NCBI RefSeq assembly: GCF_002843425.1
Contig: NZ_NKXO01000029.1
Coordinates: 1-48,255, forward strand
Direction of reading: 5' to 3'
Source: Raineya orbicola
GTDB taxonomy: Bacteria > Bacteroidota > Bacteroidia > Cytophagales > Thermonemataceae
Length of the DNA: 48,255 bases
A program made the translations under genes and the position numbers. The number at the start of each line of letters is the position of its first letter. Position 1 is the first letter of the stretch. Below, one piece after another: positions 1 through 48,255 of the stretch. The notes beneath the pieces were generated by a model that made no database searches, had not been told where the DNA came from, and worked only from the letters and a program-made list of their open reading frames with translations.

Positions 1-120
1 GTCAATTTGTGGTCTGGAATTATTGCCTACAAATTCCTAGATAAAAAGCCCACTATTAGAGATTTTCAAGAAAAAAATCTACTTACAAATTTTGAACTTT
101 TTCAAGATATTGCCGCTTAA
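1..120 (+). pseudogene. Transposase, C-terminal 39 residues (partial at window edge)
   Basis: The open frame has no start in the window. It ends in residues reading KKPTIRDF, then NFELFQDIAA and a TAA stop at 118-120. It is identical to the minus-strand frame at 48136-48255, and its last residues resemble those encoded at the end of the deleted element near 34198 (CKEIAA, stop). Carriage by an element present at least twice, ending a few bases before the shared terminus, is the evidence for a transposase. The DDE catalytic region is not visible, so the IS family is not assigned. It is partial only because the contig ends here; the gene itself may be intact. Confidence 0.6.
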
Positions 121-128
121 CTCACGTT
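1..128 (+). mobile_element. Right (3') end of an insertion sequence, cut by the window edge
   Basis: These 128 bases are the exact reverse complement of positions 48128-48255. They carry the last 39 codons of an open frame that reads in from the left edge and stops at 118-120, followed by the probable element end AACTCACGTT (119-128), after which the two copies diverge (G here, A at the other end). The same end motif, slightly changed, recurs at 34194-34207 and 34482-34495. The body of the element lies outside the window. About 127 shared bases is also the overlap that a de Bruijn assembler with k near 127 leaves at a repeat. Confidence 0.85.
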
Positions 129-171
129 GTTTTAGTAGGATTATACAGCGAATAGAAAAATGGTTGTAGCA

Positions 172-207
172 AAAAAAAGGCTTTGCTTAACTGCAAAGCC
201 TTTTTTT
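172..207 (-). terminator. Intrinsic terminator after the lipoprotein gene
   Basis: A 15-bp perfect stem (172-186 with 193-207) closes on a 6-base loop, with GGCTTTGC/GCAAAGCC at the core and seven A/T pairs at the base. It lies 17 bp beyond the stop of the minus-strand lipoprotein gene, and on that strand it ends in a run of U. It also works in the plus direction and so would insulate the lipoprotein gene from the IS. Confidence 0.8.
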
Positions 208-224
208 CAATGTATTTTGAAAAA

Positions 225-1178
225 CTATTTTCTTACCAAGAAACTTCTCAAATCAGAAACTTTTGTGTGAATTTGCTCAACAGCGGCTTTGTTGATTTCT
301 ACTTTTTTAGTAGTTTTCACAAGCACTTTATCACTAATTTCGTCGGCATTTTGCACTTCTGCAATGTCCAAAACATCTATATCGTTACTTGCGTTTTCTA
401 CTTTTACACTTTCATAAGCCTTGTAAAGGTCTTTAAGTTTGGTAAGAAGTTGTTTATTTTCTTCGTTTTGCTCCATTTTTCCTACGATATTGATAAGATT
501 TTCCAAAGAGGTTTTCTGACCGCCTATACGCCATAAAGCAAGTTTGTATTTTTCATCTTTATCGTAATTGGGTATTTCTTTGAGCAGACTTGTTCCTAAA
601 TACAAACCTTCTACCCAAGCTCCGATAAGCACATAAGTTGCCACATCAGTTCTTTCATTTTTACGCAGGTATTCGTCGATAGAAAAATAGCCTTCGCGGG
701 CAATAGAAAGCAAGGAATCGCGGTTTTCAAGATTTTTTTCAAATTTCAAAACCATTTCTTTGGTTTGCTCATCAAGAATATTGAGTTGGTCAGTGAGTTT
801 TTTGACAGATTTTAGATATTTTAAGCCTTCCTGTGCTTTCATATACAGCGAATTGTAGCCTAAATCTACTAAATATACCCCCAAATTGATAGCACTGCGT
901 TGGGAAGTGCTTAAATACGCCTCAACATTTTCGGCATTGTTGAGATATTTGGCATTGTATTCCAATTTAGCTTGATTGATGTGAGCAATAAAATCCACAG
1001 GTGAGGGAAGTTCCGAAGCCACTTTGGCAACTTCATTGCCAATTTTAGTAGTATCTTGGGAAACATTTTGGGTAGAATCAGCTTTTTTTACTTCGCCCCC
1101 AGTATTATTTTCTTTGCAAGCCGTAAGCAAACCGCCTGCAATGAGCAGAAAAAGGAATTTTTTTATCATACCTTGCAT
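225..1178 (-). CDS. Lipoprotein of unknown function, helical
   Basis: The 317-residue product has a type II signal peptide: a short basic start, a hydrophobic run, and the lipobox LLTAC with Cys21 as the lipidation site. It is therefore probably anchored to the inner or outer membrane and faces the periplasm. The mature part begins with a polar linker (about 22-55) and is otherwise predicted helical, with no recognisable enzymatic motif. An in-frame ATG at residue 4 (1169) is an equally good start. A promoter-like element lies upstream on the minus strand (CAATTTA at 1190-1196 and CAAA at 1216-1219, spacer 19, i.e. TTTG-N19-TAAATTG). It is a single-gene unit closed by the terminator at 172-207. 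I recognise no named family. Confidence 0.8.
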   Translation of the reverse strand: MQGMIKKFLFLLIAGGLLTACKENNTGGEVKKADSTQNVSQDTTKIGNEVAKVASELPSPVDFIAHINQAKLEYNAKYLNNAENVEAYLSTSQRSAINLGVYLVDLGYNSLYMKAQEGLKYLKSVKKLTDQLNILDEQTKEMVLKFEKNLENRDSLLSIAREGYFSIDEYLRKNERTDVATYVLIGAWVEGLYLGTSLLKEIPNYDKDEKYKLALWRIGGQKTSLENLINIVGKMEQNEENKQLLTKLKDLYKAYESVKVENASNDIDVLDIAEVQNADEISDKVLVKTTKKVEINKAAVEQIHTKVSDLRSFLVRK

Positions 1179-1268
1179 AATTTTTGTGGCAATTTAGTAA
1201 AAAACTCAATACTTGCAAATTTGTATTGAAATTTTCCTTATGTAGAAACTTTTTTTTGTGAAAAAAGT

Positions 1269-1276
1269 TACATTTG
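1269..1276 (+). promoter_or_regulatory. Bacteroidota -7 box upstream of the cytochrome c peroxidase gene
   Basis: TACATTTG matches TAnnTTTG and ends 15 bp before the ATG at 1291. No TTTG sits at the preferred 19-20 bp upstream (the closest, 1255-1258, leaves only 10 bp), so the call is moderate. Confidence 0.45.
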
Positions 1277-1290
1277 TAGAAAAGTAAAAT

Positions 1291-2343
1291 ATGAAAACAA
1301 GTGCTTATTATTTATTGATTGTATTTGTTTGGATTGCTTGTCAGAGAAAAGAAGAGCAAAAGCCCGATATTTATGCCTCTATTCGTTTTGAAAAACCTCA
1401 AAATTTCCCCGAAACACATTACAATGTGAGCGAAAATCCTCCCACACCTGCGGGTTTTAAGCTCGGCAAAGCACTTTTTTATGATGGCATACTTTCTCGC
1501 GATGGTACGATTAGCTGTGGAACTTGCCACCAACAACCTTTTGCCTTCACGCATCACGAGCACGATGTAAGCCACGGCATTGATGATAAACTTGGTATTC
1601 GGAATGCTCCTTCTTTGCAAAATTTAGCTTGGCACAAAGAGTTCAATTGGGACGGAGGCGTAAATCACTTGGATTTCTTTTCAATACAGCCCATTGAAAG
1701 CCCCGTAGAAATGGACGAAAAGCTAAGCAATATTCTGCAAAAACTTCGTAATCACGCTACTTATCCCAAACTTTTCAAAGAGGCTTTTGGCTCGGAAGAA
1801 ATTACTACCGAACGCTTTTTGAAAGCTATCTCGCAATTTGTAGTGATGATGATTTCTGCCGATAGCAAATATGATAGATATTTAGCGGGCAAAGAATCGC
1901 TTAATGCTGATGAATTAGCAGGTTTTCAGGTTTTTCAGAACAAATGTGCTTCTTGTCATCAAGGGATTTTATTCACAGATTTGAGCTATCGTGATAATGG
2001 TCTTGCTCCTTTATCTCGCAATGACACAGGCAGGGAAAAGGTTACCCTTAATCCTGCTGACCGCTACAAATTTAAAGTTCCCAGTTTGCGGAATGTTGCG
2101 GTTTCTCGTCCTTATATGCACGATGGCAGATTTTCAACTTTGGAGCAAGTGTTGAACCATTACCAGAATGGGGTTCGGAACAATCCCAATCTGGATAACC
2201 TTTTACGCAAACCTAATGGTTCATTGGGAATAGACCTCAACGAAACTGAAAAGCGTCGGATTATTGCTTTTTTGCAAACACTCACCGATGAAAAATTTTT
2301 GAAAGATGAGCGTTTTTCAGAGTTTAATCTAACTATCAAATAA
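1291..2343 (+). CDS. Di-haem cytochrome c peroxidase / MauG-family lipoprotein
   Basis: The 350-residue protein belongs to the bacterial di-haem peroxidase family, which reduces hydrogen peroxide or oxidises other substrates in the periplasm using electrons from small cytochromes. Two CxxCH haem sites are present: C76-G-T-C79-H80 and C219-A-S-C222-H223, with the normal spacing of roughly 140 residues. The N-terminus is a lipoprotein signal with Cys17 in the context VWIAC, so the enzyme is probably membrane-tethered rather than free. Length is ordinary for the family. The gene is convergent with pseC, only 8 bp away, with no terminator between. Peroxidase versus MauG-like oxidase activity cannot be decided from motifs, since no partner gene is adjacent. 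Confidence 0.88.
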   Translation: MKTSAYYLLIVFVWIACQRKEEQKPDIYASIRFEKPQNFPETHYNVSENPPTPAGFKLGKALFYDGILSRDGTISCGTCHQQPFAFTHHEHDVSHGIDDKLGIRNAPSLQNLAWHKEFNWDGGVNHLDFFSIQPIESPVEMDEKLSNILQKLRNHATYPKLFKEAFGSEEITTERFLKAISQFVVMMISADSKYDRYLAGKESLNADELAGFQVFQNKCASCHQGILFTDLSYRDNGLAPLSRNDTGREKVTLNPADRYKFKVPSLRNVAVSRPYMHDGRFSTLEQVLNHYQNGVRNNPNLDNLLRKPNGSLGIDLNETEKRRIIAFLQTLTDEKFLKDERFSEFNLTIK

Positions 2344-2351
2344 ACACCCTT

Positions 2352-3500
2352 TTACGCAAAAAAAGCTTTTATCTTTTCAATAACAAAGCTCTGTTCGTTT
2401 TCTGTGAGCGTAGGATACATAGGCAACGAAAGACATTTTTCATAATAATTTTCTACCATAGGGAAATCCCCCTTTTTGTATCCTAAATTTTTGTAAAAAG
2501 GTTGCAAATGGACAGGAATGTAATGTACTTGGCAGAAAATTTGATGTGCTTTCAGGTAGTCGTATAATTCCTTTCGTTTTTCAGTTTGAATGATGTACAA
2601 ATGATAAGCGTTTCCTTTGTCGTAAGGTAAGATTTTTACTTCTGAAAGGCTCTCAAAGGCTTGCTGGTAGCGTAGAGCAATTTGATGACGTTTTGCCAAA
2701 TTTTCTTTGGCTCTTTGAAGCTGGCTAATACCCAAAGCACATTGCAAATCAGTGAGGCGATAGTTGTAGCCTAAGGTTTGCATTTCATAATACCAGCCTC
2801 CGTGATTTTCTTGCAAAAGTTCAGGGTTGCGGGTAATACCGTGAGTACGCAAAAGCAGTAGTTTTTCGTATAGGTCTTGGCGATTAGTGGTAATCATTCC
2901 TCCTTCGCCGCAGGCAATATGCTTGACAGGGTGAAAAGAAAAAATAGCTAAATCTGCAAAATTACCATTACCGCAAAATTGCTTTTCGCCTTTGCTATCC
3001 ACAAAATACCCACCGGGAGCGTGGCAGGCATCTTCCAAAATCCAAAGATTGTATTTTTGGGCAAGCAGTTTGAGCCTTTCTAAATCAACCGCTTTACCCG
3101 CAAAATCAACAGGTATGATGCCTTGAAAAAAACCTTTGGGTTTAGATAAAATGAGTTTTTCAACTTTTTTAAGGTCTAATAGCAGAGTTTTTTCATCAAT
3201 ATCAGCAAAGAATACATTTCCCCCTGCATATTTTATGCAATTGGCTGAGGCTACAAAAGTAAGTGGCGAGGTGATAACATTAACGCCTTCTTTTACCCCC
3301 AGAGCCAGAGCCGAAAGATGCAGTGCCGCAGTGCCATTGGCTACTGCTACGGCGTATTTAGCTCCAACGTACTCGGCAAATTTTTGTTCAAATTCGGCTA
3401 TTTTAGGTCCTTGTGTCCAGAAATCAGATTGTAGTGTGTTTATCACAGATTCAATATCGGCGGAAGTAATTTCTTGTTTGCCGTAAGGTATGGGTTTCAT
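2352..3500 (-). CDS. pseC: PseC-type UDP-4-amino-sugar transaminase
   Basis: A 382-residue DegT/DnrJ/EryC1-family aminotransferase, dependent on pyridoxal phosphate. The Schiff-base lysine is Lys193 in HPVKH, followed by GEGGM, and the cofactor-ring acid pair is ED at 156-157. PseC transaminates the 4-keto product of PseB to UDP-4-amino-4,6-dideoxy-N-acetyl-beta-L-altrosamine, the second step of pseudaminic acid synthesis. The start codon overlaps the stop of pseB by 4 bp (ATGA on the minus strand), showing translational coupling, and this pairing is the main reason for the specific call. The later genes pseH, pseG, pseI and pseF do not follow: the next gene downstream is convergent. The sugar may be completed elsewhere or go to another product. 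Confidence 0.85.
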   Translation of the reverse strand: MKPIPYGKQEITSADIESVINTLQSDFWTQGPKIAEFEQKFAEYVGAKYAVAVANGTAALHLSALALGVKEGVNVITSPLTFVASANCIKYAGGNVFFADIDEKTLLLDLKKVEKLILSKPKGFFQGIIPVDFAGKAVDLERLKLLAQKYNLWILEDACHAPGGYFVDSKGEKQFCGNGNFADLAIFSFHPVKHIACGEGGMITTNRQDLYEKLLLLRTHGITRNPELLQENHGGWYYEMQTLGYNYRLTDLQCALGISQLQRAKENLAKRHQIALRYQQAFESLSEVKILPYDKGNAYHLYIIQTEKRKELYDYLKAHQIFCQVHYIPVHLQPFYKNLGYKKGDFPMVENYYEKCLSLPMYPTLTENEQSFVIEKIKAFFA

Positions 3501-4543
3501 AGTTTTTGAGGAACTTCAACGTTAAAACTACTATCTACGTGCAAGCGTATTTGCTCACGAATTTGCTCTACGCTGAGCCATTCGGTATTTTGTCCCGAAG
3601 AATAACGAAACCCCTCTTTCACTTTCTTGCCTTTATGGTGAGCCATAAAGCGTGCTAATGTATTTTCATAGCTTTCAAAAGGGAAGTTAGGCACGATAAC
3701 GTAATATTTATCCAACTCAATGGTATTGAGCGAATCAGTTTCGGTTATCATTTCCTCGTGGATTTTTTCGCCGGGTCGTATGCCCACAATACGTTTCTCG
3801 CAAGCAGGGCAAATAGCTTCTGCCAAATCTAAAATGCGATATGAAGGAATTTTAGGCACAAAAACTTCACCCCCCAGAGCGTTTTGCAAAGCGAAAAGCA
3901 CCAAATCTACACCTTCTTGCAAAGAAATATTGAAACGTGTCATTTCGGGGTGAGTGATAGGCAAAACACCTGTTTTTCTTTTTTCTAAAAAGAATGGCAC
4001 TACCGAGCCACGTGAGCCTATCACGTTGCCATAACGCACCACTGAAAAAGTAACTTTATGCTCGCCTACCATATTGTTGGCGGCAATAAATAACTTATCT
4101 GAGCAGAGTTTGGTTGCTCCGTACAAATTGATAGGTGCGGCGGCTTTATCAGTGGAAAGAGCTACTACTTGCGAAACGCCACAATCCAAAGCGTTTTCAA
4201 TGACATTCTGAGCCCCGATAACATTTGTTTTGATAGCTTCAAAAGGGTTGTATTCGGCGGTAGGAACTTGTTTGAGTGCAGCAGCGTGAATAACTATATC
4301 TACCCCCTCAAAAGCTCTTTTGAGGCGTTCTTTATCGCGTATATCACCTATAAAATAGCGGATTTGAGGATATTTAGAAGGCGAAAATTGTTGTGCCATC
4401 TCAAATTGCTTCAACTCATCGCGAGAAAACACAATCAATTTCTTAACATCAGAAAATTTTTCTAAAATAGTAGAGACAAATTTTTTCCCAAAAGAGCCTG
4501 TTCCGCCTGTTACCAGAACAGATTTGCCCGCAAAAATACTCAT
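3497..4543 (-). CDS. pseB: PseB-type UDP-GlcNAc 4,6-dehydratase (5-inverting)
   Basis: A 348-residue extended short-chain dehydrogenase. The NAD(P) motif is GGTGSFG at 13-19. The catalytic set Asp132, Lys133 and Tyr141 sits in STDKAAAPINLYGATK at the same positions as in Helicobacter FlaA1/PseB. The enzyme removes water from UDP-GlcNAc and inverts C5, giving the substrate for PseC. A CPAC pair near residue 241 and the motif GIRPGEKIHEEM are typical of the C-terminal half. The gene leads the pseB-pseC operon and has a good promoter at 4574-4605. The organism shows no flagellar genes here, so a role in surface glycan or glycoprotein is more likely than flagellin modification; that is inference. 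Confidence 0.9.
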   Translation of the reverse strand: MSIFAGKSVLVTGGTGSFGKKFVSTILEKFSDVKKLIVFSRDELKQFEMAQQFSPSKYPQIRYFIGDIRDKERLKRAFEGVDIVIHAAALKQVPTAEYNPFEAIKTNVIGAQNVIENALDCGVSQVVALSTDKAAAPINLYGATKLCSDKLFIAANNMVGEHKVTFSVVRYGNVIGSRGSVVPFFLEKRKTGVLPITHPEMTRFNISLQEGVDLVLFALQNALGGEVFVPKIPSYRILDLAEAICPACEKRIVGIRPGEKIHEEMITETDSLNTIELDKYYVIVPNFPFESYENTLARFMAHHKGKKVKEGFRYSSGQNTEWLSVEQIREQIRLHVDSSFNVEVPQKL

Positions 4544-4573
4544 ATAAAATATTGATTTTTCCTAAATGAAATG

Positions 4574-4605
4574 CAAATTTAGAAAAATGACTTCTTTCCT
4601 ACAAA
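4574..4605 (-). promoter_or_regulatory. Promoter of pseB-pseC
   Basis: On the minus strand the sequence reads TTTG (4602-4605), a 20-bp spacer, then TAAATTTG (4574-4581). This fits the Bacteroidota sigma-ABfr consensus. The -7 box lies about 30 bp before the pseB start. Confidence 0.7.
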
Positions 4606-4673
4606 AAATCATAGACATAATTGTCAAATGATTTTCATAAACATTTTTTAATGCGTATTTAATCTTGTTAGGA

Positions 4674-4704
4674 TTTGTTTTTTTGGTTTTTTGCACTAAT
4701 TTTG
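4674..4704 (+). promoter_or_regulatory. Promoter of ppk1
   Basis: TTTG at 4674-4677, a 19-bp spacer, then TAATTTTG at 4697-4704, 22 bp before the ATG at 4727. This is a full match to the Bacteroidota consensus. It is divergent from the pseB promoter within the same 183-bp intergenic region. Confidence 0.72.
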
Positions 4705-4726
4705 AAAATAACAAAATTTCTACGCT

Positions 4727-6847
4727 ATGTTAGTAAGAGAAAAAGTTAGTTCTACCATAGAGCAAAGCGAATACATCAGTCGTGATTTGAGTTGGTTACA
4801 ATTCAATTGGCGTGTATTAGACCAAACCCAAGCTGAAAGGAGAAATTTGTTTGAAAAAATGAAATTTCTGGCTATCACCGCCTCCAATTTAGATGAATTT
4901 TTTACAATACGAGTAGGAAGTTTATACAATTATCTGGACTACAACAAAGAACGTTTGGATTATTCGGGCTTGAAGGCTCGTCCTTTTCGAAAAGTACTAC
5001 TTGACGAAGCACACCATTTTGTAGCAGACCAATACCAAGTTTTTCAGGAGCTAATGAGCCATTTTGAAGAAAATGGTTTCCGACTGGCTACCATCCGAGA
5101 TTTGCGAGAAATAGAAAAAGAGGAAGTAGAACTCTATTTCCGAAAGACTATCTATCCGATGCTTACCCCAATGGTTTATGATAGTCATCACGCTTTCCCA
5201 ATACTCAGGGCACAAACGCTGGTGTTTGGTGTAGTTACACAAGCCGAAGAGGGGGGGAAATCAGTACGAAAAGCTTCTTTTGTGCAAGTACCGCAAAATT
5301 TGCCTCGTTTTTATGAAATCAAACGAAAAGAAGATGAAGAAATACTTTTTGTGCCGATAGAAACGATTATCCGTTGGCAGATTGGCAAACTTTACAAAAA
5401 TATCAAAATCCTTTCAGTGGATTTATTTCGTATTACGCGTAATGGTGATTTTACGCTTGAAGAAAGCGATGATATAGAAACTGATTTTATCAATGAAATC
5501 CGAAGCAAGCTCAAAAGCCGCCGAACAGGGAGAGTAGTACGTGTTGAAGTACTTTCCAAATATTCGGAGTGGCTGATGAAAATTTTGAAAGAGCGTTGGC
5601 AAATTGATGATGATAATATTTTCATTGTTGATAAACTTTTAGACCTAACCTGCCTTTGGCAAATTATCAAACACCCTGATTTTGCAGATGAATTGCCACC
5701 CTTGCCCAATCAGGTTCTGCCTTTGCGTATGCGAGGTTTTGAAGCAGATACTGATTTGTTTGATATTTTGAAAGAAAGAGATATTTTGCTGCATCACCCT
5801 TACAATTCTTTTGAGCCTTTCATTGAGTTGTTGGAGCAAGCCGCCGAAGATGCCCATACTTTGGCTATCAAAATTACTATTTACCGACTTGCTAAAAATT
5901 CCCGTATTACGGAGGCTTTGCTCAAAGCCGCTGAAAATGGCAAGCACGTTTCTGTGCTTTTTGAACTAAAAGCTCGTTTTGATGAGGAAAACAATATTCG
6001 CGAGGCTCAAAGACTGCAAAAAGCAGGCTGTTATGTAGTGTATGGCATAGGTGGCTATAAAACCCATACCAAATTGTGCTTGATTGTACGTAAAGAAGAT
6101 AATCAAATTGTACGTTATGTACATCTTTCAAGTGGTAATTACAACGAAGAGACTGCTCGGCTTTATACAGACGTGGGATTGCTGACTACTGATGAAGATT
6201 ATGCCGAAGATGTTTCCGAGTTTTTCAATGTCATTACGGGGCATTCGGTTCCCGATTATTACAAATGTCTTATCACCGCTCCCCGTGAAATGCGAACTCG
6301 TTTAGCCCAACTTATTCGCAATGAAGCTGAAAATGCCCGTAAAGGTTTGAAAGCAGGGATTGCTATCAAGGTCAATTCTTTGGAAGATAGAGAAATTATC
6401 AATGAATTATATGAGGCTTCCAAGGCAGGCGTGCCTATCAAATTGATGATACGTGGCATTTGCTGTTTGCGTCCCCAAAGGGTAGGGTTAAGCGAAAATA
6501 TTGAAGTACGTTCTATTGTAGGGGATTATTTGGAGCATACACGTTTGTATTATTTCTACAACGATGGCAATCCTTTGGTGTATGGGGGGAGTGCCGATAT
6601 GATGGTGCGTAGTTTTGATAGACGTTTAGAATCATTGTTCCTAATAACTGATAAGTTTTTGCGTATGCAAGCTACGGCTATTTTGGCTTATAATTTCCGT
6701 GATAATGTCAATGCTTATGTTTTGCAAGAAGATGGCTCTTACAAGAAAGTGGAGATTAAGGAAGACGAAAAACCTTTCAATATTCATAAAGAGTTTTACA
6801 AAATTACAGAGGAAGACGTAAAGCAAGCAAAGATTTTTGATTTTTAG
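4727..6847 (+). CDS. ppk1: Polyphosphate kinase 1
   Basis: The 706-residue product has the full PPK1 architecture: N-terminal helical domain (opening DLSWLQFNWRVL), head domain, and two C-terminal phospholipase-D-like domains. The autophosphorylated histidine corresponds to His447 in GYKTHTKL, the second active-site histidine to His604 in YLEHTR, and conserved arginines occur at 387 and 417. The enzyme reversibly makes long-chain polyphosphate from ATP at the membrane and supports stress survival. It has its own promoter at 4674-4704. Its stop codon overlaps the convergent TerB-like gene by 4 bp. Length is normal and no key residue is missing. Confidence 0.96.
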   Translation: MLVREKVSSTIEQSEYISRDLSWLQFNWRVLDQTQAERRNLFEKMKFLAITASNLDEFFTIRVGSLYNYLDYNKERLDYSGLKARPFRKVLLDEAHHFVADQYQVFQELMSHFEENGFRLATIRDLREIEKEEVELYFRKTIYPMLTPMVYDSHHAFPILRAQTLVFGVVTQAEEGGKSVRKASFVQVPQNLPRFYEIKRKEDEEILFVPIETIIRWQIGKLYKNIKILSVDLFRITRNGDFTLEESDDIETDFINEIRSKLKSRRTGRVVRVEVLSKYSEWLMKILKERWQIDDDNIFIVDKLLDLTCLWQIIKHPDFADELPPLPNQVLPLRMRGFEADTDLFDILKERDILLHHPYNSFEPFIELLEQAAEDAHTLAIKITIYRLAKNSRITEALLKAAENGKHVSVLFELKARFDEENNIREAQRLQKAGCYVVYGIGGYKTHTKLCLIVRKEDNQIVRYVHLSSGNYNEETARLYTDVGLLTTDEDYAEDVSEFFNVITGHSVPDYYKCLITAPREMRTRLAQLIRNEAENARKGLKAGIAIKVNSLEDREIINELYEASKAGVPIKLMIRGICCLRPQRVGLSENIEVRSIVGDYLEHTRLYYFYNDGNPLVYGGSADMMVRSFDRRLESLFLITDKFLRMQATAILAYNFRDNVNAYVLQEDGSYKKVEIKEDEKPFNIHKEFYKITEEDVKQAKIFDF

Positions 6848-7257
6848 TCAGCAAAATGGCTTTCTTTGAGTATTTGGAATGCTTCCTCAAAAGTTTTACC
6901 CTCTTGTATCATTTGTAAAGTGGGCTGAATAATTTGGGGGCTGTATTGGAAAATTTGCGTTAGTTTTTCAACGAAAGCAACTTCTTTTTCGTGAACAACT
7001 CCATCGGCAAGAACCATTGTGAGCAAGTCGTACCAATAATGAAACCTATCCAAAGGTTTTTTGGGTAAAGAAAGTGAAAGAGGGTCGGCGTTTTTTTGTA
7101 GCTTTTGCAAATACCCCGACGAAACACCAAACTTGCGTGCAATGGCGAGTAAAAGCTCGTATTCGTGTAAGTGGAAAAAACCATCTACTTTCGCTAGACT
7201 CAAAAGATTGGTCAGATGTTTTTTGTTTTGTGAAGATACAAATAAATCGTCAAACAT
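6844..7257 (-). CDS. TerB-like helical protein
   Basis: A soluble all-helical protein of 137 residues with the layout of the TerB/DUF533 fold: LLSLAKVDGFFHLHEYELLLAIA in the first half, echoed by TMVLADGVVHEKEVAFVEKL in the second, each an ADG turn followed by an acidic helix. TerB-fold proteins bind metal or act as scaffolds near the membrane in stress responses, but single-domain members such as this have no settled role. There is no signal peptide. The gene overlaps the 3' end of ppk1 by 4 bp in convergent orientation, so the two transcripts overlap; functional linkage is not implied. Confidence 0.7.
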   Translation of the reverse strand: MFDDLFVSSQNKKHLTNLLSLAKVDGFFHLHEYELLLAIARKFGVSSGYLQKLQKNADPLSLSLPKKPLDRFHYWYDLLTMVLADGVVHEKEVAFVEKLTQIFQYSPQIIQPTLQMIQEGKTFEEAFQILKESHFAD

Positions 7258-7303
7258 AGTTGTTCCTGTTTTTTTACATAGATACGAAAAAACTCAAAAA
7301 GGT

Positions 7304-7335
7304 TTTGCACTTTCTAAATAGAAATGGCATATTTG
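7304..7335 (+). promoter_or_regulatory. Probable promoter of the aldo/keto reductase
   Basis: TTTG at 7304-7307, a 20-bp spacer, then CATATTTG at 7328-7335, matching five of the six fixed positions of TAnnTTTG. It lies 39 bp before the ATG at 7375. Confidence 0.5.
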
Positions 7336-7374
7336 TAAGATTTCAATTCATTTTCTAATAAAACGCCGAGTAGT

Positions 7375-8406
7375 ATGCTTTACAAACTTTTAGGAAAAAG
7401 CGGTTTGCGAGTTTCTGAACTCTGTTTGGGAACAATGACTTTCGGAACAGAATGGGGCACAGGTGCCGATTGGGCAGAAAGCAAAAGAATTTTTGATGCT
7501 TATGTGGAAAAAGGTGGAAATTTCATTGATACCGCCAACCGATATACCGAAGGCACAAGTGAAAAATGGGTGGGGGAATTTATTGCTTCGCAAAGAGATT
7601 ATTTTGTGCTTGCAACCAAATATACTCTTTATGATGATAGAAAAAACCCAAATGCTTCGGGTAATCATCGGAAAAATCTGAAACGTTCTGTGGAGCAAAG
7701 TCTCCGAAGGCTCAACACAGATTACATAGATTTGCTTTGGCTGCACGTGTGGGATTTTACAACCTCTATTGAAGAGGTGATGCAAAGCCTCAATGATTTG
7801 GTGCGTTCAGGGAAAGTACTGCATATAGGCATCTCTGATAGCCCTGCGTGGATTGTAGCCAGTGCCAACACTATGGCAGAATTGCGAGGTTGGGAAAGTT
7901 TTATAGGCTTGCAAATTGAATATAGCCTCATTCAACGTACTCCTGAACGGGATTTGCTTCCTATGGCAAAGCATTTTGGACTGGCAGTACTTGCTTGGTC
8001 GCCTTTGGGGGCAGGAGTACTTACGGGCAAGTACAATCAAGGCATTCCCGCAGATGTTCGCCTTACTGAAAATAGCCGAAAACTTATTCCGCAGAACATC
8101 AAAATCGCTCAAAAAGTGGGTGAAATTGCTCAAACTTTGGGTTACACACCTACGCAAGTTGCTTTGAATTGGCTTCGCAGTCAGCACCAGCAAGTTTTTC
8201 CAATAATAGGGGCAAGGAAATTAAGCCAAATTGATGATTCATTAGGCTGTTTGCGGTTTCAACTGCCTAATGAAATGCTCAAAGAACTTTCAGAATTAAG
8301 TGCAGTAGAAATGGGTTTCCCTCACGATTTTATTGCTTATCCTGCGGTGCAAGATGTTATTTTTGGCGATTATGCAGGTAAAATTCAAAATCACAGGCTT
8401 AAATGA
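7375..8406 (+). CDS. Aldo/keto reductase
   Basis: The 343-residue product is a cytoplasmic NADPH-dependent oxidoreductase with a TIM-barrel fold. The catalytic tetrad is visible in order: Asp52 and Tyr57 in NFIDTANRY, Lys82 in LATKYT, and His124 in LWLHVWD. The C-terminal PIIGARKLSQIDDSL segment is the cofactor-binding region, and the RTPERDL motif is typical of the YajO/Tas-like group of the family. Substrate cannot be predicted. The gene is followed by a hairpin at 8406-8426 and then by the separate hmgA promoter, so it is probably a monocistronic unit. Confidence 0.9.
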   Translation: MLYKLLGKSGLRVSELCLGTMTFGTEWGTGADWAESKRIFDAYVEKGGNFIDTANRYTEGTSEKWVGEFIASQRDYFVLATKYTLYDDRKNPNASGNHRKNLKRSVEQSLRRLNTDYIDLLWLHVWDFTTSIEEVMQSLNDLVRSGKVLHIGISDSPAWIVASANTMAELRGWESFIGLQIEYSLIQRTPERDLLPMAKHFGLAVLAWSPLGAGVLTGKYNQGIPADVRLTENSRKLIPQNIKIAQKVGEIAQTLGYTPTQVALNWLRSQHQQVFPIIGARKLSQIDDSLGCLRFQLPNEMLKELSELSAVEMGFPHDFIAYPAVQDVIFGDYAGKIQNHRLK

Positions 8407-8426
8407 GGAAAATCAGGGATTTTCCT
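8406..8426 (+). terminator. Hairpin after the aldo/keto reductase
   Basis: A 9-bp perfect stem (8406-8414 with 8418-8426) with a 3-base loop starts on the last base of the stop codon. The downstream U run is poor, so it may be a weak terminator or an mRNA 3'-end protector. It sits just before the hmgA promoter. Confidence 0.45.
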
Positions 8427-8432
8427 GAAAGT

Positions 8433-8463
8433 TTTGCAAAAATTGCAAAGATTTGTAAATTTG
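8433..8463 (+). promoter_or_regulatory. Promoter of hmgA
   Basis: TTTG at 8433-8436, exactly 19 bp, then TAAATTTG at 8456-8463. Transcription would start near 8470. This excludes the upstream in-frame start at 8434 and supports translation from the ATG at 8500. Confidence 0.75.
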
Positions 8464-8499
8464 AAAAGTCTTTTTTCTAACCTAAAAACGCAACTCTGT

Positions 8500-9660
8500 A
8501 TGACCTACTATTATAGAATGGGTAAAATTCCACCCAAACGCCACATTCAGTTTCGTCAGCCTGATAATTCGCTTTATTACGAAGAGTTAGTAAGTTCAAA
8601 AGGTTTTAGTGGTATTTACTCCAACTTGTATCATACTTACGCACCTACCCGCGTAAAACGTGTAGAAAAATCTGTGCCTTTACCTTTGAAGATGCTTACA
8701 GAAAGACCTTTACTGCAAACACACCTAAAAACTTCTAATGCGGGCTTTACAGGCAAAGATTATTTGGAGGCTCGGAAAATCTTAATGGCTAATCAAGATA
8801 TTCGCATTGCCATTTGCAATCCTGAAAATCTTTCAATGGATTATTACTACAAAAATGGCGAAGCTGATGAAATGATTTATCTGCACGATGGCAGTGGTTA
8901 TTTAGACTCTCAATTTGGTAGATTGCGTATCAAAAAAGGTGATTATGTAATTATTCCACGCACAACCATTTATCGCATTCATTTTGATGAAGCACCTGTT
9001 CGGTTGCTCATTATGGAAGCAATGGGACCTATTGAAACCGTAAAACGTTATCGCAACGAACTAGGGCAACTTTTAGAACATTCCCCTTACTGCGAAAGAG
9101 ATATTCACCCTCCCCAAGAACTTATTACTGAAACTGAAAAAGGCGAATATCACGTAAAAATCAAAAAAGGAGGATTTTTACATCATTATGTCTATGAGCA
9201 TAGTCCTTTTGATTTGGTAGGCTGGGACGGCTTTTTGTATCCTTATACTTTTTCTATTTACGATTTTGAGCCTATCACGGGGCGTATTCATATGCCACCC
9301 CCTATTCATCAGACTTTCCAATGCTGGGGGGCTGTGGTATGTTCTTTTGTGCCTCGTTTGTTTGATTATCACCCTCTTGCTATTCCTGCTCCTTACAATC
9401 ATTCCAATATAGATTCTGATGAGGTGCTTTTCTATGCTGAAGGGGAATTTATGAGTCGTAAAGGCATTGATAGAGGTTCTTTTACACTTCACCCTGGGGG
9501 CTTGCCTCACGGACCTCACCCTGGCACCGTAGAAAAAAGCATCGGGGCAAAAGAAACCCACGAATACGCCGTGATGATTGATACATTCAGACCGCTTTTC
9601 ATTACCGAAGAGGCTTTGTCTTTTGTTGATGAAAAATATCCGATGAGCTGGACGGAGTAA
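8500..9660 (+). CDS. hmgA: Homogentisate 1,2-dioxygenase
   Basis: A 386-residue cupin-fold, Fe(II)-dependent ring-cleaving dioxygenase that converts homogentisate to maleylacetoacetate in tyrosine and phenylalanine catabolism. The iron-binding region is recognisable: His301 in YNHSNIDSDEVLFY with the acidic ligand at 307 or 308, and a second cluster LPHGPHPG containing His337 and His340. The start at 8500 was chosen over the longer frame from 8434 because a complete promoter overlaps the extra codons and the family begins MxYYxxMGxIPPKRH. No other genes of the pathway (hppD, fahA, maiA) are in the window. It belongs to the shorter bacterial subgroup of the family, about 380-390 residues. Confidence 0.9.
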   Translation: MTYYYRMGKIPPKRHIQFRQPDNSLYYEELVSSKGFSGIYSNLYHTYAPTRVKRVEKSVPLPLKMLTERPLLQTHLKTSNAGFTGKDYLEARKILMANQDIRIAICNPENLSMDYYYKNGEADEMIYLHDGSGYLDSQFGRLRIKKGDYVIIPRTTIYRIHFDEAPVRLLIMEAMGPIETVKRYRNELGQLLEHSPYCERDIHPPQELITETEKGEYHVKIKKGGFLHHYVYEHSPFDLVGWDGFLYPYTFSIYDFEPITGRIHMPPPIHQTFQCWGAVVCSFVPRLFDYHPLAIPAPYNHSNIDSDEVLFYAEGEFMSRKGIDRGSFTLHPGGLPHGPHPGTVEKSIGAKETHEYAVMIDTFRPLFITEEALSFVDEKYPMSWTE

Positions 9661-9727
9661 AAACAAAAATCAACGGACTTTTCTTTTTCGCTGAAATTTT
9701 GCCAAATTTGCAGGCAAAATTTCAGCT

Positions 9728-10378
9728 ATGCAGATTACCCTTGAAAAAATTGTCCCCGAACCGCTTGCCGAAGTCTTTAATCCGCAATCGGAAGTTTGGA
9801 ATACTACTATTCGCTTTGAAAAAGGTAAGAATTATCTGATTTACTCCCCTTCGGGTAAAGGGAAATCTACTTTTTTGCATATCATCTACGGGCTTCGCAA
9901 AGATTTTCAGGGCAATTTGCTTGTAACAGGCAAAAATAGTCAGCAACTTTCTGCCGAAGAGTGGGCTAATATTCGTCAAAATCATTTTTCCATTGTTTTT
10001 CAGGATTTGCGTCTTTTTTTACATCTTACCGCTTGGGAAAATTTGCTTATTAAAGCCGCCCTCTACGCTCATACGCAAGAAAAAGAACTGCAAGAACAGG
10101 CTGAGTTTTTGGGGGTTGCTCACGTTTTACACAAAAAAGCTCATACGCTTTCTTATGGCGAAAGGCAACGCATAGCGATTATTCGTGCTTTGATACAGCC
10201 TTTTGAGTGGCTTTTGCTTGATGAACCTTTCAGCCATTTGGATAGTGCCAACACCGAAAAAGCTTGCAAATTAATTGCCGAAAAAACACAAAAGCAGAAT
10301 GCTTCTATTCTGATGACTTCTTTGGGGGCAGAGCAAAGTTATTTTTTGAATTTTGATGAAAAAAAGTTGTTAGGATAA
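9728..10378 (+). CDS. ABC transporter ATP-binding protein, LolD/MacB-like
   Basis: A 216-residue stand-alone nucleotide-binding domain. The Walker A segment is SPSGKGKST (40-48), with Ser in place of the usual first Gly but the essential Lys46 present. The Q-loop is at FQDLRLF, the signature is LSYGE (141-145), and Walker B is LLLDEP (162-167) followed by the D-loop SHLD. The order and length fit ATPases of lipoprotein- or peptide-export MacB/LolD type. No permease gene is next to it, so partner and substrate are unknown. It ends 21 bp before pgk and could be cotranscribed with it. Confidence 0.85.
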   Translation: MQITLEKIVPEPLAEVFNPQSEVWNTTIRFEKGKNYLIYSPSGKGKSTFLHIIYGLRKDFQGNLLVTGKNSQQLSAEEWANIRQNHFSIVFQDLRLFLHLTAWENLLIKAALYAHTQEKELQEQAEFLGVAHVLHKKAHTLSYGERQRIAIIRALIQPFEWLLLDEPFSHLDSANTEKACKLIAEKTQKQNASILMTSLGAEQSYFLNFDEKKLLG

Positions 10379-10399
10379 ACTAAAACCACTTCAATACTT

Positions 10400-11590
10400 A
10401 TGCTAAACATAGAAAATTACAATTTTTCAGGTAAAAAGGTACTCGTAAGGGTAGATTTTAACGTTCCTTTGGATAAAAACACCTTTGAAGTTACAGACCT
10501 TACCCGCTTAAAAGCTCACGTGCCTACTATTCGTAAAATTACCCAAGAGGGCGGTTCTGCGATTTTGATGTCGCATTTGGGCAGACCCAAAGGAGGTTAT
10601 GAAGAAAAATACTCTCTCAAACACGTAATACCCGCTTTGGAGAAACTTTTGGGGCAAAAAGTATCATTTGCAACTGATTGTATTAGTGAAGAGGCTTGGC
10701 AAAAGGCTCAAAACTTAAAAGCGGGTGAGGTATTACTTTTAGAAAATGTACGTTTTTACGCCGAAGAGGAAAAAGGAGATGAAGTTTTTGCCCAAAAATT
10801 AGCTCGTTTGGGTGATGTATATGTAAATGATGCTTTCGGAACGGCTCATCGCAAACACGCTTCTACGGCAGTTATTGCTCAATTTTTCAAGGAGAAAATG
10901 GCAGGGTTTGTGATGAAAGCTGAAATTGATAATGCTCAAAAGGTTCTGGAAAACGCCGAAAAACCCTTTACCGCCATTATGGGTGGAGCAAAGATTTCTG
11001 ATAAAATTCTCATTATTGAAAGACTTTTAGAAAAAGTAGATAATTTGCTGATTGGTGGCGGAATGAGTTATACTTTTTTCAAGGCGTTAGGAGGCGAAAT
11101 AGGCAGTTCGCTTGTGGAGGAAGATAAATTAGATTTGGCTAAAAATCTGCTGGAAAAGGCAAAAGCCAAAGGGGTAAATTTAGTTTTGCCCAAAGACTCT
11201 GTCATTGCTGATGCTTTCAACAATGAGGCAAATCGCAAGGAAGCAGATAATATGTGTATTCCTGCGGGGTGGATGGGCTTGGATATTGGTGTAAAAGCAG
11301 TTGAGGAGTTTTCAGAGCTGATTAAGCAATCCAAAACCATTCTTTGGAATGGACCTATGGGGGTTTTTGAAATGCCTAACTTTGCCAAAGGCACAGCCGC
11401 TGTAGCCCAAGCCATCGCAGAAGCAACTGCCAAAGGAGCTTTTTCACTCATTGGCGGTGGTGATTCGGCGGCGGCGGTCAATCAGTTGGGGTTTGGTGAG
11501 CAGGTTTCTTACATTTCCACAGGAGGCGGAGCTTTGCTTGAATATATGGAAGGCAAAGAATTGCCCGGTGTGAAGGCTTTGGAAAGTTAA
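10400..11590 (+). CDS. pgk: Phosphoglycerate kinase
   Basis: The product, 396 residues long and of normal family length, contains the expected landmarks: VDFNVPLD near the start, SHLGRPKG, the hinge region GGAKISDK, and the nucleotide-binding GGGDSAAAV near the C-terminus. It transfers phosphate from 1,3-bisphosphoglycerate to ADP in glycolysis and runs in reverse in gluconeogenesis, which would be needed for growth on acetate through the acs module at the other end of the window. The gene is followed by a strong bidirectional terminator at 11600-11629. Confidence 0.97.
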
Positions 11591-11599
11591 TGAATTTGG

Positions 11600-11629
11600 A
11601 GCGACCATATCTGCTAAAATATGGTCGCT
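11600..11629. terminator. Bidirectional terminator between pgk and the M23 gene
   Basis: An 11-bp perfect stem, AGCGACCATAT (11600-11610) with ATATGGTCGCT (11619-11629), and an 8-base loop. It lies between two convergent genes, 10 bp from the pgk stop and 11 bp from the stop of the minus-strand gene. Confidence 0.8.
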
Positions 11630-11639
11630 TTATGAAAAT

Positions 11640-12329
11640 TTATTCCAAAAGCGAGCTTTTCAAAATTAGATTAGGATTGGGGCAGATTTGTTTGTAGAAA
11701 TTTAATTTTTCAGCAGAACATACCCCAGGAAAATCCCCTTGCCAGCCTTGCATATCCAAAATAACCTGAAAATGTAAATGTGGAGACCAATCACCATTTT
11801 CAGGATAATTGCCTATTTCAGCAAACTGCTCGCCTTGCTTGATAGTTTGTCCTACTTTTTTGTTTTCTAAAGACTTTCGGCTCAAATGCCCGTAGAGTGT
11901 GTAAAATTTGATATTTTCAGCTTGATGCTCTAAAATAATAGTAGGTCCATAATCTCCAAAACGATTATTATCTTGGAAACTATGCACTACTGCATCATAA
12001 GGGGCAAAAATAGGCATACCCGCCTGTGTCCAAATATCTATTCCCAAATGAAATTCTCGTTTTTCGGTACCATTGTTGAAATGTTTGCTTCGGTGATAAA
12101 GAGTTCTTTTTTCCAAATATCCGCCAATAAGAGCTTTTTTGAAAGCGAATTGTAATTGATTATCAATCCATTTTTGCATTTTATCACTTCCCCAAGAATA
12201 AATTACTTCACTGACGGCATTGTTTTCGGAAAGGTCTAAAAATAGCGTATCACTTTCATCAAGAGCCAAAGGCAATATGCGAGCAAAAGAAAGCTTCGCT
12301 AAAATAATTTCAGCTTCGTATGAACGCAT
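11640..12329 (-). CDS. M23-family metallopeptidase-like protein without signal peptide
   Basis: This 229-residue product contains an LytM/M23 domain in its C-terminal half. The zinc ligands are visible as HLGID (His and Asp of the HxxxD motif) and PHLHFQ (HxH motif), with GDYGPTIILEH and YTLYGHLS between them. M23 enzymes cut peptidoglycan cross-links, but no export signal or membrane segment is visible here. This group of cytoplasmic-looking M23 proteins also occurs fused to kinase and aminotransferase domains in other bacteria, which points to a small-molecule role rather than wall lysis; that is inference. It is divergent from the dienelactone-hydrolase gene. Confidence 0.75.
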   Translation of the reverse strand: MRSYEAEIILAKLSFARILPLALDESDTLFLDLSENNAVSEVIYSWGSDKMQKWIDNQLQFAFKKALIGGYLEKRTLYHRSKHFNNGTEKREFHLGIDIWTQAGMPIFAPYDAVVHSFQDNNRFGDYGPTIILEHQAENIKFYTLYGHLSRKSLENKKVGQTIKQGEQFAEIGNYPENGDWSPHLHFQVILDMQGWQGDFPGVCSAEKLNFYKQICPNPNLILKSSLLE

Positions 12330-12383
12330 CGTTTTACAATTTTTTTACAAAAAAAACGTTCTTTGAGAAAAAGTACAACTGCA

Positions 12384-13223
12384 ATGAAAAAAATATTTTA
12401 CCCTTTGCTATTTTGCATAGTTAGTCAGTGGGTGGTAGCACAAACTTGCTGTCAGTTGCCCTCTGCAAATGCTACTTTTGCTCAATTTGCAGAAGACAAA
12501 GAATTTCAGATGAGTCATCTTTTGCCATTACCCTACACGCACATTAGCGAAGTAGGCAAAGATATTACTTTCAAAGCCGCAGATGGTACTGATGCTTACG
12601 CCTACGAACTGAAAGCTAAGCAGAAAAGTAATAAGTTTATTTTGGTTTTTCACGAATGGTGGGGGCTGAATGATTACATCAAAAAAGAAGCAGAAAAAAT
12701 TTACAACGATTTGGACGGAAAAGTAAATGTAATTGCCTTAGACTTGTATGACAAAAAGGTAGCCACTACACGCGAAGAGGCTTCGCAATTTATGCAATCA
12801 GCTAAAAAAGAACGTATAGAAGCAATCATTCAAGGGGCTTTCAGTTATGCAGGTAAGAAAGCTGTTTTTGGAACAATTGGCTGGTGTTTTGGAGGAGGTT
12901 GGTCTTTGCAGGCGGCAATTTTAGCCGAAAAACAAGCCAAAGCCTGTGTAATTTACTACGGAATGCCCGAAAAAGATGTAGAACGTCTGAAAAAGTTGAA
13001 AGCAGAAGTTTTAGGTATTTTTGCAGGCAGAGAGCGTTGGATTAGTCCTGCGGTAGTAGCTGAATTTGAAAAAAATCTGCAAATGCTCAAAAAAAGTTAT
13101 AGCCTGCAAAGTTTTGACGCCGAACACGCTTTCGCTAACCCGAGCAACCCCAACTACAACCAAGAAGCAACCCAAAAAGCCTATCAACTGACAATCAGTT
13201 TTTTTAGAAAAAAAATGTTGTAG
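12384..13223 (+). CDS. Exported dienelactone-hydrolase-family protein
   Basis: An alpha/beta hydrolase of 279 residues with a Sec signal peptide (hydrophobic 3-18, cleavage near VVAQ at 20), so it is periplasmic. The nucleophile elbow is GWCFGG with Cys168 instead of Ser, which is the dienelactone-hydrolase hallmark, and His248 is in FDAEHAF. The expected catalytic acid position holds Glu217 (AGRERWI) where most members have Asp. The ATG at 12384 was preferred over a TTG at 12363 because it begins a clean signal peptide. Substrate is unknown; periplasmic members often act on esters or lactones rather than chloro-aromatic intermediates. A strong terminator follows. Confidence 0.82.
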   Translation: MKKIFYPLLFCIVSQWVVAQTCCQLPSANATFAQFAEDKEFQMSHLLPLPYTHISEVGKDITFKAADGTDAYAYELKAKQKSNKFILVFHEWWGLNDYIKKEAEKIYNDLDGKVNVIALDLYDKKVATTREEASQFMQSAKKERIEAIIQGAFSYAGKKAVFGTIGWCFGGGWSLQAAILAEKQAKACVIYYGMPEKDVERLKKLKAEVLGIFAGRERWISPAVVAEFEKNLQMLKKSYSLQSFDAEHAFANPSNPNYNQEATQKAYQLTISFFRKKML

Positions 13224-13242
13224 TGAATTTACTGGTTCGTAG

Positions 13243-13269
13243 AGGCTTCATTTATAATGAAGCCTTTTT
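13243..13269 (+). terminator. Terminator after the dienelactone-hydrolase gene
   Basis: Stem AGGCTTCATT (13243-13252) pairs with AATGAAGCCT (13256-13265) across a 3-base loop and is followed by a U run. The same hairpin could also end the convergent pabB transcript, whose stop is at 13279. Confidence 0.85.
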
Positions 13270-13278
13270 AATTGATTT

Positions 13279-14538
13279 TTAGGGCAAATTTAATACCTCT
13301 CGAATAGCCTCAGCTTTGAGCAAACATTCTTGATATTCTTGCTCTGCTTGCGAATCGTAGGTAATGGCACTACCTACCATAAAAGAAAGGTATTTTTGAG
13401 CTTCATCATAAAATAACGTGCGAATAACTACATTGAAATCAAAATCTTGCCAGGGCGAAAAATAACCTATTGCACCTGAAAATAAACCTCGCTTGCTATT
13501 TTCGTATTGTTCAATAAGTTCCATAGCTTTTATTTTGGGGGCACCTGTCATTGAACCCATCGGAAAAGCATTCCGGATAACTCGCTGATTAGAAATGCCT
13601 TCTTTTAATTCAGCTTCAATAGTAGAAATCATTTGCCAAACTTTTGGGAAAGCATACATTCCGAACATTTCACTGACCTTGGTAGAACCTACTTTCGCAC
13701 TACGAGCCAAATCATTACGTACCAAATCTACAATCATCATATTTTCGGCACGTTCTTTTTCGCTTTGAAGTAACTTTTGTTTTTGCAGTTCATCGGTTTG
13801 CAGGTTTTCTCCTCTGCGAATAGTCCCTTTGATAGGTTGCGAAATGATTTTAGTCCCTGTTTTTTTCAAAAACCTTTCAGGCGAGGCACAGAGAGCATAT
13901 TTTTTGCCTAATTTCAAAAAAGCTGAAAAAGGCATCGGACTAACCTGACACAAATGCAAGTATGTTTGTAGAGGTTCTATAAGGGCGTTTTCTGAAAAAA
14001 ATTCAATGCAATAATTGAGTTCATACACATCGCCTGCAAGAATATGAGAGCGAATTTTTTCAACGTTTGCTAAATATTCTTGCTTGCTTACGCGTGTTTG
14101 AATACAGGAAACTTGATTTTTTCTTTGTGGCGGACTAATCTTTTGAATGTTTTCCCAAAACTTTTCTTTGCTGATTTCTGTTTTGCCCCAAACCTGAATA
14201 TGTTCTTTTTCCCAAATTAAGAGCCATTCGGGTACAAAACACAAACTTTCGGGAAATTGTAGAAAATCAAGATTTTGGCTTTGCAAGTTTTCTATCTGAT
14301 TTTTTAGGTCGTAACCTAAATAGCCAAAAATCCATTCATTCTGAGGCAATTTTTCATCAATAAAAGAGTTTTCAAGGCAAAAGGAACTCACCGCAAGCAT
14401 TTTCTGCCAAGTACCGAATGGATAATTTTTATTTTGCCATTCATTAGGGTTGAGAAAGCAGATGTATTCAAATTGGGTAGCCCAAGAAAGGATTTCAAAA
14501 TCACGAATTTGTTCAATTTTGAACAGAAATTTGGTCAT
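13279..14538 (-). CDS. pabB: Aminodeoxychorismate synthase component I
   Basis: A 419-residue member of the chorismate-binding enzyme family that makes 4-amino-4-deoxychorismate for folate synthesis. The motif PIKGT has Lys237, the residue that distinguishes PabB from anthranilate synthase TrpE (PIAGT). ENMMIVDLVRNDLAR and GSMTGAPKIKAMELI complete the active site. The start at 14538 (MTKFLFKIEQ) is preferred to the upstream in-frame start at 14643, which would add 35 residues unlike the family. Even so it overlaps the 3' end of the upstream kinase gene by 26 bp, so the two are probably cotranscribed. The usual partners pabA and pabC are not present here. Confidence 0.88.
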   Translation of the reverse strand: MTKFLFKIEQIRDFEILSWATQFEYICFLNPNEWQNKNYPFGTWQKMLAVSSFCLENSFIDEKLPQNEWIFGYLGYDLKNQIENLQSQNLDFLQFPESLCFVPEWLLIWEKEHIQVWGKTEISKEKFWENIQKISPPQRKNQVSCIQTRVSKQEYLANVEKIRSHILAGDVYELNYCIEFFSENALIEPLQTYLHLCQVSPMPFSAFLKLGKKYALCASPERFLKKTGTKIISQPIKGTIRRGENLQTDELQKQKLLQSEKERAENMMIVDLVRNDLARSAKVGSTKVSEMFGMYAFPKVWQMISTIEAELKEGISNQRVIRNAFPMGSMTGAPKIKAMELIEQYENSKRGLFSGAIGYFSPWQDFDFNVVIRTLFYDEAQKYLSFMVGSAITYDSQAEQEYQECLLKAEAIREVLNLP

Positions 14539-16645
14539 TTTCTTGTTTTTGAAATACCTCCGTTTTAGGAATAGAATTAGGAATGATAATTGTAAATTTC
14601 GTACCTTCACCCAATTCGGAATGAACACTAATTTTACCGCCAAGTTTCTGAATAGTTTCTTTCACAATGTACAAGCCTAAACCTGAACCTTTGCTATCAT
14701 AAGAGGCTCGGTAGAACATATCAAAGATTTTTCCTAAATGTTCGTGGGCAATGCCCAAGCCATTATCGCTGACTTCAATTTTTGCTTCTTTGTCAGTTAT
14801 AGTTGCCTCAATATTGATAAATGGGTTTAACTTGCGAATATTGTGATAGTTGATAGCATTAGAAAGCAGATTATTCAGAACGATAGAAACTCTTTTGCTA
14901 TCGGTATAAAAAGGACTTTCGGCTTGAATGCGAATATTTTTTTTAATGAAAATAGACTTTTCAAGATAATTGAGATTTTCGTAAATTTCATCAATAATTT
15001 TTTGTAAATCTACGGGTTCGCAGGCTATTTCCAAACGAGAATTGCGAGAGTAGTCAATAATATCTTTGATGAAATTGTCTAATTTATGAACACTTTGCTC
15101 CATCATATCCAAATAATGGAAAAGCATTTCTGCATTTTTTTCCATTTTAGCAATATTGATAAGCCCGAGTACCGAAGCCAAAGGAGCTTTAAGGTCGTGA
15201 GAAGCACTATACACAAACCTATCAAGCTCGCTATTGATTTTTTTGAGTTCTTCGTTTTGCTCTTGCAGTTTTCGCTGATTTTCTTTGTTTTCCGAAATAT
15301 CACGAATGGCTCCGTCAAAATAGATATTGCCGTCATCATCTTTTTGAGCAATTAAACTCATTAGCCCCCAAAATTGTGAACCATCTTTTTTACGAAAAAT
15401 TACTTCTTCGTTTTTTACTATCTCATTTTTAAGCAGGCGGTTGATAACTTCGCTTCTTTTTTGAGGATCTACATACAGGATTTCGGGGTTGAGATTAAAA
15501 GCTTCTTTTTCGTCATAGCCAAAGAGTTTCATAAAAGCATCGTTGGCATAGATAAGCCCTTGCGTAGGGGTACTGCGATAGATAGCCTCTTGAATATTTT
15601 GACTGATAGAGCTTAAAAGTTGCTGGTTGTATTGAATAGTTTGCTCGGCAATTTTTTGTTTGGTGATATTTTTGCCAAAAATAGAAACGCCCACAATCTC
15701 GCTATTTACTATCAGAGGAAATAATTCTACTTGAATGTAGTGTTGAAATTCAGGATAATAATCTACATAAGTTTGCTTTTTACCTTGTAAAAGTGCTTTT
15801 TCAAAACGTTCTTGCCAAAATTTAGCTTTGGGAAAACGTTCAATTTTTTCTAAGAAATTATCACCATACTGAACTCGTTCCTGATAGGTATGCCACATAT
15901 ATTGCTCAAACTTGATATTGTATTCTAATAAGCAGAATTTATTATCCAAGAGCCAAATAGCCATATTACTATTATCCAGAATGGCACGCAAATTGTGTTC
16001 TTTTTCAATAATTTGACGAGATTTTTCGTTGATTTCTGCTTCTTGTTTGGCAAGTTTTTGGTTAGAATGGTAAATAATGGTTTGAGCAATGAGTTCTCGC
16101 AGAGTCATTCGGAATCGTTGGAATGCCGTAAAAGCCGCAACAATTACACTGCCTAAAATTAGGAAAAAGTCATAGACGGCGTGAGGAGTGCCAAAATGGT
16201 CTCGTAAGGCGATAGTAAAAAGAATAAGCCCTAAAAGACTTTGAGCTACAATAAAAGGTATTTTTACTACCACAAACAAATGAATAGCAATCAGCCCTGC
16301 TGAAGCGATGATGATGAAAATTTCAGGAACATTGGCAGTAGAGCATTGTTCCCAAATCATTCCCGAGGCAATTGTGGCATTACTGCTTAAAAAGTAAAAA
16401 GTATTAGGGGCTATATCGTGAGAGCGAAAAAAAGCATATAAGCTAAAAGGCAGAAGCCAAATTAGGTTTGCCCATAAAAAATAGTAGTCTGCTTTCACTC
16501 CTGTAAAGAAGGCTACTATATTTTCCACCAAAAAAATACCTACAAGAATAAAAAATATGTATTTTTGGCGGTTTTTAGAAACAACTAATAATTTCCGTTC
16601 AATAAGTTGGTTGAATACTTCTTCGGCTTTGTAATGCGTACTCAT
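14513..16645 (-). CDS. Membrane sensor histidine kinase with PAS domains
   Basis: The 710-residue product has an N-terminal block of about six transmembrane helices (about 28-176), a coiled linker, two PAS-type sensor domains (about 215-335 and 340-455), a coiled coil, and a HisKA/HATPase_c core. The phosphoacceptor is His483 in YSASHDLKAPL; the N box is LLSNAINY near 593-600, G1 is DNGLGI near 627 and G2 is GSGLGLYI at 653-660. The integral N-terminal block probably senses a membrane or intracellular cue and PAS domains may bind a ligand or haem. No response regulator is adjacent, so it is an orphan. It is divergent from the outer-membrane barrel gene with only 11 bp between the annotated starts. 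Confidence 0.9.
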   Translation of the reverse strand: MSTHYKAEEVFNQLIERKLLVVSKNRQKYIFFILVGIFLVENIVAFFTGVKADYYFLWANLIWLLPFSLYAFFRSHDIAPNTFYFLSSNATIASGMIWEQCSTANVPEIFIIIASAGLIAIHLFVVVKIPFIVAQSLLGLILFTIALRDHFGTPHAVYDFFLILGSVIVAAFTAFQRFRMTLRELIAQTIIYHSNQKLAKQEAEINEKSRQIIEKEHNLRAILDNSNMAIWLLDNKFCLLEYNIKFEQYMWHTYQERVQYGDNFLEKIERFPKAKFWQERFEKALLQGKKQTYVDYYPEFQHYIQVELFPLIVNSEIVGVSIFGKNITKQKIAEQTIQYNQQLLSSISQNIQEAIYRSTPTQGLIYANDAFMKLFGYDEKEAFNLNPEILYVDPQKRSEVINRLLKNEIVKNEEVIFRKKDGSQFWGLMSLIAQKDDDGNIYFDGAIRDISENKENQRKLQEQNEELKKINSELDRFVYSASHDLKAPLASVLGLINIAKMEKNAEMLFHYLDMMEQSVHKLDNFIKDIIDYSRNSRLEIACEPVDLQKIIDEIYENLNYLEKSIFIKKNIRIQAESPFYTDSKRVSIVLNNLLSNAINYHNIRKLNPFINIEATITDKEAKIEVSDNGLGIAHEHLGKIFDMFYRASYDSKGSGLGLYIVKETIQKLGGKISVHSELGEGTKFTIIIPNSIPKTEVFQKQENDQISVQN

Positions 16646-16656
16646 TCTATAAACCG

Positions 16657-18708
16657 ATGGTTAAAGACAAAAAAAATCTTTCAAAATTAACTGATTTTCA
16701 AAAGAAAAACAAAATTCTATCGGAGTTTTTGGGGCAAAACCTTGTAAGTTTGCAGGGCTTAAAATACCAAAAAGTTAGGAAATTGCTAACAAATTGTAAA
16801 ATTTTATTTGCATTTCTGCTTGTTTTGCAAAATTTTTCAAATTCTACATCTTCGGCACAGGTGCTAAATGATAGTACGCAAAATGTGTATGGCTTTTCTA
16901 CTACTTTCCGAATAACTGAATATCAGATATTTCGCAAGCAAGATAGCGTTTTACAAAAGATAGATAGCTCGCTTACAAACTTTCATACCTTTGATTTGGT
17001 AAGAAAAAATCGTTTTTTATACCAAGATTTAGGGCATAATTTGGGTACGCCTGTTAAACCTATATTTTATCAGTTACCTTTGCAAGCGGGGGTGCAATGG
17101 GGCATCAGAAGCTATGAAGCCCATAAAATTCACCCTGATAGCGTATATTACTACGATACAAAATCTCCTTATTCCGACTTTTTCTTTGTACAAGGGGGGC
17201 GTGGGCAACAAATTGCAGGGGTAGAATTTACCCGAAATATTACTGAAAGGTCAAATTTTGGGTTTGTATTTCAGCGAACTAATACCTTTCGTCAGTATGC
17301 GGCAAGTCCCAATCGAACTGAAAATGCCATTTTAGAGCAATACAAGGCACTGGCTTGGGTGCGTTTTTTCTCAAAAAATAAACGTTATCAATTTTTAGCT
17401 CATTATCATCATCTCAATAGTCCGCTGAAAGAATTAGGAGGAGTAAAAAATGGTGATAATCCCGAAATTTTATACAATTATCAGCAAACCGAAGCTCAAC
17501 TTACAAGCGACCCTCGCAGTTGGCAAATTTACGATAGAGTGCGAATTTATCAAGAGTACAGCTTAGATAGCACAAGACATTTGAGTATATTCCAAAGTAC
17601 GCAGTTTGAAAAACAACGTGATAGCTATTTTGATGGAGCTTTTGAAACGAACAAAACTTTTTACTTGGGCACTGCTGAACCAACTTTCCCTGTAATTGAT
17701 GAATTTCCCATAAATTTGAAAGAAATCAATGATAACTATCAGTTTCGCTTACTTACCAATCAGGCGGGCATACGTACTACTTGGCGAGGTTTGGGGCTTT
17801 GGGGTTATCTGAAACGAAGAGATTTAGGAGTAAAAAGCAATTTCAAAGACCTGTATCGCTTGCGAAACTTATCTGAAAATTATTTAGGTGGAATGTTGCA
17901 AACTACTTTACCATTCAAAGCTAATTTGGAAGTGCAAGCTGAATATCTTTTGGGAAAACAGGATTATCTTTTGCAAGGCAAACTTTCGCACAGATTTTTG
18001 CGGGCAAGTCTGAAAAGTATTTCTTTTTCACCGGCTCTTGTGGAAAATCGTTATTTTTCGCGTGTTAGGTCTTGGGATTATCAAAATAACTTAAAAAACA
18101 CTTTTGCTCAAGAATTGTGGGCTGAATTGCATTTGCCCTTTCAGGCTTTTTCGCTTAAACCTTCTTTGCGTTATCAAGTAATTACAAATCATATTTACTT
18201 CAACAGAGATACCACAGGCTACATTTTCCCTGACCAACTGCCAAACACTTTGCAGATTTCGCAATTAGGCTTGCAGTGTAATTTTAGGGTTAAAGATTTT
18301 TACTTTGAAAATCAAATTTTTTATACTCGCAATCTTTCAGTTTTTGATGTAATACGCTTTCCTGAATGGCATTTGTGGGGGAGTTGGTATTATGAAAAAG
18401 GACTTTTTCGTAAGGCTTTGCTTTTGCGTGTTGGCGTAGATTGGCATTGGCGTAGTGCTTATTTTGCAGATGCCTATATGCCTGCCTTGAAGCAATTTTA
18501 CTTGCAAAATGATTTTTTAGTGAGAGCCTATCCTATAAGCGATTTTTTTGTGAGCTTGCGTATTCGTAAGGTAAGGGCATTTCTGAAAATGACCCACTGG
18601 AACGAAGGTATTTTGCCTCCGCCCGATAATGGCTATGTAGTAACGCCTTTTTATGCAGGTTTTCGTAGAACTTTCGGATTAGGAATTAGCTGGCGTTTGT
18701 TTGATTGA
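16657..18708 (+). CDS. Large outer-membrane beta-barrel, 'putative porin' type
   Basis: A 683-residue protein rich in alternating aromatic and polar strands, ending in an aromatic-rich strand (GLGISWRLFD) as expected of a beta-barrel recognised by BamA. It resembles the putative porin family common in Bacteroidota. From the ATG at 16657 the hydrophobic signal (KILFAFLLVLQNF, cleavage near SSAQ) begins only after about 47 residues, which is too long. A TTG at 16783 preceded by AGGA would give a normal signal peptide starting LTNCKILFAF, and a -7-like TAAGTTTG lies at 16745-16752. The true start is therefore uncertain and may be 16783. Cargo is unknown. Confidence 0.75.
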   Translation: MVKDKKNLSKLTDFQKKNKILSEFLGQNLVSLQGLKYQKVRKLLTNCKILFAFLLVLQNFSNSTSSAQVLNDSTQNVYGFSTTFRITEYQIFRKQDSVLQKIDSSLTNFHTFDLVRKNRFLYQDLGHNLGTPVKPIFYQLPLQAGVQWGIRSYEAHKIHPDSVYYYDTKSPYSDFFFVQGGRGQQIAGVEFTRNITERSNFGFVFQRTNTFRQYAASPNRTENAILEQYKALAWVRFFSKNKRYQFLAHYHHLNSPLKELGGVKNGDNPEILYNYQQTEAQLTSDPRSWQIYDRVRIYQEYSLDSTRHLSIFQSTQFEKQRDSYFDGAFETNKTFYLGTAEPTFPVIDEFPINLKEINDNYQFRLLTNQAGIRTTWRGLGLWGYLKRRDLGVKSNFKDLYRLRNLSENYLGGMLQTTLPFKANLEVQAEYLLGKQDYLLQGKLSHRFLRASLKSISFSPALVENRYFSRVRSWDYQNNLKNTFAQELWAELHLPFQAFSLKPSLRYQVITNHIYFNRDTTGYIFPDQLPNTLQISQLGLQCNFRVKDFYFENQIFYTRNLSVFDVIRFPEWHLWGSWYYEKGLFRKALLLRVGVDWHWRSAYFADAYMPALKQFYLQNDFLVRAYPISDFFVSLRIRKVRAFLKMTHWNEGILPPPDNGYVVTPFYAGFRRTFGLGISWRLFD

Positions 18709-18711
18709 AAT

Positions 18712-18742
18712 TTTGAAATCTGAAAGCTATCAGGTATATTTG
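18712..18742 (+). promoter_or_regulatory. Promoter of the toxin-antitoxin operon
   Basis: TTTG at 18712-18715, a 19-bp spacer, and TATATTTG at 18735-18742 form a complete Bacteroidota promoter. It overlaps the 3' end region after the porin gene and lies 16 bp before the antitoxin ATG. Confidence 0.72.
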
Positions 18743-18758
18743 TAAAAAAAGTTTGGTT

Positions 18759-18971
18759 ATGGAAATAACTTTGAAAAGTGATAATTTGCAAGATATTCAC
18801 ATCATTTTGCAATTAGCCAGACGTATGAATATGGAAGTAGTGCAGGCTAATAGTTGGGAAAATGATGAGTTTGGGGTTTTAAGTCAAACTTCATTAGATG
18901 ATATTTGGCTAACTCCTGAAAATGAAGTATGGGATAAACTTTTTACCGAAATACAGCAAAACATAAAGTGA
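18759..18971 (+). CDS. Antitoxin partner of the MazF/PemK-like toxin
   Basis: A 70-residue protein with an N-terminal strand followed by the segment HIILQLARRMNMEVV and an acidic tail (DDIWLTPENEVWDKL), a layout common to small antitoxins beside PemK-type toxins in Bacteroidota. It has no classical ribbon-helix-helix or AbrB signature that I can see, so the family assignment comes from context. The ATG at 18759 is preferred over an in-frame TTG at 18753. The stop overlaps the toxin start by one base (TGATG) or by four if the GTG at 18968 is used, so translation is coupled. Confidence 0.65.
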   Translation: MEITLKSDNLQDIHIILQLARRMNMEVVQANSWENDEFGVLSQTSLDDIWLTPENEVWDKLFTEIQQNIK

Positions 18972-19309
18972 TGAGTTACAAACAAGGCGATATTGTATGG
19001 CTGAATTATCCTTTTTCTGACGATTCTGCAAAGAGTAAGAAACGTCCTGCATTAGTAGTAAGCAATAAAAAATCCAATAGTTTAGATAATGACTTGTTGA
19101 TAGTTCCAATTACAACGAATATTAGGGGCGATATTTTTGCTTATAAACTTTGAAAGCTCTGATTTAGCACCGCCATACCTTTTGTGAGCGAAGTTCGTTG
19201 TAATAAGATTATTACTATTCGCAATTCACTTATATTAGCTCCATTGGGTTCTTTGAAAGAATCAGCCCTGTCCAAAATTATTCAAAAAATCATATCTGTT
19301 TTTCAGTAA
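18968..19309 (+). pseudogene. MazF/PemK-family toxin with a compensated double frameshift
   Basis: The first 61 codons encode a clear PemK/MazF start: YKQGDIVWLNYPFSD, then KKRPALVVSN and LLIVPITTNIRGDIFAYKL, the ribonuclease fold that cuts mRNA. Two in-frame stops then occur (19151-19153 and 19160-19162). Reading one base later, after AAACTT, gives ESSDLAPPYLL, and from GTG near 19187 the original frame resumes with VSEVRCNKIITIRNSLI and ends at 19307-19309, completing a normal 113-residue toxin. Both shifts sit at short T runs (CTTTG and CCTTTTG). Either the toxin gene is inactivated or these are paired sequencing errors. If only the first part is made, the catalytic C-terminal half is missing. 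Confidence 0.75.
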
Positions 19310-19394
19310 TTTTCTTGACAAAAATCATCTCTTTTTTCTTGTTATTTCGCTGAACCCTTTGCAATTTGAAACATCAATCAAACTCATTAAAGTT

Positions 19395-20675
19395 ATGGTG
19401 TATGTTTCATTTGAGCAAGCCTTTTCGGTGGTAAAATCGGGGCAACGGATTTTTTTTCACGGCGTTGCCGCTAATCCACAGCATTTGGTTCAGAAATTTG
19501 GTGAGTATGTTATTGCCAATAATCTGAAAGATTTGGAAATAATAGCTTTTTCGCCTTTTGGAAAATTTGAATTAGCTGATGCCAAGTATGCACCTCATTT
19601 GAAAATCAATGCTTTGTTTGTTTCGGATTCGGTGCGTCCTGCGGTAGATGAAGGCAGAGCCTCGTATATTCCTGTTTTTTTGAGCGAAGTTCCCGAACTA
19701 TTCCTCAATGATGTTTTGCCTACTGATGTGGCTTTCTTTAACGTTTCGCCGCCCGATATTCACGGGTTTTGTACTTTGGGGGTTTCTGTGGATTGTGCTA
19801 TTTCGGTGCTGAAAAAAGCGAAAATTTGTATTGCTCAAATCAATCCACATATGCCACGTACGCACGGCGATAGTTTTGTGCATATCAGTAAGTTTCAGTA
19901 TGTAGTAGAATATGATGAACCCCTGCCAGAAATTCCACCGCTAGAAATTAGTGATGTAGAAATGCGTATAGGCAAATTTTGTGCAGGTTTGGTAGAAGAT
20001 GGGGCTACGCTTCAAATGGGGATTGGGGGTATTCCGAATGCGGTACTCGCCAACCTAACTAACCATAAAGATTTAGGTATTCATACTGAAATGTTTTCCG
20101 ATGGGGTAGTACCACTTGTAGAAAAGGGCATCATTACGGGTAAATACAAAACTCGCCACCCTGGCAAAATTGTAGCCTGTTTTGTTATGGGAACACGCAA
20201 AGTGTATGATTTCATTCACGACAATCCCTTAGTGGCAATGCTGGATACCAACTACACGAATGAGGACTCTGTCATTCGTACCAATCCAAAAGTGGTGGCT
20301 ATCAATACTGCTATTGAAGTAGATTTGCTGGGGCAAGTTTGTGCGGATACTATCGGATTAAGGCAATATTCGGGCATCGGCGGGCAAATGGATTTCATTC
20401 GTGGGGCGGCTCTTTCACCGGGCGGGAAGCCTATTATCGCAATTCCTTCTACAACCAATAAAGGGCAATCCCGTATAGTACCATTGCTCAAACCGGGGGC
20501 TTCAGTAACTACTACACGAGCTCACGTGCATTATATTGTTACGGAGTATGGAGTAGCTTATCTGTTTGGTAAAAATATCAAACAGAGAGCAAAAGCCCTT
20601 ATAGAAATAGCACACCCCGATCATCGCGAAGAGTTAGAGCGTCAGGCTTTTGAAAGAATAAAGACTTATTGGTAG
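19395..20675 (+). CDS. Acetyl-CoA hydrolase/transferase (CoA-transferase family I)
   Basis: A 426-residue enzyme of the Ach1/Cat1/4-hydroxybutyrate CoA-transferase group, which moves CoA between acetate and other short acids (for example succinate) through a glutamyl-CoA thioester. The nucleotide-like loop MGIGGIPNAV is followed by the conserved IHTEMFSDG, which holds the candidate catalytic Glu. Later landmarks are YSGIGGQMDF and PGASVTTTRAHVHYIVTEYGVAYL. The ATG at 19395 was chosen because the preceding 12 codons do not fit the family. With acs at 45213 the window holds two routes linking acetate and acetyl-CoA, though they are 26 kb apart. Confidence 0.88.
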   Translation: MVYVSFEQAFSVVKSGQRIFFHGVAANPQHLVQKFGEYVIANNLKDLEIIAFSPFGKFELADAKYAPHLKINALFVSDSVRPAVDEGRASYIPVFLSEVPELFLNDVLPTDVAFFNVSPPDIHGFCTLGVSVDCAISVLKKAKICIAQINPHMPRTHGDSFVHISKFQYVVEYDEPLPEIPPLEISDVEMRIGKFCAGLVEDGATLQMGIGGIPNAVLANLTNHKDLGIHTEMFSDGVVPLVEKGIITGKYKTRHPGKIVACFVMGTRKVYDFIHDNPLVAMLDTNYTNEDSVIRTNPKVVAINTAIEVDLLGQVCADTIGLRQYSGIGGQMDFIRGAALSPGGKPIIAIPSTTNKGQSRIVPLLKPGASVTTTRAHVHYIVTEYGVAYLFGKNIKQRAKALIEIAHPDHREELERQAFERIKTYW

Positions 20676-20706
20676 TGCTACAAAAATTTCTCATAACACT
20701 CTTTCT

Positions 20707-20742
20707 CCACCGATTGAATTTTGTTATCTTGCCAATCGGTGG
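20707..20742. repeat. Inverted repeat in the leader of the TPR histidine kinase gene
   Basis: Perfect 10-bp arms, CCACCGATTG (20707-20716) and CAATCGGTGG (20733-20742), are separated by 16 bases. The repeat ends 10 bp before the ATG at 20753 and begins 32 bp after the CoA-transferase stop. It could be a terminator without a good U run, an operator, or an mRNA hairpin controlling translation. The spacer holds TATCTTG, a partial -7 box. Confidence 0.55.
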
Positions 20743-20752
20743 TAAATTTTTT

Positions 20753-22912
20753 ATGAAAAAGCTTCTATTTTTATGGTTTTTGCTTACAATTTTTATTCAC
20801 GCTTTTGGACAAGGCATACAGAACAACTCTTTATTTACGCAAATCCCTTCTCTTTCACAAAAAAATTACCGCACTCATTTACAAAAAGTTTATGAATTTC
20901 TGGCAAGTCAGAATAGGAATTTTCTTGAAAACAATGCTACCAAAATTTTAGACATATCGCTTCAAAACCCTTTTTGGGAAGTGCGAATTTATACACAAAT
21001 ATTGCTTGCCAAAGCTCTTTATCATAAGAACTCTCAAAAAAGTATTTCCATTGCCATAGATGCCTATTCCGTAGCGAAGGCAAGAAAGCTAACTTTTGAG
21101 TTAGCCGAAGCCTCAAAACTTTTAGCTTTTATCTATAACTATGCCCAAGATAATGAAAAAACTATCAGATATGCCTTGGAAGCCTCTGAAAACTACTTAA
21201 AATTAGATTTGTATGATGAGGTAACCTTTCTTTACTATGACATCGCTCTTACGCAATATCGTTTAGAAAATTATGAGTTGGCTTTGGGATATTTTCTTGA
21301 ACTTATCAAGAATCCAAATTTTGAAAAACTAATGCCCCGTGAGCAAATCAATACCTATAATGCCATTGCTTTGTGTTACAAAAAACTTCAAAATTTTTCT
21401 AAAGCCTTTGAGTATTTGAATAAGGCTATGGGAAAAGCCCTAAAGTTCAAAAGTGGGGTGTGGGTAGGGATTTTGCAAGGCAATAAGGGAGATGTATTTT
21501 TTGAGCAAAAACTTATAGATTCTGCTCGGTATTATTGGAAAATAGACTTGGATACCTGCCAAAAATATTCGGAGTGGCAAAACGTGGCTTCTACGCTCAC
21601 TTTCTATGCTCAAAGTTATGAGTATGAAAAAAACTATACACGAGCTTATCAGTATTACAAAGAAGCAGAAAAAATTTTACAAAAAACCAATCAGCCTGAA
21701 CTAATACATAAGATTAGAATTTATTCTGGACTTGCCAATGTTCTTTACTATTTAGATAGTATAAAATTGGCTTTTGAATATCAAAGGAAAGCACATCTTA
21801 CCCAAGACTCTCTGGAACGTTTTCAGAAAACCAATCAGGTTTTGCAAAGCCAACTCAAATTTTTATTACAAAACAAAGAGCAAAATTATCTACTTGAAAA
21901 AAAAGTAAATGAGCAGATAGATTTTTGGACAAGGGTAGGTATTGTTATTTTGTTTATTATCGTCTTGATTTTGGGGTATTTGCTACTAAGGCAAAGCCGT
22001 TTGAATAAAGTCATAGCCTTGCAAAAAATGAGAATAGAAGCTAAAAACGAGGAAATTAGCAGGCAGAATATTGAGCTTGCTGAAAAGAAACAAGAGGTAG
22101 AATCTCAACAGCAAACCATCGAGCGAGTTAATGAAATTTTGGAAAGATACACCAAAAATTTAGAAGAAGAAGTAGAAAAACGTACCCAAGAAATTCGTGA
22201 GAAAAATACAGCTCTGTTGCAGACGGTCAGTCAATTAGAGCAATTTTCCTATATCTTGGCTCATAACGTAAGAGCCCCTATTGCTCGCTTACAAGGGCTA
22301 TTGATGTGTTTGGATATGGGAAACATTAGTAACCCTCAAAATCTAAAAATTTTTGAATTTATCCAACAATCAGCCAAAGAACTTGATGATACGATTAAGA
22401 ATCTCAATACTATTATCCAAATCCGCAAGGGAGCGAATGAAATTTATGAGAAAGTAGATTTGAAAAGAAAAGTAGAAAAGCAGCGGGCTTCCGTAATAGA
22501 AGTTGGGGGAATTTTGGAAACTGACTTACAGGTGCGTTATGTATATGCTATCAAGGCTTATGTTGAAAGTATTTTTTACAATCTTATCAGCAATGCTATC
22601 AAGTACCGCGATATACAACGCCAACTCATAGTAAAGGTAAAAACCTATCAAGATGATACGTTTTTGTATGTAGAAGTAGAAGATAACGGAATAGGTATTG
22701 ATTTAGAGAAAAATAAGGATAAAATATTTGGCTTTTACAAAAGATTTCACGCTAACGTTGATGTAGAAGGCAAAGGAATAGGTTTGCATATCGTAAAATT
22801 GCAGGTAGAGGCAATGGGTGGGAAAATTGAAGTAGAAAGTGAACTGGGCAAAGGCACAAAGTTTAAGATGACTTTCAAGAAGCCTGTTCAAATTGATTGG
22901 GAGAATGTCTAA
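20753..22912 (+). CDS. TPR-containing membrane histidine kinase
   Basis: The 719-residue product has a Sec signal peptide (KLLFLWFLLTIFIHAFGQ), a periplasmic TPR array (about 25-375), one transmembrane helix near 394-416, a coiled coil, and a HisKA/HATPase_c core. The likely phosphoacceptor is His504 in LAHNVRAPIARLQG, which departs from the usual SHELR/SHDLR form. NLISNAIKYRD is the N box, DNGIGID the G1 box and GKGIGLHIVK the G2 box. The ATG at 20753 gives a proper signal peptide, whereas the longer frame from 20669 does not. Such TPR kinases are common in Bacteroidota; ligands are mostly unknown. Its 3' end overlaps the convergent O-antigen-ligase gene by 38 bp. Confidence 0.9.
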   Translation: MKKLLFLWFLLTIFIHAFGQGIQNNSLFTQIPSLSQKNYRTHLQKVYEFLASQNRNFLENNATKILDISLQNPFWEVRIYTQILLAKALYHKNSQKSISIAIDAYSVAKARKLTFELAEASKLLAFIYNYAQDNEKTIRYALEASENYLKLDLYDEVTFLYYDIALTQYRLENYELALGYFLELIKNPNFEKLMPREQINTYNAIALCYKKLQNFSKAFEYLNKAMGKALKFKSGVWVGILQGNKGDVFFEQKLIDSARYYWKIDLDTCQKYSEWQNVASTLTFYAQSYEYEKNYTRAYQYYKEAEKILQKTNQPELIHKIRIYSGLANVLYYLDSIKLAFEYQRKAHLTQDSLERFQKTNQVLQSQLKFLLQNKEQNYLLEKKVNEQIDFWTRVGIVILFIIVLILGYLLLRQSRLNKVIALQKMRIEAKNEEISRQNIELAEKKQEVESQQQTIERVNEILERYTKNLEEEVEKRTQEIREKNTALLQTVSQLEQFSYILAHNVRAPIARLQGLLMCLDMGNISNPQNLKIFEFIQQSAKELDDTIKNLNTIIQIRKGANEIYEKVDLKRKVEKQRASVIEVGGILETDLQVRYVYAIKAYVESIFYNLISNAIKYRDIQRQLIVKVKTYQDDTFLYVEVEDNGIGIDLEKNKDKIFGFYKRFHANVDVEGKGIGLHIVKLQVEAMGGKIEVESELGKGTKFKMTFKKPVQIDWENV

Positions 22913-24200
22913 GAAAAGCTATTCCATAAAAAATAGCAAAAACTATCACCCCATAATTCCTTTGCAGGTATGATTCTGTAAAGGCTGAAAAAAATAACAA
23001 TAGCCAAATGCTCAAAGCTAAGTAGTTTTTTTGTTGCCAAAGCATAGGCAAGGGTACCATAAACAAAGTTAGCCAAGCAAGCAAACCTATTATTCCTAAG
23101 GCAATCCAAATTTCAAAAAACTGATTATGGGCATTATATCGGTTGTATTGTGAGGCAAAATAAAATTTGTATTCATCATAAACTTTTTGCAATTCGTCCT
23201 GACCATCGCCTGTGCCAACCCCCCACAGCCAATTGCGTTTAATGAGTTCTAAGCCACAAGTCCATTGAGCAAAACGTAAAGAAGCTCCGTCCCAATTTCT
23301 ACCCAAGGAGTGGTCTTGTTTTTTATCTAAAACAATTCTTTCTTGTTTGTCCCATAAAAAACTAAAACGTTTGCGTGTGTTGGGGGTAAGTAAAATAGCG
23401 GTTATCAGAATACTAACCCCTACAATACTCCAAAATATTCCTTGCCAAATTTTATTTTGTTTTCGGAAGTATTCTAAAAAAATGAGAATTACGCCCAGTA
23501 TGAAAATACCAATTTGCATACGAGCCGCAAGCAGAAGCATTGTGAGTAAAAAAAAGCCAAGAAGTAAAATTTTCATTTTCTTTGCAGAAAATATGGAAAG
23601 ATATTCAGGAAAAAAAAGGTCTATAAGTAAAAAAAGATTAGCAAGACAAATGAGCATTGCTAAATAGGTAGGTTCGGCACGAAAAGCTGTAAAATTATGA
23701 TAGTAAAAATAATTTTCCCAATGAAAATTAGGATTATTCCAGTCTATTAAAACTCTATAAAATGCCCTTAAATAGCATAAGCAAACAAAAATAGTCGTTC
23801 CGATGATAAAAAGACGCAGATAATTCTGTAAAGTTGTCTTTTTTAAGGGAAAAATCTGCACTGAAAGTGGTAAAGACCACAAAGGCACTATTAAACCTAT
23901 CAAAAACCAGCCCCACTCAGTATTTTGGGTATAAAACATTCCTACAAAATGTAATAGCAGAAAAAAAGATAGCGAGAAAAATAAGTTTTTATGTTCCCAT
24001 AAATTTTTTCTATAATTTTGATGTAGCAAGAGAGCTATTATAGCATTGATGCCAATAATCACCCAAGCTACATTACGAGGAGCAGGAACATAAAAAGGCA
24101 GAGTAAGCAAAAATAAACTTACTAAAATTTCGTGTATAACTACTTGAATTGGCGTTTGAGCAAAGTAATTTTGAATTTTACTTTTCAGAATTGCAACCAT
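22875..24200 (-). CDS. O-antigen ligase / polymerase family membrane protein
   Basis: A very hydrophobic 441-residue protein with about 11-12 transmembrane helices and one large hydrophilic loop late in the sequence (about 275-355). In that loop the motif YNAHNQFFEIWIALGIIGLL matches the catalytic-loop region of the WaaL/Wzy family (PF04932), which transfers lipid-linked glycan to an acceptor or polymerises it. WaaL ligase and Wzy polymerase cannot be told apart by eye. It is divergent from the glycosyltransferase and epimerase genes at 24247-25979, and together these form a small surface-polysaccharide group. The 3' end overlaps the convergent kinase gene by 38 bp. Confidence 0.85.
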   Translation of the reverse strand: MVAILKSKIQNYFAQTPIQVVIHEILVSLFLLTLPFYVPAPRNVAWVIIGINAIIALLLHQNYRKNLWEHKNLFFSLSFFLLLHFVGMFYTQNTEWGWFLIGLIVPLWSLPLSVQIFPLKKTTLQNYLRLFIIGTTIFVCLCYLRAFYRVLIDWNNPNFHWENYFYYHNFTAFRAEPTYLAMLICLANLFLLIDLFFPEYLSIFSAKKMKILLLGFFLLTMLLLAARMQIGIFILGVILIFLEYFRKQNKIWQGIFWSIVGVSILITAILLTPNTRKRFSFLWDKQERIVLDKKQDHSLGRNWDGASLRFAQWTCGLELIKRNWLWGVGTGDGQDELQKVYDEYKFYFASQYNRYNAHNQFFEIWIALGIIGLLAWLTLFMVPLPMLWQQKNYLALSIWLLLFFSAFTESYLQRNYGVIVFAIFYGIAFLRHSPNQFEQAS

Positions 24201-24201
24201 T

Positions 24202-24233
24202 TTTGTTTTTTTGCGGTCAAAGATATAAATTTG
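24202..24233 (+). promoter_or_regulatory. Promoter of the glycosyltransferase-epimerase operon
   Basis: TTTG at 24202-24205, a 20-bp spacer, then TAAATTTG at 24226-24233. The GTG start at 24247 is only 14 bp past the -7 box, so the mRNA leader would be very short. Confidence 0.68.
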
Positions 24234-24246
24234 CGAAAAAAAACGA

Positions 24247-25008
24247 GTGGAAAACGCTGTTAAAGTTTTAGGTATACCGCTTTACAACCAAAATATACCA
24301 AGAGCAGTAGCCGAATTGATACGAATTTGTAAAGAGGAAAAACCCCAAAATCGCTTGGTCAGTGCTACAGGGGCTCACGGTTTGGTGTATGCTCAAGAAA
24401 ATGAAAATTTTGCCAAAATTTTACAGAACTTTTACTGGAATTTGCCAGACGGAATGCCCGGCGTATGGATAGGCAGGTGGAAAGGAGCTAAACAAATGCA
24501 AAGATGCTACGGACCCGGTTTTTTTGCTGAAACAATGCAAAAAACAGCAAGCACACCTATCAAACATTTTTTCTGCGGTGGGAAAGAAGGAGTTGCAGAG
24601 GAACTGAAAGAAAAATGTGGCAAAAAATTTGGCAATTACAACATAGTTGGAACATTTTGCCCTCCTTTTAGAGAAATGACAGATGAAGAAATGCGAGAGC
24701 TGGGGCATAAAATTCAAGAAAGTGGGGCAGAAGTTGTATGGATAGGTTTGAGTACGCCTAAACAAGAATTGTTTGCAACAAGGTTGGCTAAATTTGTAGA
24801 ATGTCATTTTATTATCACGGTGGGAGCGGCTTTTGATTTCCACACTGATAAAGTAAAACAAGCTCCTCGTTGGGTACAAAATATTGGTATGGAATGGTTT
24901 TTTCGTCTGCTGATGGAGCCGAAACGTTTGTACAAACGATATTTGCATATTGTACCAAAATTCATATACTTAAATTTTTTGGAATTTCTTAAACTACGAA
25001 AAGTATGA
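24247..25008 (+). CDS. WecG/TagA/CpsF-family glycosyltransferase (GT26)
   Basis: A 253-residue soluble enzyme of the GT26 family, which adds a sugar (N-acetylmannosaminyl or related) to an undecaprenyl-linked acceptor at the inner face of the membrane. Recognisable landmarks are SATGAHGLVYAQEN, LPDGMPGVWIGR, CYGPGFF and WIGLSTPKQELFATRLA, the last holding the family's conserved PKQE. Translation starts with GTG at 24247; there is no in-frame ATG upstream of the conserved region. The stop overlaps the start of the epimerase gene by 4 bp (ATGA), so the two are one operon driven by the promoter at 24202-24233. Confidence 0.9.
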   Translation: MENAVKVLGIPLYNQNIPRAVAELIRICKEEKPQNRLVSATGAHGLVYAQENENFAKILQNFYWNLPDGMPGVWIGRWKGAKQMQRCYGPGFFAETMQKTASTPIKHFFCGGKEGVAEELKEKCGKKFGNYNIVGTFCPPFREMTDEEMRELGHKIQESGAEVVWIGLSTPKQELFATRLAKFVECHFIITVGAAFDFHTDKVKQAPRWVQNIGMEWFFRLLMEPKRLYKRYLHIVPKFIYLNFLEFLKLRKV

Positions 25009-25979
25009 AAAAAGTTTTAGTTTGTGGTGCAGGTGGCTTTATTGGGGGTCATCTGGTAAAAAGATTAAAGCAAGAAGGTTTTTGGGTGCGTGGGGTAGAT
25101 TTGAAGCATCACGAATACACTCAATTGCCTGCCGATGAATTTATTATTGGCGATTTGCGTGACGTACAAGTATGTAAAGAGGTTTTGAAGGATATTGATG
25201 AAGTTTATCAACTTGCCGCTGATATGGGAGGAGCAGGCTATATTTTTACAGGAGAAAACGATGCCAATGTAATGCACAACTCGGCTACTATCAACCTAAA
25301 CATTGCCGATTTGGCTGTAAAAATGGGTGTAAAAAAGGTATTTTACTCATCTTCGGCTTGTATGTATCCTGCCTATAACCAAGAAGATCCTGATAATCCG
25401 AAATGTTCCGAAGATTCTGCTTATCCTGCCGCTCCTGATAGCGAATATGGCTGGGAAAAACTTTTCAGCGAAAGGTTATTTTTGGCGTACTATCGCAACT
25501 ATGGCTTGGAAGTTCGCATAGCTCGCTTTCATAATATTTTCGGACCTGAAGGCACTTGGCAAGGTGGTAAAGAAAAAGCTCCTGCCGCTATCTGCCGTAA
25601 AGTAGCCGAAGCAGAAGAAGGAGGCTTTATTGAAATATGGGGAGATGGCAAGCAGACGCGTTCTTTCCTTTACATTGATGAATGTATTGAGGCAGTTCGC
25701 CGACTAATGGAATCCGATTTTACGGGTCCTGTAAATATTGGTTCAGAAGAAATGATTAGCATCAATGGATTAGCGGAACTTGTAATGGATATTGCAGGTA
25801 AAAAACTTACTATCAAAAATATACCCGGTCCCGTAGGTGTGCGAGGCAGAAATTCTGATAATAAGCTAATACGTGAAAAATTAGGTTGGGATTATACAAT
25901 GACACTCCGCCAAGGGCTTGAAAAAACTTATGCTTGGATAAACCAGCAGGTACAAGCCAAAAAGAAAGTTGCGGTGTAG
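25005..25979 (+). CDS. GDP-mannose 3,5-epimerase homologue
   Basis: A 324-residue extended short-chain dehydrogenase with the NAD motif GAGGFIGG (8-15). It closely follows the plant enzyme GME, which converts GDP-D-mannose to GDP-L-galactose and GDP-L-gulose. Catalytic positions keep the same spacing: Cys119 (SSACMYP), Tyr148 and Lys152 (YGWEK), Lys191 (GGKEKAPAA) and Arg280 (GPVGVRGRN), corresponding to Cys145, Tyr174, Lys178, Lys217 and Arg306 of Arabidopsis GME. Other shared stretches are LAADMGG, RFHNIFGPEGTW and TRSFLYIDECIE. It is translationally coupled to the GT26 gene, so the product sugar probably enters a surface polysaccharide. Bacterial relatives may prefer other nucleotide sugars. 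Confidence 0.85.
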   Translation: MKKVLVCGAGGFIGGHLVKRLKQEGFWVRGVDLKHHEYTQLPADEFIIGDLRDVQVCKEVLKDIDEVYQLAADMGGAGYIFTGENDANVMHNSATINLNIADLAVKMGVKKVFYSSSACMYPAYNQEDPDNPKCSEDSAYPAAPDSEYGWEKLFSERLFLAYYRNYGLEVRIARFHNIFGPEGTWQGGKEKAPAAICRKVAEAEEGGFIEIWGDGKQTRSFLYIDECIEAVRRLMESDFTGPVNIGSEEMISINGLAELVMDIAGKKLTIKNIPGPVGVRGRNSDNKLIREKLGWDYTMTLRQGLEKTYAWINQQVQAKKKVAV

Positions 25980-25997
25980 TAGGTTTGCTTGGCTTTC

Positions 25998-26037
25998 AAC
26001 CAAACGGATATATCCAAGCAGATATGTTCGTTTGGTT
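25998..26037. terminator. Hairpin between convergent epimerase and propeller-sensor genes
   Basis: Arms AACCAAACG (25998-26006) and CGTTTGGTT (26029-26037) form a 9-bp perfect stem, with partial pairing of GATAT/ATATG inside. It sits 18 bp after the epimerase stop and overlaps the stop codon of the minus-strand gene. A bidirectional terminator is the likeliest role; U runs are weak on both strands. Confidence 0.5.
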
Positions 26038-28618
26038 ACACCAAGTCATCTTCGGGGTTACCGATTTCATATTCAATTCTATTGAAGCGAGGAGGTTCTT
26101 CTGGAATTTTAATGGCAGGTTTAGCAGGAAACAGATAATTTTTTAAGGCTTTTTCAAAAGGGGCAATTAGCGAAGCCAATACTACGTTGGCAATTACTTT
26201 GAAAATAGGAATATTGCCTGTGTAGCTTTCTACGAAGTTTTCAATATACACGCTCACAAACTCAAAAAGCATCAGCATTGTGGTAAAGGCTAAAATAATA
26301 GTATAGCGTGAATTTTTACGAGTAAGTCCTAAATAAACGGAAACAATTACCAAAGTTAAGAAAAAAGAAACCTGTGCTAAATAAAACCACCATTTTTCCC
26401 AATAGGGTAAATCTATTCTGAACTTAAACATTATAGGTTGTGGGTTCATTTCGTCATCACTATTGTAAGAACGCACATAAAATGTATAAACTCCCGGTGG
26501 TAAATTGGTATAAGTTGCAGTATTTTGCTCACTTTTTTCCGACCATTCTTTTTCAAAACCTTCTAATTTGTACTGATACTTAATTCTTTCGGGTACGGTG
26601 AAATGCACACCGACAAACTCAAAAGTGATGCTGTTTTCATTGTGAGCAAGTTTTACAGCTATGCCATCAGAAATTTCACTTAACGGAATAGCAAAATCGG
26701 GGTCTAAAAGTTTGGCATATTTGCTCCAATCAGTTTTTCGGTTGAATAGTTTGACATCAATCAGGTGTAAAGTAGGCGGGTTTTTATTAGGTACATCTTC
26801 ATAAGGTAGGTATTTTATAATTCCATTAAACGTGCCAATCCAAAGATTTTGACGAGAGTCTTTGAAAAGTGCATTGGGGAAGGTTTGCATCAGCGAAAAG
26901 CCATCTATGTAGCTGTAGTTTTTTACTTTTTTTGTTTTGGGGCTAAATCTATCAATGCCATTTCGGTGTCCTGTCCAGATATTGCCTTCACTATCAACAA
27001 TCACACTCCACAGATTTTGAGAAGCGAATCCATCTTTTTCGGTATAACATATAAAACAATTGGTATCTTTGGGGCTGGCATTGGGCTTCATTTGGCAAAG
27101 CCCATTTTCAGTAGCGAGCCAAATCGTACCTTGGGCATCTTGGGCAATAGAAAGTACAATGTTATTAGCCAAACCATTTTGGGTAGTAAAGTTTGTAAAA
27201 ATACCATTTCGGAAACGGCTCAATCCTTTGTAAGTGCCAAACCATAGATTACCTTTTCCATCGCTTAAAGCACAACGAACATAGTTATCCGCAAGCCCTT
27301 GATTTTCGGAAAAAGTAGTGATTTTCCCGTCCTTTTCAATACGAGCTACTCCTTTATCAGTGCCAGCCCATATTCGGTTTTGTTCATCTTCTACAAGACA
27401 ATAAATGGTATTATCTCGCAAACCATCGGCAGTTGTAAAATTTTTGTAACGAGTGCCGTCATATTGCCAAAGTCCTTCTCCTACCGAGCCAATCCAAAGA
27501 TTTTTTTTATCTTTGTCCCAAAGCAAAGAACGCACATTAAGGGCTTTTTTTTCAGAAAATTTTTTGCTTTTAATATCATAGGTGAGCAGACGCTCGTTAG
27601 TGCCAATCCAGATGAGTTGCTTGTCATCTTCGGTAAAAGCACGGATAGGTTTATCGTAAATGAGTGGTTCATTAAAGGTAATAAAACGTCTATTATTGAT
27701 TTTAGAAATGCCTTTATTGCTTCCAAACCAAAAATTAAAATTTTTATCTTGCCAAATACAATTGAGATTATCGCTTGAAAGTCCGTTTTGAGTAGTGAGA
27801 TGTTCTAATAAAAATCCGTCTTGCAAAACAAAAGCACCTTCATCAGATACGAGCCATACTTTACCTTCCTTATCGCAAAGTCCTGCTGAAATTTCTCCTT
27901 TGATACCTTTCAATTCACCAAAAAACTGAAATTCGCCTGAAATATTATCTAATTTGTAAGCTCCTAACGGAGTTCCAAACCAGAGATTGAGTTTTTTATC
28001 TTGAAAAATGCAATGAATAGCAGTGCTAACAATTCCATCGTGTACGTTGTAAGTCTTAATTTTTTTGCCGTCATAGCTTGCCAGTCCGTTATCAGTTCCT
28101 ATCCATAGAATATTGCGGTGGTCAAAATGAAGTGAATGAATAGTATTGTGTGGCAATCCTTGAAAGGTTGTAAAGTTAGAAAAGCGTTTGCCATCATATT
28201 TGCTCAAACCTTCGTTGGTTGCACACCAAATATTCCCGTTTTTATCTTCTAAAATAAAATTGACATCATCATCAACTAATCCATTCTTTTCAGTAAAAAC
28301 TTCAAAATGTTCGCCGATAAGCCTTGCGATACCCTGACGAGTAGCTACCCAAATATGGTAGTTTTTATCTTCAATGACACACTTGACGAGATTGCTGAGT
28401 AGCCCTTGCGTAGTGGAATATTTGTAGAACTTTCTGCCGTCAAATTTACAAACACCGCCTTGGGTAGCAATCCAGATAAAAGAATTATGGTCTTCGGCGA
28501 TATAATTAACATTTTCTTCGGGCAGTCCTTCAATCAAACCATAATGCCGAAATGGATATACTTGTGCCACTGCGGGCAAAGCCAAAATCCAAGCCAAAAA
28601 TAACAGGTATCTCATCAT
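26036..28618 (-). CDS. Reg_prop/Y_Y_Y periplasmic propeller sensor without kinase domain
   Basis: The 860-residue product has a signal peptide (cleavage near ALPAVAQ), then about 14 short repeats of the form 'D..NIWxATxxGLxxYDGxxFxxxTxxxGLxxN' that build two beta-propellers (about 25-620), and a Y_Y_Y immunoglobulin-like domain (about 650-736, ending YTFYVRSYNSDDE). In the hybrid two-component systems of Bacteroidota this head is followed by a histidine kinase or an adenylate cyclase. Here it is followed by about three transmembrane helices (744-825) and a short cytoplasmic tail, with no HisKA, HATPase or receiver. It is cotranscribed with the upstream lipoprotein gene (11-bp gap). It may signal through a separate kinase. 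Confidence 0.85.
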   Translation of the reverse strand: MMRYLLFLAWILALPAVAQVYPFRHYGLIEGLPEENVNYIAEDHNSFIWIATQGGVCKFDGRKFYKYSTTQGLLSNLVKCVIEDKNYHIWVATRQGIARLIGEHFEVFTEKNGLVDDDVNFILEDKNGNIWCATNEGLSKYDGKRFSNFTTFQGLPHNTIHSLHFDHRNILWIGTDNGLASYDGKKIKTYNVHDGIVSTAIHCIFQDKKLNLWFGTPLGAYKLDNISGEFQFFGELKGIKGEISAGLCDKEGKVWLVSDEGAFVLQDGFLLEHLTTQNGLSSDNLNCIWQDKNFNFWFGSNKGISKINNRRFITFNEPLIYDKPIRAFTEDDKQLIWIGTNERLLTYDIKSKKFSEKKALNVRSLLWDKDKKNLWIGSVGEGLWQYDGTRYKNFTTADGLRDNTIYCLVEDEQNRIWAGTDKGVARIEKDGKITTFSENQGLADNYVRCALSDGKGNLWFGTYKGLSRFRNGIFTNFTTQNGLANNIVLSIAQDAQGTIWLATENGLCQMKPNASPKDTNCFICYTEKDGFASQNLWSVIVDSEGNIWTGHRNGIDRFSPKTKKVKNYSYIDGFSLMQTFPNALFKDSRQNLWIGTFNGIIKYLPYEDVPNKNPPTLHLIDVKLFNRKTDWSKYAKLLDPDFAIPLSEISDGIAVKLAHNENSITFEFVGVHFTVPERIKYQYKLEGFEKEWSEKSEQNTATYTNLPPGVYTFYVRSYNSDDEMNPQPIMFKFRIDLPYWEKWWFYLAQVSFFLTLVIVSVYLGLTRKNSRYTIILAFTTMLMLFEFVSVYIENFVESYTGNIPIFKVIANVVLASLIAPFEKALKNYLFPAKPAIKIPEEPPRFNRIEYEIGNPEDDLV

Positions 28619-28629
28619 TCGAAGGGCTA

Positions 28630-29004
28630 CTAATAGGCATTTTTGTTATTTTTCTTGCTTTTGGTATCAGTTTTAGAATTACTATTTGGGTTTTTCTGAT
28701 TTTTTTCTAAAAAAGCAAGTTTAGCTTCTAAGTCTTTTATCTTTTTTTCCAAAGAAGCTATCAGTTCGTCTTTGGCATTTTTAGAGGCAGAAGTGAGTTT
28801 GCGAAGGTCTTGAGTAAGTGATTTTTTTTCAGCTTGCAAACTTTCAATTTGCTGTTGGAGGTTTGTAATGGTGGCTAGGGCTTCTTTGAGTTCTACTTCT
28901 TTGGCATCATAACTTTTTTGTAAGGCTACATATTTTTTATTGGAAACGCAAGAAAACAAAGCAAAAGCCGAAAAAATCAAAAATAATAAACGGGTGTGTA
29001 GCAT
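28630..29004 (-). CDS. Small coiled-coil lipoprotein
   Basis: A 124-residue protein with a lipoprotein signal (LIFSAFALFSC, lipidated Cys19), then a long helical coiled coil (about 25-105) rich in Lys, Glu and Leu heptads, and a polar Asn/Lys/Ser tail. This resembles the stalk part of OmpA-linked lipoproteins, but the OmpA-like domain is absent. It is likely periplasmic and membrane-anchored. The gene lies 11 bp upstream of the propeller sensor on the same strand, so the two form an operon and might form a complex; that link is inference. Confidence 0.78.
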   Translation of the reverse strand: MLHTRLLFLIFSAFALFSCVSNKKYVALQKSYDAKEVELKEALATITNLQQQIESLQAEKKSLTQDLRKLTSASKNAKDELIASLEKKIKDLEAKLAFLEKNQKNPNSNSKTDTKSKKNNKNAY

Positions 29005-29087
29005 AGTTTTGTAATTAAGATTTTAGGGATAGCATAAACACTTTGTTTTCCAAAACAACAAAATTTATTTTGGAAAAACAAGTAAAA

Positions 29088-29118
29088 TTTGAAATTGTTT
29101 TGGGAAAAGGTATTTTTG
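29088..29118 (+). promoter_or_regulatory. Promoter of the double DUF445 gene
   Basis: TTTG at 29088-29091, a 19-bp spacer, and TATTTTTG at 29111-29118. The ATG follows at 29153. Confidence 0.68.
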
Positions 29119-29152
29119 CAAAAATACTCTGAATTTCAAAATATAGCAATAG

Positions 29153-32100
29153 ATGCTCGGAGAAATATTTAGCAAAATCGCTTCGGGAGCAGTGGTAGGC
29201 TATACTACCAACGACCTTGCCGTCAAGATGCTTTTTCGCAAAAAGTTTGGTTTGGGCGGGATTGTTCTCAAAACACACCAACAATTTGTAGAAAATATTA
29301 GCAAACTTGTGGAACGTGAAATTATCAATCACCACACGCTTGCTAAAGAATTTGATAGCCCTGCTTTCAAAAATGCTATTGAACAAAGTGTTCAAGATTT
29401 TTACACCGAGCATTTGAGTCAAATCCTTCAAAATACTCATTTTGCCGATATTCCGCTTGCCGAAAATTCTTGGGATAATTTGAGCGAAGTGCTTTGCCAA
29501 ATTTTACAAATACAATTGCAAAGCCACTTACAACATTTTTGGCAGTTTATAGAAATCAAGGACTTACTTTCTGTTCAGCAGATTGAGCATATCAGTCAGT
29601 ATATTAGCGAAAAAATAGCTGAGTTACCTTCGGAGATAGATTTGGAAAGTTCTTTACAACGTCTCATTCAGGGGGTTAGTGAAAATAGCTTGCAAGATAT
29701 TTTTGGAGAAATTTTTGTACAAAGGCTCTCTGAAAATGTGCAGAAAATCATTGCAAGTTATTATGATTTTTTACTGCAAACCCCTTCTGAGGTTCTCATA
29801 CCTTTTTCGCAAGCATTTTTACGAAACATAGAAATTGAACGTTTTGTAAAACTTTTTTCTCAAAGCCTTACTCAAAAAGAAATTGACCAACTCATTTCAG
29901 TTGAGCAGTTTCATCTGATTGTTGCAGAGGTTTTGAAGCAAATTCATCAACTTCTTAACTCTCATAAAGGGAAACTGATTACCCAAACGCTTGCTAAATT
30001 TGTAATAGAAACGCTCCGTAACGAGCATACTACCATTTTTGAACTGCTCAATCCTTCCTTAGAGCAAGAATTTGAAAGTTTTTTACGAAGACATCTGCCT
30101 CGTATTTTACGGAGGTTCATTGCATATATTCAAGCCCAAAAAAGCAAAATAGATAGTCTTATAGACCAAACCTTCCGAGATAATACACAATTCGCCCTGC
30201 AAGAGTGGCTTTTAGATATTTTTATTGGCAGTGTGAGTGAGCAGGCTCAGGTAGTACGGCGAATTATTGAATTTATTGAAAACTACGATACGGGCGAGCT
30301 TGCCCAAATGGTTACGGAGTATTTGATTAGCTATCTGAAAGGCAACACTATCAGCGAAATTATCAAAAAAATAGATAATCAGAAAGCAATTGATTTTCTT
30401 ACAGAAAGTTTGCTCAAAAATTTCAACGAAATTCTTTCTCAAATACAACCTATTCATTTTGATAGATACTTACAGCGAAAAATTGCTGATTTTATTAGCT
30501 CTGCACAGGTAGAAGTTTTTTTGCAAAAACAGATTCAAAAGATTCGTGAAAGTGCTTGGCTTCACAATCTTTTACGAGAGCTTCGCTTTGAAAAAATTCT
30601 GATTGCCAAAATTCAGGAAAAACAAGAAAATTTTACTAAAACTGCCCTAAAAAGCATTTTTTCTGAAACCAAATTCAACGAGCTTGCTCACTGGCTTTCG
30701 CAAAAAGCTCAAAAAAAACTACAAGAAAAGGAGGTAAAGCAGAAAATTCAAGATTTTTTGAAAATACAAATTAGCAAAAATCTTGAAAAAGTACAATTAC
30801 AGAATTTTTTCTCCGAAGCTGAAAATCAAGAATTGGCTGATAAATTTACGAAACAACTTCGTAAAGTGTTGAAGGATTATTGGCAAAATATTCATCAGGA
30901 AAACCTAAAAAAATATCTCCCTTTCCTGAATGCAGATGTTACTTTACATCAGAAAACTGCTGATTATCTACAAAAAACCTTGCTTTTAGAACTTGAAAGC
31001 CTACTTAAAGGACGCATAGAAGCCCTTGTGAAGCAAAATCTTGCCCCCTTGCCTCCTGAACGCATACGCGATATGGTAGAGAATTTTATGGGTAGGGAAG
31101 TGGCTCCCATCAATGTACTGGGAGCTATCTTGGGGGCAGGGGTAGGCGGGATACTTGCCGCATTACCTACTTTGTCAAATCCTTATTGGGCAAATACTTT
31201 GAACGGCTTGGTCTATGGCATTACGGGTTATGGGACAAATTGGCTTGCCTTGCGAATGATTTTTCGTCCTTATGAAGCCAAGCGTATAGCAGGGCTGAAA
31301 TTACCTTTTACGCCGGGCATTATCACTAAAAATAAAAGTCGTTTTGCTCAAAATATGGGCAAATTTGTTCAGCAAAGCCTTTTGAATCGTGAAAGCATTG
31401 TCAATAATTTTCACGGAAGCCGAAAAGTATTGAGAGATTCGCTCCTGCGAATGATTGCCCAAGATGATTATGCTCTTTTGCAAAGAACGCTTACGCAAAA
31501 CGAAAAAGCTATCAGTGAATATTTGCAAGCAAAAGCCAATTACTTTCTTGATAATCAGCAAGAATCAATTTGGAAAAGTATAGAAAAACAACTGCAAAAG
31601 TTACTAAAAAATAATTTGAGCAACTTAGATACCAGCACGCTCAAAAATGCAGTCAAGACGCAAATCAATTCGCAAAAAATGCTTTTGCAAAATGAAAACG
31701 TACTTACAGAAATTTTAGGACTTGGCAAAAAAGCCCCCAAACACCTTGCCGACCTTCTGCCCGAAGGTACTTGGGAAACTACCGAAAAGCTATTAGATAC
31801 TTTTCTCAAAGAAAATATAAGCCGTTTTGTAAAACAGGAAAATACTCATTTGTGGCTTCCGCCATTGCAAAACTATCTTTGGCAGGAATATCAAAAAATT
31901 ATCATACGTAAGATTTCCGAAATTTTACACAAAAATCAAATAGAAGAACTAAAAACGCAATTTGCAGACTTTTTACGCAAGCAAATGCGTAGCGAAAAAA
32001 CACAAGAAAAAGTTTTTGAAGGGGTTTCCAAAAGGCTATACAGCGAAATTCACCCTGAACGAAAAATTAGTGAGTTGTTGGGAGGAAGAATCATTGATTT

Positions 32101-33238
32101 TCTGCGAGAGAATGCTATTTCGCTTGTAAAAAATCTTATCCAAAAAGGCTTAGATTGGCTCAATGAACACAAAAGAGAATTGGCTAATGAAGTGTATGAA
32201 CGTGCCTATGAGGAAAACCGAGCGGCGTTTATTTACAAAACGGTTATCAGAGAAACGGTTTTAGAACTTTGTGAATATGGCATACCTCGTTTTTTCCGAC
32301 AGCAAATGCCTGAAATTGAACTTACTTTGGAGCAAGAAATTGATAAAATCGGGCAAATTCAACTATCCGAACTCAATATTCGTGCAAATGACGAGGCTCT
32401 CCGCCGATGGATTAGCAATTTTCTGAATAATCAAGATTTACAGCACACCACAGGCAAAATTGCTGAAATTTTCTTGGAATATAGCCTTTTGGAAACGCCA
32501 CTTTTAGATTTTGTGAAAAATGAGGATATTTTAGGTTTGAAAAATCTTTCGTCAAAATTTGCCCCTGAAATTGCTTTACTGCAAAGTCATTTAGAGTATT
32601 TATTGAACGAAAAACCTATTTTTACGCAACATACTGCTCATTTTATTACGCAAAATATGCGAGCCTTTGCCGAAAATTACGCTCAACACTGGATTAGCGA
32701 GGATAGCACCCTCATTGCCCGAAAAATTGCAGAGTATATTTTGCAGAGCAAAGTATTTGAGGAAGAGAAAAATAAATGGATTGATGAGGCTTTTCGCTTG
32801 TTCAAAGCGGAAAGTTTGGAAAATTACTTGCAAACGGAAACTTTACTAAGCGACTTACATCAGGCGTTTGTTAAAATTATTCAAAAACCCGAAGTGAGGA
32901 TTTTTTTGCAAGAACGCATTTCTGCGATTACTCACGAGCTATTGCCTAAAATCTTGCCTAATATCTCGCCTTCTACCAAAGAATATTTGGCTTTTCAAAT
33001 TTTAGAGGCGGTCTTTGAGGCGTTAGACGATAATTTGCCCCAAATTTTGCTTTCTATTGATTTGCACCGAGTGGTAGTGGAGGAAATAGAAGCAATGCAC
33101 CCCAAAGAAGTAGAAGCACTTTTTTACAGCTTTGCGTCAATTTATTTCCGCGAACTTATCAATTATGGGTTTGGCTTTGGGGTAGTTTTTGGCTTGGCTA
33201 TGGATGGTTTTTTGCAAGGAATAGCTATGTTTTTCTAA
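29153..33238 (+). CDS. Giant tandem DUF445-family membrane protein
   Basis: The 1361-residue product contains two copies of the DUF445 entry motif. The first, GYTTNDLAVKMLF, is at 16-28, right at the N-terminus. The second, GYGTNWLALRMIF with LPFTPGIITKNKSRFAQNMG after it, is near 690-735, preceded by a glycine-rich membrane segment (GAILGAGVGGILAALP). The C-terminus ends in a further membrane segment (FGFGVVFGLAMDGFLQGIAMFF). Between them lie long amphipathic helices with many short I/L-x-x-I/L and Q/K-rich repeats. Ordinary DUF445 proteins are about 400 residues, with an N-terminal and a C-terminal membrane hairpin around a helical domain. Function is unknown. The gene has its own promoter and no operon partner. 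Confidence 0.82.
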   Translation: MLGEIFSKIASGAVVGYTTNDLAVKMLFRKKFGLGGIVLKTHQQFVENISKLVEREIINHHTLAKEFDSPAFKNAIEQSVQDFYTEHLSQILQNTHFADIPLAENSWDNLSEVLCQILQIQLQSHLQHFWQFIEIKDLLSVQQIEHISQYISEKIAELPSEIDLESSLQRLIQGVSENSLQDIFGEIFVQRLSENVQKIIASYYDFLLQTPSEVLIPFSQAFLRNIEIERFVKLFSQSLTQKEIDQLISVEQFHLIVAEVLKQIHQLLNSHKGKLITQTLAKFVIETLRNEHTTIFELLNPSLEQEFESFLRRHLPRILRRFIAYIQAQKSKIDSLIDQTFRDNTQFALQEWLLDIFIGSVSEQAQVVRRIIEFIENYDTGELAQMVTEYLISYLKGNTISEIIKKIDNQKAIDFLTESLLKNFNEILSQIQPIHFDRYLQRKIADFISSAQVEVFLQKQIQKIRESAWLHNLLRELRFEKILIAKIQEKQENFTKTALKSIFSETKFNELAHWLSQKAQKKLQEKEVKQKIQDFLKIQISKNLEKVQLQNFFSEAENQELADKFTKQLRKVLKDYWQNIHQENLKKYLPFLNADVTLHQKTADYLQKTLLLELESLLKGRIEALVKQNLAPLPPERIRDMVENFMGREVAPINVLGAILGAGVGGILAALPTLSNPYWANTLNGLVYGITGYGTNWLALRMIFRPYEAKRIAGLKLPFTPGIITKNKSRFAQNMGKFVQQSLLNRESIVNNFHGSRKVLRDSLLRMIAQDDYALLQRTLTQNEKAISEYLQAKANYFLDNQQESIWKSIEKQLQKLLKNNLSNLDTSTLKNAVKTQINSQKMLLQNENVLTEILGLGKKAPKHLADLLPEGTWETTEKLLDTFLKENISRFVKQENTHLWLPPLQNYLWQEYQKIIIRKISEILHKNQIEELKTQFADFLRKQMRSEKTQEKVFEGVSKRLYSEIHPERKISELLGGRIIDFLRENAISLVKNLIQKGLDWLNEHKRELANEVYERAYEENRAAFIYKTVIRETVLELCEYGIPRFFRQQMPEIELTLEQEIDKIGQIQLSELNIRANDEALRRWISNFLNNQDLQHTTGKIAEIFLEYSLLETPLLDFVKNEDILGLKNLSSKFAPEIALLQSHLEYLLNEKPIFTQHTAHFITQNMRAFAENYAQHWISEDSTLIARKIAEYILQSKVFEEEKNKWIDEAFRLFKAESLENYLQTETLLSDLHQAFVKIIQKPEVRIFLQERISAITHELLPKILPNISPSTKEYLAFQILEAVFEALDDNLPQILLSIDLHRVVVEEIEAMHPKEVEALFYSFASIYFRELINYGFGFGVVFGLAMDGFLQGIAMFF

Positions 33239-33695
33239 AAATAATTACATAAATTCTTTGAAAAATTTAATTTTTGAAAAAAGTTTGAAAAAAGTTTAGG
33301 CTTGCTATATCATTGCACCAAGAAATTTTTGAGCTCAAAATTTCGAGTTTTATGTTTAAATATTTAATAACACAGAGAGAAAAAGATTATATTCTGATTT
33401 TTTTGCAAATAGCAATTGGTTCAACAGGGTATTGGAATAAAAACTTATACAAATGGAATAACTTGTTTTCTCAAAATTCGTCTTGAAGATGTTGTGGCTT
33501 AGGTGGCAAAAAAGCAATCAAATCTGATATTTCTGGTGAAGTAGGACGAATTGCTGGTGCCATTGTTGGAGATTCTGTATCTTTTGGAGTTTTAGCCGTG
33601 CGAGGTTGGGCTGTAAGATTAATCAGTAGAGAGATAGGTGTTTTCCGCTAAATCTGTAGTTGATGATTTATTAAATTATTCTAATCCATAAGTTT
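33239..33695. other. AT-rich stretch without an intact gene
   Basis: After the DUF445 stop there is an 11-bp tandem repeat of GAAAAAAGTTT (33276-33297), an AT-rich palindrome TTTTGAGCTCAAAA (33327-33340), and a short open frame with no start codon (33487-33651, listed separately). No terminator with a GC-rich stem is visible. The codon pattern looks degraded, so I read it as a scar beside the IS remnant. Confidence 0.5.
33487..33651 (+). pseudogene. Remnant frame encoding a Gly/Ala-rich segment
   Basis: Fifty-four codons open after a TGA at 33484-33486 and end at TAA 33649-33651, without ATG, GTG or a plausible start. The translation includes GGKKAIKSDISGEVG followed by RIAGAIVGDSVSFG, a glycine-zipper-like hydrophobic stretch of the kind found in bacteriocin-like or pore-associated peptides, and ends VRLISREIGVFR. 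The biased composition suggests a former coding region. No function is claimed. Confidence 0.3.
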
Positions 33696-33878
33696 ATGAA
33701 AGTTTTACTTAAAATAATTGTACTTATACTAACATACATTTTATTTTCTTGGTTAGTTATGTATTTTTTGGATAGAGAGTATGCTTTGAGCTACAAATAT
33801 TTAAGATTTGCGATATTATCAAGCCTATTGTATGTAATTGTAATGTACTTTATTATTAGAAAAAAAATGTTAAATTAA
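33696..33878 (+). CDS. Small two-helix membrane protein
   Basis: This 60-residue ORF encodes two hydrophobic helices (about 3-25 and 36-53) separated by a charged turn (LDREYALSYKYLR), with a basic tail RKKMLN. That topology is typical of small inner-membrane proteins such as immunity proteins or regulators. It directly precedes the deleted IS (element end at 33877, overlapping the stop codon by 2 bp), so the gene's 3' end may be partly IS-derived. There is no clear promoter. It is a plausible but unproven gene. Confidence 0.45.
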   Translation: MKVLLKIIVLILTYILFSWLVMYFLDREYALSYKYLRFAILSSLLYVIVMYFIIRKKMLN

Positions 33879-34207
33879 CTTGAGTTATGAGCTTAACTAA
33901 TTGATTTTAAGATATTTATACAAAAATTTTAGAGCAATTGTAGAAAGAGCTATATTTGTAGTTGTACTTTTCTAATCACTTAAACCAATAGCCTAATGAA
34001 ACGACTTGCTCTAAATTCTATAAAATTAGTAGATGCTTTTGTATCCATATATGACTTTTTGAAAGAATTTAACCCTATCCTGCAAGCACATCTTGTAAGA
34101 AAACAAATGGACAATAATTGTAAAAAATAGAACATTCAAAGCAAAAAAGTCTTATCAATTTTTATCGAAATTGTACTTTGCAAAGAAATCGCAGCATAAC
34201 TCACTTT
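33877..34207 (+). mobile_element. Internally deleted copy of the same IS (MITE-like, about 331 bp)
   Basis: The left end AACTTGAGTTATGA (33877-33890) and right end GCATAACTCACTTT (34194-34207) are imperfect inverted repeats (11 of 14) and resemble the element end AACTCACGTT found at both window edges. Inside are a transposase N-terminal remnant (33996-34130) and, just before the right end, codons reading LCKEIAA-stop, which parallel ELFQDIAA-stop of the edge copies. The whole middle of the transposase is missing, so it could only move in trans. Confidence 0.6.
33996..34130 (+). pseudogene. Transposase N-terminal remnant
   Basis: The frame is ATG to TAG, 44 codons, beginning MKRLALNSIKLVDAF and continuing FLKEFNPILQAHLVRK. 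It lies about 105 bp inside the left end of the deleted element, where a transposase start is expected. A separate frame after it carries the C-terminal codons that end with the TAA at 34198-34200. No catalytic residues remain. Family not assigned. Confidence 0.45.
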
Positions 34208-34481
34208 ATTCAAATATTTTATGGTATATTGATGATAAAAAAATACAGAAACGTAGATTTTAGGTTTCAGCAACACTTGAAATTATCGCTAATTTGCTTG
34301 AATTTCATTTGCTTGTTTAATTTTTGAAAAAAATAGTAACTTATACAAGTTTATGATTTTCAGGTATATAACTCCCCTCTCCTTTGGAGAGGGGTTGGGG
34401 GTGAGGTTAAGAAATGGCAAATTTTGGTAGAAAGCTCAATAATTTTTTATTCTTAAATTTTTGTTTTTCAGTTACTTGACT
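34208..34481. other. Intergenic DNA between two IS-type ends
   Basis: AT-rich, with no open frame of note. The only distinctive element is the GC-rich hairpin repeat at 34372-34408. Because both flanks look like the same IS end (34194-34207 and 34482-34495), this could be the right part of a second, more decayed copy. Confidence 0.4.
34372..34408 (+). repeat. GC-rich palindromic repeat of a type dispersed in Bacteroidota genomes
   Basis: CCCCTCTCC (34374-34382) and GGAGAGGGG (34386-34394) form a perfect 9-bp stem with a TTT loop, followed by the tail TTGGGGGTGAGGTT. The GC content stands out sharply from the AT-rich surroundings. From memory, close variants of this 35-40 bp sequence occur as many dispersed copies in genomes of Bacteroidota and some other phyla. 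A repetitive extragenic palindrome mobilised in trans is the likely nature. Confidence 0.65.
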
Positions 34482-34495
34482 TCATAACTCACGTT
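34482..34495 (-). repeat. Isolated IS end
   Basis: TCATAACTCACGTT is the inverted copy of the left end at 33877-33890 with 13 of 14 matching bases, and it contains the intact AACTCACGTT terminus seen at the two window edges. It may be the true right partner of the left end, or the remains of another copy. Confidence 0.55.
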
Positions 34496-34510
34496 AGTTT
34501 AATAATAAAA

Positions 34511-34533
34511 TGCTTGAAATAAAATTTCAAGCA
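34511..34533. terminator. Perfect 10-bp hairpin next to the isolated IS end
   Basis: TGCTTGAAAT (34511-34520) and ATTTCAAGCA (34524-34533) with a 3-base loop, followed by TTTTAT. It has terminator form on the plus strand, but no plus-strand gene ends just before it. Confidence 0.5.
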
Positions 34534-34598
34534 TTTTATATTCACCAAAAAAATGATATTTTTATGAAATTGTTTAATTTATTTATTATCTATGTTTT

Positions 34599-34748
34599 AT
34601 GTCTATATTATTGATTTTTTTTGATAGCATAAAACTTATAAGAAAACAAGGCTTTATAAATTTCTGGCAATCTCCCGAGAGAAAATATCAAATCCTTTTG
34701 CTATTTATATCTATTTGGATAATTTTAAGAAAATTAGAAAAGTTTTAG
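34599..34748 (+). CDS. Very small hydrophobic ORF
   Basis: A 49-residue frame, ATG to TAG, encodes a short hydrophobic start (SILLIFFDSIKLI), a polar turn (FWQSPERKYQ) and a second hydrophobic helix (ILLLFISIWIILRKL). It is followed 13 bp later by a terminator (34762-34793), which supports transcription through it, but that terminator may belong only to the convergent tryptophan dioxygenase gene. No ribosome-binding site or promoter is clear. Treat as tentative. Confidence 0.3.
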   Translation: MSILLIFFDSIKLIRKQGFINFWQSPERKYQILLLFISIWIILRKLEKF

Positions 34749-34761
34749 GAAAAGAGCAAAA

Positions 34762-34793
34762 GACAACGTCACTTGCGGTGATGTTGTCTTTTT
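34762..34793. terminator. Terminator after tryptophan 2,3-dioxygenase (bidirectional)
   Basis: An 11-bp stem (34762-34772 with 34778-34788; one G-T pair) and a 5-base loop, with TTTTT on the plus side and TTTT on the minus side. It lies 9 bp past the stop of the minus-strand gene. Its stem core is closely related to the hairpin at 47161-47195. Confidence 0.8.
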
Positions 34794-34801
34794 GTAATAA
34801 T

Positions 34802-35752
34802 TTATCCCAACATTTCTTCTACTTTTTTTCTTCCCCATTCAGTTTTTTCGGTTTCGCTCCATAGCGAGGGGAAAAAGATGATTTTCTGAAAATTAGGAGG
34901 TAGATATTTAGTCCAGTTGGTGCCTCCTGTGGCATCAATAGGTTTGCCTTTTTCGCGTAAGTATCGTACCGCTGATTTTAGGTGGGCTAATGCCCATTCT
35001 ACGTTGAACCAATAATCCATTTCTCGCAAAGCCTCGCAGATAGGCTTGTACAATTCATCTTGGGGAGATATTTTCTTGAATTGCTGATAAAGGTTTTTAT
35101 CTCGGAATTTGTAAGCCCATTCTAAAAAAGTAGTAGAGTATTTTTCCTCAAAATGTTGCAAGGTAATGGTTTTTTTGCCTGTTTCGGCTTCGGTAGCTCC
35201 TTTTTTCCAATAAATATGCTCATACATTTCGGCAGTGGTGGTGCTTGGGGTAATTTTAGCTCTGAAATCAGCCGAGAGCAGATTTACAAAGTCGGTAGAG
35301 GCAATTTCAATCAGGCGAAATTGTGCCGACTGAAAGCCACTGGCAGGCAGAAGTGCCATTCGGAATTTTTTGAACTGCTCGGCTTGCATACCTACACTCA
35401 TAATTTCAAAAGAATTCACAAGTGCCTTGATATAACGATTGATACGCTGTATTTTTTCTAAATACTCAGGGGTAGAAATTTCCTGCCAAGAAGCAATTTG
35501 TTCTATTTCCCATAAAATCAGCTTGAAATATAGTTCTGTAATTTGATGATAAATGATAAAAACCATTTCATCAGGAAAATGTGTTTTAGGCTTTTGAAGT
35601 GTAAGCAGAGTATCTACGTGAATGTAATCCCAATATTTGAGATAATCCAGATGTAAAAGCCCCTCTAAATTTGCCGCAAGGCTCTGACCCGTTTGGCTGT
35701 ACTTATGTTCAAGAGCTTGTAGTAAGTTTTGAATAGTTGCGTTGTTTTCCAT
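34802..35752 (-). CDS. kynA: Tryptophan 2,3-dioxygenase
   Basis: This 316-residue cytoplasmic haem protein opens the indole ring of tryptophan to N-formylkynurenine, the first step of the kynurenine pathway. The substrate-pocket motif IIYHQITELYFKLILWE (His69) is clear, the proximal haem ligand is probably the His in ALAHLKSAVRYL, and TGGTNWTKYLPP occupies the place of the canonical GTGGSSG loop. The ATG at 35752 (MENNATIQNLL) was chosen because the 17 upstream codons are hydrophobic and unlike the family. With hmgA it points to aromatic amino acid catabolism, but no other kyn genes are here. The gene is monocistronic and ends at the terminator. Confidence 0.9.
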   Translation of the reverse strand: MENNATIQNLLQALEHKYSQTGQSLAANLEGLLHLDYLKYWDYIHVDTLLTLQKPKTHFPDEMVFIIYHQITELYFKLILWEIEQIASWQEISTPEYLEKIQRINRYIKALVNSFEIMSVGMQAEQFKKFRMALLPASGFQSAQFRLIEIASTDFVNLLSADFRAKITPSTTTAEMYEHIYWKKGATEAETGKKTITLQHFEEKYSTTFLEWAYKFRDKNLYQQFKKISPQDELYKPICEALREMDYWFNVEWALAHLKSAVRYLREKGKPIDATGGTNWTKYLPPNFQKIIFFPSLWSETEKTEWGRKKVEEMLG

Positions 35753-35803
35753 AATAGTTTTTTTAAGCCAAGCAAAGTAAAATAAAAACCCACAAAAACC
35801 CAA

Positions 35804-36137
35804 AAAAACTACAAAATTGTCTTGTAAGAGACATTTTTTGCAAAAATATTGCTAAATTGATATATTTTTGCTAAAAAAATATATTTAATCAAAATTTTAT
35901 TTTGAATTAAATTATTTGAATTGTATAAAATTTTAATTAAGTGTTATTTTGTAATATATTACTCTAAAAATATTTACTTATTTTATAGAAATAAATGAAT
36001 TTTAAAAATTTCAACATAAATCTATTAAAAATAATTCAGCTATACTATTAACAAAACTATACATTAAATTATATTTTTCCAAGTTGTTTTTGCACTTTTG
36101 TAACGTGCTTTTTGAAATCAACTTATTTTTGATTTTT
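35804..36137. other. AT-rich divergent intergenic region
   Basis: It separates the tryptophan dioxygenase and porin genes. A -7-like TATTTTTG (35863-35870) with TTTG at 35837-35840 (22-bp spacer) could start plus-strand transcription with a long leader of about 260 bases; CAAAAATA at 35841-35848 is the same box on the minus strand. No ORF or strong hairpin was seen. Confidence 0.4.
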
Positions 36138-37565
36138 ATGAAAAAAGTTTTTCTTTCTCTCGCCTTGCTGACCTTTATGAGCCATTGGGTAATGGCACAA
36201 GGTTCAGAAATCTACGGAAAAGGTATCCGTATCAACTTGGATACCAGCGGTAAGCGTTACATACGCTTTATTACGTGGCATCAGATGTGGATGCGTTACA
36301 TTGACAACAACCCTGGCACTTCCGTCAATGGTATTCCCGAAGCCAGCACTTGGGACGTAGGATTGAGACGTTCGCGTTTCTTATGGTACACACAGATTTC
36401 TCCCAAATACCTCATTTTAGCTCACATTGGCATCAATAACCAAACTTTTGTAAATGGAGGTGGTTCGGGTACGCAAGGAGTAGGCGGGTATGGAGTAGGT
36501 AAAAAACCCCAACTCTTTTTACACGATTTTTGGAACGAATATCAAGTGGTAAAAGATAAACTCTACATTGGTACGGGTTTGCATTATTGGAATGGCGTAA
36601 GCCGTATGGCAAGTGCTAGTACATTGAATTTCCTTGCTCTTGATGCACCCATTTTCAATTGGCCCCTAATTGAAGAAACTGACCAATTTGCTCGTCAATT
36701 TGGTATTTATGTAAAAGGTAAATTACCTATGGGCAAAAAAAGTTTGGATTATAGAGCGTACTTGAATAAACCTTTTGCTACCCCTACTCCTGATGCCACC
36801 ATTCAGGCAACCCCCGGAAGAGCTTTTGCAGGCAACAATAACACAGGAGCCGTAGGCGGATATTTTACCTTAGAACTTGCCGAAAAAGAAAGCAATGTGT
36901 TGCCCTTTTTTGTAGGTACTTATTTAGGAACAAAAAAGGTTTTGAATATTGGAGGAGGTTTTCACATTCACCCACAAGCTACCCGAAGCTATCAGCCCAC
37001 AGGCGATGGCGTAACTTTCAAATGGGAAAGCCACGATATGAAACTCTTTGGACTTGATGTATTTGCCGATTTGCCACTCAACAAAGAAAAAGGTACAGCT
37101 TTCACGGGCTACTTGCTTTACCAAAATATGGATTTTGGTCCTAACTACATCAGAGCCATTGGGATTATGAACGAAGGTTTGAATGGCTTGCCCGGTTCGG
37201 TATTGCAAGGTGGAGGTAACGCTGACTGGAGAATCGGCACAGGAGATATTATTTATGGAGAAGCAGGCTATTTATTGCCTAAAAATACTTTGGGTAGTAA
37301 AGGCAAGTTGCAAGTTTTTGCAACAGGTACTTACAGAAATTTTCAATTCTTGGCTGAACCTTCTTTGGATTATGGAGCAGGTTTCAATTATTACATAGAT
37401 GGACATCACGCTAAAATTTCCTTGAAATACCAAACCCGACATATCTACGAGGGAACTTTCAATGTCAATACAGGCGAAAAACCTAAAATCAATACCAATC
37501 CTGACCTTGTAGGGGGTAAAAAACGTTTGGGCGAACTGATAGTTCAAACAATGATTTATTTGTAA
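36138..37565 (+). CDS. Outer-membrane porin-like protein of the carboxylate module
   Basis: The 475-residue product has a Sec signal peptide (KKVFLSLALLTFMSHWVMAQ) and a mature chain rich in amphipathic beta strands, Gly and aromatic residues, with the ending LGELIVQTMIYL typical of barrel proteins. Regular motifs such as RRSRFLWYTQISPKYLILAHIG suggest a specific porin of about 16-18 strands. The ATG at 36138 gives the clean signal; the frame from 36084 adds an untypical 18 residues. It lies 47 bp upstream of the MFS symporter on the same strand, so the porin and symporter probably pass the same small acid through the outer and inner membranes. Confidence 0.75.
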   Translation: MKKVFLSLALLTFMSHWVMAQGSEIYGKGIRINLDTSGKRYIRFITWHQMWMRYIDNNPGTSVNGIPEASTWDVGLRRSRFLWYTQISPKYLILAHIGINNQTFVNGGGSGTQGVGGYGVGKKPQLFLHDFWNEYQVVKDKLYIGTGLHYWNGVSRMASASTLNFLALDAPIFNWPLIEETDQFARQFGIYVKGKLPMGKKSLDYRAYLNKPFATPTPDATIQATPGRAFAGNNNTGAVGGYFTLELAEKESNVLPFFVGTYLGTKKVLNIGGGFHIHPQATRSYQPTGDGVTFKWESHDMKLFGLDVFADLPLNKEKGTAFTGYLLYQNMDFGPNYIRAIGIMNEGLNGLPGSVLQGGGNADWRIGTGDIIYGEAGYLLPKNTLGSKGKLQVFATGTYRNFQFLAEPSLDYGAGFNYYIDGHHAKISLKYQTRHIYEGTFNVNTGEKPKINTNPDLVGGKKRLGELIVQTMIYL

Positions 37566-37612
37566 AACAACTTCTATCTGAATATTAAAATCAACTCTTA
37601 AAACATACGAGT

Positions 37613-39202
37613 ATGGCAACTGTTTCAGCAGAAAAACAAGGATTACAAACCCAAACCGATAAAGGCATTTGGGGAGTAATTACAGCGTCTTCGGTAGGTA
37701 CGCTGATTGAATGGTACGACTTCTACATTTTTGGAAGTTTAGCGGCAATGGGTATCATTGGAAAGCAGTTTTTCCCTTCCGATAACCCTACGGCGGCATT
37801 TTTGAGTTCTTTGGCAACTTTTGCGGCGGGGTTCATTGTACGTCCTTTTGGGGCTTTATTCTTTGGCAGATTAGGTGATTTGATTGGCAGAAAATATACC
37901 TTTCTGGTTACACTTATTCTAATGGGAGGCTCTACCTTTCTGATTGGTCTGATACCCGGTTATGCTTCTTGGGGAGCCGCCGCACCGCTTACCGTGCTTG
38001 TTTTGCGTTTATTGCAAGGTTTAGCCTTGGGAGGAGAGTATGGCGGTGCCGCTACTTACGTAGCCGAACACTCTGCATACAATCGCAGGGGGTATTTTAC
38101 AGCCTTTATTCAGACAACGGCTACTTTGGGATTGTTAATGTCTATCGGTGTAATTATGATGACACAAGGCATTTTAAGAGATTCCAATGCTGTTAATCCT
38201 AATGAAGCTTTTGAAACTTGGGGCTGGCGTATTCCTTTCTTACTTTCTATTTTCCTGATTGTAATTTCGGTGTTTATACGTATGCGTATGCACGAATCGC
38301 CTATGTTCAAGAAAGTGAAAGCCGAAGGTAAGGTTTCTAAAAACCCCTTGAAAGAAAGTTTTACCAAAAAGGCAAATCTCAAAATGGTACTCTTGGCTCT
38401 TTTTGGGGCAACAGCAGGGCAGGGCGTAGTTTGGTATACAGGGCAATATTATGCACTTTCATTTATGAATAAAACTTGTGCTATTGATTCAGCTCAAGCC
38501 AATGAAATTATTATGATTGCCATTGTACTGGTTACGCCTTTCTTTTTGGTATTTGGTTGGCTTTCAGATAAAATCGGTCGCAAGTATATTATGATGGCGG
38601 GGCTTCTTTTAGCTATTCTTGCATACAGACCCATTTACCAAACAATGTATGATGTATCGGATATTAGCAAGAAAAAAGAACTGACCGAGCAGACCAAAAA
38701 AGACACTAAAACCGAACCTATCAAGGGCAAACCTGATATGCTTCAAACTGAAAAGGTAACCAAAGCCTTTGAAGATGGTACCAAAGCCATTTTAATCACC
38801 AAAACTACCCAATTTGCCGAAGCAGGCAAAGAGCCCAAAGTAGAAAAGTCTAAATCTGTTACTTTGAATAGTGGCGATAAATGGACAATGATAGGGCTGA
38901 TATTCATTCAGATTTTCTTTGTAACAATGGTATATGGACCTATTGCGGCATTCTTGGTAGAAATTTTCCCTACGAAAATCCGTTATACTTCTATGTCTTT
39001 GCCTTATCACGTGGGAAATGGTATTTTCGGCGGACTTACCCCTTACATTGTTACACGCATCATTGAAGCTACCAAAACCGAAGCTCAACCTTCGGGAGAT
39101 ATACTTGCAGGTTTGTGGTATCCGATTGGTATTGCGGTGCTTACGCTTATTATTGGTATGGTTTATTTGCCTGCTCGCACCGACAAAGATGTAACAGACT
39201 AA
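37613..39202 (+). CDS. MFS metabolite:H+ symporter (MHS family) with a large loop insertion
   Basis: The 529-residue inner-membrane transporter has 12 predicted helices. GTLIEWYDFYIFGSLAA in the first helix and GRLGDLIGRKYTF in the loop between helices 2 and 3 identify the MHS group, whose members (KgtP, ProP, ShiA, citrate and acetate-type carriers) bring in organic acids or osmolytes with protons. The family signature LQGLALGGEYGGAATYVAEH is intact. An unusual hydrophilic insertion of about 78 residues (about 347-424), rich in Lys, Thr and Glu, interrupts the C-terminal half before the helix beginning WTMIGLIF. It is grouped with a porin upstream and a small membrane protein 33 bp downstream. 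Confidence 0.88.
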   Translation: MATVSAEKQGLQTQTDKGIWGVITASSVGTLIEWYDFYIFGSLAAMGIIGKQFFPSDNPTAAFLSSLATFAAGFIVRPFGALFFGRLGDLIGRKYTFLVTLILMGGSTFLIGLIPGYASWGAAAPLTVLVLRLLQGLALGGEYGGAATYVAEHSAYNRRGYFTAFIQTTATLGLLMSIGVIMMTQGILRDSNAVNPNEAFETWGWRIPFLLSIFLIVISVFIRMRMHESPMFKKVKAEGKVSKNPLKESFTKKANLKMVLLALFGATAGQGVVWYTGQYYALSFMNKTCAIDSAQANEIIMIAIVLVTPFFLVFGWLSDKIGRKYIMMAGLLLAILAYRPIYQTMYDVSDISKKKELTEQTKKDTKTEPIKGKPDMLQTEKVTKAFEDGTKAILITKTTQFAEAGKEPKVEKSKSVTLNSGDKWTMIGLIFIQIFFVTMVYGPIAAFLVEIFPTKIRYTSMSLPYHVGNGIFGGLTPYIVTRIIEATKTEAQPSGDILAGLWYPIGIAVLTLIIGMVYLPARTDKDVTD

Positions 39203-39235
39203 TAACAAAATGTTTAACCTGAAAAAATTACAAAT

Positions 39236-39511
39236 ATGAATGCACTCAAAAAAATTCTCGGTATAGTTTGGTTAGTGCTTGCTCCTGTGCTTATTGTAAT
39301 GATGTTCAATCAGCTTTTTACTGAAATTCCAGCATTGGAGAAAGCTATTGCCTCAGGTAAAAAACCTGCAAGCGAATTGCAAAGCACTTATCTGTTTTGG
39401 GTAATTACTATTACCATATTTGTGCCTATTGCATTTGGACTTGCTCTCTTTGGTTACTATTCACTAAAAGGAGAGTACGACAGAACCGTAATGTCTTCTG
39501 CGGATTTATGA
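39236..39511 (+). CDS. Small two-helix membrane protein paired with the symporter
   Basis: A 91-residue protein with two transmembrane helices (about 7-25 and 51-75), a charged loop between them, and a short acidic tail. It lies 33 bp after the MHS symporter gene and is on the same strand. From memory, short two-helix proteins of this kind recur beside MFS carriers in Bacteroidota, so it may be an accessory subunit, but I cannot name a family with certainty. A hairpin follows at 39532-39551. Confidence 0.7.
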   Translation: MNALKKILGIVWLVLAPVLIVMMFNQLFTEIPALEKAIASGKKPASELQSTYLFWVITITIFVPIAFGLALFGYYSLKGEYDRTVMSSADL

Positions 39512-39531
39512 GCTTTTGAGTAGCCCCTCTT

Positions 39532-39551
39532 ATCGGGGGCTTGCTGAAAAA
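39532..39551 (+). terminator. GC-rich hairpin inside the carboxylate module
   Basis: AGCCCC (39532-39537) pairs with GGGGCT (39546-39551) around an 8-base loop, with no U run after it. It separates the porin-symporter part from the sensor part, and could attenuate transcription or protect the upstream mRNA. Confidence 0.45.
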
Positions 39552-39604
39552 GTAATGAAGAGAATTGAAAAATTATGAACTTTTATCTAAATTGAGCAAA
39601 ACAA

Positions 39605-39799
39605 ATGGCTAAAACATTGAAAAAAACAGGTCAGCAATTACTTTTGGTGTTTTTCTTGGGATTGGTTTTGCTCAATTTCCCGATACTTTCTGCCTTCAAC
39701 CAGCCTATTTTGTGGAATGGCTTTCCACCTGCTTTTGTGTATATTTTCATTGTTTGGTTTTTGATGATTGTAGCTTTGCGTCTCATTCTTAAAAAATGA
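39605..39799 (+). CDS. Small membrane protein preceding the SpoIIE phosphatase
   Basis: This 64-residue protein has two hydrophobic helices (about 11-29 and 41-61), the second ending in the basic LRLILKK. The stop overlaps the first possible start of the phosphatase gene by 4 bp (ATGA at 39796-39799), which argues that it is translated and coupled to the sensor genes. Small proteins of this size often accompany SLC5-type transporters as subunits, as the SLC5-kinase fusion two genes on could require; this is inference. Confidence 0.65.
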   Translation: MAKTLKKTGQQLLLVFFLGLVLLNFPILSAFNQPILWNGFPPAFVYIFIVWFLMIVALRLILKK

Positions 39800-39834
39800 T
39801 TTTGGGTTTATATTTTCTAAATTTTCGTATGCTT

Positions 39835-41037
39835 ATGAAAAGGTTAAAATGCTTAATAGTTTTTCTCTGCTTTTTTCCTTATCTAATTTGGGCTCAAGAA
39901 GCTAATCATATACAAGCAGATACCACTAAAAAACTTCAAGAAAATACATATCAAAATTTACTTGATTCGCTTACTCAAACCATAAAAAAATATGGGTTAG
40001 AAAAGCAAATTATGCAAAAAAGCTTGCAGGAAGCAGAAACTCAAAAAAATCTGAGTTTATGGGGGTTTATTGGGGCGGGCATAAGTGTTTTGATAGTAGT
40101 TTTCTTGATTATTAGAAATGTAAGGCAAAAAGATTTGCTCATAGAACAACAGCAGACTATTGAGGAGCAAAACCACGAATTGCAAGCTCAAACTGAAGAG
40201 TTAAGACAACAACAGGAAGAAATTGCCGCTCAAAGAGATGATATTATTCAGAAAAATAAAGTTCTTGCCGAAAAAAATAAACTTATTCAGGAAAGCATAC
40301 AAGTTGCCTCGCTTATACAAAAGGCACTTTTAGCAAAAACCACCAACTTACAAGATTATTTTAGAGGTTTTGCAATCCTTTCTAAACCGAAAGATATAGT
40401 AAGTGGTGATTTTTATTGGGTGGGTAGGGTTCAACATACTACTATTGTAGTCTTGGTAGATAGTATGGGACACGGCGTACCTGCAGCTTTCATCAGCCTG
40501 ACTATCAATATGCTACTCAAAGAAATTGTTTTAATTCGAAAGCAAATTAGTCCCGATATTATTCTTGAAGAGTTAAACAACAACTTACGGCAGATAATTC
40601 ATCATAATGGAGAAAACTCACATAATATTTCTGCTGATATTGCGATTTGTAGCATTCAGAAAACCATAGGAGATAGTTTTTGTATTGATTTTGCGGGAGC
40701 AAGACGACCTATGCTGTATGTGCTAAATAACGAAATTATGCGATTCAGAGGCAACAGAGTGAGTGTAAGTTCTGATACTACTTGGGAAGAGCATTTTGAA
40801 AATGAAACGATAGAACTATCCTCAAAAACAAGAATTTTTATATTTTCTGATGGCTTAACAGACCAAAATAATAAGGAAGGTAAAAAATTTGGCGAGAATC
40901 AATTGATACAAATCTTACAGAAAGGCATTTCAGAAAGCATACAAAATCAGATACAGAATGTAGAAAGAGCTTTATTAGAACATCAAGGCGGGTGTCCGCA
41001 AAGAGATGATATTTTAATGGTAGCCATAGAACTATAA
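39835..41037 (+). CDS. Membrane-anchored SpoIIE/PP2C-type serine phosphatase
   Basis: Counted from the ATG at 39835 the product has 400 residues: signal peptide (RLKCLIVFLCFFPYLIWAQ), short periplasmic helix, transmembrane helix (about 75-94), cytoplasmic coiled coil (about 97-160), and a PPM/SpoIIE phosphatase domain. Metal-binding motifs are SGDFYWV, DSMGHGVPAAF (the first usually reads DCTGHG) and FSDGLTDQ. SpoIIE-type enzymes dephosphorylate anti-sigma-factor antagonists in partner-switching systems or other Ser/Thr targets. An alternative start at 39796 overlaps the upstream stop and adds 13 residues. It is 9 bp upstream of the SLC5-kinase gene. No anti-sigma factor or STAS antagonist is visible nearby, so its target is open. 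Confidence 0.85.
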   Translation: MKRLKCLIVFLCFFPYLIWAQEANHIQADTTKKLQENTYQNLLDSLTQTIKKYGLEKQIMQKSLQEAETQKNLSLWGFIGAGISVLIVVFLIIRNVRQKDLLIEQQQTIEEQNHELQAQTEELRQQQEEIAAQRDDIIQKNKVLAEKNKLIQESIQVASLIQKALLAKTTNLQDYFRGFAILSKPKDIVSGDFYWVGRVQHTTIVVLVDSMGHGVPAAFISLTINMLLKEIVLIRKQISPDIILEELNNNLRQIIHHNGENSHNISADIAICSIQKTIGDSFCIDFAGARRPMLYVLNNEIMRFRGNRVSVSSDTTWEEHFENETIELSSKTRIFIFSDGLTDQNNKEGKKFGENQLIQILQKGISESIQNQIQNVERALLEHQGGCPQRDDILMVAIEL

Positions 41038-41046
41038 GACTATAAG

Positions 41047-43773
41047 ATGCATTGGAGTATAGTTATCATAGTATCTTTGTTTTACTTACTTCTGCTTTTT
41101 GGTTTGGCTTACTGGGCTGAACAAAAAGCAGAACAGAGAAGCCATTTTATCAATTCTCCTTATATTTACGCACTTTCGCTGGCGGTGTATTGTACCGCTT
41201 GGACGTACTATGGCTCTATTGGCAGAGCCTCTAAAACAGGTTTTGATTTTCTGCTAATTTATCTGGGTCCTACGCTTTCAGCACCTATTTGGTGGTTTGT
41301 GATGCGTAAAATTATTCGTATTGCTAAAATTCAAAATATTTTCAGCGTTGCTGATTTGATTGCTACTCGCTACGGCAAAAACGTAACACTTGGGGCAATA
41401 GTGAGCATTTTCACGGTTTTTGGAATAATTCCTTATCTTGCTTTGCAAATCAAGGCAATCAGCGAAACTTTTACTTTGCTTATTGAGTATCCTAAAAATT
41501 ACTCTCAAAGTCCTGTTTTTTTAGATTACGGCTTTTATATCACCATTGTTTTAGCGGTTTTTATTATTTATTTTGGCACTCGCCGTTTAGACCTTACGCG
41601 TAAAAATGAAGGAATGGTTTTCGCTATTGCTTTTGAGTCGGTTTTCAAACTTTTGGCTTTTTTGATAGCAGGTGGGTATGTTACTTTTGTGGTTTTTGGT
41701 GGTTTTGATGATATATTCCAAAAAGCATTTCAAAAGCCTGATTTACAAAAACTTTTGTTTTTTCAAGAAACTAACAAACAGCAAGGTTGGGAGTGGTTTT
41801 TAATAGGTTTGTCGTCTCTGTTTGCAGTAATGTTTCTGCCTCGTCAGTTTCAGATGATTGTCGTAGAAAATAAAAATGAAAAACATCTTGAAAAGGCAAT
41901 TTGGCTTTTCCCTTTGTATTTGCTTGTTATCAATATTTTTGTATTGCCTGTGGCACTGGCGGGCAAACTTACCTTTTCGGGTGGCGTAGATGCTGATACT
42001 TATATTTTAGCTTTTCCTTTGCAAAATGGTGTATATTGGCTTGCATTGCTGACTTATTTGGGAGGCTTTGCGGCGGCAACAAGTATACTTATTGTAGCTT
42101 CGCTGGCATTGAGCCTGATGCTTACAAATAATCTTTTTATCCCTTTGAGCTTGCAAGTGGGCATTACGCAATATCTCAAAGATAAGCAGTGGGGCAAGTG
42201 GGTGCTGTATATTCGTAGAATGAGCATTATTTTGGTCTTGATTTTAGCTTATTGGTATCTCTACACAGCTTTTGATTTACCGCTTGTTTCCATAGGATTA
42301 ATTTCTTTTGTAGCGGTTTCGCAGTTTGCTCCTGCTATCATTGGAGGGCTTTATTGGAAAGATGCCACTCGTAAAGGAGCTATGACGGGCATTGTGGTAG
42401 GTTTTGCAGTATGGTTTTATACGCTTATTGTGCCAAATTTTGTGGAGGCGGGCTTGCTTTCACGGAACATTATGCAAGAAGGACTTTTGGGAATTAGTTG
42501 GCTTCGTCCTCAATCTTTGTTCGGTTTGGAGTTTTCGCCAATAGCACATTCACTTTTTTGGAGTTTGTTTGGAAACGCATTGGCTTATGTAGCAGTTTCC
42601 ATAGCTACTTCGCAAAGCTCGCAAGAACGCAACCAAGCCGAACTTTTTGTAGATGTTTTCAAGTTTGCTGATGCCTACGATGAAGCCGTAATTTGGAAAG
42701 GGATTGCCCATAAAAAAGATTTAGAGGAACTTTTGGCTCGTTTTGTAGGCGAAAGCAAAGCAAAAAGTTTGCTCAATGAATTTGAAAAGGAAAATCAGGG
42801 AAAACTCTTTGCCGATGAGCAAGAACGCAATGCAAAACTCGTAAAATATGCCGAACGAATTTTAGCTACGGCAATAGGTTCTACTTCGGCTCGCATATTA
42901 GTAGCTTCGGTAGTGCAAGAGGAAAACCTCACCCAAGAAGAAGTACTGAAAATTCTCAAAGAAACCCAAGAACTCAAAAAAATCAATTTTGAACTCAAAA
43001 AAGCCGATGCTTTGAAAAATGAATTCATCAGTACCGTAACACACGAACTCAAAACACCTATTACTTCTATTCGGTCGCTTTCAGAAATTTTGTACGAAAA
43101 CCCCGATTTGGAGCAAGAGCAGAAAGAGCATTTTCTCAAAACGGTTATTAGCGAAACAGAACGAATGGAACGCCTTATCAATCAGGTGCTTGAACTTGAA
43201 AAATTTGAGTCGGGAAAACAAAAACTACATCTTACTCCTTGCAATTTGAATGAAATTATCCGAGAGGCTGTTAGTATCTATGAGAGTATTGTAGCAGAAA
43301 AGCAGTTACAATTCATTCAGCAAACTTACCAAGAAAACCTTTGGGCAGAAGTGGATAGAGATAGAATTTTGCAAGTTATTCTAAACTTTCTTTCCAATGC
43401 TGTCAAATTTGCCAAAACAAAAATCGTGATAAATAGTGCCTTGAAACAAAATTTTGTAGAAATTAGTGTGTTAGATGACGGAAAGGGCGTACCTGATGAG
43501 CTTAAAGAAGCGATTTTTGAAAAGTTTTTTCAAGCGGAAAATCAAAACATTCGCAAACCCAAAGGAAGTGGATTAGGTTTAGCTATTTGTAAGAAAATTA
43601 TTCAGTATCATAAAGGAACAATCGGGGTAGAGCGTGAGCAAGGAATGACTAAATTTTATTTTCGGATTTTTCCGACCTTATCACCTGCAATAATTGATGA
43701 AATGCACGGCGAAGCGAAAAATCAATTTTTCAAGAATAACCCCCTGATGGGTAATAATGGATTTAGTTCTTAA
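41047..43773 (+). CDS. SLC5 sodium/solute symporter fused to a histidine kinase
   Basis: A 908-residue CbrA-like hybrid. The N-terminal part (about 1-530) has roughly 13 transmembrane helices of the sodium:solute symporter fold, opening with YCTAWTYYGSIGRASKTGFDF and including RKNEGMVFAIAFES. A linker (about 535-650) leads to HisKA with phosphoacceptor His666 in VTHELKTPITSIRSLSE, then an HATPase_c domain with N-box NFLSNAVKF, DDGKGVPDEL and GSGLGLAICK. Such proteins couple uptake of a substrate to phosphorylation of a receiver. The receiver gene follows after 12 bp and the SpoIIE phosphatase precedes by 9 bp. With acs downstream, acetate or another short acid is the likely ligand, though this is inference. 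Confidence 0.92.
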   Translation: MHWSIVIIVSLFYLLLLFGLAYWAEQKAEQRSHFINSPYIYALSLAVYCTAWTYYGSIGRASKTGFDFLLIYLGPTLSAPIWWFVMRKIIRIAKIQNIFSVADLIATRYGKNVTLGAIVSIFTVFGIIPYLALQIKAISETFTLLIEYPKNYSQSPVFLDYGFYITIVLAVFIIYFGTRRLDLTRKNEGMVFAIAFESVFKLLAFLIAGGYVTFVVFGGFDDIFQKAFQKPDLQKLLFFQETNKQQGWEWFLIGLSSLFAVMFLPRQFQMIVVENKNEKHLEKAIWLFPLYLLVINIFVLPVALAGKLTFSGGVDADTYILAFPLQNGVYWLALLTYLGGFAAATSILIVASLALSLMLTNNLFIPLSLQVGITQYLKDKQWGKWVLYIRRMSIILVLILAYWYLYTAFDLPLVSIGLISFVAVSQFAPAIIGGLYWKDATRKGAMTGIVVGFAVWFYTLIVPNFVEAGLLSRNIMQEGLLGISWLRPQSLFGLEFSPIAHSLFWSLFGNALAYVAVSIATSQSSQERNQAELFVDVFKFADAYDEAVIWKGIAHKKDLEELLARFVGESKAKSLLNEFEKENQGKLFADEQERNAKLVKYAERILATAIGSTSARILVASVVQEENLTQEEVLKILKETQELKKINFELKKADALKNEFISTVTHELKTPITSIRSLSEILYENPDLEQEQKEHFLKTVISETERMERLINQVLELEKFESGKQKLHLTPCNLNEIIREAVSIYESIVAEKQLQFIQQTYQENLWAEVDRDRILQVILNFLSNAVKFAKTKIVINSALKQNFVEISVLDDGKGVPDELKEAIFEKFFQAENQNIRKPKGSGLGLAICKKIIQYHKGTIGVEREQGMTKFYFRIFPTLSPAIIDEMHGEAKNQFFKNNPLMGNNGFSS

Positions 43774-43785
43774 ATTTTTTGACCT

Positions 43786-44154
43786 ATGAAAGTTTTAATT
43801 GTAGATGATGAACCTAATATTTTGATGTCATTGGATTTTCTGATGCGAAAAGAAGGTTATGAGGTATTAGTCGCTCGTAACGGCACAGAGGCAATGGAAA
43901 GTTTGCATAGCAATCTGCCCGATGTAGTATTACTGGATATTATGATGCCCGATGTAGATGGCTACGAAATTTGCAAGCATATTAAAAGCACCGAAGAACT
44001 GAAACATTGCAAAGTAATCTTCATTAGTGCCAAAAGCAAAGAAGCAGATATTCAGAAAGGTTATGAAGTAGGAGCAGATTTTTACATTACCAAACCTTTT
44101 ACGAATAAGCAAATAGTGAGTAAAGTGAAAGAGTTATTAGTGGTTGGAATATAA
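43786..44154 (+). CDS. Single-domain CheY-like response regulator
   Basis: A 122-residue receiver domain only, with acidic pocket DDE (7-9), phosphoacceptor Asp51 in LLDIMMPDVDGYE, Ser81 in FISAKS and Lys103 in ITKPF. There is no DNA-binding domain, so it must act through protein interaction, for example with the SpoIIE phosphatase or a downstream regulator. It starts 12 bp after the SLC5-kinase gene, whose kinase is the obvious donor. The whole receiver is intact. Confidence 0.93.
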   Translation: MKVLIVDDEPNILMSLDFLMRKEGYEVLVARNGTEAMESLHSNLPDVVLLDIMMPDVDGYEICKHIKSTEELKHCKVIFISAKSKEADIQKGYEVGADFYITKPFTNKQIVSKVKELLVVGI

Positions 44155-44168
44155 AAGATAACACGCTT

Positions 44169-45137
44169 ATGCTTGATAGTTTGGTAGCACATATTAAAGA
44201 AATCGTTAATCAGGCTCGTTTGCAGGCTTTTCAAGAGGTGAATAGCATTTTGCTGAAAATGTATTGGGAAATTGGCAGATTGATAGTTGAAGAGGAGCAA
44301 AATGGCTACAAAAGGGCCAAATATGGTGAATTTAAGTTGAAAAATTTAGCTCAAAAATTAACCATAGAGTTAGGAAAGGGTTTTGATGAAAGAAATCTTA
44401 GAAATATGCGAGCCTTTTACATAGCTTTTCCAATTTGGAACGCAGTGCGTTCCGAATTGAGTTGGACGCACTACCGAATTTTGTCAAGAATAGAACAGGA
44501 GAATTGGAGAAACTTTTATATGAAAGAAGCCATACAAAATGCTTGGACTACCCGAGTGCTTCAAAGAAATATTGACAGCCAATATGTAAATCGGGTTCTT
44601 GAAGTTCCAAAAGAAACGAATAGCACTAGCAATATCAAAGAGTTTATAAAAGACCCATACATATTTGAGTTTTTGGGCGTATCTCAAGAAAAACTAACCG
44701 AAAAAGAATTAGAAACAGCACTGATTAGTCATTTACAGAGTTTTCTGATGGAATTAGGAAAAGGTTTTGCATTTGTAGCACGCCAGCAACATATATGTAC
44801 TGAAACTGCGGACTTTTTTATTGATTTAGTGTTTTACAATTATATTCTCAAATGCTTTGTTCTTATTGACTTAAAAATAGGCAAACTTACGCATCAGGAT
44901 ATTGGGCAAATGGATATGTATGTACGTATGTACAACGATTTAAGAAAAAACGAAGATGACAACCCCACTATTGGTATCATTCTTTGTACAGATAAAGATG
45001 AAACTATTGTAAAATATTCAGTTTTAGCCGAAAATGAGAGGCTTTTTGCAAGTAAATATCGTTTGTATATGCCTACTGAAGAAGAGTTAAGGCAGTTGAT
45101 TGAAAAAGATAAAAACTGGATTGAATATGACAATTAG
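44169..45137 (+). CDS. YhcG-family PDDEXK nuclease protein
   Basis: The 322-residue product has an N-terminal DUF1016 helical domain (about 1-140, with VNSILLKMYWEIGRLIVEEEQNG and LSWTHYRILSRIE) and a C-terminal PDDEXK domain with DFFIDLVFYN and FVLIDLKIGKLTHQDIGQM, which supply the Asp, the Asp-x-Lys pair and the Gln of the active site. Members of this group are DNA-acting nucleases, often scattered near mobile or defence genes, with unknown cellular roles. It lies 14 bp after the receiver gene and 75 bp before acs, on the same strand, yet has no visible functional link, so it may be an inserted passenger. Its coding quality looks intact. Confidence 0.85.
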   Translation: MLDSLVAHIKEIVNQARLQAFQEVNSILLKMYWEIGRLIVEEEQNGYKRAKYGEFKLKNLAQKLTIELGKGFDERNLRNMRAFYIAFPIWNAVRSELSWTHYRILSRIEQENWRNFYMKEAIQNAWTTRVLQRNIDSQYVNRVLEVPKETNSTSNIKEFIKDPYIFEFLGVSQEKLTEKELETALISHLQSFLMELGKGFAFVARQQHICTETADFFIDLVFYNYILKCFVLIDLKIGKLTHQDIGQMDMYVRMYNDLRKNEDDNPTIGIILCTDKDETIVKYSVLAENERLFASKYRLYMPTEEELRQLIEKDKNWIEYDN

Positions 45138-45212
45138 TGGCTTATTTCTAAAAATTCAAGCAATAACACCTAACTCAATCTAAAAATATTCACCCTTAAA
45201 ATCTTAAAAACT

Positions 45213-47135
45213 ATGCTTACCAAAATCAACACCCTCAGTGGGTACTTGTACGAGTACCAAAAAAGCGTTGCTAATCCCGAAGATTTTTGGGATAGTGTAG
45301 CACAACAATTCTATTGGCGTAAAACTTGGGACAAAGTCGTAGAATGGAACTTTGAAAATCTTGATGTCAAATGGTTTATCGGTGGCAAGCTCAATATCAC
45401 CGAAAACATCTTTGAGCGAAATTTATTTACATTAGGCGAAAAAACAGCTATTATTTTTGAACCCAATGACCCCAACGAACCTGTACGCAAACTAACCTAC
45501 AAAGAGCTTTACGAAGAGGTTTGTCGTTTTGCAAATGTTTTGCTTGCCAATGGGGTTCGCAAGGGCGATAGGGTGGCTATTTATATGCCAATGACCCCCG
45601 AGGCGGCAATAGCGATGCTGGCTTGTGCAAGAATAGGGGCAATTCATTCAGTAGTATTTGCGGGTTTTTCGGCTTCGTCTCTTGCCGACCGCATTAACGA
45701 CGCTCAGGCTAAAATGGTAATTACTTCTGATGGCAATTTCAGAGGGGCTAAAACCATTGAAGTAAAGGCAGTAGTTGATGAGGCTTTACAAAGTTGTACT
45801 TCCGTAGAAAAAGTAATTGTGCTGAAAAGAACCAATACACCTGTGCAAATGCAAGCAGGTAGAGATATTTGGTGGCACGAGGCTGTGCAAGGGGGTTCGG
45901 TGCAAAATAAAGCCGAAGAAATGGACTCCGAAGATATGCTTTTCATTCTCTATACTTCGGGTTCTACGGGTAAGCCTAAAGGCGTTGTGCATACCACAGG
46001 GGGATATATGGTTTATACGGCTTATACTTTCCGTAATGTGTTTCAGTATGAGCCGCAAGATATTTTTTGGTGTACGGCTGATGTCGGTTGGGTTACAGGG
46101 CATTCTTATATTGTGTATGGACCGCTTCTCAATGGGGCTACCGTAGTAATGTTTGAAGGCGTACCTACTTACCCCGATGTAGATAGATTTTGGGCGGTGG
46201 TAGAAAAACACAAGGTTACGCATCTTTATACTGCTCCTACGGCTATTCGGGCTTTGATGGCGTATGGCACAGAGCCTATTCAGAAGCACGATTTAAGCAG
46301 TCTGAAAGTTTTAGGAACCGTTGGTGAGCCTATCAACGAGGAGGCGTGGCATTGGTATTACAATCACGTAGGCAAGGGAAATTGTCCTGTGGTGGATACG
46401 TGGTGGCAAACCGAAACAGGCGGCATTATGATTTCTCCTATTGCAGGGGTAACCCCTACTAAACCCGGTTATGCTACCTTACCGATGCCCGGCATTCAGC
46501 CTGTTATTGTAGATAACGAAGGCAGAGAACTGAAAGGCAATAATGTAGAGGGCAATTTATGTATTAAGTTCCCTTGGCCCTCAATGATACGCACCACTTA
46601 CGGCGATCACGAAAGGGCAGTGAATACTTATTTCAAAACTTTCAAGGGCTTGTATTTTACGGGAGATGGCGTAAAACGTGATGCCGATGGCTACTATCGT
46701 ATTTTAGGACGTGTTGATGATGTTATCAATGTTTCAGGGCATCGTTTGGGTACTGCCGAAGTAGAAAATGCTATCAATTCGCACCCGCTTGTGATAGAAA
46801 GTGCTGTGGTTGGTTACCCTCACGAAATCAAGGGGCAGGGCATTTATGCCTATGTGATTTTAGATAGTGCCGCCAAAGAACACGACCCCGAAAAACTCAA
46901 ACAAAGCCTGCTTACTACGGTTACGAAAGTGATAGGTCCTATTGCCAAACCTGATGTTATTCAGTTTGTTTCGTGCTTGCCCAAAACACGTAGCGGTAAG
47001 ATTATGCGTAGGATTTTGCGTAAGGTTGCAGAAAAAGACATTTCCAACCTCGGCGATACTACTACACTTTTAGACCCTACGGTAGTTGATGAAATCATTG
47101 AAGGAGCAGGTCTGCGGCAAAGTTCGGCTAAGTGA
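45213..47135 (+). CDS. acs: Acetyl-CoA synthetase
   Basis: A 640-residue AMP-forming acetate:CoA ligase. Landmarks are the P-loop YTSGSTGKPKGV, DTWWQTETGG, the hinge segment YRILGRVDDVINVSGHRLGTAEVE, and the C-terminal TRSGKIMRR whose Lys is the usual site of regulatory acetylation. It activates acetate to acetyl-CoA with ATP, through an acetyl-adenylate. Length is normal. It is the last gene of the carboxylate module, after a transporter-kinase, receiver and YhcG gene, and has a 75-bp leader with no clear TAnnTTTG box, so it may depend on upstream transcription or on a regulator. Confidence 0.96.
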   Translation: MLTKINTLSGYLYEYQKSVANPEDFWDSVAQQFYWRKTWDKVVEWNFENLDVKWFIGGKLNITENIFERNLFTLGEKTAIIFEPNDPNEPVRKLTYKELYEEVCRFANVLLANGVRKGDRVAIYMPMTPEAAIAMLACARIGAIHSVVFAGFSASSLADRINDAQAKMVITSDGNFRGAKTIEVKAVVDEALQSCTSVEKVIVLKRTNTPVQMQAGRDIWWHEAVQGGSVQNKAEEMDSEDMLFILYTSGSTGKPKGVVHTTGGYMVYTAYTFRNVFQYEPQDIFWCTADVGWVTGHSYIVYGPLLNGATVVMFEGVPTYPDVDRFWAVVEKHKVTHLYTAPTAIRALMAYGTEPIQKHDLSSLKVLGTVGEPINEEAWHWYYNHVGKGNCPVVDTWWQTETGGIMISPIAGVTPTKPGYATLPMPGIQPVIVDNEGRELKGNNVEGNLCIKFPWPSMIRTTYGDHERAVNTYFKTFKGLYFTGDGVKRDADGYYRILGRVDDVINVSGHRLGTAEVENAINSHPLVIESAVVGYPHEIKGQGIYAYVILDSAAKEHDPEKLKQSLLTTVTKVIGPIAKPDVIQFVSCLPKTRSGKIMRRILRKVAEKDISNLGDTTTLLDPTVVDEIIEGAGLRQSSAK

Positions 47136-47160
47136 GTAATGTGTAATAAAATGAAAAAAC

Positions 47161-47195
47161 AATCGGCAACATCACACTTGGCGATGTTGCCGATT
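47161..47195. terminator. Terminator between acs and the beta-barrel gene
   Basis: A 13-bp perfect stem (47161-47173 with 47183-47195) and a 9-base loop lie between two convergent genes. On the minus strand it is followed by GTTTTTTC; on the plus side it lacks a U run. Its core CAACATCAC...GATGTTG is nearly the same as that of the hairpin at 34762-34788. Confidence 0.78.
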
Positions 47196-47267
47196 ACAAA
47201 CTACTTGCTCCCAAAAATTTTCAGCTTTCCTACTTTTTTGCTTACTTTTTTACGAATGGCTTTTTCA

Positions 47268-47957
47268 TCAATCTAATTGCTGTTTTATACCGAACCTAAT
47301 GCCTCTTAACAAATAAGGTTCATCTTGCGAAATCATATCTTTTTGAAAGAAATAACCCAAAGTGAGAGTACTCTTATCATTTATCTGATAACCCAAACTC
47401 AAATCCGCTTGATAAGTGAGTCTTTTTATGAAAAAATCTGTATTATTAAACCAGACACTTCTGAATGAATAAGGGCTGTCAATTAGATGTATAACCTGAT
47501 TTTTTGTAGTTCCTAATAGCAAGGAAAAAGAAGGAATCAACATTAAAGACTGCTTCGGAAAGCGAAAATAATAACTTATTTTCAGAGGAATTTCAATTTC
47601 GTTTTGCCAAGTTACTTTTCTTATTCCCTCACCTTTGGATAGAACTCTGTTATCATCAAAAAATATCTGAAATGTTCTTTCGGTGCTGTATTCTCGCTTT
47701 GGTGAAAAATGCACTCCTGTTGAAAAACTTAAATTTTTACCAGTTTTTTCAATTTGAATTTGCAAGCCCATTCCATTACCAGCATTATATTTAGTGATAA
47801 AAGAAGTGTCTATGAAATTAGGAATGTTAATTTTAGATTCTATCAAAGTCTGTTTTCCTCGTCTGATGTTTTCCCAGCTCATAGTAGCATTCACAAACCA
47901 TTTTTGTGCAAACAACTGGTGCGATAAAATCCAAAACAAGAAAAAAATTTTTTTCAT
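47268..47957 (-). CDS. Outer-membrane beta-barrel protein
   Basis: A 229-residue product with a signal peptide (KKIFFLFWILSHQLFAQ) and an alternating aromatic/polar pattern of about 10-12 strands, ending YLLRGIRFGIKQQLD. It resembles the small OmpW/PorT-like barrels (DUF-type) of Bacteroidota that have no assigned cargo. The closing strands (STLTLGYFFQKDM, then DEPYLLRGIRFGI) are clearly alike to the tail of the truncated gene just upstream (47962-48127), so the two are tandem paralogues. The first gene's stop is 4 bp from this gene's start, so they were probably cotranscribed before the IS insertion. Confidence 0.78.
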   Translation of the reverse strand: MKKIFFLFWILSHQLFAQKWFVNATMSWENIRRGKQTLIESKINIPNFIDTSFITKYNAGNGMGLQIQIEKTGKNLSFSTGVHFSPKREYSTERTFQIFFDDNRVLSKGEGIRKVTWQNEIEIPLKISYYFRFPKQSLMLIPSFSLLLGTTKNQVIHLIDSPYSFRSVWFNNTDFFIKRLTYQADLSLGYQINDKSTLTLGYFFQKDMISQDEPYLLRGIRFGIKQQLD

Positions 47958-47961
47958 AAAA

Positions 47962-48127
47962 CTACTTTTTGTTGAACAATGATTTGAGCACAGAAGAATT
48001 TATTTGATATGCTATACGAAGCCCTGATGTAAAGTAAGGCTCTTCCCATTCAGCATTTCTGAAAGGAAGCAGGGCTTGCGAAAAATACCTCATTGATATG
48101 AAATTACCTTCTTTCAATTTATAAGTT
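47962..48127 (-). pseudogene. C-terminal fragment of a second barrel protein, cut by the IS
   Basis: Reading on the minus strand from the element end, the frame runs to TAG at 47962-47964 with no start. It encodes KLKEGNFISMRYFSQALL, then EWEEPYFTSGLRIAYQI and a tail ending FNKK, matching in order the last strands of the intact barrel gene at 47268-47957. The N-terminal part is missing: the IS terminus begins at 48128. The rest may survive on the far side of the IS, outside this window. Confidence 0.65.
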
Positions 48128-48255
48128 AACGTGAGTTAAGCGGCAATATCTTGAAAAAGTTCAAAATTTGTAAGTAGATTTTTTTCTTGAAAATCTCTAA
48201 TAGTGGGCTTTTTATCTAGGAATTTGTAGGCAATAATTCCAGACCACAAATTGAC
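48128..48255 (-). mobile_element. End of the second IS copy, inverted relative to the first
   Basis: The exact reverse complement of positions 1-128. Element end AACGTGAGTT is at 48128-48137, joined directly to barrel-gene sequence on its left. The copy extends beyond the window's right edge. The two copies therefore have their transposase 3' ends facing each other across the 48-kb window. Confidence 0.85.
48136..48255 (-). pseudogene. Transposase, C-terminal 39 residues (partial at window edge)
   Basis: The same 39 codons as at 1-120, on the opposite strand, ending in LFQDIAA and TAA at 48136-48138. Incomplete because the contig ends. No catalytic motif is visible in this part. Confidence 0.6.

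Follow-up and report, generated by a model that had tools for sequence, protein, structure and literature searches.

A long DUF445 protein of Raineya orbicola with tandem units and long helical arms

The gene, its family and its neighbours

The window analysed here is a stretch of 48,255 nucleotides of the Raineya orbicola genome (contig NZ_NKXO01000029.1), which carries a single uninterrupted reading frame, beginning with ATG, for a DUF445 protein of 1361 residues (Table 1). Pfam PF04286 (DUF445) matches this protein in five stretches (E 4e-49, 168.9 bits; curated cut-off 33.8 bits) and is the only family above cut-off in an hmmscan of Pfam, and a search of NCBIfam up to E 1 was empty. All three distant orthologs tried also exceed the DUF445 cut-off (156–191 bits). 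The long protein is a variant inside DUF445, no outsider to the family.

The protein is real and conserved across several families of one bacterial order. The long form is present in 53 of 291 sampled genomes of the host order, spread over five families, and is therefore not a fusion artefact. Carriers include the culturable Thermoflexibacter ruber. In 40 sequences, including that of the window, length stays at 1355–1414 residues with identity down to 24%. A script chose the starts, taking the nearest suitable codon upstream of the motif, and equal N-termini therefore arise partly by construction. Comparison with a relative of 78% identity (L075) gave a dN/dS of 0.114 and zero indels. An artificial fusion through a missed stop, a danger named in the original prediction, is ruled out by the conserved length, the dN/dS and the absence of indels relative to L075. 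In sampling at the level of the class (295) and the phylum (395), the matches listed included no long frame except the window's own, and a plasmid collection yielded one local match, to residues 683–749 (E 7e-8), in a Listeria record.

Across 40 loci, the long gene has no adjacent gene that is shared between families, and the neighbours name no partner. The widest neighbour cluster, of the SpoIIE-phosphatase type, lies within 9 of these loci in three families and directly adjoins the long gene in only four, all of one genus; the window's member of this cluster matches SpoIIE. As originally stated for the long form, no function was found in the accessible parts of the literature searched, and this holds for any DUF445 protein, including under the names YjiN, YheB, UPF0754, COG2733 and COG4399. 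The available text of PMC7774453, PMC12919932 and PMC4203485 and the morphology text of PMC5982127 give none; PMC3355149, as far as its text was available, was a false match that concerns DUF4453/4454.

Tandem units, membrane segments and arms

On the alignment of its two halves, the 1361-residue protein is a tandem duplication of a DUF445 unit of about 680 residues and so contains the two units originally proposed; units 1 and 2 align end to end with an hhalign E-value of 1.5e-25 across 617 columns. The original prediction took a single unit of about 400 residues as the usual form, a requirement that Pfam does not make. Each unit consists of a weak membrane helix with a GYxTN motif, a helical arm of about 635 residues and a closing C-terminal membrane helix (C1 and C2 in Table 1). 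The entry motif is found twice, as predicted, with GYTTN at residues 16–20 and GYGTN at residues 692–696, each in the first membrane helix of its unit. In all 40 alignment rows, G16, Y17, T19, N20, A23, M26, L27 and F28 of the first motif and G692, T695, N696, A699, M702 and F704 of the second are invariant. The membrane segments predicted at the motifs and at the C-terminus were recovered, and their number was revised from three to four by family-averaged hydropathy. Lower family-average peaks at 21–39 (0.94) and 353–371 (0.75) were left out of this count. In the window sequence alone, only 653–671, 1342–1361 and 1103–1121 (1.12) are prominent, and the motif helices are weak.

Table 1. Features of the long DUF445 gene in the window
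Feature	Residues	Position	Strand	Basis
Long DUF445 gene, stop included	1361 aa	29153..33238	+	Open reading frame, Pfam PF04286, dN/dS
Membrane-type segment N1 (weak)	1–19	29153..29209	+	Family-average hydropathy 1.17; runs into first motif
First GYTTNDLAVKMLF motif	16–28	29198..29236	+	Translation
Arm 1 rising shaft	61–280	29333..29992	+	Low conservation (information profile); 4.04-residue period
Arm 1 conserved mid-arm tip	281–400	29993..30352	+	Mirror point about 341
Arm 1 returning shaft	401–615	30353..30997	+	Information profile, period, covariation
Membrane segment C1	653–671	31109..31165	+	Family-average hydropathy 1.70
Membrane-type segment N2 (weak)	682–700	31196..31252	+	Family-average hydropathy 0.96
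Second GYGTNWLALRMIF motif	692–704	31226..31264	+	Translation
Arm 2 rising shaft	746–940	31388..31972	+	Information profile, period, covariation
Arm 2 conserved mid-arm tip	941–1060	31973..32332	+	Mirror point about 1019
Arm 2 returning shaft	1061–1295	32333..33037	+	Information profile, period, covariation
Membrane segment C2	1340–1358	33170..33226	+	Family-average hydropathy 1.80

The information profile peaks at the bases (about 1–60, 620–740 and 1300–1350) and in the middle of each arm (281–400 and 941–1060), with dips between. Among 48 orthologs, the four shafts have mean lengths of 325.6, 311.6, 326.1 and 327.3 residues with standard deviations of 5.1–6.8, about 2% despite deep divergence, and whole arms in the long form measure 627–676 residues. 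In these orthologs, no covariation of small indels between shafts was found. The long amphipathic helical regions of the original prediction are borne out, in the window protein, by a mean hydrophobic moment of 0.303 in the arm helices vs 0.221 when shuffled (s.d. 0.009). Their hydrophobic period is no heptad; tip 1 has a period of 3.75 residues and the other five arm sections one of 4.0, with shafts at 89–90 degrees compared with 103 degrees for a synthetic heptad control. Off-diagonal hhalign matches inside the arms reach E 3.7e-15. Regular internal repeats were rejected on account of irregular spacings and the absence of an outstanding period, and amphipathic helices can yield such matches.

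Control searches found DUF445 in E. coli, B. subtilis, C. glutamicum and S. elongatus. Under class names coined in the present analysis (YjiN-like, mid-motif and 200-residue single unit), ordinary DUF445 proteins have in common with the long form a membrane base of motif helix, helical arm and closing helix, but they contain one unit with arms of about 155–340 residues, compared with about 635. Arms span 155–165 residues in the 200-residue single units and in two-unit forms of 410 residues, 221–247 in the mid-motif class and 328–340 in the YjiN-like class; integer (1:2:4) scaling of these lengths was abandoned, as the mid-motif class is intermediate between the steps. The motif is AD in the YjiN-like class, in contrast to the TN type of other forms, and a hydrophobic period near 4 recurs in the 200-residue class (88 degrees) and in the YjiN-like class (91 degrees). 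The 200-residue unit matches both ends of each long unit, aligning in unit 1 with residues 10–163 and 527–672 and leaving the middle unmatched. Three DUF445 sizes occur side by side in one genome, in one family. Paralogs of about 410 residues (L042–L045 and others) resemble the long form in their tandem units, two motifs (spaced 197–206 residues in the 14 examined) and central membrane pair, with arms about one quarter as long. Two motifs per chain are thus no peculiarity of the long form; its arms are. As to one or separate duplications in the long and 410-residue forms, the u1+u2 grouping has a support of 44, and AU p-values are 0.58 for u1+dA and 0.19 for u2+dB.

Predicted structure and topology

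AlphaFold2 models of residues 1–1200 and of the second half are almost entirely helical, with mean pLDDT of 76.1 and 78.6 and low global confidence (pTM 0.41 and 0.34). Besides helices, DSSP assigned isolated bridges and a single short hairpin in the two models. The isolated bridge residues are mirrored, with position sums of 677–693 in arm 1 and 2036–2041 in arm 2, and two of the three arm-2 pairs recur in the second-half model; both the bridge partners and the true rod length are inferred. Covariation within the shafts has its maximum at sum 685 in arm 1 (275 sums) and 2038 in arm 2 (280 sums), in an alignment of 48 sequences with an effective number of 29 that is nearly the one used by AlphaFold2, and a filtered wide scan of arm 1 placed an edge value (545) above 685. 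Models and covariation together are consistent with each arm being an antiparallel hairpin, with predicted turns near residues 341 and 1019. An antiparallel arrangement had been suggested in general terms; the support found for it applies within each unit, as such a hairpin. An unfiltered inter-arm hint for the two returning shafts had its best register at 678 vs 683 expected (z 2.5), and none was left once conserved and gappy columns were excluded.

Stretches of at least three residues with pLDDT below 50 are confined to 351–357 and 359–364, in the tip of arm 1, and the second-half model has none. Low confidence is thus rare and absent from the joint between units, unlike the two ordinary domains joined by disorder that were initially considered as a counter-case. 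Tip 1 might touch the membrane instead of a soluble partner, because its hydrophobic conserved stretch 353–371 overlaps the least confidently modelled segment (351–364).

Among the structures searched, neither model gave a Foldseek row with E <0.001 or a VIA-align row at Z 8 or more. Profile searches of a structure database returned no DUF445 entry and 13 rows up to E 1, four of them below 0.01, one named a designed helical repeat protein and three carrying what we take to be design-type names; the short paralog L044 had no row up to E 1. In its length, antiparallel hairpin form, membrane root and conserved tip, the predicted arm would resemble a chemoreceptor rod, although chemoreceptors have heptads and an MCP Pfam domain and the long protein has neither. 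The structure that aligns best with the second-half model is 3g67_A, over 173 aligned residues around the arm-2 tip (rmsd 16.8), with a Z of 7.6, below the meaningful level for helical rods. SMC, MukB and Rad50 also have elongated antiparallel helical arms, and MukB rows top the Foldseek list for the 1–1200 model at a non-significant level (E 5e-3, prob 0.20), but SMC and Rad50 carry ABC-type ATPase heads, whereas the long protein has no such heads by Pfam, no heptads and a membrane anchor.

K+R counts beside the first three membrane helices are 4.2–5.1 towards the arm, and the shorter middle loop, between C1 and N2, has 0.16. The stretch that precedes the last helix carries no net positive charge (2.47 K+R, 2.55 D+E). 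By the positive-inside rule, this bias suggests that the arms are cytoplasmic.

Candidate roles of the arms

The reading that we tentatively favour, at somewhat less than an even chance, is a covalent pair of membrane-rooted helical hairpin arms acting as a fixed-height spacer for a cytoplasmic partner. Each arm would run about 320 residues outward, turn near residue 341 or 1019 and return over about 320 residues, with its conserved middle as the tip. By hydropathy and charge, four segments would lie in the membrane and the arms in the cytoplasm, while both termini and the middle loop would be outside. The base would be the inner-membrane root common to ordinary DUF445 proteins, and the tips would bind a putative partner and hold it at a defined distance from the membrane; the ordinary proteins may play the same role across shorter distances.

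Other explanations must be weighed against this spacer. Amphipathic arms might instead lie along the inner membrane face as a monolayer coat or stabiliser, as the raised hydrophobic moment and the hydrophobic stretch of tip 1 would permit; ApoB100 comes first among the Foldseek rows for the second-half model, at a non-significant level (E 0.025, prob 0.30). This is rather improbable, as the conserved mid-arm, the mirrored bridges and the antidiagonal covariation indicate mutual packing of the helices, and a coat would have no need of constant length. A comparably small chance attaches to the membrane base as the active part, with paired TN motifs providing an intramembrane polar site that serves lipid handling or transport; the arms would then be regulators or no more than spacers. 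The most conserved positions do sit in the bases, and the arms are short, at about 160 residues, in the 200-residue forms, but the conserved mid-arm regions and constant 320-residue shafts would be left unexplained, and DUF445 alone passes the Pfam cut-off.

Periplasmic arms that connect with the cell wall or outer membrane, with a role in envelope organisation or lipid transfer, are still less likely. Bridge-like lipid transfer proteins of the AsmA/VPS13 type are characterised by a beta-sheet groove, whereas the long protein is modelled as nearly all helix without such a groove and has no such Pfam match, which counts against the lipid-transfer role of the original prediction. An elongated tether fixed to the membrane at several points, also foreseen there, probably stands, but its extension across the envelope is disfavoured because the contrast between the middle loop and the arm sides points to cytoplasmic arms. 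The several anchors and probable elongation would suit a bridge, as would E. coli YjiN, which the available part of PMC7774453 tabulates as an inner-membrane protein at +5.96 when the murein endopeptidase Spr is mutated. Neutral lengthening of an ordinary DUF445 protein, with no function for length, is very improbable; the family has no known function and the shafts are its most variable part, but dN/dS is 0.08–0.18 per arm section (pairwise with L075, at high dS of 0.9–1.9), and shaft length is nearly constant.

A more specific form of the spacer, possible but doubtful, would join the two arms of a chain laterally into a rod with four shafts and a fixed height. Its helices would have the 4-residue period, unlike a coiled coil, and both tips would make up one composite binding head. 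It would be an intracellular, membrane-rooted ruler or stalk of an undescribed kind, with paralogs of other sizes as shorter rulers within that cell.

The separation of base, shaft and tip in sequence, together with the graded sizes of the paralogs, turns a vaguely defined family into testable parts, which raise the questions of the role of the base, the ligand of the tip and a possible measurement of length. Should the arms indeed be a cytoplasmic ruler, they would represent a new bacterial way of setting distance from the membrane.

A long, conserved variant of DUF445

Translation of the long open reading frame yields a protein of 1361 residues whose match to Pfam DUF445 reaches 168.9 bits, above the cut-off of 33.8. 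It is the sole DUF445 gene found in the 3.07-Mb genome, with all three family-search matches falling inside it. The closest named relatives, each 78% identical, are from Raineya sp. SKYG86 and an uncultured Cytophagales bacterium, Raineya itself being placed in the Raineyaceae, Cytophagales. Comparison with a full-length 78% relative (L075) revealed zero indels across 1361 codons and a dN/dS of 0.114 overall and 0.04–0.18 per section, at high dS (0.6–1.9). The long gene is real and conserved, its reading as an artefact is rejected, and the long form is a new variant within the DUF445 family.

All eight genomes of the window's family have the long form (truncated at a contig end in one of them). 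Four other families of the same order have it too, in 13 of 13, 13 of 15, 9 of 11, and 10 of 18 genomes, counting as carriers genomes in which the frame is interrupted (G540) or the gene is split over contigs or cut (G503, G536, and G527). The split gene of G540 (contig C277, family f68) has stops inside, reflecting assembly error or decay. In samples for which few candidates were scored in each genome, within the window's phylum, 57 of 291 order genomes match, four of them only via frames of 202 to 409 residues, and the 53 with the long form all belong to these five families; outside the order, the window's own is the only long frame listed among 295 class and 395 phylum genomes, the remaining listed frames having at most 530 residues. 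A Pfam search of the phylum sample returned, among the matches listed, one 758-residue frame with unrelated upstream sequence at its start. The window's genus, with four genomes, showed no short DUF445 paralog; the family's other four genomes have frames of 408–415 aa. Three sizes, about 200, 410, and 1380–1410 aa, occur together in family f72 genomes such as G452.

Two units, apparently built on an ordinary base

Residues 1–672 and 648–1361 align over 617 columns (E 1.5e-25), bearing out the two DUF445 units of the original prediction. That observation holds with two corrections: its three membrane segments are recounted as four (Table), and two motifs per se are not new to the long form, being present also in 14 short two-unit proteins at a spacing of 197–206 residues. 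The units of these short proteins are homologous to each other (E 7.4e-15), and a single duplication may or may not be common to both forms. In the window sequence by itself, hydropathy exceeds 1.0 only at 653–671, 1103–1121, and 1342–1361, so the helices that carry the motifs are weak, with support from the alignment and from unit homology.

Table. Features of the long protein (residues) and of the surrounding window (nucleotides).
Feature	Position	Strand	Family-averaged hydropathy
Membrane-type segment	residues 1–19		1.17
Membrane-type segment	residues 653–671		1.70
Membrane-type segment	residues 682–700		0.96
Membrane-type segment	residues 1340–1358		1.80
Lower peak, not read as membrane segment	residues 21–39		0.94
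Lower peak, not read as membrane segment	residues 353–371		0.75
O-antigen-ligase-like gene (−) and adjoining genes	22878–25976		
Propeller protein gene	26039–28618	−	
Long DUF445 gene	29153–33238	+	
Stretch downstream of long gene	33239–34801		
G-rich repeat element	34381–34406		

The distance from motif to closing helix is 155–165, 221–247, or 328–340 residues in the shorter classes (28 single 200-aa, 14 two-unit, 16 mid-motif, and 30 YjiN-like sequences) and 627–676 in the long form. The 200-aa single unit matches only the two ends of long unit 1 (10–163 and 527–672), as if the long unit were an ordinary DUF445 base with much inserted in between.

Probably folded arms and their likely side of the membrane

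Information content per 20-residue block is mostly 1.7–2.65 bits in the bases and mostly 0.9–1.4 in the shafts, and rises again mid-arm, at the tips (1.7–1.9 at 281–400 and 1.45–2.0 at 941–1060). With 341 and 1019 as turning points, mean shaft lengths in 48 orthologs (three partial sequences of 51 excluded) are 325.6, 311.6, 326.1, and 327.3 residues (s.d. 5.1–6.8; extremes 304 and 351). The shafts have a hydrophobic period of 4.0 residues, peaking at 89–90 degrees (individual medians 89–90 over the 48 orthologs), while a synthetic heptad peaks at 103; tips 2 and 1 peak at 90 and 96. None of 154 control frames in the neighbourhood, each at least 300 codons long, reaches the whole-chain peak of 1.65 at 90 degrees (their maximum is 1.57 at 100 degrees), and ordinary coiled-coil arms are therefore rejected. 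Peaks at 88 degrees in the 200-aa class and 91 in the YjiN-like class (93–95 in the two-unit and mid-motif ones) show that much of the DUF445 family shares a period near 4, which is not peculiar to the long form.

AlphaFold2 models from 50 sequences gave a mean pLDDT of 76.1 and pTM of 0.41 for residues 1–1200, and 78.6 and 0.34 for 640–1361; the predicted helices are fairly confident and the overall shape is unsure. Neither model contains a disordered joint between the units, and separate domains linked by disorder, the alternative named with the original prediction, are thus not what is predicted. In the 1–1200 model, isolated bridge residues in arm 1 (96, 134, 179, 243, 294 / 399, 443, 498, 548, 584; extra 299) and arm 2 (864, 920, 971 / 1070, 1116, 1177; extra 1078) would pair with one another, giving sums, outermost pair inward, of 680, 682, 677, 686, 693 and of 2041, 2036, 2041. 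Bridges 920/1116 and 971/1070 recur in the 640–1361 model, from which 864/1177 is absent. Covariation averaged along antiparallel registers, with these sums already in hand, was best at 685 (arm 1) and 2038 (arm 2) using shaft columns only; an unfiltered run gave these two registers as well, and in a filtered wide scan of arm 1, edge register 545 outscored 685. This is support rather than proof, because the sequences amount to an effective number of 29 and the alignment is largely shared with AlphaFold2. Between arms, the unfiltered registers gave one hint (returning shafts, 678, z 2.5), and nothing convincing appeared after filtering. The 1–1200 model weakly suggests that the two tips pack together: 31 of 50 VIA-align rows (helical bundles, BAR domains, transporters) reach from 297–349 to 1012–1087, with Z no higher than 6.8 and a pLDDT near 50 for tip 1. 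The lower hydropathy peak at the arm-1 tip is conserved, is where the model is least sure, and may contact membrane or a partner.

Across 51 sequences, mean K+R (D+E) in arm-side stretches of 19–26 residues is 4.18 (2.14) and 4.25 (3.33) at the first two membrane segments, 5.14 (0.53) after the third, and 2.47 (2.55) before the last; the 12-residue loop of the middle pair has 0.16 (0.92). The positive-inside rule makes a cytoplasmic position of the arms probable, although the last flank is neutral, and it is mainly this bias that casts doubt on an envelope bridge and weakens the bridge of the original prediction.

Neighbourhood and possible role

No gene recurs beside the long gene across families in 40 loci. 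Its window neighbours are the propeller protein, a small helical protein, and a tryptophan-dioxygenase-like gene, with polysaccharide genes further away. The 860-aa propeller protein is of the two-component-regulator type with a Y_Y_Y domain, and a kinase domain was not found in it; the O-antigen-ligase-like gene is adjoined by a WecG/TagA/CpsF glycosyltransferase and a sugar epimerase. The 1.56 kb downstream of the long gene, with no ORF above 60 aa, looks like an insertion or decayed stretch; in the relative L047 the next gene starts after a gap of 6 bp. The G-rich repeat occurs 13 times in the genome when up to 3 mismatches are allowed, and contig C8 has 12 of these copies, at 39.3 to 50.3 kb.

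The literature searches made turned up no function for DUF445. Rivals of the reading favoured below are the weakened envelope bridge, a membrane coat, and a base that is the active part. R. orbicola forms long filaments, as noted in PMC5982127. On the favoured though tentative reading, the long protein would be a membrane-rooted spacer with a putative partner bound at its tips.
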